Source: Gammaproteobacteria bacterium (GTDB taxonomy: Bacteria > Pseudomonadota > Gammaproteobacteria > Pseudomonadales > Azotimanducaceae). From it: a stretch of 64,000 nucleotides of DNA. Under the pieces are notes generated by a model. The model searched no databases. It had not been told where the DNA came from and saw only the letters and a list, made by a program, of their open reading frames with translations. The stretch covers positions 434,001 to 498,000 of the forward strand of contig VXNY01000024.1 of assembly GCA_009840305.1 (NCBI GenBank), given 5' to 3'. How positions within the stretch are numbered: position 1 is the first letter of the stretch; every line of letters starts with the position of its first letter. This document shows, piece after piece, positions 1 through 64,000 of the stretch. Position numbers and translations under genes: made by a program.

Positions 1-1
1 G

Positions 2-283
2 ACTATGTATGAAACGGGTCCCGACGTTCTTGCACTCGATTGGCGACCCCGACTTGTAGAAGTGTGGGATGAATTACAGTGCCGCGCGATTCAGGGTAAC
101 ATGGACCCAATCGCGTTATGTGCAGACGAGAACGTGGTCATTGAGCATGCACAGCGCATCCTTGTTGATGTTGCCGCTAAACCCGGACACATTTTCAACT
201 TGGGACACGGCATCATTCCTAGTACACCAGTTGAACACGTTAAACGTCTAGTCGACTTTGTCAAGTCTTTCAGGTTAAATTAG
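2..283 (+). CDS. hemE: Uroporphyrinogen decarboxylase, C-terminal part (5' end outside window)
   Basis: This is the last ~93 residues of the cytosolic enzyme that decarboxylates uroporphyrinogen III to coproporphyrinogen III in haem synthesis. The sequence shows the family C-terminus: LALDWR, a QGNMDP motif (substrate-cleft loop), and FNLGHGI followed by TPVEHVKRLVDFV at the end. The frame is open from base 2, so the start lies upstream. It converges on argE. hemB, hemC and hemD occur about 44 kb further on, so the haem genes are dispersed. The family call is secure despite the truncation. Confidence 0.95.
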   Translation, partial: TMYETGPDVLALDWRPRLVEVWDELQCRAIQGNMDPIALCADENVVIEHAQRILVDVAAKPGHIFNLGHGIIPSTPVEHVKRLVDFVKSFRLN

Positions 284-355
284 CACTGGCACTGAATTCT
301 TCACGGTCAGTGATATCTCCCCCGATGAAGATAGTTAGAAATTTGTCCGTTGAGG

Positions 356-1498
356 TCAAAAACAATACACATCAAGCACTCGAACTAAGGTGTCTTGTGC
401 GGTTCGCACCTGGTCAAGCGACAAATACTCGTCCACTTGATGTGCTTGATCAATAGATCCAGGGCCGAACACAATCGTGTCGAGACCCATGCGTTGCAAA
501 AAAGGTGCCTCAGTACCGAATGCGACGGTCTTAACTGTTCTTCCCGTTAGTTGTTCCATTAGCTTCGACAACTTCGAGTCAGAGTTTGCCGAAAATGGTT
601 CGATCGGAGGCATTCCAAGCTCAACATCGATAGGCATACCAATTTTCGACTCAAGCGACACTAAATGAATCTTGAGCTCCTCTGCAACCTCGACACTAGA
701 CATTCCAGGTAGAGTTCGACAATCGATCAAGAGTTCTGCATTATTGCAAATTCGATTCGCACTATCTCCCGCGTGAAGGCACCCAAGATTCATGGTTGGA
801 TACGGTATATCAAATGCGTGATCGTGATAGCGCTCGCGTAGTGCATCCCGATAGTCAAGGAGTGCGCTTAATATCTGGTGCATCCCCTCAAGCGCATTGA
901 CTCCAAGGTTCGGGTTTGACGAATGTGCAGATTTACCACGAGTTGAGATCTTCATGGTGAAGATCCCTTTGTGCGCAGTTACGGTTTCTAATGATGTCGG
1001 TTCGCCAATAATTGCCGCTTCTGCCGTCAGCACTTCCGTGTCTAGCAAATGTCGAGCACCCGCCATGTCGGTCTCTTCGTCAGCCGTGGCTAGCACGGTG
1101 ATCGGCGCTGTCAGTTTAGTTGCGGACGTGTGCTCTAAGATCTCGAGTATCGTAGGGAAAAATCCTTTCATATCGCAGGTACCGAGACCATACAATTTTC
1201 CATCGCTAGACTTCAACTCAAATGGATCACTGGTCCATTGATCGGCATTGCACGCGACGGTGTCGGTATGACCAGAAAGCAGTAATCCTCCTCTTCCCTT
1301 ACCCTTCCGCGCGACCAAATTGAACTTGGATTCATTCGGCAGCGTCTGGATTGAAATATCAAAATCAAGATCTTCCAACCAAGTGGCTAAGAGTTCAACG
1401 ACCGCGCGATTACTACAATCAAGCTCGCGCGACAGATTGCTGACAGAGGGTGTCTGTACTAACGCTCCAAGCATTTCTGAAAAGTTAGGTAAGGACAC
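356..1498 (-). CDS. argE: Acetylornithine deacetylase
   Basis: This is an M20-family metallopeptidase that hydrolyses N-acetylornithine to ornithine in arginine synthesis. Visible metal and catalytic motifs are SGHTDTV (His77/Asp79), GTCDMKGF (Asp109) and TADEETDMAG (Glu141/Glu142), then IGEPTSL, and the C-terminal FGPGSIDQAHQVDEY typical of ArgE. I place the start at the GTG at 1498, giving 380 residues, because the protein then begins SLPNFSEMLGALVQTPSVS in register with E. coli ArgE. The frame stays open to 1657, but that extension overlaps the divergent ilvE and does not look like ArgE. An alternative start is the ATG at 1474. No strong ribosome binding site is seen. Confidence 0.9.
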   Translation of the reverse strand: MSLPNFSEMLGALVQTPSVSNLSRELDCSNRAVVELLATWLEDLDFDISIQTLPNESKFNLVARKGKGRGGLLLSGHTDTVACNADQWTSDPFELKSSDGKLYGLGTCDMKGFFPTILEILEHTSATKLTAPITVLATADEETDMAGARHLLDTEVLTAEAAIIGEPTSLETVTAHKGIFTMKISTRGKSAHSSNPNLGVNALEGMHQILSALLDYRDALRERYHDHAFDIPYPTMNLGCLHAGDSANRICNNAELLIDCRTLPGMSSVEVAEELKIHLVSLESKIGMPIDVELGMPPIEPFSANSDSKLSKLMEQLTGRTVKTVAFGTEAPFLQRMGLDTIVFGPGSIDQAHQVDEYLSLDQVRTAQDTLVRVLDVYCF

Positions 1499-1561
1499 AG
1501 CAGTTATGCGAAATCTAGGTTGCTCATTAAGTGATAGATGTAAAAAGTTTACTGAGGATGT

Positions 1562-2506
1562 ATGAGTATGGTAGCGACACCCGCTAGTTTTGCAGACCGC
1601 GAGGGCACTATTTGGATGAATGGTGATTTTGTAGATTGGCGGGACGCCAATGTACATGTTTTAACACACACTTTGCATTATGGAGTCGGGTGTTTCGAAG
1701 GTGTCCGCGCATATGCTAGTTCTCAAGGTCCTCAAATATTCAGGCTTCACGATCACACGCGAAGATTCTTTGACTCAGCAAAAATCTTACGAATGAACAT
1801 TCCCTTCTCATACGATGCTCTCATTACTGCTCAAGTTGACACAGTGCGACACAATCAGTTGGAATCAGCTTACATTCGACCTATAGCGTTTTTAGGTTCA
1901 GAAGCTATGGGATTGCGCGCCAAAGGACTGTCCGTGAATGTCTGTGTTGCCGCTTGGTCTTGGCCTAGCTACATGGACCCAGCCGCTCTCGCTAACGGTA
2001 TTCGAGTCCAAACGTCGTCCTACACGCGCCACCACGTCAATATCAGCATGTGTAAAGCAAAAGCGGTCGGTCATTACATAAATTCGGTGTTAGCGCTATC
2101 CGAAGCACTTGATGGTGGCTACGACGAGGCTTTGTTGTTGGACAACGAAGGTTATGTTGCCGAAGGTACGGGTGAAAACGTTTTCTTAGTAAAAAATGGC
2201 GTCATTCAAACGCCTGAACTCACCTCATGCCTCGTGGGCATCACTCGCGATACGATTCTGACGTTTGCTAAAGAGCTTGGTTATGAAGTCGTCGAACGCA
2301 GAATTACTCGAGATGAGTTTTACATCGCAGATGAGTGTTTTATGACTGGTACCGCCGCTGAAGTGGTGCCCGTTTGCGACTTGGACGGTCGTACCATTGG
2401 TGATGGTACCCGTGGTCCCATCACAGAACAACTACAAGAAATGTACTTTGACCAAGTCCAAGGCAAGAGCACAAATCATCCTGAATGGCTCACTCTAGTC
2501 GAGTGA
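1562..2506 (+). CDS. ilvE: Branched-chain amino acid aminotransferase
   Basis: This is a fold-type IV PLP enzyme that transfers amino groups between glutamate and branched-chain 2-oxo acids in the cytosol. The sequence shows LHYGVGCFEGVRAY near the N-terminus, the PLP-lysine context CKAKAVGHYINSVLALSEA, and the substrate/PLP loop EGTGENVFLV followed by GITRDT and CFMTGTAAEVVPV. Its length of about 314 residues is normal. Two in-frame ATGs (1562, 1568) follow a GAGG at 1554; the second has the better spacing. It diverges from argE and its 3' end overlaps the convergent acyltransferase gene by 31 bases. Confidence 0.93.
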   Translation: MSMVATPASFADREGTIWMNGDFVDWRDANVHVLTHTLHYGVGCFEGVRAYASSQGPQIFRLHDHTRRFFDSAKILRMNIPFSYDALITAQVDTVRHNQLESAYIRPIAFLGSEAMGLRAKGLSVNVCVAAWSWPSYMDPAALANGIRVQTSSYTRHHVNISMCKAKAVGHYINSVLALSEALDGGYDEALLLDNEGYVAEGTGENVFLVKNGVIQTPELTSCLVGITRDTILTFAKELGYEVVERRITRDEFYIADECFMTGTAAEVVPVCDLDGRTIGDGTRGPITEQLQEMYFDQVQGKSTNHPEWLTLVE

Positions 2507-3423
2507 CCCGATTTCTGCAAACGGTAATCACGTCGCTGCCCATTAGCCATCGTTTTGAATCGACGATGCACCCAAAAGTACTGCGCCGGTTGACTTCGAA
2601 TGACCTGCTCAATCACTCGATTTACGTTGGTTGCGTCAGCAACATAGCAATCTGGTGCTGCAAGCTTTGATAACTCAATAGGATGTAACTCAACGTCCCA
2701 AGTTCGTTCTCTGTTGTTCCTTGTGTGGGTCATCAAAACGACACGAGCACCGGTCAGCCGCGCCAATCGGAATGGGGTGGTGATTGTCGATGCTTCAACT
2801 CCAAAAAAAGGGGCGAAGCAAGTAGCTTTTCGAGTACCCATGTCCTGATCAGTTGCGAACCAAACTGTCTTGCCGTTTCGTAGTTCATTCACGACAGTCT
2901 TTAACTCTGTCGCAAGATATAACTTTTCGTACGCTCGTCGTCTACGACTGACTGCGAGGTAATTTGCTACTGGATTTTTGATGTCGCGATAGGTGATTTG
3001 GAAGGGGGAACGCTGGCTTACCGCAGTTCCGCAAAGATCTAGAGAAGCAAAGTGTGCGCCTAATAAGATCGTTCCCTGCGCGAATTCGTGATTACACAGC
3101 TGCTCAAGCCCCGAAATATTCACTCTTTCCAAGAGTGCGTGCACACCACGGAACCAGACAAAGAGTGTTTCGACCATGCTTCGCGAAAATTCCTCGATAG
3201 TCTTTCGCGTCATCTCATCGCGCTGTACGACGGTAAGTTCGGGAAATGCTAGTAGCAAATTCACCTGAATGATTGCCTTCCGTCTAGGTACGAGCGAAAA
3301 GAACACATGTGCTATCAACCTTCCTACTAGGTATTGCAGCCCCAAAGGAAGTCGTGCTAGACACCAACCAACACCGAACATAGTCCAGGTAGGCCAATAC
3401 CACGGTAACCACAAATACTTCAT
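2476..3423 (-). CDS. LpxL/HtrB-family lipid A acyltransferase
   Basis: This is a membrane-associated acyltransferase of the HtrB/LpxL/MsbB family, expected to add a secondary acyl chain to Kdo-lipid A at the inner membrane. The N-terminus (WLPWYWPTWTMFGVGW) is a membrane segment. The HX4D/E catalytic motif reads HFASLD, followed by ATDQDMG and PFFGVEASTITTPFRLA in the cleft and YFWVHRRFKT near the C-terminus. These are all family hallmarks, and 315 residues is normal. The exact acyl donor and position cannot be told from sequence. It is convergent with ilvE, with which it overlaps at the 3' end. Confidence 0.88.
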   Translation of the reverse strand: MKYLWLPWYWPTWTMFGVGWCLARLPLGLQYLVGRLIAHVFFSLVPRRKAIIQVNLLLAFPELTVVQRDEMTRKTIEEFSRSMVETLFVWFRGVHALLERVNISGLEQLCNHEFAQGTILLGAHFASLDLCGTAVSQRSPFQITYRDIKNPVANYLAVSRRRRAYEKLYLATELKTVVNELRNGKTVWFATDQDMGTRKATCFAPFFGVEASTITTPFRLARLTGARVVLMTHTRNNRERTWDVELHPIELSKLAAPDCYVADATNVNRVIEQVIRSQPAQYFWVHRRFKTMANGQRRDYRLQKSGHSTRVSHSG

Positions 3424-3475
3424 CGGGTATCAATCCAATTGAAACAGGAGATTCCAGATTCTGTCAGTTCAGAAC

Positions 3476-3979
3476 TCACTGACGTTGAAAGACGCGATGT
3501 TCTATGACCGCACCTTTAGTTACTCCGAGGAGCGTACTGAGACCGGCGTTAACCTCAATAACAGCTCGCACCGGGGTATCTGACTTTATCGAATCTAAAG
3601 AATGAGGTACGGTATGAGTCACAACTTTTTGGATCCGCCCCTGATCGTCAATGAACCACATGTCCAACGGTACATGAGTGTTTTTCATCCACATACTCAA
3701 CACTTGGCTTCGTGAATATGAGAAGAGCATGCCTCTGTCTATAGGTAAATGACGAATATACATTAAACCTTGAGCTTGATCTGCGTCGGTGGTTACGGTG
3801 ACAACCTTAAACTGCGCGGAAAATCCCTCTGTCGTTCGAACCACCATTGTTTCGAGTTCGTTTAAATATAGAGGTGAACGAAGCTGTCCTTCAGAGCTAG
3901 GCCAAACTGCCAATAACGCGATCAACGCGAAGATTGTTGCTGTTGGTAAAGAACGTGAGATGATTGAAATGTGCTTCAA
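3476..3979 (-). CDS. DUF192 family secreted protein
   Basis: Function is unknown for this family (DUF192, YoaF/ACR-type small beta-rich protein). An N-terminal hydrophobic segment at residues 13-27 looks like a signal peptide, so the protein is probably periplasmic. The DUF192 core is clear: VTVTTDADQAQGLMYIRHLP, then RGMLFSYS, LSMWMKNTHVPLDMWFID and AVIEVNAG. Its length of 167 residues fits a DUF192 domain plus signal. It lies just upstream of the acyltransferase on the same strand, with a 52-base gap, and diverges from the TonB-dependent receptor. Confidence 0.88.
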   Translation of the reverse strand: MKHISIISRSLPTATIFALIALLAVWPSSEGQLRSPLYLNELETMVVRTTEGFSAQFKVVTVTTDADQAQGLMYIRHLPIDRGMLFSYSRSQVLSMWMKNTHVPLDMWFIDDQGRIQKVVTHTVPHSLDSIKSDTPVRAVIEVNAGLSTLLGVTKGAVIEHRVFQRQ

Positions 3980-4141
3980 TAAATTTTCCCCGAACGATTA
4001 TGGGATTGAAAATTGCGACCGATCCGAAATATGAAATATTAGCCTACACACTACGAGTCTCTGTGCTTTCACAGTATAGAATTAAATGTATAAAATTATT
4101 TCGTTCAAAACTTGTTGCTAACTCGTGTTGGCTCAGTGTGT

Positions 4142-4160
4142 ATGCCCATCCCCCGGGCAT
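4142..4160 (+). promoter_or_regulatory. Hairpin in the leader of the TonB-dependent receptor gene
   Basis: ATGCCC at 4142-4147 pairs with GGGCAT at 4155-4160 around a 7-base C-rich loop. There is no T-tract, so it is not an intrinsic terminator. It may be an mRNA leader structure or a binding site. It sits 34 bases before the receptor start. Confidence 0.4.
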
Positions 4161-4164
4161 GGAT

Positions 4165-4181
4165 GTGTTATAGGATAACAC
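4165..4181 (+). promoter_or_regulatory. Perfect 7-bp inverted repeat before the TonB-dependent receptor
   Basis: GTGTTAT at 4165-4171 and ATAACAC at 4175-4181 form a perfect dyad with a 3-base spacer (AGG). It lies 12 bases upstream of the receptor ATG and directly before its ribosome binding site (AGGAGA at 4185-4190). It is a plausible operator or translational control site. The regulator is not identified. Confidence 0.4.
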
Positions 4182-4193
4182 GATAGGAGAATC

Positions 4194-6785
4194 ATGATCA
4201 AATCAAAAATTGTAAAAATTTGGATGCTACTCGCTGGCACATTACTCTGGGTGGGAGTCACGACCACGGCACAAGATGCCGATGATGACACACCGGCTGC
4301 GGAGAACGACGAGGAGATGGAACTACTCAATGTAATTGGAATTCGAAACCCTGACCGATCTAGTTCGGACTCTCCCTTCCCGATTGATATTATCAGCGGC
4401 GCGAGCTTAGACGTAAATAACGGTGGTGCTGACCTGATGGCGCAAATCGCCAGTCAAATTCCGTCGTTCAACATTGAACAATTTCCAATTGCGGATGCCG
4501 CAACCATTATTCGTCCACCTAATCTTCGCGGGTTGTCTTCAGATTCGACGCTTGTACTCGTGAACGGTAAAAGACGACACCGCGGAGCCGTGATCGCCTT
4601 GCTTGGTGGTGGAAAGAACGAAGGCGCACACGGAGTGGATATCAATGCAATCTCTGGTATTGCACTGGAGCGAATTGAAGTATTGCGCGATGGCGCATCG
4701 GCTCAATACGGGTCTGATGCGGTTGCCGGTGTTATAAATTTCGTACTTCGAAAGAGTGACAGCGTCCGCGCTGTTCAATTTAAAGGATCTCAAACTTATG
4801 AAGGGGATGGTACTACAGTTTCTCTCGCAGGAATCTTTGGTTTACCGATCGGAGATGGTGGTTCCCTTACGGTCAGTGGCGATTTCAGTCAGACTGAAGC
4901 TACTGTTAGAAGTGTGCAAAGAGGCGACGCGGAGGACTTGATCGCTGCTGGAAATACCCACGTTCGTGAACCATTTGCTCAGATCTGGGGAGCTCCTGAC
5001 ATCCATTCCGATTTCCGAGGATTTGCAAATTTTGACATGCCAATGGAGAACGGTTTAAAGCTCTATGGATGGGGAAATGTGTCGGTGCGCGACGTTGAGG
5101 GTGGCTTTTTCTTCCGAAATCCAGCGACTCGGTCCGGCGTATTCACAATCGACGGTGGGGAAACTTCGCTTATCGCGGATCTTGGCGACGACAGTAGCGA
5201 TTGTCCGGTAGTTCCAATCGAAGATCAACTAACACCCGATCCAGACTTACTCGCACAAGTCGAAGCGGATCCAAATTGCTACTCATTCTTATCGCTATTC
5301 CCAGGCGGATTTACCCCGCAATTCGGCGGTGAAGTTTCTGATTACAGTTTCGCTGTAGGCGTTGAAGGAATGATCTTCAAAGATTGGAATTTTGATGCCA
5401 GCTTTGTGTGGGGTTCGAGCACAGTTGCGTATTACATGAACAACACAATCAATCCACAACTCGTCGATCGACAAAACAACATCCCAACTATGTATCAAGT
5501 AGGGGAAACCGGAGAAACTGATTGGACGTTCGACTGGTCGATGCACCGAGACATCAATGTCGCCTCGGGATATGACGACATACACTTTGCGACCGGCCTA
5601 GTAGTTCGAAGTGAGAACTATGTGACCGAACAAGGCGAAGAAGACTCTTGGTTCGTCAACCCAGATTTCGTCAGTCAGGGATTCGGTATTGGTTCCAATG
5701 GTTTCCCTGGCTATCCGCCTTCCGCTGAAGTAGATGAATCTCGAGTGAGCGTAGCACTATGGGTGGACGCCGAGCAAATGTTCACCTCAAACATACTGGG
5801 CACGTTTGCAATGCGTTATGAACAGTTCGAAGGCTTTGGAGACACACTCGATTTTAAAGTCAGCACGCGTATTGACTACACAGACAACTTCGCGATTCGC
5901 TCAGGCTTCAGTACTGGATTCATTGCTCCGACCGTTGGACAAGAAAGTTTTCGTGTAGTTTCGACCAACTTCCTAGTCAGCGACATCTGTCCAGTTCCCG
6001 GAACTCCGTGTCTCACCGATGAAGTTACACTGCCGGCCACCGATGCCATTGCGCAAGCTGTTGGTGCGGAACGGTTACAACCCGTTACTGCTCACAATAC
6101 TAATTTCGGCGCAGTGTTAAAGGCATGGCAGACCGACATTACGATAGATTTCTTTAGGATTGACGTCATAGATCGGCTTGCCCGTACATCTCCGATTGAA
6201 TTGTCTCCAGCGATTTTTGATGAGCTCGAAGCGCAGGGTGAAGTCGTCGATCGTAATCTCCGAGCGATTCGATTTTTCACAAACAATTTCGACACCAGAA
6301 CGGAGGGCGTAGAAGTTACCGCAGAGAAGACCATGGTGATAGCTCGACGCGAGATAGATTTCACTTTGGTAACCAGTTTCATCAAGACTACTATTGAGAA
6401 CCACGATCCAGCGGTCATCAATGAACAACGCGTTCTTGAACTGCGAAAAAATATTCCAAAGCTACGGCTAACTCTTTCAGGATTTCATGCTGTAAATGAA
6501 AAGTGGAATGTTCATGGAAGATTTCGATATTACCACAAGATCTGGGAGCCACATTTGTTCTCGGAAGCTTACCCGTATGAAGTTGCCGAAGATGTGCTGC
6601 TTGATTTAGAAGTCAACTACATGTTCGACGAGAATACAACATTCTCCTTCGGACTTGAAAACTCGACAAATATCTTTCCAACTGGGAATCCTTGGGCTGA
6701 TGTGGCCGGGTCAAAATACTCAATGACCGGCCCATTCGGATTCAATGGTGGAGTAGCATACTTTCGAGCACATGTGAACTGGTAA
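4194..6785 (+). CDS. TonB-dependent outer membrane receptor
   Basis: This is an 863-residue energised outer-membrane transporter. It has a signal peptide (residues 1-24, ending TTTAQ/D), a short acidic linker, then a plug domain at about 45-185 with QIASQIPSFN, PPNLRGLSSDSTLVLVNGKR, DINAISGIALERIEVLRDG and AQYGSDAVAGVINFVLRKS. A long beta-barrel follows and ends in an aromatic residue (FRAHVNW). The substrate cannot be inferred: there is no siderophore, cobalamin or polysaccharide locus beside it. A leader with a hairpin and a dyad, an AGGAGA ribosome site and a downstream intrinsic terminator indicate a monocistronic, regulated gene. Confidence 0.92.
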   Translation: MIKSKIVKIWMLLAGTLLWVGVTTTAQDADDDTPAAENDEEMELLNVIGIRNPDRSSSDSPFPIDIISGASLDVNNGGADLMAQIASQIPSFNIEQFPIADAATIIRPPNLRGLSSDSTLVLVNGKRRHRGAVIALLGGGKNEGAHGVDINAISGIALERIEVLRDGASAQYGSDAVAGVINFVLRKSDSVRAVQFKGSQTYEGDGTTVSLAGIFGLPIGDGGSLTVSGDFSQTEATVRSVQRGDAEDLIAAGNTHVREPFAQIWGAPDIHSDFRGFANFDMPMENGLKLYGWGNVSVRDVEGGFFFRNPATRSGVFTIDGGETSLIADLGDDSSDCPVVPIEDQLTPDPDLLAQVEADPNCYSFLSLFPGGFTPQFGGEVSDYSFAVGVEGMIFKDWNFDASFVWGSSTVAYYMNNTINPQLVDRQNNIPTMYQVGETGETDWTFDWSMHRDINVASGYDDIHFATGLVVRSENYVTEQGEEDSWFVNPDFVSQGFGIGSNGFPGYPPSAEVDESRVSVALWVDAEQMFTSNILGTFAMRYEQFEGFGDTLDFKVSTRIDYTDNFAIRSGFSTGFIAPTVGQESFRVVSTNFLVSDICPVPGTPCLTDEVTLPATDAIAQAVGAERLQPVTAHNTNFGAVLKAWQTDITIDFFRIDVIDRLARTSPIELSPAIFDELEAQGEVVDRNLRAIRFFTNNFDTRTEGVEVTAEKTMVIARREIDFTLVTSFIKTTIENHDPAVINEQRVLELRKNIPKLRLTLSGFHAVNEKWNVHGRFRYYHKIWEPHLFSEAYPYEVAEDVLLDLEVNYMFDENTTFSFGLENSTNIFPTGNPWADVAGSKYSMTGPFGFNGGVAYFRAHVNW

Positions 6786-6810
6786 ATTTCACCATACAAT
6801 CATCAATAAG

Positions 6811-6834
6811 AAGCCCGACTATCGGGCTTTTTTT
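6811..6834 (+). terminator. Intrinsic terminator of the TonB-dependent receptor gene
   Basis: AAGCCCGA at 6811-6818 and TCGGGCTT at 6822-6829 form an 8-bp stem with a 3-base loop, followed by a T-tract to 6834. It lies 26 bases after the receptor stop codon. Confidence 0.9.
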
Positions 6835-7214
6835 GTGACCAAATATCGCAATCGTTTCGTCCATACCGAGAATTCTTACCGACTGCGTTATGGACATTTA
6901 AAAGATCTATGTTAGAAACGCAATCATTTTAAATTCGTACTCATGTCTGTTCGCTTGCTGTATAGTTGCAGGACTAATACTGAGGCAACAGGTTATCTCA
7001 TCGTTTTGTGTCTACTCCTGACCATGACGCAGCGGATCTACCAGCATTGGCACGGGAAAGTGTCTTTTAGAACCGAGCAGTCAATCGAAAACTGAGCGAT
7101 CTCGTTACACCGTTAAGCACCTTACGCCGTGAATCAAGTCATCCGTTGAGGCGTCCTTTATAAGCTTGATCTCGGTGTAATTTTGCGTCTATAAGCTGGA
7201 TATAATCGTTAAGC
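6835..7214. other. Intergenic stretch, no gene found
   Basis: About 380 bases separate the receptor terminator from the subtilase gene. I see no convincing coding frame and no tRNA. A TATAAT at 7201-7206 lies 8 bases before the protease ATG, but no good -35 partner is seen. If used, it would give an almost leaderless transcript. Confidence 0.5.
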
Positions 7215-9731
7215 ATGCGGTCAGTTCGAAGTGATGACTCTCTCACAGTTTCAAGTGGGTTCGTAGTGTATCGATTATTTGGTTTAGCACTGCTATTACT
7301 ACTACCGATCTTGGTCAGTTGTGGCGGTGGATCTTCGGGCGGCGCACCACCTGTCGAGATATCGATCTCTACGCCAACCGACTCGATTTTTGAAGACTCA
7401 CAAGATGCCGTCATAGTCACGGTTTCACTCTCACAGTCGTCTTCAACGAATATTTCAGTAGTACTGGACGTAACCGGTACCGCAACTCCCGATGTGGACT
7501 ATGAACTGTTTGCTACGAGTATTCGTTTCCCAGCGGGAACTACTTCAGTGCAGCTTACTGTTAAACCATATCGTGACTGGGAGAATGAACCAAATGAGTC
7601 GATAAATATCAGCATTGGGAGCATTCAGGGTAACGGTACTGCGGCTTTCAACGAGAATGAAGTACAAATATTTCTTCAGGATGGTCCGACACCGTCAGAC
7701 TACAAGTTGAACGTTAGCGCAAACCTTGTAATTTTCTCTCGTGCAACAATATTTTCGTCTGGTATTCGATACCGCTTCACCGTGTATAACGCAGGACGCG
7801 CAGCGGCATCCAGCACACAAGCAAGAATCGTTCTCCGTAAAGTACTGAGGGACACAAGTAGCAACGTATACAGCAATACGATTGACATACCGGCACTGTC
7901 TCGTTGGGCTAGTTACAGTACTTCAATATTGATTCCACTGACAAACTCTACGTTTGAACCCAATACTTCCTACTATGGGTTTGCCGCTCTAGACCCCACT
8001 CCTGAAGAAGTCAGTGCTGCTTCTCGATATGGTACGAGCTACTTTGGATTTTCTCTCGACAACGAGCTAGAGGTCGTTTCACGTTGTACAAACACGGAAC
8101 CAGAGACACCGACGGAGGAACCAGACATTTTCCTTGAACATCATTGGAATCTTGATAACACGGGCCAAAACGCATTCGCGCAAAACGGAGGAGTACCCGG
8201 TGCAGATCTGAACATGGATCGAGTATTAGTTGAAGGTCCCTACGGTGAAAACGTTACTGTGGCAGTAGTCGATACTGGTCTAGAGTTGTGCCATCCCGAT
8301 CTAGCTCCAAATGTCGACATGAATGGTTCCTACAATTTTGCAGCTCGCGGCACCTATAACAAACAATGGTACGGTGCCACCGAACTCGATCCTTTTAACC
8401 CCGAAAATTTAGGCGACCACGGAACTTCAGTTGCCGGAATCATCGGTGCCGTGGCTAACAACGGGATCGGAGGACGTGGTGTGGCTCCCCGTAGCCGCTT
8501 GCGAGGGTTTAATTATTTAGGAACCGGCGGCGATGCTGAGGAAGCCTTGGGTTTTAGCGACGACAAACCGCGTTCTTCCGACGTTGACATTTTTAATATG
8601 TCATACGGTACATTGCCCTACCAGGGTACTAGTTCGTCTTGGACTTACAACCTTTACCAACGAGGTATTACTGACCTACGAGCCGGTCGGGGAGCTTTGT
8701 ACGTGAAGTCGGCTGGGAACAGTTTCTTTGCATGTGAGAGTGTCGAACACACGATTCGGCATGAAATAGGCTGTAGTTCGTCGAACGGTGATCCGACTAA
8801 CAATTTACCCTTTCTTGTTGTAGTCGGAGCGTTGAATGCTAGCGACACTCGTGCAGGATATTCCTCCACAGGTAGTAATCTGTGGATTTCAGCACCCGCC
8901 GGCGAGTATGGCGATCGATTTCCAGCCTCAATCAGTACAGATCAACAAGGAAGAGATCGCGGCTACGTAGTCTTAGCAAATAGGGGGCTCGCAAATCAAG
9001 ACACTCTAAATCCGACGGGGAATTACATCAGTACATTTAATGGTACATCTGCTGCAGCACCAAATGCATCCGGAGCAATCGCAGTTCTGCTTTCTGCGAA
9101 TCCAAACTTAACGTGGCGAGACGTGAAGTACATCTTGGCGAGAACCGCGCGCAAGATTGACCCCAATATCCTTCCAGTTAGTATCGCTTTTGGTGGCGGA
9201 AAACCGCACGTTTTTCAACACGCTTGGATTCAAAATGGTGCGGGTTACAACTTCCATAACTGGTTTGGTTTCGGCGCGATAAATTTGGACGACGCGGTCG
9301 CTTTAGCGCGGACGCTTCAACCCGATAGTCTCGGAACTTTCATCAAGTCCGATGACTTTAGAAACCAATCCACGATCGCGATACCAGACTATCACAGTGA
9401 TGGTGTGGAGTCAAGATTGACCGTGACTGGTTTTAGCGAGTCCGCTAATATTGAAGCTGTTGTTCTCAAACTTGAAGGTTCACACGACTTCATGCCTGAT
9501 ATGGGTATCACTCTAATTTCACCTGATGGTACCCAGAGTATTGTCAATAAAGTATTCAATGACTTTTTAGTTCACAATACGACCTTATCCTGGAGTTTGT
9601 TGACAAACGCGTTTTATGGCGAGTCTCCAAACGGAGATTGGACACTGAAGGTAGTTGATGCAGCTCCCGAGGATACGGGAGAAATTACCGAATGGTCCTT
9701 AGAGTTCTACTACGGTACTCACCCACAGTAG
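7215..9731 (+). CDS. Subtilase (S8) lipoprotein with Calx-beta and P-domain
   Basis: This is an exported serine endopeptidase of 838 residues. The N-terminus has a lipoprotein signal, LLLLLPILVSCGGG (lipobox LVSC, Cys36), so it is probably anchored in the outer membrane or released. Residues ~45-150 look like a Calx-beta domain (DATVTVSLSQ-type strands, TATPDVDYE). Residues ~160-270 are a second beta domain. The S8 catalytic triad is visible: VAVVDTGLE (Asp ~352), GDHGTSVAGI (His ~400) and NGTSAAAPNASG (Ser ~611). The C-terminal ~110 residues form a proprotein-convertase P-domain (MGITLISPDGT, GDWTLKVVDAAPEDTG, WSLEFYYG). Substrate unknown. It stands alone between the receptor and the convergent ftsX. 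Confidence 0.9.
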   Translation: MRSVRSDDSLTVSSGFVVYRLFGLALLLLLPILVSCGGGSSGGAPPVEISISTPTDSIFEDSQDAVIVTVSLSQSSSTNISVVLDVTGTATPDVDYELFATSIRFPAGTTSVQLTVKPYRDWENEPNESINISIGSIQGNGTAAFNENEVQIFLQDGPTPSDYKLNVSANLVIFSRATIFSSGIRYRFTVYNAGRAAASSTQARIVLRKVLRDTSSNVYSNTIDIPALSRWASYSTSILIPLTNSTFEPNTSYYGFAALDPTPEEVSAASRYGTSYFGFSLDNELEVVSRCTNTEPETPTEEPDIFLEHHWNLDNTGQNAFAQNGGVPGADLNMDRVLVEGPYGENVTVAVVDTGLELCHPDLAPNVDMNGSYNFAARGTYNKQWYGATELDPFNPENLGDHGTSVAGIIGAVANNGIGGRGVAPRSRLRGFNYLGTGGDAEEALGFSDDKPRSSDVDIFNMSYGTLPYQGTSSSWTYNLYQRGITDLRAGRGALYVKSAGNSFFACESVEHTIRHEIGCSSSNGDPTNNLPFLVVVGALNASDTRAGYSSTGSNLWISAPAGEYGDRFPASISTDQQGRDRGYVVLANRGLANQDTLNPTGNYISTFNGTSAAAPNASGAIAVLLSANPNLTWRDVKYILARTARKIDPNILPVSIAFGGGKPHVFQHAWIQNGAGYNFHNWFGFGAINLDDAVALARTLQPDSLGTFIKSDDFRNQSTIAIPDYHSDGVESRLTVTGFSESANIEAVVLKLEGSHDFMPDMGITLISPDGTQSIVNKVFNDFLVHNTTLSWSLLTNAFYGESPNGDWTLKVVDAAPEDTGEITEWSLEFYYGTHPQ

Positions 9732-9734
9732 AAA

Positions 9735-10700
9735 TTAGTGGATCGATTCAAATGTTCTACGCTTTTGGATCTCCCAAATTGATACGAACAAAGCACCAAG
9801 GTATCCCAAAAAGGTACCAATGACTATCTCCACGCTCGCAGAAAAATAGTCGAGCGAAACTATGTGGATTGTCCCGCCGAAACTTTGTACGAGTTGATTG
9901 AGTGGATCTTTGATAGCAAAAAGTGCCCCAAAAACAATTGCCGTCGCGACGACACCCCCTCCGAATCCATAAAGAATTCCACAATAGATAAAGGGACGAC
10001 GTAGATAGCGGTCTGATGCTCCAAGGAGCGAAAGCACACGTAGTTCCCTGAATCGAGATTCGATAGCTAAACGTACAGAAGCGAAAGTGACAAACACGAC
10101 CCCAAAGCCGAATAACGCGCCCACAATCCACATGAGGGTCGAAGCAACCTGATGTATGGCATTTAAATTTCGAATCCACTCGGTATCAAAGTCAATACTA
10201 TCAACGATGGCATAATTGCGCAAAGAATCTAGTAGAGAGTCGACTTCTGTAGTTGGTGTGTCCTGATGTATAACCACAGATAACGACGCAGGTAGGGGGT
10301 TGTCTCCTAAAGCTGTCAATTCTTGATCATATCCAGTGACGAGCTGAAACTCCTCCATTGCTTGCTCGGCCGAGGTGAACTCTACAGATTGGACCACGGA
10401 ACTCTGAGTAACATACCGCTGCACCTCTTCGATCGTCTCGGTAGAGCTCGCGGGAACAAAATACACTGTAAAACCCGTATCGTCATGCAATTGTTCTGCT
10501 AGGAGATGAATGTTGTGTTGCACCAACCAAAATCCTACTGGAAGAGACAGTGCAACCCCTATCAATAGCCAGACAAACAATGTGACCAATGCATGTCTAC
10601 TCAGGTGTTGCACGCTTTCAAGCAAACTGTGAGCCCGAATTCTCAAATTTGAGCCGCGGGATTCAGGGTCCCTTTGCTTAGGAAGGGTCTGTGGGTTCAC
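9735..10700 (-). CDS. ftsX: Cell division protein FtsX
   Basis: This is the inner-membrane subunit of the FtsEX ABC-type complex, which controls peptidoglycan hydrolases at the division septum. The 321-residue protein has an N-terminal cytoplasmic part, a first membrane segment at ~38-58, a periplasmic domain (FTVYFVPASSTETIEEV to SIDFDTEWIRNL) and three more membrane segments in the C-terminal half. LGASDRYLRRPF and LGYLGALF are typical of the family. Its start overlaps the ftsE stop (ATGA), so the two are co-translated. It is last in the ftsY–ftsE–ftsX operon. Confidence 0.95.
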   Translation of the reverse strand: MNPQTLPKQRDPESRGSNLRIRAHSLLESVQHLSRHALVTLFVWLLIGVALSLPVGFWLVQHNIHLLAEQLHDDTGFTVYFVPASSTETIEEVQRYVTQSSVVQSVEFTSAEQAMEEFQLVTGYDQELTALGDNPLPASLSVVIHQDTPTTEVDSLLDSLRNYAIVDSIDFDTEWIRNLNAIHQVASTLMWIVGALFGFGVVFVTFASVRLAIESRFRELRVLSLLGASDRYLRRPFIYCGILYGFGGGVVATAIVFGALFAIKDPLNQLVQSFGGTIHIVSLDYFSASVEIVIGTFLGYLGALFVSIWEIQKRRTFESIH

Positions 10701-11398
10701 GGATTTGCAGAAGGACTGTCGGCCACACGAACTTGAGGAGCAACCCGATGCAGGGTACCGTCCTTTAACTCAAACACATGCCTCATGTGTTCTGTCAACT
10801 CCGGCTCATGTGTTGCCACGATCACTGTTGTTCCTAGTTCAGGAAACATGTCAAAAAGCGAACGCACCTCTAGTGAGAGTTGATTGTCCATATTACCAGT
10901 TGGTTCATCTGCCACAAGAAGCTTAGGACGATGCGCAATCGCGCGCGCGATCGACACTCGTTGCTGTTCGCCGGTTGACAGTCGTACGGGGTACAAGTCT
11001 CGAACAGTATCTAGTCCTACAACATTCAAACAACGATCAACTCGATGACGAATATCCTTGGAACGTAGACCCCGCACCCACAAAGGCATCGCCACGTTGT
11101 CAAAGATAGTGCGATTTGGAATCAGGGAAGGGTCTTGCAACACGATACCGACCGATCGACGGTAACTCGCAATTTCTGCTCGACTCAGCGTCGTAATTTC
11201 AACTTCGTTAAAGAGTACCCTTCCTTTGGTAGGAGACGTGAGACCGAGCAAGATTTTTATGAGAGTCGTCTTCCCCGCACCGGAGCGACCAATTATGAAA
11301 TTTACGGATTCTTGATCAAAGGTAACACTTACCTCCCGTAGTACTTCAAAGTCGTTCTCGAAAGTTTTCCCAATATTGTCCAGTACTACCTTGCTCAT
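10697..11398 (-). CDS. ftsE: Cell division ATP-binding protein FtsE
   Basis: This is the ATPase of FtsEX. Walker A is GRSGAGKTTLIK, the Q-loop lies in VGIVLQDPSL, the ABC signature is LSTGEQQRVSIARA, Walker B is LLVADEPTGNMD, and the switch histidine is in VIVATHEPEL. Its length of 233 residues is normal for the family. It overlaps ftsY upstream and ftsX downstream by 4 bases each, so the order ftsY–ftsE–ftsX forms one transcription unit. Confidence 0.96.
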   Translation of the reverse strand: MSKVVLDNIGKTFENDFEVLREVSVTFDQESVNFIIGRSGAGKTTLIKILLGLTSPTKGRVLFNEVEITTLSRAEIASYRRSVGIVLQDPSLIPNRTIFDNVAMPLWVRGLRSKDIRHRVDRCLNVVGLDTVRDLYPVRLSTGEQQRVSIARAIAHRPKLLVADEPTGNMDNQLSLEVRSLFDMFPELGTTVIVATHEPELTEHMRHVFELKDGTLHRVAPQVRVADSPSANP

Positions 11399-12351
11399 GA
11401 ATCGAGCAATCCACTAACGTATTCTTGCGGTTCAAAAGGTTGTAAAGCGTCGACACTTTCTCCCAAACCAACAAAGTACAGCGGTAGAGAAGTGACGCTA
11501 GGTAGAGCCAGAACTACTCCACCTTTAGCGGTGCCATCAAGTTTAGTCATCACTAAGCCAGAAAGGTCAACTGCACAATCGAATTGCTCTACTTGCATTA
11601 AGGCGTTCTGACCAATCGTTCCGTCGAGGACAAGTATCGACTCGTGCGGGGCAGAAGGATCTAATCGTTGAATGACACGATGCACTTTTGCTAACTCGTC
11701 CATGAGCCCTTTGTTAGAATGCAGTCTTCCGGCAGTATCGACGATCAGCACGTCGATGTTTCGAGATTTGGCAACTTGAAACGCATCATGTGCGACCGAT
11801 GCACTGTCTGAGCCGGTTTGTTGAGCAAAAACAGGTATGTCATTGGTTTGTCCCCATCGCTTTAGCTGGTCGATAGCCGCAGCACGATAAGTATCTCCAG
11901 CAGCTAACATCACGGAAAGATTTTCTCCCTTAAAACGATATGCAAGTTTGCCAATGGTGGTCGTCTTTCCAACGCCATTAACCCCGGTAACTAGTACTAC
12001 GAAGGGCCGGGAATCCGATACGGAAAAGGGTTTTAACAGCTTGTTTGCGAGGTCAAGTAGAACGGATTCCAGTGCTCCCACAAATTGTTCTCGGGAACTG
12101 AGTTTCAATTTGGATATATCTCTTCGAAGTTGATCCAATATTAGTGTCGTGGTACTGGCACCAATGTCCGCGCTTAAGAGACTAAATTCCAATTCCTCAA
12201 GTAAGTGCTCATCAATCTCTTGGCCCGAGGAAAAGACGTTAGCAATCCCTTTAGATACGCGAGCACGAGTGTTTGCGAGAGCTTTTCCCAAACGCGACCA
12301 AGAATTGGGTCTCTTATTTGTTTTGGTTACTTCCCTGATCTTTACCACCAA
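11395..12351 (-). CDS. ftsY: Signal recognition particle receptor FtsY
   Basis: This is the SRP receptor GTPase for co-translational membrane targeting. The N domain is at residues ~20-100 (LLEELEFSLLSADIG). The G domain has GVNGVGKTTTIGKLA (P-loop), AAGDTYRAAAIDQLK, VDTAGRLHSN, MTKLDGTAKGG and FVGLGES. At 318 residues it lacks the long acidic A domain of E. coli FtsY, like many gammaproteobacterial and alphaproteobacterial homologues. A short basic N-terminus may serve for membrane binding. It heads the ftsYEX operon and diverges from rsmD. Confidence 0.95.
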   Translation of the reverse strand: MVVKIREVTKTNKRPNSWSRLGKALANTRARVSKGIANVFSSGQEIDEHLLEELEFSLLSADIGASTTTLILDQLRRDISKLKLSSREQFVGALESVLLDLANKLLKPFSVSDSRPFVVLVTGVNGVGKTTTIGKLAYRFKGENLSVMLAAGDTYRAAAIDQLKRWGQTNDIPVFAQQTGSDSASVAHDAFQVAKSRNIDVLIVDTAGRLHSNKGLMDELAKVHRVIQRLDPSAPHESILVLDGTIGQNALMQVEQFDCAVDLSGLVMTKLDGTAKGGVVLALPSVTSLPLYFVGLGESVDALQPFEPQEYVSGLLDS

Positions 12352-12440
12352 ACCTCAGTGTATGCTCGTTGGGCACAACATTATCAATTTTTTGTGAAAA
12401 ATATGCTATTCCGATGTCTTAGGCAATTGTAGACTGCACC

Positions 12441-13019
12441 GTGTTGAATCATAGAGTACGTATCGTTTCCGGACGTTTCAAGGGTCATCGTCTAAAGCTT
12501 ATTGACCAAAAAAGGTTGCGTCCGACATCTGATCGGGTTCGAGAGACACTTTTCAATTGGATCGGATCCAGAATTACCAGTATGCGAGTTCTTGACCTGT
12601 TTGCCGGATCTGGTGCGCTGGGGTTTGAAGCGCTCTCAAGGGGTGCCCCAAATGTAACCTTCATCGAAAAACAAGCCAAAATCGCTTCTCAGATCAAGGA
12701 TACGTGCCATCGGTTGAATCTCTCTGCTCAAGAAGCGGAGGTCATTTGTAGAAATTGTGTGCCTTGGTTAAAACAGGACGAACAAATTTGGGATTTGGTG
12801 TTCGTCGATCCACCATTCGCTGATTCGAATCTCTACACGAAAATCCTTCACGAACTACAAACACACGTGAGTCAATTCGGACTTATTTACTTGGAACATT
12901 CCAAACGAACACCAATTGATACAAACCCCTACTCGGTATGGAAAGTAGCTACTGTCGGCGAAGTTCAGTTTTCTTTGTTGTCCTTGGACTCGGGGACTAG
13001 TAAACAGAGTGCTTGCTGA
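12441..13019 (+). CDS. rsmD: 16S rRNA (guanine966-N2)-methyltransferase
   Basis: This S-adenosylmethionine-dependent methyltransferase modifies G966 of 16S rRNA. Visible motifs are VRIVSGRFKGHRL at the N-terminus, RPTSDRVRETLFNW, the SAM-binding VLDLFAGSGALGFEALSRGA, FIEKQ, and the catalytic DPPF in LVFVDPPFAD. It is 192 residues long. The chosen start is GTG at 12441, with TTG at 12444 as an alternative. Its position opposite ftsY and close to coaD is the usual gammaproteobacterial context. Confidence 0.93.
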   Translation: MLNHRVRIVSGRFKGHRLKLIDQKRLRPTSDRVRETLFNWIGSRITSMRVLDLFAGSGALGFEALSRGAPNVTFIEKQAKIASQIKDTCHRLNLSAQEAEVICRNCVPWLKQDEQIWDLVFVDPPFADSNLYTKILHELQTHVSQFGLIYLEHSKRTPIDTNPYSVWKVATVGEVQFSLLSLDSGTSKQSAC

Positions 13020-13198
13020 GAGCAAATTGGTCTTTCTTCACAAACTCGCGATGTGTCTTACCACGTGGCATTCGCGCGGCGAATTCTCGAATCATACTGG
13101 TTTGCTATTCAGACCAGAAAGTAGGACTTCCGACGACGCGCCATTGTCATCGCGTCGACGCGTTCTAGTTTATTTTCGGTGCTGTTCGAATTGGCCAG

Positions 13199-13813
13199 CT
13201 AGAAACGAAGGAGAAACGAAACGGTTCCCCATACTGATTCGACCTCTTCTTCAAAAACCTTGGTTATCGCTAGTTCGATAGCTGGTTTTGGACCAAAGCC
13301 AGATCGAAATGGAAACGCTACACCTAATGATGCCGTCGGAGTGAGACCGTAGTCTTCCTCCAATTTACCATCAAACTGAAGACCACTTTTAGATTCAAAA
13401 GATACTTTGGATCTATAGGAGTAATTTGAGTACCCAACCTTTCCTACGATACTTGTGGACCGGCTTACAGGGACTGAGAAAGTTCCAACAAATGAGGAAA
13501 AACGATTGTAGGCTGCTTCAATGTCGTAGTTCGTGATTGTATCCTCAAAGTCCCGCTCAAAATTTTTGACAATCACCGTATCGTTCATTGCTGGTGCGGA
13601 ATCCCGCGCAAATTCCAGTCCGAAAAAACTGTTTATTTGAAAACCAACACCCCACCGGTTACCATAACCTTCAGTATTGGCAACCTCAACCGAAGTACCT
13701 TCTGGAAACAAGGTAACTCCCCCGATAATGTACCAATTAAAGTCGTTGCCCTCCGCTGTTAGAGGGACACCTAGCATGCCGATTAAAACTAGAAACAGAT
13801 TTCGAATTTTCAC
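13199..13813 (-). CDS. Outer membrane beta-barrel protein, function unknown
   Basis: This 204-residue secreted protein has a signal peptide at residues 1-~22 (cleavage near LTAEG). It then shows alternating beta-strand patterns (NWYIIGGVTLF, GVGFQINSFFGLEFA, TSIVGKVGYSNYSYR, ASLGVAFPF) and ends in aromatic phenylalanine (SFLLRF), the usual barrel-insertion signal. The size suits an 8-stranded OmpA/OmpW-like barrel. The start is a GTG with AAAGGA just upstream. It converges on rsmD. No specific function can be assigned. Confidence 0.72.
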   Translation of the reverse strand: MKIRNLFLVLIGMLGVPLTAEGNDFNWYIIGGVTLFPEGTSVEVANTEGYGNRWGVGFQINSFFGLEFARDSAPAMNDTVIVKNFERDFEDTITNYDIEAAYNRFSSFVGTFSVPVSRSTSIVGKVGYSNYSYRSKVSFESKSGLQFDGKLEEDYGLTPTASLGVAFPFRSGFGPKPAIELAITKVFEEEVESVWGTVSFLLRF

Positions 13814-13902
13814 TTTTGTGATTCCTTTGAGTTTAACATTTAGTTGTTGGTTATTTGGCGATCAATTTCCTACCTTTTGAACCCTGTGTTGAGGGAAAAA
13901 GT

Positions 13903-13953
13903 TTCCATGGACACTACTGTGACAAATACAAGCAATTAGTGTTCCACATGGAA
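13903..13953. promoter_or_regulatory. Long interrupted inverted repeat between the barrel gene and coaD
   Basis: TTCCATG plus GACACTA (13903-13916) pairs with TAGTGTT (13937-13943) and CATGGAA (13947-13953). There is one mismatch and a 3-base bulge (CCA) on the right arm, and a 20-base loop. It lies in the 283-base region between the divergent barrel gene and coaD. No T-tract follows. It may be an operator for the barrel gene, an RNA structure or a degenerate repeat element. Confidence 0.4.
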
Positions 13954-14096
13954 CTTAGAATATACACGCTGTGTTCGATGGGAATCGTAGAACTAGATAG
14001 GACGATCACAATCATTCCAACATAACGCGGAGATGCTCACGCTCTGGATACCCACCTAGAATTTTAAAACACGACAATAGGATCATCTAATTCACC

Positions 14097-14588
14097 ATGC
14101 GAATCATCGTTTATCCTGGTAGTTTCAATCCAATAACTTTCGGACACATGAACATTATTGAACGAGCACTAGGACTGTTCGACAAAGTAATAGTCGCATT
14201 CGGTACTGCAACAGACAAACACCCGGATGTGTTGCTCGACGAACGCATGGAACTCTGCCGACAAGCCTTGAACCAATTCGGAACCCGCATAGAGGTTGAA
14301 AAGTTTTCTGGATTGCTTGTTGACTTTGTACGTGCGAAAGACACAAAGTTCATACTGCGCGGTCTACGAACCTTGATGGACTATGAGTACGAATTCCAAA
14401 TGTTAGAAATGAATCGTCATCTCGACCCCGAGCTCGAGTATGTGTTGCTACCAACTGCAAGTAAGTGGTCTTTTGTGTCGTCGACGCGAGTACGAGAGAT
14501 CGCAGCATTTGGCGGAGATGTTTCAGAATTCGTACATCCAGTCGTTGCAAATTTCTTAGCAAAACACTATCGATCTACGGAAATATAG
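14097..14588 (+). CDS. coaD: Phosphopantetheine adenylyltransferase
   Basis: This enzyme catalyses the fourth step of coenzyme A synthesis, 4'-phosphopantetheine plus ATP to dephospho-CoA. The nucleotidyltransferase motif is YPGSFNPITFGHMNIIERA. ILRGLRTLMDYEYEFQMLEMNR binds phosphopantetheine and nucleotide, and SSTRVREIAAFGGDVSEFVHP is the C-terminal signature. Its length of 163 residues is standard. It converges on mutM with a 2-base gap, and other CoA genes (coaC, coaB) lie 1.3 kb downstream. Confidence 0.97.
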   Translation: MRIIVYPGSFNPITFGHMNIIERALGLFDKVIVAFGTATDKHPDVLLDERMELCRQALNQFGTRIEVEKFSGLLVDFVRAKDTKFILRGLRTLMDYEYEFQMLEMNRHLDPELEYVLLPTASKWSFVSSTRVREIAAFGGDVSEFVHPVVANFLAKHYRSTEI

Positions 14589-14590
14589 AG

Positions 14591-15397
14591 TTAGCGCTGA
14601 CACTGAGGACAATAAATAGACTGTCGTTGGCTATTTTTCACGTACTTCAACGACGATGTGCAATGCAAACACGGCTCTCCACCCCGGCCGTATACATAGA
14701 GTGCCATCTTGAAGTAACCAGTCTCACCATCAACTCCATAGTAATCCCTTAGAGTCGTACCACCTGCCTCAATTGCAGCTTCCAATACTTTCTTAATTGC
14801 TGTTACGAGCCGTACGCTGTCAGCACGAGTTAACTTGGCACATTTTCGTTGAGGCCGCACTCCTGCTAGGAACAGAGCTTCATTGGCATAAATATTTCCA
14901 ATGCCAACGACGATATGCGAATTCATAATGAACGATTTAATCCTCGCGTTGCGTTTTCTGGTCTTTTGAAATAAATAGTCGCCATCAAACTCTTCCGCAA
15001 GTGGCTCCGGACCTAATTTTTGTAACGTCCAATGAACTGTATTTTTTGGTTGCCAGTGAAAACTTCCAAAGCGACGAGGGTCATGGTATCTAAGCATCTT
15101 GCCGTTCGTAAAGATCAAATCGACATGATCGTGCTTTTCATGAGATTGAGTAGTCGGCAGAACTCGTAGTCGACCACTCATGCCTAAATGAATTATTAAA
15201 GTGCCATGTTCGAATTGAAAAAGCAAGTACTTGGCACGACGAGTTACTTCAACTAGACGTTGCCCTTGTAAGTTTTTCGGTATTTGCAGTGGCCAGCGAA
15301 GCCGCGTTTCGCGAACTACACAGTGTTGTAATTGCGATCCTTCTAAATAAGAAGCGACCCCTCGACGGGTAGTTTCAACTTCTGGAAGTTCAGGGAT
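14591..15397 (-). CDS. mutM: Formamidopyrimidine-DNA glycosylase (8-oxoguanine), ATC start
   Basis: This base-excision repair glycosylase/AP lyase removes 8-oxoguanine and FapyG. The catalytic N-terminus PELPEVETTRRG is present, with the beta-elimination lysine in RRAKYLLF, HLGMSGRLRV, DPRRFG, and a zinc finger with CLHC and CPQC near the C-terminus. Pro1 is the nucleophile and must directly follow the initiator Met. Here the codon before CCT (Pro) is ATC at 15397-15395, and the codon before that is the TAA stop of rpmG, in the same frame. No ATG, GTG or TTG can therefore make this N-terminus. The first ATG is at 15226 and would remove 57 residues, including the active site. With ATC the protein is 268 residues, normal for MutM. 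Confidence 0.9.
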   Translation of the reverse strand: MPELPEVETTRRGVASYLEGSQLQHCVVRETRLRWPLQIPKNLQGQRLVEVTRRAKYLLFQFEHGTLIIHLGMSGRLRVLPTTQSHEKHDHVDLIFTNGKMLRYHDPRRFGSFHWQPKNTVHWTLQKLGPEPLAEEFDGDYLFQKTRKRNARIKSFIMNSHIVVGIGNIYANEALFLAGVRPQRKCAKLTRADSVRLVTAIKKVLEAAIEAGGTTLRDYYGVDGETGYFKMALYVYGRGGEPCLHCTSSLKYVKNSQRQSIYCPQCQR

Positions 15398-15553
15398 TTA
15401 CTTGATCTTCGCTTCTTTGTAAATAACGTGTTTTCGTACCACTGGATCGTACTTCCGGAACTCTAGCTTGTCTGGGGTGTTGCGTTTGTTTTTATCCGTG
15501 GTGTAGTAATGCCCAGTGCCTGCACTGGATACGAGTTTAATCTTGTCTCTCAT
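15398..15553 (-). CDS. rpmG: 50S ribosomal protein L33
   Basis: This 51-residue ribosomal protein begins [19 protein letters not shown] and ends VIYKEAKIK, a clear bacterial L33. The cysteine pairs of zinc-type L33 are absent (C-minus form). Its ATG overlaps the rpmB stop (TAATG). Its own TAA stop directly abuts the ATC start of mutM, so rpmB–rpmG–mutM are likely translationally coupled. Confidence 0.95.
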
Positions 15554-15789
15554 TAGAACTTTTCTCCGCGCTTACGCATGTCGTCGAGTACGAAGTCTAT
15601 TCCCTTTTTGTCAATAAGTCGCATTCCAGCCGCGGAAACGCGCAATCGAACGAATCGATTTTCGCTTTCGACCCAAAACCGATGGTAATGAAGGTTAGGA
15701 AGATAACGACGCTTTGTAGCATTGTTGGCATGCGAGACGTTGTTACCCGACATCGGTCGTTTTCCAGTGACTTGACAGACTTTACTCAT
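15553..15789 (-). CDS. rpmB: 50S ribosomal protein L28
   Basis: This 78-residue L28 starts [20 protein letters not shown], which fixes the start at the ATG at 15789. The frame is open further upstream (to 15837), but that extension is not part of L28. It contains [19 protein letters not shown] and the C-terminal [21 protein letters not shown]. It is first in the rpmB–rpmG–mutM unit and diverges from coaC. Confidence 0.96.
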
Positions 15790-15931
15790 AACGGGGGATA
15801 GCAAAAAAGAACGACGAATTTTAATGAATTGCTCCAATATTTACGCCTACCCACAGACTCGACTCACCGAAAAAACACTCTCTTAAATCGGTTTTGTAGA
15901 AAATACCGCGATTAAGAGTTCTTTTTCTCGC

Positions 15932-16477
15932 ATGAATCACAGGAAAATACTAATAGGAGTTACAGGCGGTATCGCCGCTTATAAAGTACCCGAGCTAGTG
16001 CGGTTACTTGTGACCGAACAGCACGAAGTCGCGACGCTTATGACCCGCTCCGCGCACAAGTTTGTAACCGAACACACATTGTCTGCGTTGACTTCAAAGC
16101 GCGTGCGGACTGATCTGTGGGATTTAGATGCGGAACGAGCCATGGGACACATTGAACTTGCTAAGTGGCCGGACACATTTGTTATAGCGCCCGCGTCCGC
16201 AAACACAATCGCCAAACTTGCGCAAGGTCGTTGCGACGACCTGCTGTCGACGGTATACCTTGCGACGACGAGTCCCGTCGTCATTGTCCCAGCAATGAAT
16301 CAAGCAATGTGGGACCATCCCGCGACACGACGTAATCTTGAACAACTCAAACAAGACGGTGTCCGCATCATGGATCCAGAACACGGTGAACAAGCTTGTG
16401 GAGATGTGGGAATTGGGAGAATGCCAGAACCTCTGGACATTCAGTTGTTCCTAAAGACAATGTGGCAGCAAAACTAA
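15932..16477 (+). CDS. coaC: Phosphopantothenoylcysteine decarboxylase (CoaC half of Dfp)
   Basis: This flavoprotein decarboxylates 4'-phosphopantothenoylcysteine in CoA synthesis. Motifs are [16 protein letters not shown] (FMN/phosphate loop), the catalytic His in [31 protein letters not shown] (catalytic Asn), and [11 protein letters not shown] (catalytic Cys). It is 181 residues long and ends at a TAA directly followed, in the same frame, by the ATG of coaB. In most proteobacteria both halves form one CoaBC protein, so this is either a genuine split or one interrupted by a single stop codon. All catalytic residues of this half are intact. Confidence 0.93.
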
Positions 16478-17149
16478 ATGCCCCGTGCACTGAAAGACCT
16501 CACAGTGCTAGTTTCCGCAGGTCCCACGCAAGAACGAATAGACCCAGTACGTTTTATTAGCAATCGTAGTTCAGGTAAACAAGGCTTTGAAATCGCGCGA
16601 GCCGCGATGGATGCCGGCGCAAAGGTTACTTTGGTTAGCGGACCTGTCAACTTGAAAACGCCCGATGGAATTGAACGAGTAGACGTGAGGACCGCTGCGG
16701 AAATGAAGTCAGCAGTAATGTCCCGGATCGATAAATATGACGTGTTCTTCGCGGTAGCAGCAGTAACAGACTTTCAACCAAAAGAATTGCTCGAGCAAAA
16801 GCTGAAGCGCCCGCACGACCCGAAAAAATCGGAACTTACTATTCATCTACGGACAACCGACGACATCGTACACGCGGTTACTGCAAAGCGAAAACGTCCA
16901 TATGTCGTCGGATTCGCCGCTGAAACCAACAACATAATCCAAAACGCACGCGAAAAACTAAAACGCAAAAAAATGGACGTGATCGTTGTCAACGATGTTT
17001 CTGATCCAACAATCGGATTTGAAGGCGATGAGAATCAAGTCACAGTGGTCTTTCCCGAGTCCGAACGAAGACTTGAAAGACAATCGAAATACAAGATAGC
17101 AAAGAAAATTATCGAATTGGTCGCACGCGCGCTACCGAGATCTACCTAG
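16478..17149 (+). CDS. coaB: Phosphopantothenate–cysteine ligase (CoaB half of Dfp)
   Basis: This enzyme joins phosphopantothenate and cysteine, using CTP in bacteria. Motifs are [31 protein letters not shown], the lysine-containing [18 protein letters not shown] and [14 protein letters not shown], as in CoaB domains. It is 223 residues long. It starts at the ATG immediately after the coaC stop, with no spacer and in the same frame, so translation probably re-initiates. No separate ribosome site is evident. The next gene is the phosphomannomutase; dut, usual here in Pseudomonas and E. coli, is missing. Confidence 0.93.
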
Positions 17150-17165
17150 GCGAACGGCACCACTA

Positions 17166-18551
17166 GTGTCATACTTACCGCTCAACATTTTTCGAGCCTA
17201 CGATGTGCGTGGTCGCGTAAACGATGAGTTAACTGAAGAAAATACTCGTTTGATCGGCCAAGCATTTGCGAATCTTGCAGCAAATCGGGGACACGAAAGC
17301 GTACTCGTAGCAGGCGACGTCCGTTGCTCAACGGAAACACTTAGAACCTCTCTTCAGCAAGGACTAAATGATGGTGGGGTTAACGTTATCGACATCGGCA
17401 CAGTCCCCACTCCGGTTCTCTATTTCGCCGTCCACGAATTAGAGGTTCCAGCGGGAATTGTGATCACTGGGTCCCACAATCCACCTGAATACAACGGTCT
17501 AAAGTTTGTCTTGGATAATGTTCCGTTTGCGGCGGATGAGCTCTTGGATTTACACCGTCGAATTTCCACTAACAGTTTAGTCAAAGGATCGGGAAGTGTC
17601 TCCGAGCTACATGTCTTGGACTCGTATGTGGATCGAATCATCCATGACGTCAAACTTGAGCGAAGTTTGTGTATTGCAGTGGATTGCGGTAACGGTGTTA
17701 CTGGTGTCCTAGTACCTCGGCTATTCGAAATGCTAGGGTGCAAAGTCGTTCCAATGTTCAACGAATTGGACGGCATGTTTCCAAATCATCATCCGGATCC
17801 GGTAGACCCAAAGAACTTACAACAACTTCTCCAAGCAGTAAATGAACAAGCTCTAGATTTCGGCATCGCGTTCGATGGTGATGGAGATCGCATCGGCGTA
17901 GTAACTCAAAATGGAACTATTGTGTCGGCCGACACGCTATTAGCATACTTGGCTAGGGATGTACTGAAACATCATCCAGGAGCTCCAATTGTCTTAGACG
18001 TAAAGTGTGGGACAAATGCACTCAAGAGCATTGAGACTAGCGGAGGACAAGCAGTTCTCCAAAAGACGGGGCACACAAACATTAAAGCAAAAATCAGAGA
18101 ACTCGGCGCACCTCTTGGTGGTGAATTCAGCGGTCATATTTGCTTCGCCGACCGTTGGTATGGATTTGACGATGCACTCTACACAGCATGTAGGTTCCTT
18201 GAGTCAGTGTCTCGAGATCCTGCTGACTTCATCAACTTTCTGGAAGACCTACCAACAACAAGTGCGACGCCTGAGATTGAAGTCCGCGCAGCGGATGGAG
18301 AAAAGTTTGATCTAGTGGAGAGATTTGGTCAGGTGAGTAGCTTTGATCAAGGTGAGGTGATCACGATAGACGGAGTGCGAGTGAACTTTCCGGATGCTTG
18401 GGGATTAATTCGTGCCTCAAATACATCCCCAAAAATCGTGATGCGATTTGAAGCGAGTACGCCGAATAGACTTCGAGAAACCCAAAAACTTTTCTTCGAA
18501 AAACTCCGCCGAGTTGCCCCTCACTTAGAGATTCCTGAAGTCAAGAATTAA
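17166..18551 (+). CDS. algC: Phosphomannomutase/phosphoglucomutase (AlgC type)
   Basis: This alpha-D-phosphohexomutase interconverts hexose 1- and 6-phosphates for surface polysaccharide and LPS precursors. The sequence shows IFRAYDVRGRVNDELT, the phosphoserine loop ITGSHNPPEYNGLK, the Mg-binding FDGDGDRIGVV, the sugar-binding GGEFSGHICFADRW and the phosphate-binding RASNTSPKIVMRFEA. Its length of 461 residues matches AlgC. The start is a GTG. The position between coaB and pyrE matches the coaBC–dut–algC–argB–pyrE order of pseudomonads, with dut and argB absent. The exact sugar preference is inferred from family similarity. Confidence 0.92.
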   Translation: MSYLPLNIFRAYDVRGRVNDELTEENTRLIGQAFANLAANRGHESVLVAGDVRCSTETLRTSLQQGLNDGGVNVIDIGTVPTPVLYFAVHELEVPAGIVITGSHNPPEYNGLKFVLDNVPFAADELLDLHRRISTNSLVKGSGSVSELHVLDSYVDRIIHDVKLERSLCIAVDCGNGVTGVLVPRLFEMLGCKVVPMFNELDGMFPNHHPDPVDPKNLQQLLQAVNEQALDFGIAFDGDGDRIGVVTQNGTIVSADTLLAYLARDVLKHHPGAPIVLDVKCGTNALKSIETSGGQAVLQKTGHTNIKAKIRELGAPLGGEFSGHICFADRWYGFDDALYTACRFLESVSRDPADFINFLEDLPTTSATPEIEVRAADGEKFDLVERFGQVSSFDQGEVITIDGVRVNFPDAWGLIRASNTSPKIVMRFEASTPNRLRETQKLFFEKLRRVAPHLEIPEVKN

Positions 18552-19198
18552 GTCAGTACACAGTGCTTAGTAACGTAGCATTGAAGAACGTCGAGTGTAT
18601 CGCTGAGGTGATCATGAAGTTCAAGATACGCCAACACATCCTTGATGGTCGCTACCGAATAGATTCCTAATCCCAATTTTTCTTCCACGGTCTCTAAGTA
18701 TGTGCGACCGCTAACTGGTTCTCGTTCTTTGCGGTCTAGAGCCACTAAGACTCCGATGGGTTTGCCCCCGTTTTGGCGCACGAGTTCAGCCGCTTCAATC
18801 TTGGAAGCACCATCAGTTATTACATCATCAATAATTAAGACGCGTTTTGAATGTAAGTCAGCACCAACCAACGCACCACCCTCACCATGCTGTTTAATCT
18901 CTTTACGATTGAAGGTTACACCTACATCGAGTCCAAAATTCAACAAATTTGTCGATGTCGTTGTTGCTAACGGTATGCCTTTGTATGCCGGACCAAAGAG
19001 AATGTCTGGATTAAAGTTCAACTCGGAAATGCGTCTAGCGAACGCGTACCCCACCTTGTCGATCCCGCTGCCGAACGCGACATTACCCAGATTCATAAAG
19101 TATGGACTCTGTAGTCCAGACTTCAACTGAAACTGACCGAACTGAATAGCTTTCGCTTCGATCAGATCAGCGACAAAAGCCGTAGCTGACAGCATCAC
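18548..19198 (-). CDS. pyrE: Orotate phosphoribosyltransferase
   Basis: This enzyme converts orotate and PRPP to OMP in pyrimidine synthesis. It has FGPAYKGIPLATTTS, the flexible catalytic loop FNRKEIKQHGEGGALVG, and the PRPP motif RVLIIDDVITDGASKIEAAEL. It is 216 residues long. The start overlaps the rph stop by 4 bases, so rph–pyrE form an operon as in E. coli. It converges on the algC-like gene with a 4-base overlap. Confidence 0.97.
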   Translation of the reverse strand: MMLSATAFVADLIEAKAIQFGQFQLKSGLQSPYFMNLGNVAFGSGIDKVGYAFARRISELNFNPDILFGPAYKGIPLATTTSTNLLNFGLDVGVTFNRKEIKQHGEGGALVGADLHSKRVLIIDDVITDGASKIEAAELVRQNGGKPIGVLVALDRKEREPVSGRTYLETVEEKLGLGIYSVATIKDVLAYLELHDHLSDTLDVLQCYVTKHCVLT

Positions 19199-19899
19199 GA
19201 AGGGATGCTACTTTCTTGAAGCTTAAACAGCTCTGTAACCCCTTGTTCTGCTAACTCTAGTGCAGCTTGAAGCTTTGAATGCGCGAGAGGTTTTCTTTCC
19301 GCCGTACCTTGTATTTCGACGATGCCTCGATCTTGCATCATGACGACATTCACGTCTGAGTCTGCTTGGCCGTCTTCGGAATAGTCCATATCCAATAAGA
19401 CCTCGTTCCAAACTTCGCCGACACTAACCGCGGCAACCCAACCAAGAAAAGCATCCGGAGAGACTTGTTGTAGCGCATGATAGAGCGCGACACAGCTTCC
19501 GGTAATCGCTGCTGTACGCGTGCCTCCGTCGGCCTGTAGCACATCACAATCAATTTGAACAGTACTCTCCCCGAGTTGCTTGAAGTCTACAGCCTGTCGT
19601 AAACTGCGTCCAATGAGACGTTGAATCTCCATAGTGCGGCCCCCTTGCCTACCACTAGCCGCTTCGCGCGGTGTTCTCGTGTGTGTAGCACCAGGTAACA
19701 TTCCGTACTCTGCAGTGAGCCACCCGAGTCCGGAATCGCGTCGAAATTGGGGGACGCCAGAATCGACATTGGCAGTACACAACAGCATCGTGGATCCATA
19801 TGTAATCAACGCAGAACCACCTGAATTAGTTACGAAATTTGTTTCGATAGAAACAGGACGCAACTCATCGTGACCTCGACCGTTTGTTCTTTTATACAC
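19195..19899 (-). CDS. rph: Ribonuclease PH
   Basis: This phosphorolytic 3'-5' exoribonuclease trims tRNA precursors. The sequence begins RGHDELRPVSIETNF and includes GLGWLTAEYGMLPGAT, REAASGRQGGRTMEIQRLIGR, TVQIDCDVLQADGGTRTA and DMDYSEDGQADSDVNVVM. I choose the GTG at 19899, giving 234 residues, because this matches the family N-terminus. The frame is open further to 19989, but that would overlap the divergent yicC start. Operon with pyrE downstream. Confidence 0.94.
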   Translation of the reverse strand: MYKRTNGRGHDELRPVSIETNFVTNSGGSALITYGSTMLLCTANVDSGVPQFRRDSGLGWLTAEYGMLPGATHTRTPREAASGRQGGRTMEIQRLIGRSLRQAVDFKQLGESTVQIDCDVLQADGGTRTAAITGSCVALYHALQQVSPDAFLGWVAAVSVGEVWNEVLLDMDYSEDGQADSDVNVVMMQDRGIVEIQGTAERKPLAHSKLQAALELAEQGVTELFKLQESSIPS

Positions 19900-19967
19900 T
19901 CGACTGTTTGTTAATCCTAATACAATAACGTGCCACAAAAAATTATACGATTGCACATATTTCTCAA

Positions 19968-20825
19968 ATGACCTGTTCCATGACTGCATTCGCTAGAATC
20001 CAAGAGCCCTCGTACGCTTGGGAAATTCGCTCAGTGAATCATCGTAATTTAGAAATTCGCACGAAAATTCCAGAGGCAATACGGGAGTTGGATGCAAATA
20101 TTAAAGCACACACTCGGCAACTTCTCCAGCGTGGTTATGTCGAAATTTTTTTTCACGAAACGCCACCCGAACAGATTTCATCTGCAGAGCCACAACAACT
20201 CGATCCTGAACTACTGCAAGCAATCGAAGAAGTGAGCAAAGCATTAACCGTAAAAAAAGTTGTGAGTGTTGTCGATGTCACTCGTCTTCTGCAGAACCCC
20301 AGTCTATCGCGAGCGCATACTACTAGAACGGAGTATGATTTAAACGAACTCTTGTTGAGATTCAGATCCTGTCTTAAACAGCTTATTGAAACTAGACAAC
20401 GAGAGGGTGAAGCACTACGTAGCATTGTTCAAGAGTCTGTAGAAACTTCGCGTAATTTACTCACAAAAATTGATGATCTAGGCAAGGCACAACCCAAGCT
20501 TATCCAAGAACGTCTTATGGAACGGTTACGAGTTCTCGACAAACACGTCGACCCAAACCGAGTAGCTCAAGAAATAGCGCTGCTCGCGCAGAAGTCTGAC
20601 TTCAAAGAAGAGCAGGATCGTCTGACCATTCACTTACATGATGTCGAAAAGTGCCTCACTGAAACAATTCCTGTAGGTCGTCGTCTAAATTTCCTCGCGC
20701 AAGAAATATTGCGAGAGGCAAATACGCTTGCAGTAAAAGCACAACTACCTGCTTGCGCATCCTTAGTAATCGATCTCAAAGTTTGTGTAGATCAAATGCG
20801 CGAGCAAGTACAAAACATTGAATAG
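19968..20825 (+). CDS. yicC: YicC-family endoribonuclease
   Basis: YicC proteins are RNases with roles in RNA turnover and stress. The N-terminal motif MTAFARIQ, the core EIRSVNHRNLEIRTKIPE and the C-terminal signature FLAQEILREANTLAVKAQ are all present. It is 285 residues long. The start is ATG at 19968. It diverges from rph–pyrE and precedes gmk on the same strand, the arrangement seen in Pseudomonas and E. coli relatives. Confidence 0.93.
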   Translation: MTCSMTAFARIQEPSYAWEIRSVNHRNLEIRTKIPEAIRELDANIKAHTRQLLQRGYVEIFFHETPPEQISSAEPQQLDPELLQAIEEVSKALTVKKVVSVVDVTRLLQNPSLSRAHTTRTEYDLNELLLRFRSCLKQLIETRQREGEALRSIVQESVETSRNLLTKIDDLGKAQPKLIQERLMERLRVLDKHVDPNRVAQEIALLAQKSDFKEEQDRLTIHLHDVEKCLTETIPVGRRLNFLAQEILREANTLAVKAQLPACASLVIDLKVCVDQMREQVQNIE

Positions 20826-20896
20826 AGTTCAATCGATGGTTCAGGCTAGAAACTGTCCAAGCATCAACCGTCTGAAGACCGCACTTTAGGTTACTA

Positions 20897-21526
20897 GTGA
20901 GTACTAAATTTGGACATTGTTTCATCTTTTCCGCGCCATCCGGTTGCGGAAAGTCTACCATTGTCAAGAGACTGTGCGAAATGGATTCCAAATTGGTAAC
21001 TTCGGTGTCTACGACTACCCGGCCGAAGCGTTTCGACGAAATCGAGGGTCAGCATTACTACTTCGTGTCCGAAATCGAGTTCGACACAATGGTCGTAAAC
21101 GATGAATTTCTCGAGCACGCGACCGTGTTCAAACACCGCTATGGAACGCGACGTGAACAAGTCAAAAGTATGCTACAGAACGGGTTCGATGTACTGTTTG
21201 ACATAGACTGGCAGGGAGCGCGGACGGTTAAACAACGGGCAGCCAACGTTGTCAGCTTCTTTCTTATCCCTCCTTCCCTTGAAGAACTCAAACGAAGACT
21301 GAGTACAAGGGGTCAAGACTCCCTCACGAGTGTTGAATATCGTATGTCTCAAGCGACTGATGAACTTACTCACTATGATGAGTTCGATTATGTGATTGTG
21401 AACGATGATCTTGGTCGAGCATGCGATCTCGTTCACACGTGTATCAATTGGATCAGACGGGGCGAACGATATTCAGTTCCCTCCATACACGGGCTCATGA
21501 AAAAAATGTTAAAACCTGCGACATGA
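20897..21526 (+). CDS. gmk: Guanylate kinase
   Basis: This enzyme phosphorylates GMP to GDP. The P-loop is SAPSGCGKSTIVKRL, GMP binding is at SVSTTTRPKRFDEIEGQHYYFV, and FDIDWQGARTVKQ and IPPSLEELKRRLSTRGQD follow. It is 209 residues long. The start is GTG at 20897, 71 bases after yicC. In most gammaproteobacteria rpoZ and spoT follow; here the next genes are the small membrane-protein cassettes. Confidence 0.95.
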   Translation: MSTKFGHCFIFSAPSGCGKSTIVKRLCEMDSKLVTSVSTTTRPKRFDEIEGQHYYFVSEIEFDTMVVNDEFLEHATVFKHRYGTRREQVKSMLQNGFDVLFDIDWQGARTVKQRAANVVSFFLIPPSLEELKRRLSTRGQDSLTSVEYRMSQATDELTHYDEFDYVIVNDDLGRACDLVHTCINWIRRGERYSVPSIHGLMKKMLKPAT

Positions 21527-21642
21527 CGGTATCATCACTACAGAAAATCGAACTGTTTGTCCGAGTGAAATGTTCGATTACCAAACAAAACAAACCAGTG
21601 CAACCAAATTACCAACCGGTTAAACCAATCGCTTAGATTACG

Positions 21643-21819
21643 GTGGCAAAACGTCGAAGTTTATTCCATAGATTTCGTAATTGGTGGATTTATAGATATT
21701 GTGATAAACAGGGTCATAAGCCTGAATCCTACCACCGTTTTATGTGTACCTGTAGTGTTCTACTCTTGGTGTTGTGGGTTCTTCTTTCTGGATTGTCTGT
21801 ATTGATGATGTTTAGTTAG
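21643..21819 (+). CDS. Small membrane protein, type a, copy 1 of a duplicated cassette
   Basis: This encodes 58 residues from GTG at 21643, with an in-frame TAG at 21634-21636. The N-terminal half is basic and aromatic (HRFRNWWIYRY, KPESYHRF) and the C-terminal half is one hydrophobic helix (SVLLLVLWVLLSGLSVLMMF). It probably inserts with the basic end in the cytoplasm. It is homologous to the protein at 22123-22302: in a gapless 26-residue block I count 15 identities, including RFR-W-IYRY and SYH-F. It is followed 4 bases later by the type b gene. No ribosome site is obvious. Function unknown; conservation between the two copies is the main evidence that it is a gene. Confidence 0.6.
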   Translation: MAKRRSLFHRFRNWWIYRYCDKQGHKPESYHRFMCTCSVLLLVLWVLLSGLSVLMMFS

Positions 21820-21823
21820 CACG

Positions 21824-22018
21824 ATGAACGAACTTGAAAAAATTTATGCCGCACCGAAATCAGATTTAAAACGGTTGAACATCGACATCAGCAAGTTCAA
21901 AAACACTATAAAGTATGCTAAGTTTATGTTTCGTTGTTGGGTTATTCATTTCTTATTAATCGGTTTGATTTACTTGCCAACTTCCTTACTACGACTTTTG
22001 GTATTCTCAAATTTTTGA
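21824..22018 (+). CDS. Small membrane protein, type b, copy 1 of a duplicated cassette
   Basis: This encodes 64 residues from the ATG at 21824. The N-terminus reads MNELEKIYAAPKSDL, similar to the Y-x-x-P-x-S-x-L leaders found on many small bacterial membrane proteins. A charged segment and FMFRCW follow, then a hydrophobic stretch at ~39-62. The protein at 22315-22509 has exactly the same length and aligns without gaps, with 19 identities in the first 38 residues. It follows the type a gene by 4 bases, suggesting co-translation and possibly a heteromeric complex. Function not recognised. Confidence 0.65.
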   Translation: MNELEKIYAAPKSDLKRLNIDISKFKNTIKYAKFMFRCWVIHFLLIGLIYLPTSLLRLLVFSNF

Positions 22019-22122
22019 GGTGATGTTGAGACCCATACAAATACTAAATAGACGCAGTATGCTTAGAGTCCCTAAGACTGCATTCTACGAGGAATACTCA
22101 AACTTGGTGATTGTCGATTCGC

Positions 22123-22302
22123 ATGTTTAGAAGGAACTATTTCAGAAAAAATATTTTTCAAAGATTTCGGACTTGGTTCATCTACCGGTATTACTCGCAC
22201 AATTTTCATAAGTCTCAGTCCTATCATAATTTTGAGTATGTGTTTGCTGTGATTCAAATCGTTTGTGTCTTATCTATACTTATCGTTTTCTTAGTAATTT
22301 AA
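22123..22302 (+). CDS. Small membrane protein, type a, copy 2
   Basis: This encodes 59 residues from ATG at 22123; a TTG at 22111 is an alternative start. The basic aromatic N-terminal half (FQRFRTWFIYRYYSHN, KSQSYHNF) is paralogous to the gene at 21643. A single hydrophobic helix (YVFAVIQIVCVLSILIVFLVI) ends the protein. It is separated from the first cassette by about 100 bases with no other gene and followed after 12 bases by the type b copy 2. The hydrophobic half has diverged far more in sequence than the cytoplasmic half, suggesting that selection acts on the soluble part. Confidence 0.62.
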   Translation: MFRRNYFRKNIFQRFRTWFIYRYYSHNFHKSQSYHNFEYVFAVIQIVCVLSILIVFLVI

Positions 22303-22314
22303 GGGCCAATATAA

Positions 22315-22509
22315 CTGTCTGAGTTAAAAGATATTTATGGCGAGCCCAAATCAAATTTGGAGGAGTGTGAAGTTGACTCACTCAAACGTAAGAGAACGAT
22401 AGATTGTGCGAAATTTTTATTTCGATGTTACTTGGTTCGAATCTGTTTGACGCTGCTAGTTCTGATTGTGATAGTCGCGCGTTTAGCAGGCTATTCTGGA
22501 GTGCTGTGA
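22315..22509 (+). CDS. Small membrane protein, type b, copy 2 (apparent CTG start)
   Basis: This is a 64-codon frame running from CTG at 22315, directly after an in-frame TAA (22312-22314), to TGA at 22509. It reads LSELKDIYGEPKSNL, then CAKFLFRCY and a hydrophobic helix. It aligns without gaps over the full length with the protein at 21824, whose ATG falls exactly at this CTG. An AAGGG at 22301-22305 provides a ribosome site with 9-base spacing. It is either translated from CTG or is a recently broken copy that lost its ATG. The rest of the frame is intact. Confidence 0.5.
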   Translation: MSELKDIYGEPKSNLEECEVDSLKRKRTIDCAKFLFRCYLVRICLTLLVLIVIVARLAGYSGVL

Positions 22510-22524
22510 AAGAGTTACTTAACT

Positions 22525-23064
22525 CTATCTCAACAACTTTTGGGCTAACAGCTCCTTCCATTCCAAAATGCACCAGGGCGTGTAGTCGTTTGGCTTCGCT
22601 AAAAGTTCCTGACTAAGTTTCTCAGGCTCGATCCACATAAATTCGGAGATCTCATCAGGGGCGATGACGGGCTGTCCCTGGGCAGTTCCGGTAAATACGG
22701 AAACAAGCTCGTGCTCAGCATGTTCTTCTGAGAATGATGCTTGATATTTCAATTTGAAGTGAAAAGTCAACTCGACGGACAAACCCAACTCCTCGCGAAC
22801 TCTTCGGGTTGCGCAATCGATTGTTGATTCACCCACAAATGGATGCGTACAGCAACTGTTTGACCAGTAGCCTCCCCAAACGAGTTTGTCTGGATGCCGC
22901 TTCTGCATGAGAACACGACCGTATTCGTCGGTAAGAAAAACTGAAATAGCTCGATGAAGTGTACCTCGACCAGAATGTGCCGACAACTTATCTAAAGTAC
23001 CAATCTCACGATCTTGGGCATCGACTAGAACCACGATGTCTCGAAGCACAGCAGTCGTCTTCAA
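22525..23064 (-). CDS. idi: Isopentenyl-diphosphate delta-isomerase, type 1
   Basis: This enzyme interconverts IPP and DMAPP for isoprenoid synthesis. It is a Nudix-like fold with the catalytic cysteine region YWSNSCCTHPF, the metal- and glutamate-containing EEHAEHELVSVF, RRVREELGL and the tail YTPWCILEW. It is 179 residues long, typical of bacterial Idi-1. It converges on the small membrane-protein cassettes with a 15-base gap. Confidence 0.93.
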   Translation of the reverse strand: MKTTAVLRDIVVLVDAQDREIGTLDKLSAHSGRGTLHRAISVFLTDEYGRVLMQKRHPDKLVWGGYWSNSCCTHPFVGESTIDCATRRVREELGLSVELTFHFKLKYQASFSEEHAEHELVSVFTGTAQGQPVIAPDEISEFMWIEPEKLSQELLAKPNDYTPWCILEWKELLAQKLLR

Positions 23065-23125
23065 TTAAACGATCGACTCATTCTTAACCATCCCATCGTA
23101 AAGAGTCCGAACCCCTCCTCTGCCT

Positions 23126-25090
23126 CTACGAATCCGGCGACGTTATCGAATCATCGAGAAGTGAACGCAAAAATTGAATCTGCACCGCAAATGAGTGGTC
23201 TTGATTTACTTTTTTACGAAACCCGTGTCCTTCGTCCATGTAGAGTACGTACCACGCGGGGATTCCTGAATCTTCTAAAGCCTTCGCGATCTGTTCACTT
23301 TCGGAAGCAGGGACTCTAGGATCGTTAAATCCCTGGAATATGAGCAACGGTTTTCTGATTTTCTCGATCTGGTTCATGGGTGCGATCGATTCCAAAAATT
23401 CTCTCATTTCGGGAATACGTTCGTCTCCATATTCAACGCGTCGCAAATCCCGTCGATAACCCTGCGTATTTTCTAAAAAAGTGACGAAATTACTGATACC
23501 TACCCTTTCAGATCCACCTAGCAATCGGTCACTGTAATGCACCAAGCAAGCTAAGACCATATATCCTCCGTAGGAACCACCGTCAACCATAACACGTTTT
23601 GAATCGAGATCAGATTGTTCGTCGATCCAATCTAATAATGCACCAATATCGCGAACCGAATCTTCACGCTTTTTCCAATCATCCAAAGTGAGATACTCTT
23701 TACCGTAGCCACTTGACCCTCGAACATTCGGTGCAACTACGGCAATGCCTAGTTCATTGACGTAGTATTGAAATCTCGACGAAAAGCCTGGTCTATATTG
23801 CGAAGCAGGACCACCGTGAATGTAGATCAAAACTGGGTGTGGTCCCTCACTCCGAGGCTTGTACACAAACGCCGGAACCTCCAAGTTGTCAAAACTGGCA
23901 TACGACACCAACTGAGCTCGCACCAGTTTATCCGCATCAATACCTCCTAGTTCAGATTTGGTCCAGCGTACGACCTCTTCTGTAGCTAAATCGAGTACGT
24001 ACACATCACTTTGAACTTGCGCTGAATGAAACGTAAATGCTATTGCAGAACCGTCGTTATTGAATCGCGCACCACCTAACAGTCCATTTGAGAAGTCAGG
24101 TAACAACTGTGACAATTCCCCCGTGGCGACATCGTACAGATGAAAAAGTCTATAACCTTGCAAATTTTGCGAGACTACCATCTTGGAACGATCCCAAGCA
24201 AGCGAGTACGAGCTAACATCGGAATCGTTAAATTGAACTAGTACTTCTAGCTCCCCAGTCTCTGGATTGATTCGATGCAACCGTCGAAAGTCTGAACCAT
24301 GATCTGTAATCAGAATGACCGTACCATCGGGTAAATACTCAACACCGCCAATCGATATTTCACCGTACTGTTCCAACAACCGGACTTTTTCACCAGTTTG
24401 GAATTCGATCTCAAATAGGTGCGATTCTGCGACTGAGATGTACTTACGAATCAGTGCTTTTTCCGCACTCGGGTGCCAGGCCACGAATGACCAGCCCACT
24501 TCATCAACGATATGTAAAGGAGTCTCCTTTTGGTCTTCAAGATCATAGATGTATAGATCGGAATATTGACCTGTTCGTTTGGTCGAGGTGTAGCTGATCT
24601 TAGAGCTATCAGGACTATAACTGACACCTGTATAACGGCCGTCCCCACTAGTAATCATTGTTTGTTTGCCGTCGGTAAGATCAAATTCGTAAATTTGATA
24701 AGACTCAGTACCACCTACATCTTGGAGATACAAAAACGATTGAACCTCCTTTCGATCTGGCACTAGAACACCAGATACAGGTTCATCCGCAAAAGTCAGC
24801 TGCTCTCGCATGCCCATCGGTGTGCGCACTCGATGGAGTTGAGATGACTCTCCAAATCGAGTGCGAATCAACAGGTCGTCGCCTAGCCAGTCGACCACCG
24901 AAGCCGTTCGAACATTTCTATACCGTTCGATCGACTTCAGAATTTCTTTGTCGATTTCCGGAACGTTCCGTACAACTACGTTTTCGTGTGCTTCAGATTG
25001 CTGAGTAAATGGAAGGCTCATGAGCAGAATGAGGATACTACACAAGATTGGATTAAATCTGATAGTAGGCTCTCTTAGATTTGAACGCAT
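23126..25090 (-). CDS. S9-family prolyl oligopeptidase-like peptidase
   Basis: This is an exported serine peptidase of 654 residues. The signal peptide covers residues ~12-34 (FNPILCSILILLMSLPF, cleavage before HENVV). Residues ~60-380 form a seven-bladed beta-propeller with repeats such as YSPDSSKISYTS and WHPSAEKALI. The C-terminal alpha/beta-hydrolase domain has LIYIHGGPASQY, the nucleophile elbow DGGSYGGYMVL, the Asp in GFNDPRVP and the His in DEGHGF. Substrates are probably short peptides, processed in the periplasm. It diverges from ileS. Confidence 0.9.
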   Translation of the reverse strand: MRSNLREPTIRFNPILCSILILLMSLPFTQQSEAHENVVVRNVPEIDKEILKSIERYRNVRTASVVDWLGDDLLIRTRFGESSQLHRVRTPMGMREQLTFADEPVSGVLVPDRKEVQSFLYLQDVGGTESYQIYEFDLTDGKQTMITSGDGRYTGVSYSPDSSKISYTSTKRTGQYSDLYIYDLEDQKETPLHIVDEVGWSFVAWHPSAEKALIRKYISVAESHLFEIEFQTGEKVRLLEQYGEISIGGVEYLPDGTVILITDHGSDFRRLHRINPETGELEVLVQFNDSDVSSYSLAWDRSKMVVSQNLQGYRLFHLYDVATGELSQLLPDFSNGLLGGARFNNDGSAIAFTFHSAQVQSDVYVLDLATEEVVRWTKSELGGIDADKLVRAQLVSYASFDNLEVPAFVYKPRSEGPHPVLIYIHGGPASQYRPGFSSRFQYYVNELGIAVVAPNVRGSSGYGKEYLTLDDWKKREDSVRDIGALLDWIDEQSDLDSKRVMVDGGSYGGYMVLACLVHYSDRLLGGSERVGISNFVTFLENTQGYRRDLRRVEYGDERIPEMREFLESIAPMNQIEKIRKPLLIFQGFNDPRVPASESEQIAKALEDSGIPAWYVLYMDEGHGFRKKVNQDHSFAVQIQFLRSLLDDSITSPDS

Positions 25091-25258
25091 ATTGAGTGGC
25101 CATCGTAATAGTTCCCGAAATTTTGCATTTTCCTAGTGAGATCAACGTTTTAACTTAGCACGCAACTTGCATAATTTGTCGCTTTGTGATGACGTACTAG
25201 CATCATTCAGGTCAAAAAATACAGCAGTAACTTTATCCCCTCACCTCAGCTTCATTTC

Positions 25259-28200
25259 ATGTCCGACTCACTCAACCAAAACTCGGTGTTCTCGTTTCCC
25301 AAGATGGAACAAGGAGTCCTTCAATATTGGGAGGGACACGATACCTTTAGAGAGTCAATGCGTCAGAACGAATCGCAGCAACCCTTCGTATTTTTTGACG
25401 GACCACCATTTGCTACGGGACTTCCGCACCATGGAAACTTGCTTGCATCCGTTATCAAAGACATCGTTCCGCGTTATTGGACAATGAAAGGAAGATATGT
25501 GGGACGTCGCTTCGGGTGGGACTGTCACGGCCTTCCCATTGAACACGAGATCAACAAAAAACTTGGGATGCCGGCACATCAAGCGATCAATGAGCTTGGA
25601 ATCTCGGGGTACAACCAAGAGTGCCGCAACATTGTTGAGAGATACGTCCACGATTGGAGACACATTATCACACGGTTAGGACGGTGGGTCGATTTTGACG
25701 ACGACTACAAAACCATGGACATTGATTTCATGGAATCTGTTTGGTGGGTGGTGAAAGAACTTTGGGACAAAGGACTCATTTACCGAGGTAATAAAGTTAT
25801 GCCTGTTTCCACTGGACTGGAAACACCCTTGTCTAACTTTGAAGCAGGAATGAACTACAAGGATGTGCAAGATCCGTCGATTACCGCACTCTTCAAGCTA
25901 GCAGATGACGATGTATACGTCAGCACCTGGACCACTACACCATGGACCTTACCCTCCAATCTAGCTCTCTGCGTCGGTGCTGACATTTCCTATGTCCTAG
26001 TGCATGATGCAGCGTCTGATCGGAAGATTTATTTAGCTGAAGAGCGACTTGACAGCTATAGCTCGAAGCATCATCTGGTAGTCTTAAAACGCACAACTGG
26101 TCAACAGCTTGTCGGCCGGAAATATGATCCACTATTTCCCTATTTCACGCACTTGAAGAATGAAGGCGCGTTTCGTATCGTCAGTGATGCTTACGTACAA
26201 ACTGATGAAGGTACTGGAATCGTACATCAAGCTCCGGCTTTTGGCGAGGACGACTACAGGATTGCCCAACTGTACGGCATACCCACACACGTATGTCCGG
26301 TCACCATGAGCGGTATTTTTACCGATGAAGTGTCTGACTTCGCTGGAGCGTTTATTAAGGATGCGGACCCTCAAATTATCGCTTGGTTGAAAAATAACGA
26401 CGGGCTGTTTGAGCACACTACTCTACAGCACAGCTATCCCTATTGTTATCGTTCTCAAACCCCCTTGATCTATCGAGCGGTGCCTTCTTGGTTTGTACGA
26501 ATTGCCGACTTTAGAGACTCTTTGCTCGAATCCAATCAAAAAGTCCGTTGGGTTCCCGACCACATTCAAAGTGGTCGAATGGGTAACTGGCTAGAGAATG
26601 CAAATGACTGGTGTATCTCGCGAAATCGAGTATGGGGGACTCCAATACCGATTTGGGAAAACGACGTCACCGGTGCATTTGTGTGTATCGGTTCTCGACG
26701 AGAGCTGCAACAATTCACCGGAGTGGATGTCGACGACTTGCACCGTGAATTCGTTGATCCCCAAACATTCCAACTTGAGAATGAAGAAGGTACATATCGC
26801 CGAGTCTCTGAAGTCCTGGATTGTTGGTTTGAATCCGGATCTATGCCCTATGCGCAGAGTCATTACCCCTTTGAAAACAAAGCTCAGTTTGAACAAGGAT
26901 TTCCCGCAGATTTCATCGCCGAGGGACTCGATCAAACGCGAGGCTGGTTCTACACGCTAATCGCGCTCAGTACATTGTTGTACCAACAACCACCGTTCAA
27001 AAATGTAATTGTCAACGGACTCGTGCTCGCTGAAGACGGGAAAAAGATGTCCAAGAGCTTGCGCAACTACACCGATCCGGAACAGTTGATGAACGAGCAT
27101 GGAGCGGATGCACTACGATTGTATCTAATAAACTCTGGTCTGGTTCGTGGTGAAGAACAAAGATTTGCTGACTCCGGAGTAAGAGAAATGACACGTAGAG
27201 TTCTTTTACCCTGGTATAACGCGTTCTCATTTCTTGAGCTTTATGCGAAAATTGATGGGTGGACTCCCGAGAAACTAAGTCTCTCAGACACAAACATTCT
27301 CGATCAGTGGATTTTGTCGCGCTTGCAGACGATGAAGTCGACAATTACTTTTGAAATGGAGCGTTATCGGCTCGACAATGTAGTACCACGACTATTCGTA
27401 TATATCGAAGAACTCACGAATTGGTACATCCGACTGAACAGGTCGAGATTTTGGGGACCGGGCCTCGGTGTAGACAAAGTAGCAGCGTATTCCACACTCT
27501 ATCTCGCGATCAAAGAACTAACCTTAGCTTTAGCACCTTGTGCCCCTTTCTTATCCGAATATGTTTACCAAAAGTTGAGAGGTTTCGGACACCGTGAATC
27601 GTCCCAACCGTCTGTTCATCTTTGTAGTTATCCAATCGCCGACGAAACACTTCAGGATCAATCATTGGAAGCCGCCGTCTCGAGGCTGCAACAAATTGTT
27701 CTACTAGGCCGTAAACAACGCGAAGATCACAAGATTTCTCTACGCACACCACTATCTCGTCTCACTGTTATCCACAAAGACAAGGACTTGCTTGCAGATG
27801 TACGACAGCTAGAGTCCTACATTAAAAAAGAACTCAATGTGAAACAAGTTAATTACGACCAAAACGAAAGTGATTACATCGAGTGGGTAGCCAAGCCGAA
27901 TTTCCCTTCGTTAGGGAAACGACTAGGGAAACGAATGCGGACTGTTCAGCAACTGATTCAACAACTCAGTTCTGCGGACTTAGAGGAATTTTTGGCAAAC
28001 GGTACCGTCGTTTTAGACGAAGAAACCTTCAACCTAGAGGAAATTCACGTTTTTCGGCAAGCGAAGCCGGGTAGTGCGGTCGTTTCCGACCGGTTAATTT
28101 CTATCGAGCAAGACTTAGAGGTAACTACCGATCTCAAAAATGAGGGAGTGGCTCGGGAAATCGTTCATCGTATTCAACTAGCACGAAAAGAGTTAGACTT

Positions 28201-28390
28201 CCACGTAACTGACAGAATTCGTGTGACCTATCAAGCGACACCGAAAATACTACCGATTGTTAACCAGTTTCGCGAATACATTGGGGGTGAGGTGCTCGCT
28301 ATAGACTTTATTCTTGGCGACGAAACAAGATTCAGATTGGATCTGAACGAGGAATCATTTGAGTTTGGACTAGAACAGGTACCAAAGTAA
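25259..28390 (+). CDS. ileS: Isoleucyl-tRNA synthetase, eukaryotic-like (type 2)
   Basis: This enzyme charges tRNA-Ile. At 1043 residues and without the C-terminal zinc finger of E. coli IleRS, it belongs to the type 2 clade that includes eukaryotic cytosolic and mupirocin-resistant IleRS. The class I HIGH motif appears as HHGN at ~57-60 (GLPHHGNLLASVIKD). RRFGWDCHGLPIEHEI follows. The CP1 editing domain has TTTPWTLPSNLALCV and DEGTGIVHQAPAFGEDDY. KMSKS is at ~596 (GKKMSKSLRNY), followed by DALRLYLINSGLVRGE and an anticodon-binding region. Mupirocin insensitivity is an inference from the clade. No second ileS is in the window. Confidence 0.94.
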   Translation: MSDSLNQNSVFSFPKMEQGVLQYWEGHDTFRESMRQNESQQPFVFFDGPPFATGLPHHGNLLASVIKDIVPRYWTMKGRYVGRRFGWDCHGLPIEHEINKKLGMPAHQAINELGISGYNQECRNIVERYVHDWRHIITRLGRWVDFDDDYKTMDIDFMESVWWVVKELWDKGLIYRGNKVMPVSTGLETPLSNFEAGMNYKDVQDPSITALFKLADDDVYVSTWTTTPWTLPSNLALCVGADISYVLVHDAASDRKIYLAEERLDSYSSKHHLVVLKRTTGQQLVGRKYDPLFPYFTHLKNEGAFRIVSDAYVQTDEGTGIVHQAPAFGEDDYRIAQLYGIPTHVCPVTMSGIFTDEVSDFAGAFIKDADPQIIAWLKNNDGLFEHTTLQHSYPYCYRSQTPLIYRAVPSWFVRIADFRDSLLESNQKVRWVPDHIQSGRMGNWLENANDWCISRNRVWGTPIPIWENDVTGAFVCIGSRRELQQFTGVDVDDLHREFVDPQTFQLENEEGTYRRVSEVLDCWFESGSMPYAQSHYPFENKAQFEQGFPADFIAEGLDQTRGWFYTLIALSTLLYQQPPFKNVIVNGLVLAEDGKKMSKSLRNYTDPEQLMNEHGADALRLYLINSGLVRGEEQRFADSGVREMTRRVLLPWYNAFSFLELYAKIDGWTPEKLSLSDTNILDQWILSRLQTMKSTITFEMERYRLDNVVPRLFVYIEELTNWYIRLNRSRFWGPGLGVDKVAAYSTLYLAIKELTLALAPCAPFLSEYVYQKLRGFGHRESSQPSVHLCSYPIADETLQDQSLEAAVSRLQQIVLLGRKQREDHKISLRTPLSRLTVIHKDKDLLADVRQLESYIKKELNVKQVNYDQNESDYIEWVAKPNFPSLGKRLGKRMRTVQQLIQQLSSADLEEFLANGTVVLDEETFNLEEIHVFRQAKPGSAVVSDRLISIEQDLEVTTDLKNEGVAREIVHRIQLARKELDFHVTDRIRVTYQATPKILPIVNQFREYIGGEVLAIDFILGDETRFRLDLNEESFEFGLEQVPK

Positions 28391-28419
28391 CCAAGACTCG
28401 ACTACCGAAGCTTCTCGTC

Positions 28420-28527
28420 CTAGAGACTCTCCAAGACACTGATCAGATCTTTAGTCAGATCGAAATCTAAACACTCTCCAGCTTTTTGTCCTACACGTGG
28501 CGTGGGGTAATAGAAGCACATTCTCAT
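28420..28527 (-). CDS. Possible 35-residue ORF overlapping the mnmH stop
   Basis: An ATG overlapping the mnmH stop codon (ATGA) opens a 35-codon frame beginning MRMCFYYPTPRVGQKAGE and ending LISVLESL. The coupling-type overlap is the only support. No homologue is recognised. It may be chance. Confidence 0.22.
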   Translation of the reverse strand: MRMCFYYPTPRVGQKAGECLDFDLTKDLISVLESL

Positions 28528-29609
28528 TTTGTTTGAAATTTGTGGTGAGTCATCAAAAACTCTTTGACAGTACTCTTGGGGCCGCTGTAAATCAGCCGAT
28601 CTTTCTTCCGGGCTAACTGATAGTCATACATCGGATCGTAGTAATATCGCAATAGTAGCGTGAGCCAAGAGAAGTGCTCTTCACGATCACGTGTGAAATA
28701 TGCGTTCTGCATGGAAGCTCGAATTTCACAATAGCGTTCCATCCCAAGACGCTTTCGAATTTTCTCTAAATTTGAAAGCATAACCTGCTCTGGCGTCCCT
28801 TGTACATAGCTCTGATAAATGTGCTGAATTCGATCGACCTCGTCTGCTTCCAATACAACAACGGGTGAGATCGCCATTTTCTCGAAGAGTGACTGGGGTA
28901 TCGCTAGTTTCCCTATTACTCTGCTTTCATCTTCGACAAGTATGCGTCGGGTACTCTGAAAACTTAAAAGGTCCCTAGCGAGCGCGCTTTCAAAATTCAC
29001 TGGAGTCGGTTGAGACGCTGTGTCCCCGCCAAACGCGGATCCTCGATGCTGAGCAAGACCTTCTAAGTCGATAGAGGGTCGTAATTCTTTGAGCAGTTGC
29101 GTCTTCCCAGAACCAGTACGTCCAGCCAACACGACATAGTCGTACTGTCCAGCGGCATCAATTGTGTTCATGCAGAATGTTCGTATCGCTTTGGAGCCTC
29201 CAACGACTCTTGGTACCTGCCAACCGGTCTCGTGGAGCCAAGTCTGTACGATCTTCGATCGCAGACCACCGCGCCAACAGCAGATCAAGGCATTTGGATG
29301 TTCTTCCAGAAATCGAACCCATCGTGCGACACGAACGTCTCGAACTTCTTTTGGTAGGATTTCTAACCCTTTAGCGATCGCACTAGGCTGTCCGCCTTCT
29401 TTGAAAGCGGTCCCCACCTTCTTACGTTCCGCGTCGTTGAGTAAAGGTAGATTTACTGCACTCGACACAGCACCTTGAGCAAATTCAAGAGGAGCACGTA
29501 CATCAATGATTGGGATCGAGTCTAGCAGAATCTGCTGAAAATCGTCGACCGTTTCGAATGCCGTTGCCTCAAGAGTCCTTTCAAGGAACTGCTTCGCTAA
29601 GTGCTTCAC
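28524..29609 (-). CDS. mnmH: tRNA 2-selenouridine/geranyl-2-thiouridine synthase
   Basis: MnmH (SelU/YbbB) acts at wobble U34 of tRNAs, converting 2-thiouridine to 2-selenouridine through a geranylated intermediate. The N-terminal rhodanese domain has IIDVRAPLEFAQGAV and the catalytic CCWRGGLRSK. The C-terminal P-loop domain has LAGRTGSGKTQLLKEL and DLEGLAQHRGSAFGG, then EDESRVIG. It is 361 residues long. No selD is nearby, so selenium use cannot be judged from this window. Its 5' end overlaps the Sel1-repeat lipoprotein gene by 29 bases. Confidence 0.93.
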   Translation of the reverse strand: MKHLAKQFLERTLEATAFETVDDFQQILLDSIPIIDVRAPLEFAQGAVSSAVNLPLLNDAERKKVGTAFKEGGQPSAIAKGLEILPKEVRDVRVARWVRFLEEHPNALICCWRGGLRSKIVQTWLHETGWQVPRVVGGSKAIRTFCMNTIDAAGQYDYVVLAGRTGSGKTQLLKELRPSIDLEGLAQHRGSAFGGDTASQPTPVNFESALARDLLSFQSTRRILVEDESRVIGKLAIPQSLFEKMAISPVVVLEADEVDRIQHIYQSYVQGTPEQVMLSNLEKIRKRLGMERYCEIRASMQNAYFTRDREEHFSWLTLLLRYYYDPMYDYQLARKKDRLIYSGPKSTVKEFLMTHHKFQTK

Positions 29610-31242
29610 CGTTCAGAAAACTGTCCAGATGACTTTCGATATCGTCAATCAATTCAGTAGAAAACCTTTCGCGAATTGCGAGTTCTAATGCTTCTCGTTG
29701 TAGTTCTACCGCGCGTACAAAATTTCCCACTGCCGCATGAGCCGCTGCCCAAGTATCTACTATCATTGGATTGGCGCGAGATACTTCGTCGTTCGCCATG
29801 AGGTGATCGACAATTTTCAAAGCATAAGCAGGGTTCCGTAAGCGTTTTTTGTCCGTAACCGCGAGCGTCCACGCCACACTGTTGACGACCTCTGGGTTTT
29901 CTGGCGCTGTCTCTACCGCTTTACGATACCAGCGTAGAGCTTTGCGGTAGTTAGGTTTTTGTGCACAACCGCGAATGTAACAATTACCCAGTTCGAGCAT
30001 GGCAATTACGTCATCGTTCGCTGCTGAATCTTGTAGCCAATCGACCACTCTTTTATCCACTTCTAGACCTGAATCTGGATGTGCAACGACACGATAGTAT
30101 TCAATACGTGCGATAAGATCGCCCACTTCCGCCGCACGTTCATAAAACGTAGCTGCTTTTTTCAAATCAAATGGTTCCCGGATTCCCGAACGGTGCTCAT
30201 CTCCCAGATATCGAAGGGCTAAGGTGTCATCGAACGAAGCGGCACGTTCCAGCATCTCCATCCCATCAGGTCTCCGAGCATTACCGAAATAGCCTTGATG
30301 TAACAACCACCCGAGTTGCCTAAGCGCAGTGTGATAGCCGTAATCAATTGCTTGGGAGTAATGCGATTGAGCTACTTGCAGATAACGGTGTGCATCGCGT
30401 TCATTTGGATCGAAAGCCCGACTCATAAACAAATTTCCGTAAAGCATGTGCGCATAGCCGTTGTCGGCGCGACTAGCAGCTATGAACAGAGTCTCTGCGC
30501 GGGATGTTGCTCCACCGTTTGCGAGGAAGCGACCCAAACTCAATTGCGCCGACGAATCTCCAGAGTTTGCCAGATTTATCAGTACCAGCGGTAAGGGGGT
30601 TGGTGAATCATCTGCATTGCGGGACTCGTAATCGCGAAGAAGTATGGGATATAGCGCGCTTAAATCAAAAAAAACTTCGTCAAAAGGTCCTTCTCCTTTT
30701 AAACGCATGACCTGTAAGACCATCGGAACCATACTTGTCCGAACGTAAATCGACCCGATCACACGATAACCAGACTGTTGAACAAAGAGTACAGCATCCA
30801 TCGGACTGAATGCTCGGTATGGCTTTTCCAAAGAACCATCTCTGTCGGCAGTCATGTACTCAACAATTCGATCGAGTTGTGTCTCGTGAACTATCGCGTG
30901 TTCATGCTCAAAGTGTTTGTAGTAATGGTACATCGCTAGATGTCCCGTATAACTGAGTTCAAGACGATCAAGAATCGCACTTCCAATTGAACCCAATCGT
31001 AAAGGACTGTCGAGTAATCGTGCTACGCGTCGTCCATAGGTATTGAGTTCAGCAACGGTAGCCACAGATAAATTCGACTCAGAGAGGTCTATTTCAACAC
31101 TTGATAAATCAAGGTCCTCCGCGCTGAACACCATCGACATGAACTCTTCGTAAGAATATGTTGTGGGTTCTGTCATGAACGCACAACCGAAGAGCAGGTA
31201 AGTACTCAGCAAAATGAGACTACGCAAGAAAAACCTTATCAC
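29581..31242 (-). CDS. Sel1/TPR-repeat lipoprotein
   Basis: The product is a secreted lipoprotein, probably outer-membrane or periplasmic. I start at GTG 31242 because it gives a compact signal, IRFFLRSLILLSTYLLFGC, with Cys in a lipobox. A TTG at 31269 would extend it by nine residues. The body carries Sel1-like and TPR helical repeats in its C-terminal two-thirds, for example AQLSLGRFLANGG, LRYLGDEHRSGI, AMLELGNCYIRGC and ALRWYRKAVETAPENPEVVNSVAW. Such proteins usually scaffold protein complexes. The N-terminal ~200 residues match nothing I recognise. It overlaps mnmH by 29 bases. No specific role can be assigned. Confidence 0.8.
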   Translation of the reverse strand: MIRFFLRSLILLSTYLLFGCAFMTEPTTYSYEEFMSMVFSAEDLDLSSVEIDLSESNLSVATVAELNTYGRRVARLLDSPLRLGSIGSAILDRLELSYTGHLAMYHYYKHFEHEHAIVHETQLDRIVEYMTADRDGSLEKPYRAFSPMDAVLFVQQSGYRVIGSIYVRTSMVPMVLQVMRLKGEGPFDEVFFDLSALYPILLRDYESRNADDSPTPLPLVLINLANSGDSSAQLSLGRFLANGGATSRAETLFIAASRADNGYAHMLYGNLFMSRAFDPNERDAHRYLQVAQSHYSQAIDYGYHTALRQLGWLLHQGYFGNARRPDGMEMLERAASFDDTLALRYLGDEHRSGIREPFDLKKAATFYERAAEVGDLIARIEYYRVVAHPDSGLEVDKRVVDWLQDSAANDDVIAMLELGNCYIRGCAQKPNYRKALRWYRKAVETAPENPEVVNSVAWTLAVTDKKRLRNPAYALKIVDHLMANDEVSRANPMIVDTWAAAHAAVGNFVRAVELQREALELAIRERFSTELIDDIESHLDSFLNGEALSEAVP

Positions 31243-31311
31243 GAAACTACTTGCAACTTCTAAAAACAAAAATATATCATAACCAACTTATTATCCACGA
31301 CAATTGAAACC

Positions 31312-31953
31312 ATGTTCAACAGAAACTCTAAGAAAACTAACCGCTTTCTTCCCGATCGCGCGGAGTTAATGCAGGTAACGAGCGAGCATTTTGTCAGCGG
31401 AAATCGTATCACGCCGCCATTTCCTACAGGTCTAGCAACTGCTCTTTTCGGCATGGGTTGCTTTTGGGGAGTCGAACGAAAATTCTGGCAACTGCAGGGT
31501 GTATATAGCACATCTGCGGGATATGCTGGCGGTATAACGAAAAATCCTACATACAAGGATGTTTGTTCTGGTCGCACAGGGCACGCGGAAGTTGTACTCA
31601 TTAAATACGTACCCGGTGAGATTGAATTTAGCACGCTACTGAAGACGTTTTGGGAAGGACACGACCCGACACAAGGGATGCGCCAAGGAAACGATATTGG
31701 TACCCAATATCGATCCATCGCGTTCTATTTTGATTCAGCACAACACAACGATCTCTTGCATTCGATGAAAGAGTATCAGTACAAGTTAAATCAGGCTGGT
31801 TTTGGTGAAATTACGACAGAAATCTCACCTTTCACCGAGTATTTTTATGCTGAGGAGTACCACCAACAGTACCTAGCGAAGAATCCTTCTGGCTACTGTG
31901 GTGTCGGTGGTACCGGAATCGCGTGTGATGTCGAGTCCTCTGTGGTGGAGTAG
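31312..31953 (+). CDS. msrA: Peptide methionine-S-sulfoxide reductase
   Basis: This enzyme repairs S-epimers of methionine sulfoxide. The catalytic Cys50 lies in [10 protein letters not shown]. Other motifs are [40 protein letters not shown] and the C-terminal resolving-cysteine tail [12 protein letters not shown]. It is 213 residues long, the E. coli-type length. It diverges from the Sel1-repeat gene and stands alone. Confidence 0.95.
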
Positions 31954-32035
31954 ACACGATCTTGGACACTCAAGACAAGCGCTAAACTAACTAACTGAAT
32001 CTCAGCGATGCAGATCGACTGTCGAAGAGATGGTT

Positions 32036-32644
32036 CTAGGTTTCACCGACAATTGAAAAAAACCTTTGGAGTATCCGATAGGTCAATCCCCAAACAAATT
32101 GTTTGTCGTTCAGAAGAAAACCTGGTAGTTGATACTTTTTCCGATTGAAGTGCACGGTCTTGTACGTGATGAGTTCGCCAGAGGCTAACTGTGCCAGGGA
32201 AACCCAAATTACTTCAGACACTTCATGATTGAGGTTTATATCCGGTTCGTGAGTGAGAACAAACACATGGGGTAGCACAACGAGATCTGTTGGTTGATCT
32301 GACGTGTAGGGCTTCTCAAACGGGAGTTGACTCAGGCAATCCGATGGAGTTAGCGTGATACCGACCTCCTCCTTAGTCTCGCGGACGACGGTCTGCAATA
32401 CATCGGTGTCTGATCGATCGTAATGTCCTCCTGGAAACGCGATGTGACCTGACCATGGGTCTTCCTCACGTACTGCTCGCTGGATGAAGAGAATGCTCAA
32501 GTCTTTTCCTAATGCTTTCAATATCAATGCCACGCCAGCACGGCGAGCATTTGCCGGAAAGGTTTTTGTTGGGGACGCGTTTTCTCGTAGCGCGCGAACA
32601 ATTGCTGAAAGGACACGGGCATCTTTATTATTTGCGGGGCTCAT
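32036..32644 (-). CDS. Nudix hydrolase, CoA pyrophosphatase-like
   Basis: This 202-residue protein resembles NudL/CoA diphosphatases, which cleave CoA to phosphopantetheine and adenosine 3',5'-bisphosphate. The Nudix box is recognisable as GGHYDRSDTDVLQTVVRET followed by KEEVGI. One conserved Glu position is Asp here, while the metal-binding RETKEEVG is intact. IAFPGGH and the upstream ILFIQRAVREEDPWSGH are typical of the CoA subfamily. It diverges from the thioesterase gene, whose ribosome site overlaps this gene's start codon. Confidence 0.82.
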   Translation of the reverse strand: MSPANNKDARVLSAIVRALRENASPTKTFPANARRAGVALILKALGKDLSILFIQRAVREEDPWSGHIAFPGGHYDRSDTDVLQTVVRETKEEVGITLTPSDCLSQLPFEKPYTSDQPTDLVVLPHVFVLTHEPDINLNHEVSEVIWVSLAQLASGELITYKTVHFNRKKYQLPGFLLNDKQFVWGLTYRILQRFFSIVGET

Positions 32645-32656
32645 GAGGTGGATTCA

Positions 32657-33094
32657 ATGAACTTGTTTGAACGAAATGCTAATCATTGTTTTGTCTGCGG
32701 TCCTAGGAACGCGAGCGGACTGCGAGTGCGCTTCACGTTAAATTCTGAGGGACACTGCCAAGCAATCTGGACTTCAAGTCAAGATTACATGGGCTACGAC
32801 GGGGTTACTCATGGCGGGATCCTGTTTTCACTACTTGATGATGTCATGGCAAATTTGTTCTTCTTACAGGGAGAAGTTTGCGTTACGGCTAAAGCTGAAA
32901 TCCGATTTCGTAATCCTCTACAGATCGGTGAATCTGTGCTTCTTCAAAGCAAGCTCGTATCCCGTCGTCGTAATCTCGCAGTCATCGATGCAAGTGCAAC
33001 TCGCGAACACGACGGTCTATTGATTGCATCTTCGACCGGACATTTCATGATCACGGGAAAGTTGTCGGCTGATCAGTTGTCCCAGCTACACTAA
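32657..33094 (+). CDS. PaaI-type hotdog thioesterase
   Basis: This is a hotdog-fold acyl-CoA thioesterase of about 145 residues. It begins with a CFVCG element (NHCFVCGPRNASGLRVRF). The hotdog helix motif DGVTHGGILFSLLDDVMANL follows, then AEIRFRNPLQIGE. I choose the ATG at 32657 because GAGG at 32645-32648 is a well-spaced ribosome site. An in-frame GTG lies at 32648. Its ribosome site lies over the start codon of the divergent Nudix gene, so the two probably share a promoter region. The substrate is unknown. Confidence 0.82.
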   Translation: MNLFERNANHCFVCGPRNASGLRVRFTLNSEGHCQAIWTSSQDYMGYDGVTHGGILFSLLDDVMANLFFLQGEVCVTAKAEIRFRNPLQIGESVLLQSKLVSRRRNLAVIDASATREHDGLLIASSTGHFMITGKLSADQLSQLH

Positions 33095-33763
33095 TCCCGT
33101 AACGGGTATTGCCGCCCCGTGAATCGGATCTGCGCCCGCCGAAGCGAGGAATAGCACGACTTGTGCCAATGCACCGGGTCGTACCCACTGGGAAAAGTTC
33201 GCGTTGGGCATGTCTTCTCGATTGCGCGCGGTATCGATTATGCTAGGGAGAACACAGTTGACGTTGATACCATCTTGCTTCAGTTCGGCTGCTAGACTCT
33301 CAGTGGTCCGGATCACGGCACTCTTAGATGCAACATACGGACCCATGCGTGCGCTACCGTGCAAAGCACCGTGAGCACCGACATTGACAATTTTGCCACC
33401 TTCGCCGGACGCACGCATCATCGGTACTACGGCGCGCACCAGATTTAACATAGTACGCACGTTCAAATTCATCATATAGTCCCAAGTTTCATCTGTAGTC
33501 TCGGCAACTGTTTCACCCATTGTGAAGCCACCCGCAATATTAGCAAGAATATTGACCGAACTCAGACCTGCGATTGCTTGTTTGGCTTGCGTCAAATCTA
33601 AAAGATCTAGTTGAAGAGTCTTGAAAGGTGCAGGATGTTCTATAACGTCAATACCAATCACGGTCGCGCCAGATTCGTGAAAGGCCCGGCCTACGGCTTT
33701 CCCGAGAACCCCCGCAGTCCCAGAGACTACAACTACTTTGTCGTCAAATTCGATCATATCCAT
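33086..33763 (-). CDS. Short-chain dehydrogenase/reductase
   Basis: This NAD(P)-dependent oxidoreductase is 225 residues long with a Rossmann fold. The cofactor loop is VSGTAGVLGKAVG. ANIAGG corresponds to the NNAG motif, catalytic Ser lies near GAHGALHGSARMG, and YVASK carries the catalytic Tyr and Lys. VLPSIIDTARN and the C-terminal IHGAAIPVTG complete the family pattern. The substrate is not predictable. It converges on the thioesterase gene with a 9-base overlap. Confidence 0.88.
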   Translation of the reverse strand: MDMIEFDDKVVVVSGTAGVLGKAVGRAFHESGATVIGIDVIEHPAPFKTLQLDLLDLTQAKQAIAGLSSVNILANIAGGFTMGETVAETTDETWDYMMNLNVRTMLNLVRAVVPMMRASGEGGKIVNVGAHGALHGSARMGPYVASKSAVIRTTESLAAELKQDGINVNCVLPSIIDTARNREDMPNANFSQWVRPGALAQVVLFLASAGADPIHGAAIPVTGLV

Positions 33764-33813
33764 TCCTCCCAGTGTATTTTGAAGAAGCTAGACCAACTCA
33801 ATAGCTCAGACGA

Positions 33814-34878
33814 CTAAGTTTCCGTCCGTAGCGTCGTAGAAGAGACGTCGCATTGAAATTTCGAAACTTCCACTTGCTGACAATGTTTTAGTAGTCCCTC
33901 GGGTATTGAAAGATCGTTTATAGTCCTAAACTTGTTGTCAACCATGCGAGCGAAAACCAGAAATTTCGTACCGGATGTAATGAAAAAATCTATCACTTCA
34001 TCTAACTGTTTCCCTGCGTCGTAATACTTCGGTTCGATGATTCGAGCAAGAGTATCAACCCCAACGACAAATGAGACTGCTTCATTCTTGCACAGATGTT
34101 TTGCCTTTTGAAAGAAATGAGGTAGATTTGTAAGCACTACTTCATGAGTAGCAAACTGGTTGATTCTCTCATTTAAATCAAAATAGTCTACGGGGAATTT
34201 ATCAACGTTTTTGACACTCAACTCGTACTGCACTTCACAGCACAATATTTCCTCAGCGAGTGCGTGCATTCGACGATGACCAGCATGCAATGGGTTGAAA
34301 GCACCAGGAAAATATGCTTTCGTACGCGCACCTATCGTTACCGGTTCGCGCTTATACAAGCGATTGTGACAATTTTGCGCGTTTGCCGTGCGAGTTTTGT
34401 AATTTGGGTAAGAATCGGCCGCTAGTTCAAGACCTGCACAGAGCTTTGAGAAAGCCACTTGGGCTAGCATAGTTTCTTGCTCTTCCCTAGTGTTGGAGTC
34501 TGTAAATTCCATCTTCGTTACCTGCGATCGACTCATGGTCTGGAGTGCGACGAAAGCTCTTATTGCACCTTTTTTTTGACGGTTGGTACTCAAACTTGCG
34601 GTGATACCAAAACCAAAGAGCTCATCCGTGGATCGCAGTTGTTGAGCAGTCATGAACGCCTTCATCGCAAGATTGCGCGCAGTGGTTTCCGAACAAGCCT
34701 GTTGTGGTCTACTACCCAATAATTGAGTCAATGCTTCATAACTGTAAGGTATTTGCGCGTCAAGGATCGTAGCTGATGCTCCAGGTATATTGAGTAATTG
34801 ACTTAACAGCAGAGATCCGCCACCGGTTAAATAACACACCCCAGCCCAATCCGATAAATGTAGATCTGCAACTTTCAT
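33814..34878 (-). CDS. CinA-C-like domain fused to a NadD/CTP-transferase-like domain
   Basis: This 354-residue two-domain protein starts at ATG 34878, two bases after the hydrolase stop. Residues ~1-165 resemble the CinA C-terminal (nicotinamide-nucleotide amidase) fold: LTGGGSLLLSQLLNIPGASATI, GFGITASLSTNRQKKGAIRAFVAL. The PncC motif AESCTGG reads VCYLTGG here, so the serine position is not conserved. Residues ~190-354 form an HxGH nucleotidyltransferase: AYFPGAFNPLHAGHRRMHAL, VVGVDTLARI and the terminal SSTTLR, as in NadD or phosphopantetheine adenylyltransferases. It probably acts on pyridine or similar nucleotides, but the substrate is unproven. Likely co-transcribed with the hydrolase upstream. 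Confidence 0.75.
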   Translation of the reverse strand: MKVADLHLSDWAGVCYLTGGGSLLLSQLLNIPGASATILDAQIPYSYEALTQLLGSRPQQACSETTARNLAMKAFMTAQQLRSTDELFGFGITASLSTNRQKKGAIRAFVALQTMSRSQVTKMEFTDSNTREEQETMLAQVAFSKLCAGLELAADSYPNYKTRTANAQNCHNRLYKREPVTIGARTKAYFPGAFNPLHAGHRRMHALAEEILCCEVQYELSVKNVDKFPVDYFDLNERINQFATHEVVLTNLPHFFQKAKHLCKNEAVSFVVGVDTLARIIEPKYYDAGKQLDEVIDFFITSGTKFLVFARMVDNKFRTINDLSIPEGLLKHCQQVEVSKFQCDVSSTTLRTET

Positions 34879-34880
34879 CT

Positions 34881-35747
34881 CTATAAAAAGTCGCGTACTA
34901 ATTGCAAGAACTCGTCCAATTGATCGTGATGACACCAATGGCCCGCATTTGCGATTGAATGCACTTTGACATCTTGCATAGATTTCACACGCTCGTCTTG
35001 AGATGGATGTAAAACCCAAGAATCTTGACCATGCACTAACAGGGTAGGACAGGAAATTCGTGCGTAAATTTGTTCGGTCTCTTCGTACGACAATGTAATC
35101 GGTGCTAATACGCGAAAATAGTTGTCGAATTTCCAGCTAAAGGTCCCATCTTCATTCTGAATACTTCCATGGATAGTGAGATGACGGGCATGTTCTGCTG
35201 AAAGGTGGGGATTCACTGTTTGTAGCCGCCGAATCGCTTCTTCGATAGTCGCATATCGTCGCGGCTGACGTCCAGAGAGTTGGTGTACATCTTCGACCCA
35301 GCCACGAATATGTTCATGCATTCGGTTCGTTGCCATTCGCCACTGATTCAGCATGATTCCCATGCCTTCAACCGCAATGAGCCGCTTGACGTTTTCTGGG
35401 TAATTTCCAGTATAGAGCAATGCGATAATTGCACCTAACGAGTGCCCGATGACGCGCATCGGGGCGATTTGAGTTTGGCGGACTAGCTGTTGAACATCGT
35501 AAATGTAATCAACGATAGAGTATGCACCGCCAACCATCCACTGCGAGTCTCCGTGCCCGCGAAGGTCCGGCGCGACGATGAAATAGTCATCCTTGAGCGC
35601 AGTAGCCACCCAGTCCCAATTACGGCAATGATCTCGACCACCATGAATGAGAAGCAACACCGGTGCTTCCGGATCTCCCCAAGCCACATAGTGGAGTCTT
35701 AATCGTTGGGAGAAGTAAACGTGTGAGGTTGGAGAATCTTTCAACAT
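34881..35747 (-). CDS. Alpha/beta-hydrolase fold protein
   Basis: This 288-residue cytosolic hydrolase has the oxyanion region LLIHGGRDHCRNWDWV, DLRGHGDS, the nucleophile elbow IGHSLGAIIALLY, an Asp in LLVHGQDSW and the catalytic His in ANAGHWCHHD. The set fits esterases and epoxide-hydrolase-like enzymes, but the substrate is unknown. It is followed after 2 bases by the CinA-C/nucleotidyltransferase fusion, so the two are likely co-translated. Confidence 0.88.
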   Translation of the reverse strand: MLKDSPTSHVYFSQRLRLHYVAWGDPEAPVLLLIHGGRDHCRNWDWVATALKDDYFIVAPDLRGHGDSQWMVGGAYSIVDYIYDVQQLVRQTQIAPMRVIGHSLGAIIALLYTGNYPENVKRLIAVEGMGIMLNQWRMATNRMHEHIRGWVEDVHQLSGRQPRRYATIEEAIRRLQTVNPHLSAEHARHLTIHGSIQNEDGTFSWKFDNYFRVLAPITLSYEETEQIYARISCPTLLVHGQDSWVLHPSQDERVKSMQDVKVHSIANAGHWCHHDQLDEFLQLVRDFL

Positions 35748-35926
35748 GCGGAAATTCTAAGTGTCCAATGTGGGAGTCCGACCTAATCGGAAAACTTCAA
35801 GCGAGGTGACAATTCAAGAGAACAACAGTCACGGTTGCGAAAAAGCAGCCAGTAACGCAATCCTGATAAAATCTCAAATTCTGCCCCTATTCAGTATTTA
35901 ATGTTTTTTTTGTTGGAGACCTTTCT

Positions 35927-37111
35927 ATGCGTGATGTCGTAGTTATTGATAGTGTTCGTACCGGATTGGCAAAGTCATTCCGAGGGAGTTTCAATCTCAC
36001 ACGATCCGATGATATGCTAGCAGTAGTAATCGACGCACTCTTAGCGCGAAATCCAAGTGTCGCCCCCGACGAGATTGAGGACGTCATAGTGGGTGCTGGA
36101 AGTCATGCGGGCGAACAAGACGGAAACTTAGCAAGACTCGCTGTAGTACTCTCAGAATTGCCAATTACCTCGGCGGGGTTAACGATCAATCGATTCTGCT
36201 CTTCCGGGCTTCAATCCATTGCCATTGCCGCCAACCAAATCGCAACCGGTCAAACTGAAGTCGCCATGGCTGGTGGAGTTGATTCGATCTCTATGCGAAA
36301 CCGACAGCCCCCGGCACAAGCACAACAGAATCAGCGTCTTCTGGACGAAAAACCCGAGATATTCATGGCAATGGGCAATACGGCTGAAGTAGTTGCCCGG
36401 CGCTACAACGTTACAAGAGAGATCCAAGACGAATATGCAGTCCAAAGTCAAAAACGATATGCACATGCACAGAACGTTGGTAGGATAGATGAGGAAATCG
36501 TTCCCATGACTGTCGAAATGCTCCACGTCGACAAAGAAACCAAAGCCGAAAGTCGACGAACTGTTACCGTGGATAGAGATGAATGCAACCGGCCTACAAC
36601 GACATTGGAAGGACTCGCACGCTTACCTCCCGCTTTCGAAGAGGGAGGCACAGTTACTGCAGGTAATGCGTCGCAACTCTCGGACGGGGCTTCAATGGCA
36701 TTAGTCATGAGTCTGGAACGAGCAACTCAGCTCAATTTGCAACCCATGGGTGTGTACCGCGGATTTACCGTCGCAGCCTGCGAGCCCGATGAGATGGGAA
36801 TCGGTCCGATCTATGCAATTCCCCGGTTGCTCAAAAACGCCGGCGTAGCACAAAACGATGTCGATCTTTGGGAACTCAACGAAGCATTTGCAAGTCAGTG
36901 CGTGTATTGTCGCGACTACTTAGACATTGACAATGACAAGTACAACGTGAACGGAGGGAGCATCGCTATCGGTCATCCATTTGGTATGACCGGTGCCCGG
37001 CTCACCGGCACATTGTTGCGCGAACTTGCGCGTCGGCAGCAACGATATGGAGTCGTCTCCATGTGCGTCGGTGGAGGACAAGGGGCTGCAGGGTTGTTCG
37101 AGCGAACATAA
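35927..37111 (+). CDS. Thiolase (acetyl-CoA acyltransferase)
   Basis: This enzyme performs thiolytic cleavage or condensation of acyl-CoA. The nucleophilic Cys is in [19 protein letters not shown], the second motif is [19 protein letters not shown], and the C-terminal catalytic Cys is in [14 protein letters not shown]. It is 394 residues long. Fatty-acid degradation or short-chain metabolism is likely, but no fad partner gene is adjacent. A GGAG 9 bases before the ATG gives a good ribosome site. The upstream 180 bases (35748-35926) contain no gene. Confidence 0.93.
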
Positions 37112-37138
37112 TGTCGTTTCAACTTTAGTGAAATTCAC

Positions 37139-37167
37139 TTCATAACAACTTTACTATCGCTTATAAT
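37139..37167 (+). promoter_or_regulatory. Sigma70-like promoter before the acidic secreted protein gene
   Basis: TTCATA at 37139-37144 and a perfect TATAAT at 37162-37167 are separated by 17 bases. The -35 box matches the consensus at 4 of 6 positions. It lies just after the thiolase and would drive the acidic protein and two-component genes. Confidence 0.55.
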
Positions 37168-37237
37168 TCACTATGATTCAAAGTTACTGTCGCAAAGACA
37201 GAGCAAACATTTGGAGGGAGAGGAGGCGCACTCAGGT

Positions 37238-37333
37238 TTGAATTTGATAGAATTCGTGCGCCAACAAATCTGTCGTCAGAATATGATGGAGCTCAAACTG
37301 ACGGACTCAGGTTTTGAAACAGGGAGGTTTTGA
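37238..37333 (+). CDS. Possible 31-residue leader ORF with strong ribosome site
   Basis: A purine-rich stretch (37212-37226, including AGGAGG at 37221-37226) is followed 11 bases later by TTG at 37238. This opens a 31-codon frame (start MNLIEFVRQQICRQNMMELK) that stops at 37331-37333, three bases before the GTG of the next gene. A GGTTTTGAAAC repeat occurs twice at its end. It may be a coupling leader peptide or chance. Confidence 0.3.
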   Translation: MNLIEFVRQQICRQNMMELKLTDSGFETGRF

Positions 37334-37336
37334 AAC

Positions 37337-37927
37337 GTGGACAATTCAACCAACCAGGAACTAAACCGCATGACTGTGAGACACCGCCTCTTTAGTGTTG
37401 TAATTTCAACACTATTTGGATTTTCAGCGTTTGTGCTCACGGCACAGGATGTTGATGAAACTGAGGATTCTTCATCCGTTGATCAAATCACCACAACGTC
37501 TGATGCAAGTGACGTTCTCGACGCTGAACCGTTCGAAGATCAATTCACGAAAGAGTTCCTCGAAGAATTATCTAAGGAAGAATTTACCGCGTACATACTT
37601 GAAGGTCATAAGTACAGCAAAAATGATCAAGATGCACTACTTCAGGAATATCAACGTCGATGTTCTGACGACAGCACAGACAGTTCTTCTGATCTTTGTC
37701 CCGATGAGATCGAACCAAATTGGGGTGACACCGAACAAATTGCAGAAGAGACTGAACTGAACTCAGATGAAAGTGAAGAGGAAGGTCAAATCCCAAAATT
37801 AGAGGAAGAAACCGTTGAGGTTCGGGTTGCACGTCCGAACGAAAGCACTGAGAATGTCGCAGATCCAAGAAGGAACAACAAGCCCTCAGACCAAAAGCAA
37901 CTTGTTCCAGCATGGAGAAATAAGTAA
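37337..37927 (+). CDS. Acidic secreted protein of unknown function
   Basis: This encodes 196 residues from GTG 37337, which has AGGGAGG 9 bases upstream; an ATG at 37370 is an alternative. A signal peptide (RHRLFSVVISTLFGFSAFVLTA, cleavage near TAQ/D) is followed by a strongly acidic, low-complexity protein rich in Asp, Glu and Ser with two Cys (RRCSDDS, SDLCPDE) and a basic C-terminal end. No family is recognised. It directly precedes the response regulator gene, so a role in the same signalling pathway is possible but unproven. Confidence 0.65.
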   Translation: MDNSTNQELNRMTVRHRLFSVVISTLFGFSAFVLTAQDVDETEDSSSVDQITTTSDASDVLDAEPFEDQFTKEFLEELSKEEFTAYILEGHKYSKNDQDALLQEYQRRCSDDSTDSSSDLCPDEIEPNWGDTEQIAEETELNSDESEEEGQIPKLEEETVEVRVARPNESTENVADPRRNNKPSDQKQLVPAWRNK

Positions 37928-39039
37928 CTCAATTAAGTGGCTTAGCGGACAGCGGTCAACGCGTTCTGGTCGTCGACGACGACCCTAACCTATGCGAACT
38001 TCTCGCAGGATTTTTAGGTAAACACGGTTTAAACGTCGACACCGTCGCCGATGGTTCGTCGATGGACGAAGCACTTCGCACTTACCAATACGATCTGATC
38101 GTACTTGATCTGATGCTACCTGGCGAAGACGGTTTGTCTATCGCGAAACGACTTAAACAGGTCACAACAGCCCCAATAATCATGCTCACGGCACTTACCG
38201 ACAGCATCGACCGTGTGGTAGGTCTCGAAGTAGGTGCCGACGACTATGTCGCTAAGCCTTTTAGCCCACGAATTCTCTTAGCACGCATCCGTTCGGTGTT
38301 GCGTAGGCGCAACGCTCCGTACAGAGATCAAGTCCACCACATCGGGAAGCTCTTAGTCGTTGATGATGACCCCAACATTCGAGAATTGCTTTCCGACTAC
38401 CTTATTCGCCAAGGTTTTGACGTAGTTACCGTACCAGACGGAGCAGAGTTAGAAGTAGAACTGAGTCGAACTGATTTTGATCTTGTAATTCTGGATCTGA
38501 GAATCCCTGGCGAAGATGGGCTACAGTCGACAGCTCGAATACTTCGAGATCAGGATTTACCCTTCATCGTGATGACTGCAATGGGTGACGATGTTGAGCA
38601 AGTTGTCGGACTGGAATTAGGTGCCGACGACTATGTAGATAAGCCAGTGAATCCGCGCGAATTACTTGCCAGGATTAAAGCAGTACTTAGACGCAATGCG
38701 GGAACTTCAACAATGCGAAGCGGAGACGGCGTTTACCGCTTTGGCGATTTCACTTTCGATGTAACTCAATTATCGCTAACTCGTAAAACCGGTGAAATAA
38801 TTTCCCTGACCTCGGGCGAATTCGAAATGCTCAACATATTGGTTAAACATCCGTATCGCACCCTCGATCGCGATCGCATTCAGGAACTACTTGGCGATGA
38901 AAATAAGTCCGGTGTAGATCGTAGTATTGATGTCAGAATCACTCGACTCCGAAGTAAGATCGAAACTAATCCTTCAAATCCAAAGTTTATTAAAACGGTG
39001 TGGGGAAAAGGGTACGTATTTTGTCCAGAAAGCTCTTAA
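37924..39039 (+). CDS. Response regulator, REC-REC-winged helix; no canonical start codon
   Basis: This OmpR-type DNA-binding regulator has two receiver domains. REC1 has VLVVDDDPNLCELL with phospho-Asp in LIVLDLMLPGEDG. REC2 repeats the pattern closely (LLVVDDDPNIRELL, LVILDLRIPGEDG). A C-terminal winged helix follows (LTSGEFEMLNILVKHP, DVRITRLRSKIETNPSNPKFIKTVWGKGY). In frame upstream of REC1 there is no ATG, GTG or TTG between the TAA at 37921 and VLVVDDD. I set the start at the GTA at 37924 because GGAG (37914-37917) lies 6 bases before it, but this is uncertain. The first ATG (38062) would delete the REC1 acidic pocket. The gene overlaps the kinase gene by 40 bases. Confidence 0.72.
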   Translation, partial: VTQLSGLADSGQRVLVVDDDPNLCELLAGFLGKHGLNVDTVADGSSMDEALRTYQYDLIVLDLMLPGEDGLSIAKRLKQVTTAPIIMLTALTDSIDRVVGLEVGADDYVAKPFSPRILLARIRSVLRRRNAPYRDQVHHIGKLLVVDDDPNIRELLSDYLIRQGFDVVTVPDGAELEVELSRTDFDLVILDLRIPGEDGLQSTARILRDQDLPFIVMTAMGDDVEQVVGLELGADDYVDKPVNPRELLARIKAVLRRNAGTSTMRSGDGVYRFGDFTFDVTQLSLTRKTGEIISLTSGEFEMLNILVKHPYRTLDRDRIQELLGDENKSGVDRSIDVRITRLRSKIETNPSNPKFIKTVWGKGYVFCPESS

Positions 39040-40427
39040 ATCGAATTCGGGCTAACTCTCTGGCCGGAAAATTCAGTCTGATCATTGGAACTTCGACCTT
39101 ATTGTTAGGCGTGTGCTTTGTGATTCTTTACCAACTATACGGATTCTCACCGTTGAGACAACAGTGGATAGAGAACCGCGTATCTGATGTCGGAGTGATC
39201 GAGCGTTTATGGCACGTTAGTCCAGAATTTTTTGACTTTAAATTGCGCTCTTACATGGTTGACAAAAAGAAGTTATACATAGAGAACAATTTAGCTCAAC
39301 AAGACGAGTTAAGTCCGATAACAAGAGCCGATGGAGTCCTTTATCGACTTAAGTCTGCGTTCGAAGAAAATTTCAGCAATAAAAATATTAGGACATACGC
39401 GGATTACAGTGAAAATCAGAACCCCGCATTTTGGGTGATTTTTCCCTCTGGAACTGAATCGGATGACGTTTTGGTGATTAAGTTATTTGTCAGTCCTAAA
39501 CCGTTGCGTACGTTGGACTTGGTGTTGATCGCGATTATCCTGAGCGTAGTCGCGACTGCGATCACAGCACTCTATAGTATGAACCGAATCAGTCGACCGA
39601 TGACACAGCTCGCGTATGCGACACAGTCCTTTCGTGGTGTATCGGGCTACGACCCGCTTCCTGAAACCGGCTCGGACGAAGTTGTGTTATTAGCGAGGAG
39701 TTTCAATGATATGGCGGAGGAAATCTCCGCATTAATATCGAATCGTACGACGATTACGGCTGGGCTGTCGCACGATTTGCGTACGCCATTGACACGTATG
39801 CGATTGGCGTTAGAACTTCTTCCGGAAGACACTGATCCAAATCTCCTACGAGCCTTCGAAGAAAACCTGCAACACATGAATTCATTGATTTCCGACGCAG
39901 CGCTTTTTGCGAAAGGCGAACAGGAACGACCACAAAAAATGAATTTCCGAGACTTGGTGCAATCGATTGTTCACACCGTCGATAAAGCTCTCGTCGTGGA
40001 GTGGTTCGGAGCACAACCCGCGGACATTCAGACGGCACCCAATGCTTTACGTCGATGCGTTACCAATCTAGTACAGAACGCGATGCAATATGGGAAAAAC
40101 GTGCGGGTACAAGTACGCGTAACTCAAGAAGATGCTGAAATACATGTGCTGGACGACGGACCAGGAATCCCTAAAGCAGAACGTCAGCGAATATTGCAGC
40201 CATTTGTTCGACTCGATAAGTCTCGCAATTTGGAAACTGGTGGTAGTGGATTGGGTTTAGCGATCGTCAACCAGTTGTGTTTGATCCACAACTGGACGTT
40301 AGAGATTGGTGCGAGTCCTGCGGGTGGTACCGATGTCGCGATCACGATCCCAACGAAAGTTTCATCCGAAATTTTGAGAGGGACTTCTGATCTAGCCATT
40401 CAAGAACGTCTCGCAGACGTAAAGTAA
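39000..40427 (+). CDS. Sensor histidine kinase, EnvZ-like
   Basis: This membrane kinase is partner to the upstream regulator. Two membrane segments (~24-47 and ~172-195) bracket a ~120-residue periplasmic sensor that resembles EnvZ-type sensors only in length. A HAMP region (NRISRPMTQLAYATQSF) is followed by HisKA with the phospho-His in GLSHDLRTPLTRMRLALELL (~257), then the ATPase N-box LVQNAMQYG, G1 LDDGPGIP and G2 GGSGLGLAIVNQL. The start is GTG 39000 (475 residues), overlapping the regulator; a TTG at 39021 would also give a full kinase. No signal ligand can be deduced. Confidence 0.9.
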   Translation: MGKRVRILSRKLLNRIRANSLAGKFSLIIGTSTLLLGVCFVILYQLYGFSPLRQQWIENRVSDVGVIERLWHVSPEFFDFKLRSYMVDKKKLYIENNLAQQDELSPITRADGVLYRLKSAFEENFSNKNIRTYADYSENQNPAFWVIFPSGTESDDVLVIKLFVSPKPLRTLDLVLIAIILSVVATAITALYSMNRISRPMTQLAYATQSFRGVSGYDPLPETGSDEVVLLARSFNDMAEEISALISNRTTITAGLSHDLRTPLTRMRLALELLPEDTDPNLLRAFEENLQHMNSLISDAALFAKGEQERPQKMNFRDLVQSIVHTVDKALVVEWFGAQPADIQTAPNALRRCVTNLVQNAMQYGKNVRVQVRVTQEDAEIHVLDDGPGIPKAERQRILQPFVRLDKSRNLETGGSGLGLAIVNQLCLIHNWTLEIGASPAGGTDVAITIPTKVSSEILRGTSDLAIQERLADVK

Positions 40428-40527
40428 CAACGAGTACTATGCGCATAGATGTGCTTGGTCTTTGAGCATAATTCCCTGCTTTCCAGAGACACTCCATACA
40501 ACACATTACCTATAGCAGTCTGAACAA

Positions 40528-41118
40528 ATGAATTCGAATAAAACAGAAGAACTAGACGTAAACAACTCCGCATTGTCCCGAGTACGCAATGCACTCTTTG
40601 ACGCACGAATCGTTACTCTATTCGGAAATATTGACCAAAAAGTCACTCAGCAAACAGTGGAGCAACTTCTAGCTTTAGCAACTGAAAACTCTGAATTTAT
40701 TACTTTGTTTCTCGGGTCACCTGGTGGTCATGTTGAGTCTGGCGACACTATACATGACATAATCCGCTTTATTAAAGCACCAGTGAGAACCGTCGGTACT
40801 GGCTGGGTGGGGAGTATCGCAACGCATATTTACTTAGCGGCCGAAAAAGAAAACCGACTCTGCCTACCAAACACCAGATTTCTGATCCATCAGCCTTCGG
40901 GGCGATTGCAGGGAGATGCGTCCGACATCTCCATTCAAGTCAAAGAAATAGTCAAAATTAGGGAAAGAATAAACGAGACAATCGCGACACGAACTGGTCA
41001 AAAACTTGAGCAAGTCAACAAAGATACCAACCGTGATCACTGGCTCTCCGCTAAGGAATCGCTCGACTACGGCTTAGTAGGACGCATTATTCAGTCGGTT
41101 TCAGAACTTGATTCGTGA
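40528..41118 (+). CDS. ClpP-like serine protease
   Basis: This 196-residue ClpP-fold protein has the triad in E. coli spacing: Ser96 in GWVGSIATH, His121 in FLIHQPSG and Asp170 in NRDHWLSAKESLDYGLVG. The oxyanion Gly-Gly is in LGSPGGHVES. The nucleophile loop differs from ClpP (GSIAT instead of A-S-M-G-A), suggesting altered substrate or activation. There is no clpX next to it. Its stop overlaps the next gene (GTGA), a hydrolase, so the two are translated together. It may be a specialised paralogue (ClpP2 or SDH-like). I leave the symbol blank because the housekeeping clpP is normally beside clpX. Confidence 0.82.
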   Translation: MNSNKTEELDVNNSALSRVRNALFDARIVTLFGNIDQKVTQQTVEQLLALATENSEFITLFLGSPGGHVESGDTIHDIIRFIKAPVRTVGTGWVGSIATHIYLAAEKENRLCLPNTRFLIHQPSGRLQGDASDISIQVKEIVKIRERINETIATRTGQKLEQVNKDTNRDHWLSAKESLDYGLVGRIIQSVSELDS

Positions 41119-41786
41119 TATCTATATGCGATGAACAACCGATAACGGTTGAAGGACAAAAAATAAGTGTTAGTCTAACCACTGGCTGTAGTTCAAGATG
41201 TACCGTTATTTTCGGCCATGGTGCGGGTGCTGGGATGAGGCACGCATCGCTTGATGCTATCGCGAATGCTTTTGCCGATATCGGAATTTCCACTCTTCGG
41301 TTTAACTTCCCCTATATGGAAGCTGGTCGAAACCGGGTCGACTCACTCTCGGTCTCAATACAAACGTTCAAAGAAGTCTATTCATTCGCTGTTAAAAAAG
41401 AGCTAGATCCACTCTTTCTTGGCGGTCATAGCTTTGGCGGTAGAATGGCAACTCACGCCGTGGTGGAACACAAGCTAATGGTCAAAGGACTCATTCTTAG
41501 CTCGTTTCCCCTTCACAATCCAAAGAAACCCTCACTTGAAAGAGCCAGCCACTTTGACAAGATTGAGTGTCCGATCCTTTTCTTGATCGGTACTCGAGAC
41601 GGCATGGCGAATGCGGATCTCATCCAACAACTATCTGTGGAACACCAAGCTACCTTGAAGTGGTTAGACACCGCAGATCACGGATATAAGACTTTGAAGC
41701 GCACTCGTACTCGTCAAGATGATGTCTTTCAAGAAATTGCTGTATACACTGACGCATTTGTCAGTGAAATATTGAAACAGCACTAA
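41115..41786 (+). CDS. KANL3/Tex30-like alpha/beta hydrolase
   Basis: This 223-residue hydrolase has FGHGAGAGMRHA, the nucleophile elbow GGHSFGGRMATHA, Asp in LIGTRDGMAN and His in TADHGYKTLKR. This order matches the dienelactone-hydrolase-like Tex30/KANL3 family (COG3571). The start GTG overlaps the ClpP-like stop by 4 bases. Its downstream neighbour, the FAD oxidase, begins after a 6-base gap. The substrate is unknown. Confidence 0.82.
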   Translation: MISICDEQPITVEGQKISVSLTTGCSSRCTVIFGHGAGAGMRHASLDAIANAFADIGISTLRFNFPYMEAGRNRVDSLSVSIQTFKEVYSFAVKKELDPLFLGGHSFGGRMATHAVVEHKLMVKGLILSSFPLHNPKKPSLERASHFDKIECPILFLIGTRDGMANADLIQQLSVEHQATLKWLDTADHGYKTLKRTRTRQDDVFQEIAVYTDAFVSEILKQH

Positions 41787-41792
41787 CATTCA

Positions 41793-42899
41793 GTGAGAGA
41801 ATCGGTTGTCATTGTCGGAGGTGGCATCGCGGGACTGTCTTTGGCTTTGCAAGCCGCTTCTGATTTTGATATCACTGTTCTCGAAACGGAGTTTCAACCG
41901 GGATATCACAGTACCGGTCGCTCTGCCGCGGTATTACACATTCCATTTGAAAACGACGTAGTGCACCGGCTCACGTTAGAGTCTGTCGAATTCTTCCGAT
42001 CACCCCCTCGAGGCTTTAAAGATGTCGCGGATTCTTTGTCGACACTCAGAATTGGTAGAATCAAAGACGAACCAAAAATTGAGCAATTCTTTGACACTTG
42101 GATAGAACGCTGTCCCTGGCTCCTTCGATTGTCACAGAATCAATTGCATGCCAAGTGTCCAATTCTTTCGAGCGACTTCTCAAACGGAATTATTGACCGA
42201 CGGTCGCTCCATCTCGATGTCCACCACTTGCTGACTTGTACCCGCCAAGCGTTTAAAGAGCTCGGTGGCAGAGTGGAAACGAATTTTCGAGTTGTATCCA
42301 TCGAGACTGTTCAGGGATCGTGGAAATTGACTTCGGACAACGGCTTGACTGTTAATGCTGATATCATCGTAAACGCAGCTGGAGCTTGGGTTGACGAAAT
42401 CGCCAAATTAGCTGATGTCCAGCCGCTGGGAGTCCAAGCGAAACGACGAACGGGTATTCGGTGCAAACCTGAGGTCTTCTCAAGTTCGTGGCCGATGTGT
42501 TACCTGATCTCAGATCACCTCTACTTCAAACCGGAAGGACAATCGCTCATGTTATCTCCGTGCGATGCAACACCGAGTGAACCGTGTGATGCTCAACCGG
42601 AGATGATCGACATAGCTCAGGCCATCGCACGACTCGAAGAGAATACTACGCTACGCGAAGTTGTTCCAGAGGAATGCTGGGCGGGATTACGTGTTTTTGT
42701 CCCGGACCAATGTCCGGTCATTGGGTATGACTGCGATCATCCAGGGTTCTTTTGGTACGGAGCGTTTGGAGGCTTTGGGGTACAAACTGCTCCTGGTTGT
42801 AGCAAATTGGGAGCTCAGCTACTCCGGCATTCTCCTTTTGTTAACACAGCTGTGTCAGTGCGAGAACTGAGTCCCAGTCGATTGATTCGATCTGTTTAA
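41793..42899 (+). CDS. FAD-dependent oxidoreductase (DAO family)
   Basis: This flavoprotein resembles glycine/D-amino-acid oxidases. The FAD loop is VVIVGGGIAGLSLALQAA, and FQPGYHSTGRSAAVLHIPF is typical of this family. NAAGAWVDEIAKLADV and C-terminal GAFGGFGVQTAPGCSKLGAQL complete the fold. It is 368 residues long and starts at GTG 41793. It may form an operon with the ClpP and hydrolase genes (gaps of -4 and 6 bases). The substrate is an unknown amine or amino acid. Confidence 0.87.
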   Translation: MRESVVIVGGGIAGLSLALQAASDFDITVLETEFQPGYHSTGRSAAVLHIPFENDVVHRLTLESVEFFRSPPRGFKDVADSLSTLRIGRIKDEPKIEQFFDTWIERCPWLLRLSQNQLHAKCPILSSDFSNGIIDRRSLHLDVHHLLTCTRQAFKELGGRVETNFRVVSIETVQGSWKLTSDNGLTVNADIIVNAAGAWVDEIAKLADVQPLGVQAKRRTGIRCKPEVFSSSWPMCYLISDHLYFKPEGQSLMLSPCDATPSEPCDAQPEMIDIAQAIARLEENTTLREVVPEECWAGLRVFVPDQCPVIGYDCDHPGFFWYGAFGGFGVQTAPGCSKLGAQLLRHSPFVNTAVSVRELSPSRLIRSV

Positions 42900-42937
42900 C
42901 TCGCAACAACCCTTGTGCCGAGTTAACGGTAGGTATC

Positions 42938-44362
42938 TCAGCGTAAAAGTGCATTAAGTCGTTCTGCTAGCTTTAGTAATCCTGGAGGAGCATGTGCGCG
43001 CCGTAGACGACCAGCGGCTAACCGGACGGCTTCCATGCGTGTAGGATAAACATGAATGGTAGACAGAATTGAGTTGACGCCGTAGCCATGGCGCATCGCA
43101 TTGATGCAACTCGAAATCAATTCACCTGCACCAGTCCCGACGATACAAGCACCTAGTAGGGTGTCTTTTTTCGGTTTGGTGATTAACTTGACGAATCCTT
43201 TTGTCGTCCCTTCTGCTATGGCTCGATCCAACTCAGCGAAGGGGAACACAGTAACTTCGTAAGGAATATTCATTCGAGTTGCCTCACGTTCAGAAACACC
43301 TACCCTAGCTAACTCCGGGTCAGTGAATATTGCCCAAGGAACAAACTTTTTGTTTATTTTCGCGCGCCAAAAAGGACGGATAAGAGCGTTCATGCTCGCA
43401 TACCAAGCTTGGTGTGCTGCCATGTGCGTGAATTGATAGGGTCCAACAACATCACCACACGCAAAAACAGATTTAATCTCTGTTTGCATGTAGTCATTTA
43501 CAGCGACGGATTGTGTTGTAGACAGGGTAATACCGTTTTCGTCAAGTCCGATATTTTTTACTCGGGGAGTTCGACCAGTCGCTACCAGCAATTGGTCGAA
43601 CTTCAAAATTTTTTCTTCACCGAGTGCATGTATTGTTAACTGTTGGTTTTTGCAAGCAGTTGCTTTCCAGCCCGTATATAGATTGACCCCTTCTGTTCGT
43701 AAAACGTCGGCGATGACTTCCGCTGCATCGGTATCTTCCAAAGGAAGCAACTGATCTTGAACCTCCACGATCGAAACTTCGCTCCCTAGTCTAGCAAAGG
43801 CTTGAGCTAATTCACATCCAATTGGACCACCACCTAAAACCACCAGTCGGTTTGGTAACTCGTTGAGTTCCCACAGTGTCTCCGAAGTGAGAAACTCACA
43901 GTTTAATAGTCCAGGAATCGGAGGTATGGTCGGAGAAGCACCCGTTGCCAAGACAACGCTTCTCGTGGTATATCGTTCATCGTTTACTTCAACACAATGT
44001 GGGTCTATTACGCGAGCATGACCCCCTTGGCAATGCACTCCTATAGAAGTGTAGCGTTCTACCGAGTCATGCGGTTGGATTTCTTTGATAGCTTCTTGGA
44101 CGCGTCGCATTACAATCGAAAAATTTATTGCATTTCCTGTGGTTTCGATTCCGTAACTTGAAGCATTTCGTACTTGTTGTGCGATCCGGGCGGAAGCGAT
44201 CAATGTTTTGCTGGGAACACACCCCGTGTGTAAGCAATCTCCACCCATTCGATTCGCTTCAACTAACATCGTTTTCGCACCTGCGGTTGCGCCGACCAAA
44301 GATGCAACCAGACCGGCGCTACCAGCACCAATCACGATGAGGTTGTAGTCGTACTTGGCCAT
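42938..44362 (-). CDS. Pyridine nucleotide-disulfide oxidoreductase (Lpd/MerA-like)
   Basis: This 474-residue class I flavoprotein has FAD binding at VIGAGSAGLVASLVG, the redox disulfide in GGDCLHTGCVPSKTL, NAD(P) binding at VVLGGGPIGCELAQAFARLG, ACGDVVGPYQFTHMAAHQA and an interface domain. The C-terminal His of true lipoamide dehydrogenase (HPT) is replaced: HVYPTRMEAVR. The enzyme is therefore probably not an E3 subunit and lies closer to the mercuric-reductase-like subgroup of unknown substrate. No pyruvate dehydrogenase genes are nearby. It diverges from hemB. Confidence 0.87.
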   Translation of the reverse strand: MAKYDYNLIVIGAGSAGLVASLVGATAGAKTMLVEANRMGGDCLHTGCVPSKTLIASARIAQQVRNASSYGIETTGNAINFSIVMRRVQEAIKEIQPHDSVERYTSIGVHCQGGHARVIDPHCVEVNDERYTTRSVVLATGASPTIPPIPGLLNCEFLTSETLWELNELPNRLVVLGGGPIGCELAQAFARLGSEVSIVEVQDQLLPLEDTDAAEVIADVLRTEGVNLYTGWKATACKNQQLTIHALGEEKILKFDQLLVATGRTPRVKNIGLDENGITLSTTQSVAVNDYMQTEIKSVFACGDVVGPYQFTHMAAHQAWYASMNALIRPFWRAKINKKFVPWAIFTDPELARVGVSEREATRMNIPYEVTVFPFAELDRAIAEGTTKGFVKLITKPKKDTLLGACIVGTGAGELISSCINAMRHGYGVNSILSTIHVYPTRMEAVRLAAGRLRRAHAPPGLLKLAERLNALLR

Positions 44363-44483
44363 AAGAAAATAGTATAGCTTGAAGTCGGCTGATATTATGT
44401 GCGGTTTTCTACTGCGACGAATTTAGCAGTTTCCTAGAATTTGGCTTATCTACACAAAATATCATCTCGTTCTGTTGCTTTAA

Positions 44484-45491
<1,008 letters not shown>

Positions 45492-45523
45492 TAGTAGCTA
45501 GCGAATTTACACCGCGGCGAAGA

Positions 45524-46429
45524 ATGAAAACTAAGCGCGAATTGAGGATAGCGTCGCGCGCGAGCCAACTCGCCCGCATTCAAGCTGAGCTAGTAGGTAA
45601 CGCTGTCAAACAACGATTTCCCGATCGAGACATCATTTATGTACCGGTCATCACCACTGGCGACCGGTCGGCCGAGACGGGAAATCTGCCCCCGAAGAAT
45701 AAGGATGACTTTGTCCGAGAAATTGAAATGCTACTACTAAAGAACGAAGCCGATTTAGCAGTGCACAGTTTGAAAGACGTACCCAGCAACGCACCCGATG
45801 AGCTCACTCTCTGTACAGTCTTGCAGCGCGAAGATCCCCGAGATGTATTGGTGGGACGAGCGAACATGTTTTGCTTAAACCCAAGTGCAAAAATCGGCAC
45901 ATCGAGCCCGAGGAGACGAGCACTGCTGAACTTTCGTTTCAAGTCGAACAACGTCGCTCACATACGCGGAAACGTCGACACTCGACTGCAAAAACTAGAT
46001 TGTGGTGAGTATGATTCGATTCTCCTCGCTGCAGCTGGGTTACACCGATTAAATTTGAGACACCGGATAGATTCTTACCTCGATCCATCTAATTTTGTAC
46101 CGGCACCATGTCAGGGGACACTCGCGGTTCAATTTAGACACGATGATGTTCAACTAGCATCTACTATAGAACCGTTGCAGCATTTGAGAGTGGAGGCAGC
46201 AGCCCGTTGTGAACGTGAGATCGTTCTCTCGCTTGAAGCGGACTGCAATTCACCGATCGGAATCTATTGTGAAGATCGAAGCACTGAGTACGTTCTCCAT
46301 GCAATCGTACTGAACATTGCTGGAACGGAAACACTGGAACTTAAAGTAAACGACCAAGACCCAGTTCGGCTTGCGACAAACGTGGCAAATTCTCTAATTG
46401 CGATGGGAGTAGAAAAACTTTTACGCTAG
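45524..46429 (+). CDS. hemC: Hydroxymethylbilane synthase (porphobilinogen deaminase)
   Basis: This enzyme polymerises four porphobilinogens into hydroxymethylbilane. The dipyrromethane cofactor attaches to Cys241 in EADCNSPIG. Other motifs are RIASRASQLARIQ, NEADLAVHSLKDVP, GTSSPRRRALL, IRGNVDTRLQKLD and VPAPCQGTLAVQ. It is 301 residues long. Its stop overlaps the hemD GTG by one base. Confidence 0.97.
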   Translation: MKTKRELRIASRASQLARIQAELVGNAVKQRFPDRDIIYVPVITTGDRSAETGNLPPKNKDDFVREIEMLLLKNEADLAVHSLKDVPSNAPDELTLCTVLQREDPRDVLVGRANMFCLNPSAKIGTSSPRRRALLNFRFKSNNVAHIRGNVDTRLQKLDCGEYDSILLAAAGLHRLNLRHRIDSYLDPSNFVPAPCQGTLAVQFRHDDVQLASTIEPLQHLRVEAAARCEREIVLSLEADCNSPIGIYCEDRSTEYVLHAIVLNIAGTETLELKVNDQDPVRLATNVANSLIAMGVEKLLR

Positions 46430-47139
46430 TGGCTAAACGCATTTGGATTACACGGACTGAACCAGGCGCGAGTCGACTTGCTGCGAAGTTGCTTGAGTCA
46501 GGGTACCAGCCGATTACCGCGCCAGTCTTTGAAATCGATCGAGTCGAGTCTTCAACTCCCCAATTAGACACCGATCTTTGGGTGTTCGTGTCTACCCATG
46601 CAGTGTCTCATGCGGCTAATCGTCCGTGGGACAAAACTAAACCTGTGATTGCAGTGGGGCCGGCGACAGCGACGCAATTAGAATCGTTGACAGTTCGTCC
46701 GTTGGTACCAAATCGACACTCTTCCGAGGGGATTTATGACTTGATTCGCAAGCGGTTCCAAACTGGAGTGTGTGTAACCATCGTGTCTGGACGCGATGGA
46801 AGGAAAGATTTGGCGGATTGGTTGAGAGGCGATGGTTATGTTTGCCATGAATGGATCGTGTATGAGCGCAAACCTACAAAGCTCCACGTACAAGCCTCAC
46901 ACTTCGACGCTATTGTGATAGCTAGTGGAGCTGCAATTACAGAAGTTCGAGAACAATTTGCCACTCTGCCTTCAGTTTCGATACCGGTGGTTGTACCGTC
47001 CCCTCGCGACGCTGAACTAGCCAAATCACAGCAATTTAGTACTGTGTTGCTTGCCGAGGGGGCGTCCGACGACGCTATTGTCAATTCGTTAGAGGATCTG
47101 TTCTCGACTCGGGGGCAACACCGAAGGTATAGTCATTAG
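46429..47139 (+). CDS. hemD: Uroporphyrinogen-III synthase
   Basis: This enzyme cyclises hydroxymethylbilane with inversion of ring D. The protein is divergent in sequence, as usual for HemD. IWITRTEPGASRLAAKLLES at the start, VFVSTHAVSHAA, AVGPATATQL and HEWIVYERKP are recognisable. It is 236 residues long and starts at GTG 46429, overlapping the hemC stop. The position after hemC supports the call. It converges on rho. Confidence 0.92.
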   Translation: MAKRIWITRTEPGASRLAAKLLESGYQPITAPVFEIDRVESSTPQLDTDLWVFVSTHAVSHAANRPWDKTKPVIAVGPATATQLESLTVRPLVPNRHSSEGIYDLIRKRFQTGVCVTIVSGRDGRKDLADWLRGDGYVCHEWIVYERKPTKLHVQASHFDAIVIASGAAITEVREQFATLPSVSIPVVVPSPRDAELAKSQQFSTVLLAEGASDDAIVNSLEDLFSTRGQHRRYSH

Positions 47140-47178
47140 CAAACGGTCAGACGCCGTTGGGCACTAGGGCTTCGAATT

Positions 47179-48540
47179 CTATAGGGCGTCTGCAGACTTC
47201 ATGGAATTGAAGAATTCCACGTTCGTTCTAGATTTTTTCAGGTGATCGATGAGAAACTCGATCGCGTCAATGTCTTCCATTTCGTGTAAGAATTTGCGGA
47301 GAATCCATACTCGTTGTAATTCCTCTTCAGTCATCAACTTTTCTTCCCTGCGGGTAGCAGAACGTCTAATGTTGATTGCTGGATAAATTCGTTTCTCTGC
47401 GATGTGCCGTTCCAAATGTATCTCTTGGTTGCCTGTACCCTTAAACTCTTCATAGATCACTTCGTCCATACGCGAGCCCGTATCTACGAGTGCGGTGGCG
47501 ACGATGGATAAGCTACCACCTTCTATGAAATTTCTCGCGCCTCCGAAGAAGCGTTTGGGTTGACTCAACGCGTTCGAATCCACTCCACCGGTTAGGAGCT
47601 TACCACTTGAGGGTACGGTGTTGTTATAAGCTCGGGCTAGTCGAGTTATCGAATCTAAAAGAATCACGACATCGTGCTTGCATTCCACTAGCCGTTTGGC
47701 CTTCTCGATGACCATTTCCGAAACTTGTACGTGTCGCGTTGCTGGTTCGTCAAATGTGCTAGCCACTACTTCACCCTTGACGAGACGCTGCATTTCTGTG
47801 ACTTCCTCTGGACGCTCGTCAATAAGAAGCACGATCAAAATCACGTCGGGATAGTTCGATGTGACCGCTTGAGCTATAGACTGCAACAACAAAGTCTTCC
47901 CTGCTTTCGGTGGGGAAACGATCAATGCGCGTTGCCCCTTACCGATGGGCGCGACTAAGTCGATGATCCGCCCAGATAAGTCCTCTGTACTCCCATTACC
48001 ACGCTCCAACGTGTATCGTTCTTCGGGAAAAGTAGGTGTGAGATTTTCGAACAATACATCGCGTTGTTTCTTTTTGTTTTCCGTCGGACGGTTGTTGACT
48101 TCATTGATCTTGAGTAGAGCGAAATAGCGCTCACCATTCTTTGGTGCACGTACTTTACCGGAGATACTATCGCCAGTACGAAGATTGAAGCGACGAATTT
48201 GTGTCTGAGAAACATAAATGTCGTCTGGTCCGGCAAGATAACTTGCATACGGTGATCGTAAAAAACCGAATCCGTCGCTGAGAATTTCCAATGTACCGTC
48301 GCCGTATACTTCGATCCCACTCTGGAACTGCTTCCGCAATATCTGAGTGATAATGTCTTGTTTGCGCGCGCGGCCAATGTTGTCAATGCCGATACCTTCG
48401 GCTAACTCTACCAACTCTGGTGTCGGACACCGTTTTAAATCCGATAGATGTATTCGTTCGGTTGGTTGTGCTTGGGGAGCGTTAGCGGGATTTGAGTTGC
48501 CTTGGTGGCGATGGTGAGAACTAGATAGGTTTTCTCTCAT
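47179..48540 (-). CDS. rho: Transcription termination factor Rho
   Basis: This is a hexameric RNA helicase for factor-dependent termination. After a variable N-terminal region (residues ~1-35), the helix-bundle and cold-shock RNA-binding domains are visible ([26 protein letters not shown]). The ATPase domain has [57 protein letters not shown] and the C-terminal [17 protein letters not shown]. It is 453 residues long. It converges on hemD. The ~300 bases upstream (48541-48839), between rho and trxA, contain no gene I can support. Confidence 0.97.
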
Positions 48541-48839
48541 GATTAAGTGGGTATGCGGTGGAATGAAATGGTGGAGTCCTTTAGTTGATTCAGAGTCGCA
48601 GAAGGTTCGTGGATAGTAAATTAACAGTCTTTGGGGAAGTGGAAGGTAGCCTCGTGAAAACCGGGCACCACCATCATGTAAATGATGTGTGGGAAGATGA
48701 GATGGTGATTTCGTCGATTAGTATCGTGAAATCTTACATAAGGATTTTACTCAATGATATGCTCAAATCGTAACTGGCAAGTTCGATTCTGCGGGATTCA
48801 TAGGATGGAACTCAGAGTATTGAGGATTATGTCGAGGTG

Positions 48840-49166
48840 CTAGATATTGCTATCGAGAAATGCTTCCAATTGGGATTTCGACAAAGCACCGACTTTAGTT
48901 GCTTCGACTTGACCATCGCGAATAATCATCAAGGTAGGTACACCACGAACACCGTATTTCGCTGTCGTACTCCTGCTTTCATCAATATCGAGCTTACATA
49001 TCTTAACTTTGTCGACATACTTTTCGGCTATTTCGTCAAGAATGGGCGCGATCATTTTGCAAGGACCACACCATTCCGCAAAATAATCAACCAGAACGGG
49101 AACGTTGGATTGCAATACTTCGGATTCCCAAGTCTCATCGTTAACGTGTTGTATGTTGTTACTCAT
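48840..49166 (-). CDS. trxA: Thioredoxin
   Basis: This is the cytosolic disulfide reductant. The active site WCGPCK lies at residues 32-37 (Cys33/Cys36), followed by the cis-Pro motif GVPTLMI. It is 108 residues long. A weak AGCTTTT-type leader precedes the ATG at 49166. trxA upstream of rho on the same strand is the common gammaproteobacterial order. It diverges from the lptM gene. Confidence 0.96.
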   Translation of the reverse strand: MSNNIQHVNDETWESEVLQSNVPVLVDYFAEWCGPCKMIAPILDEIAEKYVDKVKICKLDIDESRSTTAKYGVRGVPTLMIIRDGQVEATKVGALSKSQLEAFLDSNI

Positions 49167-49300
49167 TAAAAGCTCCTGTGACTAATCCCTATTTTAGACA
49201 ATCTCCTGTATGCTCAAACCTTCCTTTGGACGAATCCAAAAGTTCACAGTTGGATTCCAAGAATCGTAAAAGAAAGTGTGATTCGCGACTCTGTAGAGAG

Positions 49301-49444
49301 ATGCTCTCACGATCCATTTTTGTGGGCAGTGTAGTTCTTATACTCTTCGTGTGCCTTGGTTCTGGCGGCTGCGGTATGAAGGGACCGTTAGAGCTCCCAC
49401 CCGAAGAAGAGGAGATTTTTCATGCCACTAGCTTCTTGGATTAG
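49301..49444 (+). CDS. lptM: Small lipoprotein LptM (YifL)
   Basis: This 47-residue lipoprotein has the signal LSRSIFVGSVVLILFVCLGS followed by a GGCG lipobox and the family tail GCGMKGPLELPPEE. LptM assists assembly of the LptD–LptE LPS translocon in E. coli. The start is taken at ATG 49301, because the upstream open frame (to 49178) has no signal-like N-terminus. The gene order lptM–(lysA)–dapF–DUF484–xerC is conserved, but lysA is absent here. Confidence 0.85.
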   Translation: MLSRSIFVGSVVLILFVCLGSGGCGMKGPLELPPEEEEIFHATSFLD

Positions 49445-49668
49445 TAGTGCGTTGCACTGTGGTGAACAACCCATCAGGGTTTAAGGTACAAGTGCTAGAT
49501 TCAGGTTCCAAAATCATCGCTCACCAGCACGAACACATAGTTCAACACGGTACCGGTAATGGGAGTCGAAATTGCCAATCCGAACCCAATTCGGAGTTCG
49601 GCACCAGCAAATCAGTCAAATAAACTGCAATATGCGATGGCAACCTCTTCGCACCTCGAGTTATCAAG
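49445..49668. other. Gap where lysA usually lies
   Basis: This 224-base stretch lies between lptM and dapF, the usual place for lysA. It holds only a 58-codon frame (49447-49623, from GTG) with no recognised similarity. No lysA remnant is obvious. dapF starts at TTG 49669 with no clear ribosome site. Confidence 0.5.
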
Positions 49669-50547
49669 TTGAGCTCTTTCGAACAGTCGTTGGTATTTAC
49701 CAAAATACATGTTTACGGCAATGATTTTTGCCTGATAAATGGACTATCCGGTAAACACTCACTTGAACCGGGTGAGATTCGGTCTTTGGGAGATCGTCGG
49801 ACTGGCGTGGGTTTCGACCAGTTAATACTTATCGAACGCGCACCCGACTCCAGCAGTGATATCGCTTTACAGTTTTTCAATAGTGATGGCACAAAAACCG
49901 GCCAGTGTGGTAATGGATGTGTCGCGGTCGCAGCATTTTTGCACAAACACCAACTTGTTCGAGAATCGCCTATCCGTTTAGCAATCTCCGACCAAATAAC
50001 CGAGTGCACGATCACCGAATTCAATTCGAGAGATGAGTACACAGTTGAGGTTAATCTCGGTCCACCAATCTTGCATCCTGACGGTGTGCCTTTCTGTGCC
50101 AACGAACAGAAAGTACAGTACGAACTGAATGTTCCTAGCCAGCCAAAACCCGTGCTTGTGTCCGTGCTGTCCTTAGGCAATCCTCATGCCGTAGTCGTAG
50201 TACCAAACTTAGAACATTTACCGATAGACACAATTGCGTTTGAGATTCAACAGGATGAATCTTTTCCGAACGGGACCAATGTCCAATTGCTTGAAATTCA
50301 AGATGAATCGAATGGCAAGCTCCGAATCTTTGAACGCGGTGTTGGAGAGACTCGCGCTAGCGGAACTGGTGCCGCCGCCGCCACTGTGGCCGGAATACTT
50401 CAAAATTTGTTCACTGACTCAGTACGTATTTTGATGCCTGGCGGAGCCGCTTTGGTTCGTTGGAAAGGTCAAGAGTCCCCTGTTATTGTGCGCTGTAAAC
50501 CTTCATTCTCCTTCACTGGTACTATACCCTTTTCAAGTTTCTCATAG
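49669..50547 (+). CDS. dapF: Diaminopimelate epimerase family protein, second catalytic Cys replaced
   Basis: DapF converts LL- to meso-diaminopimelate for lysine and peptidoglycan. The fold signatures HVYGNDF, GVGFDQL, FFNSDGTKTGQCGNG (Cys80, first catalytic Cys), LGNPHAVV and ERGVGETRASGTGAAAATVAG are present. The canonical second cysteine in ACGSG is Ser231 here (AGC codon at 50359-50361), and the usual GNGARC reads GNGCVA. Function as a racemase is therefore doubtful. The length (292) and operon position (lptM, DUF484, xerC) are those of dapF. The start is TTG 49669; a TTG at 49690 is an alternative. Confidence 0.85.
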   Translation: MSSFEQSLVFTKIHVYGNDFCLINGLSGKHSLEPGEIRSLGDRRTGVGFDQLILIERAPDSSSDIALQFFNSDGTKTGQCGNGCVAVAAFLHKHQLVRESPIRLAISDQITECTITEFNSRDEYTVEVNLGPPILHPDGVPFCANEQKVQYELNVPSQPKPVLVSVLSLGNPHAVVVVPNLEHLPIDTIAFEIQQDESFPNGTNVQLLEIQDESNGKLRIFERGVGETRASGTGAAAATVAGILQNLFTDSVRILMPGGAALVRWKGQESPVIVRCKPSFSFTGTIPFSSFS

Positions 50548-50624
50548 CCGTTGCAATATGAGCACTAACAAGTATCATTAACGGATAGAAGACAACGCTT
50601 TCACCGGTATTTAGAGAACATGTT

Positions 50625-51170
50625 ATGTCCACTGTAATTGCCCACCGTCTCTCAGCCTTAGAAGACAGCAACTCGGAAATTAAACAACAGCTTGAATTGA
50701 TGTTGGAAATAGGCCGCCGAAACGAAGAGAAGTTTCTTTGGCTCAAATCATTCATCCTCAAGCTGCTTGAAGTCCAAGGGTTTGCACAACTCGACCAAGT
50801 AGTATTTCACCAACTAATCGATTTCACACACGTGAATCACGTGACATTGTTCTTAAAAGAACTGCACGAAGAGGGAGAGCTTTTGCACATCAAGACCGCG
50901 AACAAACCAGACAAAATTCATCCACGATTGTTTGATTTGCACAAGACTCTGTGCGAGACCTGTCGCGAAGAAGAATATTACCATTTGTTCGGAGTATCTG
51001 TGAGCGATCCCCCGTCAGTCGCGCTAGTGCCCATTGTTTATCGATCGTATCTCGGCACTCTAGCTATAGGTTCGGCTGATCACGCTAAATTCAACGTGGA
51101 CGTTGATACGCTGTTCCTAGACTTTCTTGGCGAAGTAATCGCTCGTGTCATCGTCCGACTCCAACATTGA
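50625..51170 (+). CDS. DUF484 family protein (YigA)
   Basis: This 181-residue cytosolic protein is of unknown role, with a helical N-terminus (SNSEIKQQLELMLEIGRRNEE) and a GAF-like C-terminal region (VALVPIVYRSYLGTLAIGSAD). It lies between dapF and xerC, exactly as yigA in E. coli, and overlaps the xerC start. Conservation of this order is the main support for the assignment. Confidence 0.85.
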   Translation: MSTVIAHRLSALEDSNSEIKQQLELMLEIGRRNEEKFLWLKSFILKLLEVQGFAQLDQVVFHQLIDFTHVNHVTLFLKELHEEGELLHIKTANKPDKIHPRLFDLHKTLCETCREEEYYHLFGVSVSDPPSVALVPIVYRSYLGTLAIGSADHAKFNVDVDTLFLDFLGEVIARVIVRLQH

Positions 51171-52092
51171 AACTAGCTCAACCCATTCTCCTACAAGTAA
51201 TGAAGAGTATGTAGAGGAGTTTCTCGCACACCTCAAAGTGGAACGACAGTTGTCGTTCCACACTCAGATTACCTACGCGAATGCGATCCGACGCTTCGTT
51301 CAACAAAGCGCACCTCCAAGTCTGAGAGATATCACAGTCTATGACGTTCGCGACCACGTAAGTTGGTTACGCGGTCAAGACTTGTCCCCAGCTTCAATTC
51401 GAAACACACTGTCCTGCCTACGCACCTTTTTTGAGTTTCAACTGCGAAAACGACGACTGGAGTTCAACCCAGCCAAATCCGTTCGCGGTCCAAAATTGGC
51501 GAAAAAGATTCCAAATGTGCTCGACGTTGATGTGACTACACAACTCGCTACGGCAGAATCGCGCAAGGAACCGAGGCATCTACGAAACCGCGCCATCATC
51601 GAGCTACTTTACTCCAGTGGACTGCGACTATCTGAACTTGTAAATCTCAATGTCTCAGATATCGATTTTCGGGCTCAAATAGCCCATGTCTTGGGCAAGG
51701 GAAATAAGACTCGTTTAGTTCCTGTCGGCACACATGCGATTGCTGCATTAAAAGCCTGGCTCGGTTGTCGCGAAGACTTTAGTCCAAATGCACCGCTTTT
51801 CACGGGACGAAATGACCAACGGATTGCGTCCAGAACAGTTCAAGACATTTGTAAAAAGTTAGGTGTCAAGGTTCTTGGTTCAAACGCTCTACACCCGCAT
51901 CTGTTGCGCCATTGTTTCGCGAGTCACGTATTGGAGAGTAGTGGAGATTTACGTGCCGTACAAGAGCTACTTGGACATGAAGACATCGGTACTACCGCGA
52001 TTTACACGCACGTTGACTTCCAACAACTCGCCAAAGTCTACGATCAGAGTCATCCTCGAGCAAAACGAAGTTCAAACAACAACAACAAGTGA
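51145..52092 (+). CDS. xerC: Tyrosine recombinase XerC
   Basis: This enzyme resolves chromosome dimers at dif with XerD. Residues ~20-110 form the SAM-like core-binding domain. The catalytic domain has Arg161 (SSGLRLSELVNL), Lys188 (GKGNKTRLVP), His252 and Arg255 (HPHLLRHCFASH), His278 (LLGHEDIGTT) and the nucleophile Tyr287 (IYTHV), so all active-site residues are present. It is 315 residues long. The start is GTG 51145, overlapping the DUF484 gene. It is the chromosomal housekeeping recombinase by context, not part of a mobile element. Confidence 0.95.
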   Translation: MSSSDSNIETSSTHSPTSNEEYVEEFLAHLKVERQLSFHTQITYANAIRRFVQQSAPPSLRDITVYDVRDHVSWLRGQDLSPASIRNTLSCLRTFFEFQLRKRRLEFNPAKSVRGPKLAKKIPNVLDVDVTTQLATAESRKEPRHLRNRAIIELLYSSGLRLSELVNLNVSDIDFRAQIAHVLGKGNKTRLVPVGTHAIAALKAWLGCREDFSPNAPLFTGRNDQRIASRTVQDICKKLGVKVLGSNALHPHLLRHCFASHVLESSGDLRAVQELLGHEDIGTTAIYTHVDFQQLAKVYDQSHPRAKRSSNNNNK

Positions 52093-52799
52093 TTCGACTT
52101 ATTACGTTCGACCTTGATGAGACTCTATGGGGTGGCACTGAAGTGGTACTCCGTGCTGAGGCCGAAATGGTCAAATGGGTTTCACAAAATGTTCCAACAT
52201 TTCCAGAGCAGTATCGAACTCGCGCCGCTGATGTCCGCGCAGCAACACTGGCTAAACGTCCTAGGATCCACTACGATTTCAACAAAGTTCGTGTTGCGGT
52301 TGTCGAAGAAATCCTCCAAGGGTGTGGGCTTCAACCAGAGGAAGCCTGTGAAATAGCAAGTGCGGCATTGTGCATCTTTCACGGGTTCCGAAACGAATTA
52401 CAACTACACCATGACGCCGTCGCACTCTTAAGTGAATTGCGTGAAAACTATTTGTTAGCATCTATCTCAAATGGAACATCAGAAGTCCACCGATCACCGC
52501 TAAAGGATTACTTTGAGCTGTCTGTTTATGCTAGAAATATGGGAACTCGTAAACCGGATCCTGCGATGTTTGAGGTTGTGTTGTCCCACACCAAAACACT
52601 TCCCCAACAGGCGATACACGTAGGAGATCATCCAATTGAAGACCTTGAAGTCGCTAAACGGGTCGGTATGTACACCATTCAATATTTCACTGGGCGGTAC
52701 GCGCATTCCCCGCACGCGGACAAAGTTGTGGAGCGGTTAGCCGGTGTTGCTTTAGCTGTGCAAGCAATCGATGAATCAGCGGCGAAAAACCAATCCTAA
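52089..52799 (+). CDS. yigB: HAD-superfamily hydrolase (YigB-like)
   Basis: This 236-residue HAD phosphatase has FDLDETLWGG (motif I), SISNGTS (motif II), KPDPAMF (motif III) and HVGDHPIEDLEVAKRVGM (motif IV). YigB acts on 5-amino-6-ribitylamino-uracil phosphate and FMN in E. coli. It follows xerC with a GTGA overlap as in E. coli. Its stop is directly adjacent to the stop of the convergent PII gene. Confidence 0.9.
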   Translation: MIRLITFDLDETLWGGTEVVLRAEAEMVKWVSQNVPTFPEQYRTRAADVRAATLAKRPRIHYDFNKVRVAVVEEILQGCGLQPEEACEIASAALCIFHGFRNELQLHHDAVALLSELRENYLLASISNGTSEVHRSPLKDYFELSVYARNMGTRKPDPAMFEVVLSHTKTLPQQAIHVGDHPIEDLEVAKRVGMYTIQYFTGRYAHSPHADKVVERLAGVALAVQAIDESAAKNQS

Positions 52800-53162
<363 letters not shown>

Positions 53163-53314
53163 TCAGATTTTTAAGGTGAAATATGATAATCGGTAGTGAG
53201 GCTCACACGACAATCGAACCGATACCACTCGCAAGATGTGCCGCCCGTATAGAAATGACAGCAACTTGCCACCACTAAAATTGTAACGGTTTCAGGTCGA
53301 TCGGTTTACTACTC

Positions 53315-53707
53315 ATGAGCACCGCAAGTTTCCTCGCCGCTTATCCATATCAAAATGATGTTTTAGCATTACCGGTATCGAGTGCTGATGAAGCAGCTTC
53401 ATGGTATGGACAAAATTTTGGCATGCGAGAAATTGATCGCGGCGCACAGCCACATCCCTTCGTAATTTTGGAGCGGGATGGAGTAAAAATCGGCTTCGCT
53501 GAGAATGGTGGGGACCCAACTCAGGATGGTGCCGCAGTGTTAGTGTCTGGTATCGCCGAGATTCGAACTGAATTGGAATCTCGGAAAGTCAATGTGAGCG
53601 ATTGGCGAATAGACGAACACGAGGGTAAACAACTAAAAGTGTTCTTTGTTACTGCCCCTGATGGTTTGTGTTATTACTTTCACCAACCCGTAGAATCGAC
53701 ACCGTAA
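53315..53707 (+). CDS. VOC (glyoxalase/bleomycin resistance) family protein
   Basis: This is a small beta-alpha-beta-beta-beta protein of 130 residues. It has ALPVSSADEAASWYGQNFGMRE, PFVILERDGVKIGFAENGG and VFFVTAPDGLCYYFHQP. Such proteins bind metals or small ligands, and the specific function is unknown. It stands alone between the divergent PII gene and the convergent GST gene. Confidence 0.82.
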   Translation: MSTASFLAAYPYQNDVLALPVSSADEAASWYGQNFGMREIDRGAQPHPFVILERDGVKIGFAENGGDPTQDGAAVLVSGIAEIRTELESRKVNVSDWRIDEHEGKQLKVFFVTAPDGLCYYFHQPVESTP

Positions 53708-53755
53708 ATCAAGCAACGTCAGCCTACTTTCAATGGATACGTTTGAGGTAACGAA

Positions 53756-54391
53756 TTAAGCCTTAGCGCTAGGCCGGGCAGAGACTGTTTGATACCAGCG
53801 CTGTAAGGCAGGACAATTAGTGGGAAACGGTATGCGCGCTTGGGTAGTCGCAAAATCTAACGTGCATAAAGCAGTAATGTCTGCAATTGAGAACTCCCCT
53901 CCTACGATGTATTGAGAATGATGCAGTTCTACTTCCAATCGCGCAAAAAAGATCGACATCAAAGTCTTACCGCGAGCCACTAGTTCTGGAATCGCATTGA
54001 CTTCACCTACGCTTCCCCCAACACCCCGAGTTTGAAAACGCGGATAAGCGTTACGAAACACTTCTGATGCCGGCAGTAATCCGTCGAATTCAATGTGTCG
54101 CTGACGTGCTTCGATACGCGCTTTGCTAAGTGCATCAGTACCCATGAGCGGAGGATTGGGATAAAGTTCCTCTACGTATCTGCAGATAGCAACGGATTCA
54201 TCCAAGACTGTTCCATCGTCAAGGACCAGAGTGGGAAGACAACCGCGTGGATTGATGGCAAGAAACTCAGTAGAGAGATTCTCGCCTTGCACGATGTTTA
54301 ATTGTTTGCGGTCGTACGCGAGGTTTTTCTCCGCCAGAAAGATTCGAACTCGACGCGGGTTGGGAGCATTCTGTTGGTCATAAAGGAGCAT
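53756..54391 (-). CDS. Glutathione S-transferase family protein
   Basis: This 211-residue protein has a thioredoxin-like N-terminal domain (DQQNAPNPRRVRIFLAEKN, INPRGCLPTLVLDDGTVLDESVAICRYVEEL) and an all-helical C-terminal domain (GGEFSIADITALCTLDFA). The DES motif and the Pro before TLVLDDG are standard glutathione-binding features. The substrate is unknown. It has its own upstream region next to the promoter of the large paralogue array. Confidence 0.88.
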   Translation of the reverse strand: MLLYDQQNAPNPRRVRIFLAEKNLAYDRKQLNIVQGENLSTEFLAINPRGCLPTLVLDDGTVLDESVAICRYVEELYPNPPLMGTDALSKARIEARQRHIEFDGLLPASEVFRNAYPRFQTRGVGGSVGEVNAIPELVARGKTLMSIFFARLEVELHHSQYIVGGEFSIADITALCTLDFATTQARIPFPTNCPALQRWYQTVSARPSAKA

Positions 54392-54576
54392 ACGGACACC
54401 TCATTGAGTCGAACTGGTAACTGGAAATTTTGCTAATCACAAATTGATCTAAGATGAATGTCTATCGAGCATAGGTTTCAAGAACAATTGCAAAGCGCAA
54501 AATCTAGTTCAACCATCAACATTGACATTCGTTAAATGACAGAAACTTTGGCTGAAAAGAAGAGTGGGGATGACGA

Positions 54577-54590
54577 TATAATCTGAATTG
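54577..54590 (+). promoter_or_regulatory. Promoter-like box shared with the third A-type gene
   Basis: TATAATCTGAATTG lies 42 bases upstream of the A1 start codon. An identical 14-base copy is at 62809-62822, also exactly 42 bases before its gene's ATG. TATAAT is a perfect -10 hexamer; no clear -35 is visible at either site. The sequence just before each ATG (GACGACCGTGCT / GGTCGCCGTCCT) is also similar. Confidence 0.5.
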
Positions 54591-54618
54591 ACGAAAGAAT
54601 TAGTCAGACGACCGTGCT

Positions 54619-56586
54619 ATGCAAAATTTTCTTACCCGCATTCTAGCCCTCTCGGTGGGTGTTGTGATGGGTATTGGAGTAGTCATTGGAGCATTAACTC
54701 TGCTACCTGAAGACGATCGTACTTCGGTTAAAAATCGGACGACTAGAATGACCGACGACAGCCTGGGAACACAAAACAGTAGCGTTTTTTCTTCCGGTAC
54801 TAAGGGCCGCGGTTCCAGCATTACCGCTTCCTCTAATGTCGAGGAGTTAGTATTTCCTGAGCAAGCCTTCGATCGTAAGGCGACTATCCTGTCTTGGATT
54901 GCGCCCCTTACCGACGATCAAATACTAAATTGGCTCGAACAAACCAACGATCCTTCCTGGAATGTTTCTACAGAAATTCTGAACGAATTTCAATCTACCT
55001 TGTTGCAAAAACTCACTATCACGGCACCGGAACGAGCTATTAAGCTTGTTTGGTCTATGGACGAGTACCGGAGGAACGCTTTAGCCTCAGTCGTGTTCCG
55101 GACTTGGGCTAGTATCGATTTAGACGAAGCAATCGCACAGGTAAAGGAATGGACCGAAGATGAAACCGTAAACTTTTTACCGACCATTTTGCGAGCGCGA
55201 GTAGACTTGTCCTTCGATCGTCAGCGGGAAATCGCAAGAGAGTTCGGAGATGAAAATTACGCGTTCTTCAATTACTTTTACAGCCTTATATCTGAAGGGA
55301 TCGAAAGACCAAAGGAGACTTGGCACGAAATTCTGAACATAGCAAACCGTGAGAATGTCCAAGGCACGGCCGGGCATGCTCTGAGCGAACTCGCGGTCGC
55401 ATGGGTTGAACGAGAGGGGATGGAAGTTCTTGATGAAATAGTGTCTTCTATTTCAGATTCAATTTCTATTCATACAACTTCTAGTTCACGCGCGACCGAA
55501 TACTTTTCTACCCTCACTCAAATACTTAACGCACTGTCTGAAGACAAACCTGAAGAAGTGTTTGATTTCGCGTTTAACAACCTTGGCGTTCGAGCTTACG
55601 ACATACTACCAATGAGTAATGTCATTTATAACTGGGCACGGCGGGATCCTAAAGCTGTTTTGGCAAAGGCGGCGACTTTGCCAGCTAGCGGATTTCGGCA
55701 CCAAATAGTTTCGAGAGCGATATGGCAATGGGCGGATGACAATCCTCGTCAAATTCTTAAACAAATAGACCTAGTCCCTAGAGAACATCAAACACAGGCA
55801 CGTCATAGCGCGATTCGAGCACTGACTCGTTCATCGCCCAACGAAGCAGCGAAGTTCGTCCTTCAAGAACAGGACCTCCAGGCACGTATATCGCTTGCGA
55901 ATGGCTTAGTCTACACTTGGGTACATCAAGACTCTGAAGCTACGAAAGATTGGGTGTTAGGCTTGCCAAATAGTGATCCTTTGCGCACCGCGCTTCTTCG
56001 CCCTCTCGCAATGTCACTTGTTCACATCGATCCCCGAGAGGCTTTTAGACTTGCACTTCAACAACCCATCGAAGAGAACCCTTCGTTTCCAAATTCCTCT
56101 ACTGGTTACGAATCTTCGATCATCAGTATGCTCGCATATCAGGACGTAGATCTTGCCATCGAGTTGTTACCTCAAGTTAGAGACCAGGGAAGATCCATAG
56201 CGTATAGTACCGTTGGAGTTTCATTAATTCAAAAGGGAGAGACGCGACAAGCGATAAACCTCGCAAATCAATTACCCAATGATGAACAGAAAAATTACTT
56301 TCGGAGCATGTCTTCGTCATGGGCGTGGCAAGACCCACAAGGATTACTTAAAGCATTCGACGAATTTCCCTCCGCGGAGATCCAATCACGAGTCGCCTTG
56401 TCGTTGAGCGTGATGAATGTCACTACAAATATATACACCGACGAAGAAATCGCTAGCGTCGAAAAGTACATGACTAAGGAATTTCGGGACAAGCTGCAAC
56501 AATTCCAAGAAAAATTCCAAGAAATAGACATGCGTAGCCCGTCTCCTGAAGATCGGAAGTTTCTCCAAGAGTTGTATTCGTGGTAG
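54619..56586 (+). CDS. Membrane-anchored helical-repeat protein, A type, copy 1
   Basis: This encodes 655 residues with an N-terminal signal anchor (RILALSVGVVMGIGVVIGALTLL) placing the C-terminal bulk in the periplasm. A ~40-residue Ser/Thr linker follows. A long alpha-solenoid then contains recurring pairs such as WASIDLDEAIAQVKEW, WARRDPKAVLAKAATLPASGF, WADDNPRQILKQI and WVHQDSEATKDWVLGLP, about 30-40 residues apart. Conserved A-type blocks are VFPEQAFDRKATILSWIAPLTDDQI, APERAIKLV, and WHEILNIANRENVQ with EVLDEIVSSIS. The C-terminus is acidic and ends LYSW. I recognise no named family. A possible scaffolding, protease-inhibitor or surface-binding role is open. Confidence 0.75.
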   Translation: MQNFLTRILALSVGVVMGIGVVIGALTLLPEDDRTSVKNRTTRMTDDSLGTQNSSVFSSGTKGRGSSITASSNVEELVFPEQAFDRKATILSWIAPLTDDQILNWLEQTNDPSWNVSTEILNEFQSTLLQKLTITAPERAIKLVWSMDEYRRNALASVVFRTWASIDLDEAIAQVKEWTEDETVNFLPTILRARVDLSFDRQREIAREFGDENYAFFNYFYSLISEGIERPKETWHEILNIANRENVQGTAGHALSELAVAWVEREGMEVLDEIVSSISDSISIHTTSSSRATEYFSTLTQILNALSEDKPEEVFDFAFNNLGVRAYDILPMSNVIYNWARRDPKAVLAKAATLPASGFRHQIVSRAIWQWADDNPRQILKQIDLVPREHQTQARHSAIRALTRSSPNEAAKFVLQEQDLQARISLANGLVYTWVHQDSEATKDWVLGLPNSDPLRTALLRPLAMSLVHIDPREAFRLALQQPIEENPSFPNSSTGYESSIISMLAYQDVDLAIELLPQVRDQGRSIAYSTVGVSLIQKGETRQAINLANQLPNDEQKNYFRSMSSSWAWQDPQGLLKAFDEFPSAEIQSRVALSLSVMNVTTNIYTDEEIASVEKYMTKEFRDKLQQFQEKFQEIDMRSPSPEDRKFLQELYSW

Positions 56587-56709
56587 TACGTAGTGGTCAG
56601 GGCCGCAATTGCGCCTGTTGCGAAGTAGGTTAGCTTACGCTCCAGCATGACATTTTCAATTCTGATGGAATTCTTTAAAGACAAAGGCAGCACTCCAAGC
56701 TAGAATCCC

Positions 56710-58614
56710 TTGAAAAAATCTTTAGGCATATTGTTACTCCTTCTTTCATCTGGATTTGTGCTAGGAGGTGGAGCTACCTATTTAGTACATCTTGCAACGT
56801 CAACCAACGACAACGATACCTCAATGGTTCCTGATGCAGTAGTGATTCCCCAAAAAACTGAGGAAGTTTCTACAACGAGAACTGAGGCAGATAAAACTCT
56901 AGACCCAATATCAATCAGCAACGGTCAGTCAGCCAGAATCAACGATCCCTCTTTAGAAAGGGACTCGTTTCAACGTAAATTAGCGATATATTCTTACGTG
57001 GCAGGTTTATCTGAGCAGCAAATTGCTAAGGAACTGGATCGCTCCGCGGATCGCGAGCTTGAACTTTCTCGCATCGTGCTCGTGGAGCTACAGACTGCAC
57101 TCATCGAAAGACTAGCTACACTAAATCCAACCTCCGCTATGAAGTTTGTCACAGAACAGAGAGACTTGGGCAGAGATTTTGTCGCACTCAACTCATGGGG
57201 GGTACAGCTGTCCGAGACTTTAGGAGCTACGACTACCTCAATGCCCTTCGTTGAAAGTGTGTTTAAAGAATGGGCGTTGAGTGACAGGATTGTTGCGGTC
57301 AGACACGCAAAGTCGCTCACGGCGGAAGTTAAGGACAAAGCACTTGCCGGAATTCTCGCTTCCCTTACCGGTGAACCATTGTCGAAGTATAGAAAAATCG
57401 CCAAAGAGTTGGGGGCTGAAGAACAAGGTCTCGATTTCTACGTGAGGTCATTCAGTTCAAAACGCGTTGCCGACGCGAAAGCTGTTTGGAACGAACTCGT
57501 TACTATCATCGAACCGCACGACACTAACCATTTGGTAGCACTGGAAACTGTCACGCAGCAGTGGTTCCAACAAGATGGAATACGTGTGTTCGACCAAGTA
57601 CGCTCGAAAGCTCTGAACGAAGATGTCAAGAGATTTCTAGTATCAGGTTTACTTCGCAGCACCGCAATGGAAAACCCTCATCAAGCCTTTCAATATGCAC
57701 TGAATATGCCGAGCCAAGGGGTGTATTCCCAACCATTGTCTAACGTCGTTTCTGTGTGGGCGGAAGCAGATCCGCAAGCAGCTTATCAAGCCGCCACCAG
57801 TATTGAACAAAGTGGACTACGAGAGAGTCTGCAGCGGCAAGTCGTATCAGTTTGGGCTGCAAACGAACCTTACTACTTCTTAGAAAACTCTGATAGTCTT
57901 CCACCACAAATGCTAAACCTTGGGAGTTCGAGTGCGCTTCAGGCTATCGCGGAGACTTCGCCACAAGAAGCGGCCGAAATCGCCCTTGAGCAAATAGAAG
58001 GAGGTTTTAGCGCGTTGAGCTATGTTCCAACTTACATACTCCAACACTGGATCGATCAGGATACCGAAGCAGCTATACATTGGGTACTCAACGGACCTGT
58101 GAGCGAGGAAGATCGGTACTTGTGGGTTAATGCGCTAGCGACCAGTTTAGTTAACACCGATCCTCGACGCGCATTTGATATCGCTCTTCAGGAACCCATT
58201 CCAGAACGCGTGGGGGGCATGTACATACCTGCGCTTGAAGCATACATTATTGGGCAAATAGTCAATGAAGACTTCGACCTTGCGGTCGAACTGCTACCGA
58301 AAGTGCGTGAAGGTGATTCAAAGTCGCAGGCCTATGTCTCGGTAGGGAACCGATACATCGTTAGAGGTCTGTCTTCGAAGGCATTAGAATTAGGGCTAAA
58401 ACTGACTACGAATGATCAAGCTCAATACTTTCAAAGTATCGCCTATACATGGGCTAGCATCGACGCTAGTGGGTTGGTTGAATCATTTGAGAATCTTCCT
58501 ACTGCAGAAATTCGCTCGAATATAGCACAAAATCTGACGAGTCAGTGGATGATTGATAATTTCACGGAGGCGCAACTAGAGGTTTTAGAGTCATATCTAA
58601 GTAAATCTGATTGA
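56710..58614 (+). CDS. Membrane-anchored helical-repeat protein, B type, copy 1
   Basis: This encodes 634 residues from TTG 56710 (CCC-TTG-AAA context). The N-terminal anchor ILLLLLSSGFVLGGGATYLVHLA is followed by a short linker and the same solenoid architecture as the A-type genes. B-type blocks include FQRKLAIYSYVAGLSEQQIA, VELQTALIERLATLNP, LGAEEQGLDFYVRSF, and WAEADPQAAYQAATSIEQSG with SPQEAAEIALEQ. The C-terminal segment AVELLPKVREGDSKSQAYVSVG is nearly identical to the A-type positions in pattern (LLPQVRDQG, LLPLVREG), so A and B share a common ancestor. Gap to the preceding A gene is 123 bases. Confidence 0.72.
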   Translation: MKKSLGILLLLLSSGFVLGGGATYLVHLATSTNDNDTSMVPDAVVIPQKTEEVSTTRTEADKTLDPISISNGQSARINDPSLERDSFQRKLAIYSYVAGLSEQQIAKELDRSADRELELSRIVLVELQTALIERLATLNPTSAMKFVTEQRDLGRDFVALNSWGVQLSETLGATTTSMPFVESVFKEWALSDRIVAVRHAKSLTAEVKDKALAGILASLTGEPLSKYRKIAKELGAEEQGLDFYVRSFSSKRVADAKAVWNELVTIIEPHDTNHLVALETVTQQWFQQDGIRVFDQVRSKALNEDVKRFLVSGLLRSTAMENPHQAFQYALNMPSQGVYSQPLSNVVSVWAEADPQAAYQAATSIEQSGLRESLQRQVVSVWAANEPYYFLENSDSLPPQMLNLGSSSALQAIAETSPQEAAEIALEQIEGGFSALSYVPTYILQHWIDQDTEAAIHWVLNGPVSEEDRYLWVNALATSLVNTDPRRAFDIALQEPIPERVGGMYIPALEAYIIGQIVNEDFDLAVELLPKVREGDSKSQAYVSVGNRYIVRGLSSKALELGLKLTTNDQAQYFQSIAYTWASIDASGLVESFENLPTAEIRSNIAQNLTSQWMIDNFTEAQLEVLESYLSKSD

Positions 58615-58724
58615 ATAGCCTTGGAGAGCCGACATTGAGTTTGCGCGAGAATGCTTTGCCTTTGAAGTATTCAACCTTTAATTCGTGATCTCGACATTAG
58701 TTTAGAGATCCCGTAGTAGGATTC

Positions 58725-60617
58725 ATGCGAACTCTCTTTTCCCGTGTTGTAGTCTTCGTAATCGGTGCGTTTATTGGCATTGGTGGTGTCGCAAGCGCTC
58801 TCTTTCTGCTGAAAGATGATCTGGCTAGCAAGCCTGTCGGACAAACTTCATCTACGCAAACATCAGAGTCAGTTACTCTCGCGAGTACTCATAGCGATCA
58901 CGGAGATAGTACAACATCTATTAACGGAGAAGTCCCCTCCCAGATAGATGACATAGTCTTTCCAAAACGTACGTTCGAACTCAAAGCAGGTATTGTTTTC
59001 TGGATAGCTACTCTCACTGACGACCAGATCGTAGATTTGCTCGGGCAATCCACGGAAGCGAGTTGGGATGTTTCGTATTCAAATCGAACGGAGTTGCAAA
59101 CTACACTCTTGCAAAAACTTTCGACAACAGCACCCGCTCGCGCTCTTGACTTTGTAGTAGAACGTGACCAATATCAACGCAATTCGATGATCAGGACGGT
59201 GTATGCTACCTGGGCTCGACACGACTTAAACCAAGCTATAGAACGCGCGAACGAGTTGGGTCATCCGGATTCCTTCTATGCACTCGATGCCATCTTAGAC
59301 GCGCGTACTGACTTACCGTTCGAAAGAAAACGAGATATAGCTATTGGTCTGCGAGATGAACGGCATGCGTTTTATAGTCACTTCACAAATCTAACTCAGG
59401 ATAAGATAGAAAATCCACGTGATACTTGGTACGAAATCGTCAATCTAGCAAGCAGTGAAAATGTCCAAGAAGAGGCGGAAGACGCTTTGAATCGTATTGC
59501 CATTGTTTGGTTCCAAGAAAGGGGCCTGAAGATCCTAGACGAAATAGTGTCTTCAATATCGGAGGGTTTCGATTACTATTTCGTACTCGACGGGCTATTT
59601 GACGACTTGTCTGCTGATCGATCGCAAGAAGTCTTTGACTACATGATGAGTAATCTGGGCGACCGAGCAATTGAGGTCATTCGGGAGACCCGTCTTTCCG
59701 AAAACTGGGCCCGAAGAGACCCTAAGAACATGCTAGCGAAAGTAAAGACCCTTCCAGCTAGCGACTTTCGGGAAGATCTAATTCGCTTGTCGATTCGAAG
59801 ATGGGCAGAAAATAGCCCACAACAAATTTTTGAACAACTAAAACAAGTTCCACCCGGTCTACGGGAATATGCTTGTGGTCACGCTATTGACGAATTTACG
59901 CAAAAATCGCCAACCGCAGCCGCACAATTTGTCCTGAAGATGTCCGATGAAGAAATGCAAAAACAACTTTCCACCAGGTTCATCCAAACGTGGAGCGAAG
60001 TAGACGCGGCTTCCGCCAAAGATTGGGTACTGAACCTACCTACGAACAGTCCAATCCATGCGTCAATGATTAACTCCCTAAAGTGGCGACTTGTCTCAAC
60101 CGACCCGAGGGGCGCGTTTGAACTCGCGCTTAAAGAGCCAATCGACTATGGTTTGGAAGATTCAATACTAGCCAGGATCGCAGACGACGATGTCCAACTT
60201 GCCCTTGAGTTGCTGCCGCTGGTTAGAGAAGGTAGAAAAGTGTCCGCGTACGCTCACATTGGCAGTTCTTTGGTCGAACAAGGTTTCTCTCAACATGCAC
60301 TCGATCTCGCGAACGAGTTGGATCACACCGCGCAGAAAGAATTCTATCAAGCTATCGCAATGTACTGGGTAGAGTATGACCCCAAAGGACTTCTGAAAGT
60401 TTTCGACGACTTTCCAACCGCGGTGAAGTCAAGAGTCGCGGTAGGCATAAAAATTGCGAATGGAGTTTTGAACTGTTATTCAGATGAAGAGATCTCACAC
60501 GTGGAAAAACACATTAGTGAACAGAACACTGAGTTGCTTAAACAAGTTCAAAAAATTGACATAGACAATCCAGCTGAAGAAGAAATAGAAGTACTTCAGC
60601 AGTTGCACTTATGGTAG
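58725..60617 (+). CDS. Membrane-anchored helical-repeat protein, A type, copy 2
   Basis: This encodes 630 residues from ATG 58725. The anchor VVVFVIGAFIGIGGVASALFLLK is followed by a linker and the solenoid. It shares long stretches with copy 1: FELKAGIVFWIATLTDDQI, ELQTTLLQKLSTTAPARAL, ENPRDTWYEIVNLASSENVQ, WARRDPKNMLAKVKTLPASDF and RRWAENSPQQIFEQLKQVP. It ends LQQLHLW. Unlike copies 1 and 3 it lacks the TATAATCTGAATTG box. It follows the B1 gene with a 110-base gap, so it may be transcribed from further upstream. Confidence 0.75.
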   Translation: MRTLFSRVVVFVIGAFIGIGGVASALFLLKDDLASKPVGQTSSTQTSESVTLASTHSDHGDSTTSINGEVPSQIDDIVFPKRTFELKAGIVFWIATLTDDQIVDLLGQSTEASWDVSYSNRTELQTTLLQKLSTTAPARALDFVVERDQYQRNSMIRTVYATWARHDLNQAIERANELGHPDSFYALDAILDARTDLPFERKRDIAIGLRDERHAFYSHFTNLTQDKIENPRDTWYEIVNLASSENVQEEAEDALNRIAIVWFQERGLKILDEIVSSISEGFDYYFVLDGLFDDLSADRSQEVFDYMMSNLGDRAIEVIRETRLSENWARRDPKNMLAKVKTLPASDFREDLIRLSIRRWAENSPQQIFEQLKQVPPGLREYACGHAIDEFTQKSPTAAAQFVLKMSDEEMQKQLSTRFIQTWSEVDAASAKDWVLNLPTNSPIHASMINSLKWRLVSTDPRGAFELALKEPIDYGLEDSILARIADDDVQLALELLPLVREGRKVSAYAHIGSSLVEQGFSQHALDLANELDHTAQKEFYQAIAMYWVEYDPKGLLKVFDDFPTAVKSRVAVGIKIANGVLNCYSDEEISHVEKHISEQNTELLKQVQKIDIDNPAEEEIEVLQQLHLW

Positions 60618-60734
60618 CTTACGTCTCGTTTTGCAACCTTTATTCGAACCTAGACGAAGCGATTTTCTGAGTCGGATCGAATAGCTGTGTCCCCGCTCAA
60701 GAACCGTCGTCACTTAGATTTAAACTAATATCCA

Positions 60735-62624
60735 TTGAAAAGATCGCTAACAATTTTCGCAATCCTTCTATTCTCTGGGATAGCGTTAGGTGGTTTCGGA
60801 ATGTACTTGGTGTATGTCTTCGTTTGGGCAAACGAAACCACAGAGATTGCCCCATCCGGTGTGAACCCCTATTCAAATAAAGACTCCTCGAATGTCGGTT
60901 TTCGATTAAACCACGCATCCCTTCTCAATCTACACCACAACTCTACGTCCTCCACTCCACTTGAAGACCCAAGTTTGTATGAAAACTCATTTAAACTTCG
61001 GCTTGCCGTGTATTCATTTGTTGCTGGTTTATCTGCACAAGAACTCATTACTGAGTTGCATTCCATTTCGAGTGAAACAAAGGAACATTCGCGTCACGTT
61101 AGAGAGGAACTTCAAAAAGCCCTTATAGAAAGACTTGCGACAGTGAATCCGAAAGCGGCAACCGCATATGTGGTCGATCAATTTGAACCTATTTCGAATC
61201 GATCGGAATTTGTGCGCTTGCAACGCTATTTGAATGTAGAACAAGACACTTCTAGGCCTATGGTCCAAACCGTGTTCATGGATTGGGCACTGACTGATCT
61301 TCAAAGTGCCATCGACATAGCAAAAAAACTAGCCGTAGACTTCAAGAATAACGCACTTATCGGCATATTGGCGGCACTGCGTGGCGAAACGCTCAACACT
61401 TTTCGACAAGTAGCTAAGGAACTTGGGGATGAGGAACAAGGGACAAACGCATACATAATGTCGTTCGCAACGAATCGCGTCAACGACCCTGGTACGGCAT
61501 GGCATGAAGTCATCGAACTTGTCAAACCAAATGACACTAGCCATGCACGAGCATTACTGAACATCGCGAAGCAATGGTATGAACACATTGGATTTGGTGT
61601 GCTCGATAACGTAAACATCAGCAACTTAGAAAAGAACGTTAAATCCGATTTAATCGTGCAGTTGCTAGAGTACGCGGTTGCGATTGAACCCGATCAAGCG
61701 TTTCAATATGCGCTGACAGTGCCGAGCGAAAACAGGGACTCGTCGGCGATGTCCCGGGTAGCTAAAACATGGGCGATGTCTGATCCGGCAGCCGCCTACC
61801 AAGCTGTTAGTAGTATCGAAAAAAGTGGTGATCGAGAGTACTTCCAACATCGCGTAGTCAGTATATGGGCGCTAAACGAACCACGGGAAGTCATGGACAA
61901 TGTGGAAAGTTTTCCACCGAATATTAGAGAATATGTAATTGATGATGCGATTAGAGGTATCGCACGAGTATCCCCCGAAGAAGCCGCGGAACTTGCTGTT
62001 AAACACGGAACTGGCGGGCCGAACGACTTCTTACCATCCGGTGTTATCGGTATATGGATGGAGATAGACTTTGAAGCGGCCTTAAATTGGGTATACAGTG
62101 CCCCTCTCGCTGAGGGTAAAAGGTACACATGGGTAAGTGCAATTACAAGCAACTTGGTCGAATCGGATCCACGCCGCGCCTTTGACTTGGCTGTTAATCA
62201 AGAAAGTCCAGATATCAATTTCCTGGGGATGGAAATGTATGAAACGGGATTAGAAGCCGAAGTGATCTGGTCGATCTGTGACCAAGACCTTGAGCTTGCT
62301 GTCGAACTACTACCAAAAGTACGGGAAGGAAAGACGAAAACAAGTGCTTATAGAGCAATCGGACAGAGGTACATCGAGCTCGGTGACTCGAAGAAAGCAT
62401 TTAACCTAGGTTTACAACTGACCGAGCACAGTCAGGCTGAGTATTTTGATTCAATTTCTTGGACTTGGGGAAACATTGATCCGGCCGGACTAATAGAGTC
62501 AATTGAAGACTTTCCTACTAAAGAGATTCGTGCCAATGTCGCCTCAAGTCTGGTAAAAGGATCGAGCCGAAAAAATTTTTCGGACGCGCAACTAGAAATA
62601 CTTAATCAATATGTTGACGATTGA
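60735..62624 (+). CDS. Membrane-anchored helical-repeat protein, B type, copy 2
   Basis: This encodes 629 residues from TTG 60735, as in B copy 1. The anchor FAILLFSGIALGGFGMYLVYVFV resembles B1 (LGG-G-G-YLV). Blocks matching B1 include FKLRLAVYSFVAGLSAQELI, EELQKALIERLATVNP, LGDEEQGTNAYIMSFATNRV, and DPAAAYQAVSSIEKSGDRE with SPEEAAELAVKH. The C-terminus is AQLEILNQYVDD (B1: AQLEVLESYLSKSD). It follows A2 with a 117-base gap and precedes the A3 gene by 226 bases. Confidence 0.72.
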   Translation: MKRSLTIFAILLFSGIALGGFGMYLVYVFVWANETTEIAPSGVNPYSNKDSSNVGFRLNHASLLNLHHNSTSSTPLEDPSLYENSFKLRLAVYSFVAGLSAQELITELHSISSETKEHSRHVREELQKALIERLATVNPKAATAYVVDQFEPISNRSEFVRLQRYLNVEQDTSRPMVQTVFMDWALTDLQSAIDIAKKLAVDFKNNALIGILAALRGETLNTFRQVAKELGDEEQGTNAYIMSFATNRVNDPGTAWHEVIELVKPNDTSHARALLNIAKQWYEHIGFGVLDNVNISNLEKNVKSDLIVQLLEYAVAIEPDQAFQYALTVPSENRDSSAMSRVAKTWAMSDPAAAYQAVSSIEKSGDREYFQHRVVSIWALNEPREVMDNVESFPPNIREYVIDDAIRGIARVSPEEAAELAVKHGTGGPNDFLPSGVIGIWMEIDFEAALNWVYSAPLAEGKRYTWVSAITSNLVESDPRRAFDLAVNQESPDINFLGMEMYETGLEAEVIWSICDQDLELAVELLPKVREGKTKTSAYRAIGQRYIELGDSKKAFNLGLQLTEHSQAEYFDSISWTWGNIDPAGLIESIEDFPTKEIRANVASSLVKGSSRKNFSDAQLEILNQYVDD

Positions 62625-62808
62625 GGTTAGACACACTGTAGGGTTAGTAATCTCTCTAAACACCTATTTTTTACATCATCTCGTTCTCTGCTAGAACGCA
62701 TTCATTCGCAAGCGTGGTACCTTCAAGGCTTTCGAGATGTGTTCATGTAACAGGTTCAACAGTGCTTTTGTCGCCGTTGATTAGAAGTAGCGTCCAAAAA
62801 ATCAGTCA

Positions 62809-62822
62809 TATAATCTGAATTG
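62809..62822 (+). promoter_or_regulatory. Promoter-like box, second copy
   Basis: TATAATCTGAATTG is identical to the box at 54577-54590 and again exactly 42 bases before the gene start. The matching spacing suggests that the gene's 5' region was duplicated together with its promoter. Confidence 0.5.
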
Positions 62823-62850
62823 TCACAAACGCTTCTCTGGTCGCCGTCCT

Positions 62851-64000
62851 ATGAACAATCTCTTAGCACGAATCCTTCTCCTAGTTGTCGGAGTTTTAAT
62901 AGGGATCGATGGCTTCATCGGAATCAAGTTTCTACTTCACGACGACAACACGACTATTGCCCCAGAACCGACTGAAGTAGCGCGAGTAAAAGAGATACGG
63001 TCCACCACAAAGGAAACAGGTGGTATTGATACGGTTCCTTCCAGAGTCGAACATTTAGTCTTTCCTGACCGCACCTTTGAGCGCAAGGCGGCCATTGTAT
63101 CGTGGGTCGCAACTCTCACCGCCGATGAAGTGGTGAACTGGCTCGAACAATCTACTGAACCATCTTGGCAAGTTTCGCAGGTTAATCGCACGGAATTGCA
63201 AACGACCCTGTTGCAAAAACTTTCGACAACAGCGCCAGACCGCGCGATTGACTTCGCGTTAGCCCGAGAAGAGCAACGACAAGTCTACTCAATGTCTAAC
63301 ACGGTGTTTCAAGTCTGGGCTAATACAGATATCGACGGAGCAGTTGCCCGCGTTAAGGAGTTGAACGAACAAGCGAAGAATTACCATTTGGGTACGCTCT
63401 TAAGGGCGCGAGATGACTTTCCTTTAACAAGAATGCGAGAAATCGCGATCGTGCTCGGGGATGAGAGTGTAGCATTCGCTGTTCACTTCCAGAACCTAGC
63501 GAAGGGCGATATTGAAAGCCCACGAGACACATGGCACGAAATAGTCAACTTGGCAAACATTGAAAGTGTCCAATCCGCTACTGGATTTGCATTGAGCAAT
63601 GTTGCTGCCGCGTGGGTCGAGGATAGTGGCTTGGATGTCCTCGACGAAATCGTGAGTTCAATATCAAGCATTTCTGAGTACTCTAACGTACTACCCAGGA
63701 TTCTTCGTGGAGTGGCCACGAGTCATCCTGAAGAGGTTTTTGATTATGTAATGAGCAATCTAGGGGACCAAGCGACTGAGATTATTCAAAACAGCAACAT
63801 CGGTTACTTCTGGGCTCAGAAGGACCCGCAGGGTATGCTTGCCAAGGCAGAAGCTCTTCCCGCAAGCAGATTTAGAGGAACCTTTATACGAAATGCCGTG
63901 TGGCGGTGGGCAGAAAGTAACCCCCGCCAACTTCTTGAAAAAATAGAAATCATACCTCCCGGCGAACGCGAATTCGCCAGTTCGCGTGCCATTGAAACTT
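62851..64000 (+). CDS. Membrane-anchored helical-repeat protein, A type, copy 3 (3' end outside window)
   Basis: This is the first 383 codons from ATG 62851, and the frame is open to the window end. The anchor RILLLVVGVLIGIDGFIGIKFLL is followed by a ~35-residue linker and the solenoid. Blocks shared with copies 1 and 2 are FERKAAIVSWVATLTADEVV, ELQTTLLQKLSTTAPDRAI, DIESPRDTWHEIVNLANIES, LDVLDEIVSSISS, and WAQKDPQGMLAKAEALPAS. It is intact as far as seen. The array may continue beyond the window. Confidence 0.75.
   Translation, partial: MNNLLARILLLVVGVLIGIDGFIGIKFLLHDDNTTIAPEPTEVARVKEIRSTTKETGGIDTVPSRVEHLVFPDRTFERKAAIVSWVATLTADEVVNWLEQSTEPSWQVSQVNRTELQTTLLQKLSTTAPDRAIDFALAREEQRQVYSMSNTVFQVWANTDIDGAVARVKELNEQAKNYHLGTLLRARDDFPLTRMREIAIVLGDESVAFAVHFQNLAKGDIESPRDTWHEIVNLANIESVQSATGFALSNVAAAWVEDSGLDVLDEIVSSISSISEYSNVLPRILRGVATSHPEEVFDYVMSNLGDQATEIIQNSNIGYFWAQKDPQGMLAKAEALPASRFRGTFIRNAVWRWAESNPRQLLEKIEIIPPGEREFASSRAIET

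What the first reader, a model, noticed from the sequence alone, without database searches (positions are those of the whole stretch)
54577..64000. Alternating A-B-A-B-A array of large membrane-anchored solenoid paralogues
Five consecutive genes encode a common architecture (N-terminal anchor, short linker, long alpha-helical repeat). They fall into two subfamilies that alternate strictly: A at 54619, 58725 and 62851; B at 56710 and 60735. A genes start at ATG and share a WHEI-N-A / DEIVSSIS core. B genes start at TTG and share EEQG and DP-AAYQA-SIE-SG blocks. This looks like repeated duplication of a two-gene unit, with both members kept, which suggests A-B partnership. I recognise no named family. 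Periplasmic placement is inferred from positively charged residues before the anchor. The array runs off the window.
Basis: partly seen in the sequence, partly recalled or inferred. Interest (0 to 1): 0.85.

Follow-up and report, generated by a model that had tools for sequence, protein, structure and literature searches.

The report
Paired membrane-anchored helical-repeat gene expansion
A marine gammaproteobacterium with a fairly small genome devotes about a twentieth of its DNA to one unnamed family of envelope-anchored helical-repeat proteins, mostly kept as two-gene pairs that were copied together, which suggests dozens of dedicated two-protein complexes whose targets are unknown.

Summary
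The five genes begin a 13-gene array. The genome (2.62 Mb) holds 74 members, 136 kb or 5.2% of its DNA; 33 pairs cover 66 of them. In most subfamilies the trees of first and second genes mirror each other, and a distant species of the same genus behaves alike. So the copied unit is usually the pair. It is not one ancient A/B split: a single clade of first genes is rejected, so pairs seem to have formed several times. Nine of 17 other species of the genus have 40 or more matches, eight have 0 to 6. No Pfam, NCBIfam, PADLOC or PHROGs family explains it. Models show a membrane helix, a disordered linker and an alpha-solenoid of ~32-residue repeats, predicted periplasmic. Most likely: each pair is an envelope-tethered heteromeric solenoid binding its own client. 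The pair as unit of duplication is shown; A-B contact, location and ligand are inferred.

The parts
54619..56586 (+). A1: anchored alpha-solenoid protein, 655 aa, first gene of pair 1
   Evidence: structure model (pLDDT 84.9); three orthologues 76-79% identical, dN/dS 0.32-0.41 against the window gene
54622..54699 (+). N-terminal membrane helix of A1 (residues 2-27) with GxxxG
   Evidence: helix 2-27 in the model, at modest confidence; hydropathy and GxxxG; G14 and G18 nearly invariant (90% or more) among 27 sequences
54700..54834 (+). disordered linker of A1 (residues 28-72)
   Evidence: pLDDT under 50 at 24-71; residues 28-75 vary at 83% of positions among 4 orthologues against 30% in residues 76-655
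54865..56583 (+). alpha-solenoid of A1 (residues 83-655), about 16 two-helix repeats by my reading of the helix list
   Evidence: repeat period 31-32 residues over the family
56710..58614 (+). B1: anchored alpha-solenoid protein, 634 aa, second gene of pair 1
   Evidence: model (pLDDT 79.7)
56719..56802 (+). N-terminal membrane helix of B1 (residues 4-31), modelled at low confidence
   Evidence: pLDDT under 50 at residues 1-74; hydropathy
58725..60617 (+). A2: first gene of pair 2, 630 aa
   Evidence: A clade
60735..62624 (+). B2: second gene of pair 2, 629 aa
   Evidence: B clade
62851..64000 (+). A3: first gene of pair 3, cut by the window end (633 aa in the genome; its partner follows outside the window)

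Best explanation
Each neighbouring gene pair encodes two related proteins that sit side by side in the cell envelope as one complex. Each has a single N-terminal membrane helix (or, in some members, what looks like a cleavable signal peptide), a flexible linker and a long alpha-solenoid that reaches into the periplasm. The two solenoids and, where both are anchored, their GxxxG membrane helices pair with each other, so the functional unit is an A-B heteromer. The scaffold positions (W, A, L, P) are conserved and many other helix positions vary freely, so every pair can present its own binding surface. The unit was copied as a block again and again, giving about 33 pairs that each hold a different client: most likely an envelope or host-derived protein or peptide met in a sponge. 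Shown: the family, its copy number, the predicted fold, the pair as usual unit of duplication, purifying selection on four of the window's five genes. Inferred: export to the periplasm, A-B contact, client binding, host relevance.
For: 33 adjacent pairs in one genome. Mirror-tree r = 0.944 over all 33 pairs against a maximum of 0.328 in 2000 shuffles; inside the window's subfamily (9 pairs) r = 0.986 with 0 of 5000 permutations as high, and inside the C34/C33 subfamily (9 pairs) r = 0.981 with 0 of 5000. Same branching order of A and B for the inner seven of the nine pairs of the window's subfamily. With G007 added, 32 of 33 pairs of G000 and 14 of 20 of G007 have each member nearer to a same-position gene elsewhere than to its partner (FastTree). 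Three of 19 G007 pairs have as nearest G000 genes the two partners of one pair in the same order. Pairs also exist in another genus: of 8 two-gene loci fetched there several have an anchored first gene (L091, L093, L098) and a second gene with a signal-peptide-like start (L090, L091, L093, L095, L098), by eye, with overlapping genes, and 6 + 6 of these genes mirror each other. GxxxG in 43 of 74 N-terminal helices against 17.0 expected from shuffled helices; K+R 2.9 and D+E 0.7 before the helix, 1.0 and 2.2 in the 15 residues after it; Cys only 0.14%. Scaffold positions conserved, 44 of 528 solenoid positions under 1.5 bits and 219 of 528 at 3.2 bits or more. dN/dS 0.24-0.41 among orthologues.
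Against: No complex model could be made and no ligand is known. Subfamily iii (4 pairs) shows no mirror signal (r = 0.207, 10 of 24 permutations as high) and subfamily ii (4 pairs) can reach only the 1 of 24 that it has. In G007 the mirror correlation (0.953) is inflated because 6 of 20 pairs are partner-sisters. 8 of 74 genes in G000 and 16 of the 56 longer ones in G007 have no partner. In the other genus one two-gene locus has both members anchored (L092) and other loci hold unpaired genes (L094, L099, L100). Mirrored trees also arise if linked genes are merely copied together, without contact. Topology is a prediction from charge bias. High entropy is expected in any family at 21% median identity and exposure of the variable positions was not measured. 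No accessory gene family stands out beside the clusters (25 of 122 families shown).
Confidence: 0.5

Rival explanations
1. Tandem paralogues without partnership: a repeat-rich family that spreads by tandem block duplication. Adjacent genes travel together only because they are linked; each protein works alone as an envelope scaffold or binder.
For: Unpaired members: 8 of 74 in G000 and 16 of 56 in G007; recent local pairs in G007 (6 of 20); subfamily iii without mirror signal.
Against: Pairs stay two-gene units at scattered loci: of 27 clusters 14 have exactly two genes, 4 have four and 1 has ten, against 7 single genes and one of 13; order first-second is kept in 97 of 106 genes; members are kept long, 69 of 74 at least 564 aa; overlapping pairs in another genus.
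Confidence: 0.27
2. Host-facing effectors: solenoids of the eukaryote-like repeat kind that sponge symbionts are thought to use against phagocytosis, released or displayed to the host, with pairing incidental or needed for export.
For: Three of four named relatives are MAGs of an SB06xx bin series, and reads from sponges map to a Nitrospira genome of the SB0677 series (PMC12203066 passages); repeat proteins are enriched in sponge-associated MAGs (PMC8163846 passages); copy number is very uneven inside one genus.
Against: The anchor predicts retention in the inner membrane; no secretion family among the 25 commonest of 122 families of 83 flanking ORFs; no ankyrin or LRR match at E 0.01, and TPR, HEAT or PPR in only 1-2 of 74 members each.
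Confidence: 0.15
3. Two-component conflict module (toxin-immunity or phage defence).
For: Two-gene unit, many divergent copies.
Against: Of 4 proteins tried one had a weak PADLOC match (DpdH, E 0.0023). A search with A1 alone, for close relatives, found none in viral contigs or plasmids. The models of both members are pure solenoids. Array order A-B-A-B is kept in three related MAGs, under purifying selection. GC as the window (0.462 and 0.465).
Confidence: 0.04

Closest known systems
Alpha-solenoid repeat superfamilies (TPR, PPR, HEAT)
   Same: Two-helix repeats stacked into a superhelix. A profile of the family matches designed PPR chains (6een, E 1.5e-23, 8 stretches, best at profile positions 477-533). 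Foldseek finds only generic solenoids.
   Different: Pfam repeat models do not describe it: at E 0.01, of 74 members 2 match TPR_19, 2 HEAT_2 and 1 PPR, best 1.6e-4. Helices of unequal length with a W..DP..A-like signature, period 31-32. Foldseek TM-scores at most 0.33 for A1 and 0.41 for B1 in the 50 rows shown.
Eukaryote-like repeat (ELR) proteins of sponge symbionts (PMC8163846)
   Same: Expanded solenoid repeats in a genome whose named relatives belong to sponge-linked bin series.
   Different: That study finds ELRs by Pfam (passage), which would miss nearly all of this family; these are anchored and come in pairs copied together.
SusC/SusD pairs of Bacteroidetes (recalled, from no call)
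   Same: Many divergent copies of a two-gene envelope unit kept together, one member a helical-repeat protein.
   Different: There the partners are unrelated (a TonB-dependent barrel and a lipoprotein); here both belong to one family.
LapB/YciM (weak profile match 9up5, E 6.1e-4; its anatomy is recalled)
   Same: One N-terminal membrane helix followed by a TPR-like solenoid.
   Different: LapB is a single-copy housekeeping protein with a cysteine-rich rubredoxin domain and a cytoplasmic solenoid; this family has 0.14% Cys and the opposite predicted topology.

Membership tests
TPR/HEAT/PPR repeat families (Pfam) | Match to the Pfam repeat models | tested here: not met
   Of 74 members at E 0.01: TPR_19 in 2, HEAT_2 in 2, PPR in 1, best 1.6e-4; no repeat family among the weak hits of the window's five
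TPR/HEAT/PPR repeat families (Pfam) | Stacked two-helix repeats of about 30-40 residues | tested here: met
   Models of A1 and B1; lag of 31-32 residues between repeat motifs and in hydrophobic autocorrelation
PPR proteins | Sequence kinship to PPR repeats | tested here: inconclusive
   The family profile matches designed consensus PPR chains strongly (E down to 1.5e-23) but natural PPR10 weakly (E 9e-4); periodic designed repeats add up many short matches, and only 1 of 74 members matches the Pfam PPR model
Sponge-symbiont eukaryote-like repeat proteins | Ankyrin, LRR, TPR, HEAT or WD40 family by Pfam | tested here: not met
   TPR_19 2 and HEAT_2 2 of 74, no other of these at E 0.01
Sponge-symbiont eukaryote-like repeat proteins | Enriched in sponge-associated genomes against free-living kin | tested here: inconclusive
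Sponge-symbiont eukaryote-like repeat proteins | Alters host phagocytosis | not testable with these tools
   needs expression and a cell assay
SusC/SusD | Partner is a TonB-dependent outer-membrane barrel | tested here: not met
   Both partners belong to the same solenoid family. Among flanking ORFs no TonB-receptor family is in the 25 commonest of 122 shown; CarboxypepD_reg, which can accompany such receptors, is in 2 of 83
LapB | Cysteine-rich rubredoxin metal-binding domain (recalled) | tested here: not met
   Cys 0.14% over 74 proteins; models of A1 and B1 hold only helices apart from two isolated strand residues in B1
Anti-phage defence systems | Match to PADLOC models | tested here: not met
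   One weak match only, DpdH at E 0.0023 in one of 4 proteins

The most novel reading that the evidence does not exclude
A bacterial paired-receptor repertoire: dozens of orthogonal, envelope-tethered heteromeric solenoids, each recognising a different host or neighbour molecule, built by repeated conversion of a single (homomeric) anchored solenoid into a two-gene heteromer followed by block duplication, overlooked so far because the Pfam and NCBIfam models tried here do not describe it.
Probability: 0.22. Interest if true: 0.9.

Novelty: new variant of a known kind. Interest (0 to 1): 0.7.

Why it matters
A genome of 2.6 Mb spends 5.2% of its DNA on one unnamed family, and nine other species of the genus have 40 or more matches. 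Surveys that look for repeat proteins by Pfam would miss nearly all of it. The mirrored trees make it a natural experiment: conversion of one gene into a two-gene unit appears to have happened several times, with dozens of cognate and non-cognate pairs in one cell, so the evolution of binding specificity between paralogues becomes testable. If the clients are host molecules it would be a new route of contact between symbiont and sponge.

Tried and rejected
Pfam, NCBIfam, PADLOC, PHROGs and PDB sequence searches of window proteins gave nothing credible (five, four, one, four and four proteins). Foldseek gave only generic solenoids in the rows shown. Considered and rejected: one ancient A/B split (AU p 2.2e-5; the first genes were defined by gene order, but 3 of 33 pairs were left out after the tree was seen, and gene conversion between partners could mimic the result); mobile-element origin (A1 has no match in viral contigs or plasmids, GC as the window); recent homogenisation of copies (closest paralogues 85% identical once, then 61%, median 21%); TTG start as a B trait. 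Flanking genes: 83 of the 137 flanking ORFs found were scanned; they match 122 Pfam families, 25 shown, the commonest (AhpC-TSA) in 5 of 83. Promoter and terminator scan: fewer hits than shuffles, uninformative. Paper searches for a prior description gave none in the listings seen (15 of 661 listed; 38: 15 of 17; 47: 5 of 5; 61: 10 of 17; 70: 8 of 42; 84: 2 of 2; 85: 0); I saw passages only of PMC12203066 and PMC8163846, and listings of the rest. Coupling analysis for A-B contacts was not tried: too few independent pairs.

Rows dropped: 3 of 77 ORFs as cut duplicates at locus ends. G007: fragments at several places were not fetched; 69 ORFs were found, and those under 480 aa were left out of the tree, leaving 56; one pair was added from a cluster of odd size (20 pairs against 19). 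Other-genus hits under 440 aa were left out. The structure alignments hold some proteins cut by a locus end. In wide searches only 3 to 21 candidates per genome were scored, so their counts are lower bounds; G008 and G013 likewise. Signal peptides were judged by eye; no predictor was run.
Full report
OBSERVATION. The window is C27:434001-498000 of a 2.62 Mb, 35-contig genome. The five ORFs are at the stated places. The region goes on: 13 consecutive same-strand paralogues run from C27:488619 to 514541. An iterated profile search over ORFs of 23 fetched stretches gave 74 distinct members in 27 clusters: one of 13 genes, one of 10, 4 of four, 14 of two and 7 single. Together they take 136,080 bases, 5.19% of the genome; 69 of 74 are at least 564 aa; their GC equals that of the window (0.462 and 0.465).

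PAIRS. I paired neighbours in order of transcription: 33 pairs (66 genes), the 13-gene array read as 1-2, 3-4, 5-6, 7-8, 9-10 and 12-13. In the careful tree first and second genes form separate clades in most subfamilies. In the window's own subfamily there are nine A and nine B genes. The inner seven branch alike: ((C34_140213, C34_406005), ((492725, 496851), (488619, (C17_82775, C17_87232)))) for A, and the corresponding partners for B; the outer two are placed with less support and not in the same way. Mirror-tree correlation over all pairs is 0.944 (largest of 2000 shuffles 0.328). Inside subfamilies: 0.986 with 0 of 5000 permutations as high (9 pairs), 0.981 with 0 of 5000 (9 pairs), 0.982 with 1 of 24, the minimum possible (4 pairs), and 0.207 with 10 of 24 (4 pairs), which fails. 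The unit of duplication is therefore the pair in most, not all, of the family.

NOT ONE SPLIT. Holding 30 first genes together against 30 second genes costs 522.6 log-likelihood units, p-AU 2.2e-5. In a quick tree rooted on single-copy relatives (G343, G516), pairs of another genus of the family split into first and second on their own branch and mirror each other there (6 + 6 genes), and two further pairs are partner-sisters. So pairs formed several times, unless gene conversion between partners has blurred an older split. In G007, a distant species of the same genus, 14 of 20 pairs have each member nearer to a same-position gene elsewhere than to its partner, and 6 are local pairs; for G000 in the same tree it is 32 of 33. 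The mirror correlation in G007, 0.953 over 19 pairs against a maximum of 0.530 in 1000 shuffles, is inflated by those local pairs. A cleaner figure: over both genomes the nearest non-partner of a gene has the same position in its pair for 97 of 106 genes, while random flips of order give about 53. These last trees are FastTree trees.

PROTEIN. A1 and B1 are predicted with pLDDT 84.9 and 79.7: a membrane helix, about 45-50 disordered residues, then some 30 helices and no other domain. Repeat motifs recur at 31-32 residues, with 4.93 motif hits a protein against 0.78 in shuffled sequences. Across 74 members W, A, L and P scaffold positions are conserved; of 528 solenoid positions 44 lie under 1.5 bits and 219 at 3.2 bits or more, and the latter also vary most among orthologues (36% against 7%). 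Such entropy is expected in a family of 21% median identity, so it permits but does not prove a diversified surface. The N-terminal helix is hydrophobic in 71 of 74 and has GxxxG in 43 of 74 (17.0 expected from shuffled helices). Positive charges lie before it and negative ones after it. Cysteine is 0.14%. A few members have signal-peptide-like starts instead, among them both partners of array pair 9-10 and the second genes at C34:257277 and 261430 (judged by eye). In the other genus several loci have an anchored first gene and a second gene with a signal-peptide-like start, with overlapping genes, but one pair has both members anchored and other loci hold unpaired genes. That GxxxG favours helix packing and that positive charges stay inside is recalled knowledge.

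SELECTION. Orthologues of A1, B1, A2 and B2 in three named MAG contigs have dN/dS 0.24-0.41 (24 comparisons). The gene order A-B-A-B is kept in those contigs. The genes are coding and constrained; no sign of positive selection over whole genes was seen.

DISTRIBUTION. In the genus, 9 of 17 other species have 40 to at least 84 matches and 8 have 0 to 6 (two of the eight are under 80% complete, and a match may be a fragment). In the family 47 of 150 genomes and 18 of 37 genera have a match, own genome included. In evenly drawn sets of the class 4 of 369 and of the phylum 5 of 398 have one, own genome included; those I looked at are single anchored solenoids, except a long unlike ORF in G635. With A1 as query none was found in viral contigs or plasmids. 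Four named relatives are MAGs called Gammaproteobacteria bacterium (SB0661_bin_12, SB0677_bin_6, SB0666_bin_18) and OMG group bacterium (Plut_88873). A paper reports sponge rRNA reads closest to Nitrospira sp. SB0677 (PMC12203066, two passages), so a sponge origin is an inference by series name.

KNOWN KIN. The family profile matches designed PPR chains in the PDB (best E 1.5e-23, best stretch at positions 477-533) and LapB weakly (E 6.1e-4). So it belongs among the alpha-solenoids, but at E 0.01 only 2, 2 and 1 of 74 members match the Pfam TPR_19, HEAT_2 and PPR models.

MEANING. The simplest account that covers pairing, mirrored trees, anchors, variable positions and uneven expansion is a repertoire of envelope-tethered heteromeric solenoid binders, one client for each pair. 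Linkage without contact is the main rival and would explain mirrored trees; it explains less well why scattered clusters hold two, four or ten genes so often, why gene order is kept, and why another genus has overlapping pairs of an anchored and an apparently secreted member. Robbins et al. (PMC8163846, passages) report ankyrin, leucine-rich, TPR and HEAT repeat proteins enriched in sponge MAGs, found by Pfam; this family would be almost invisible to that method.

Noticed in passing
L036:651-2366, L039:11511-13151, L040:5795-7582, L035:1253-3130 (outside the window): Large redoxin/thioredoxin-like proteins (547-626 aa, thioredoxin-fold domain at the C-terminus) lie within 300 bp of 4 of 27 solenoid clusters. 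Their family is itself expanded in this genome, with 28 matched stretches, so adjacency may be partly chance; not formally tested.
   Followed up: partly
G000:C24:146170-151237: Three matches to the redoxin-like protein in ORFs of 692-694 aa at about 2,350-base spacing, two of them with the same score, suggesting a recent tandem triplication.
   Followed up: no
G000:C34:261430 and C34:418437: The closest paralogues of the family, 85% identical: a second gene of a pair and an unpaired copy elsewhere, so single genes also move on their own.
   Followed up: partly
Flanks of clusters (alignment A4): AAA_14 and DUF4143 domains in 4 of 83 flanking ORFs each.
   Followed up: no
Genus of the window: Copy number is bimodal (0-6, or 40 and more) across 17 other species; cause unknown, habitats not given.
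   Followed up: partly
L065, L105, L106: Single, shorter (423-460 aa) anchored solenoids in three genera of another gammaproteobacterial family, with no Pfam or NCBIfam match above the curated cut-off: a possible single-copy ancestor type.
   Followed up: partly
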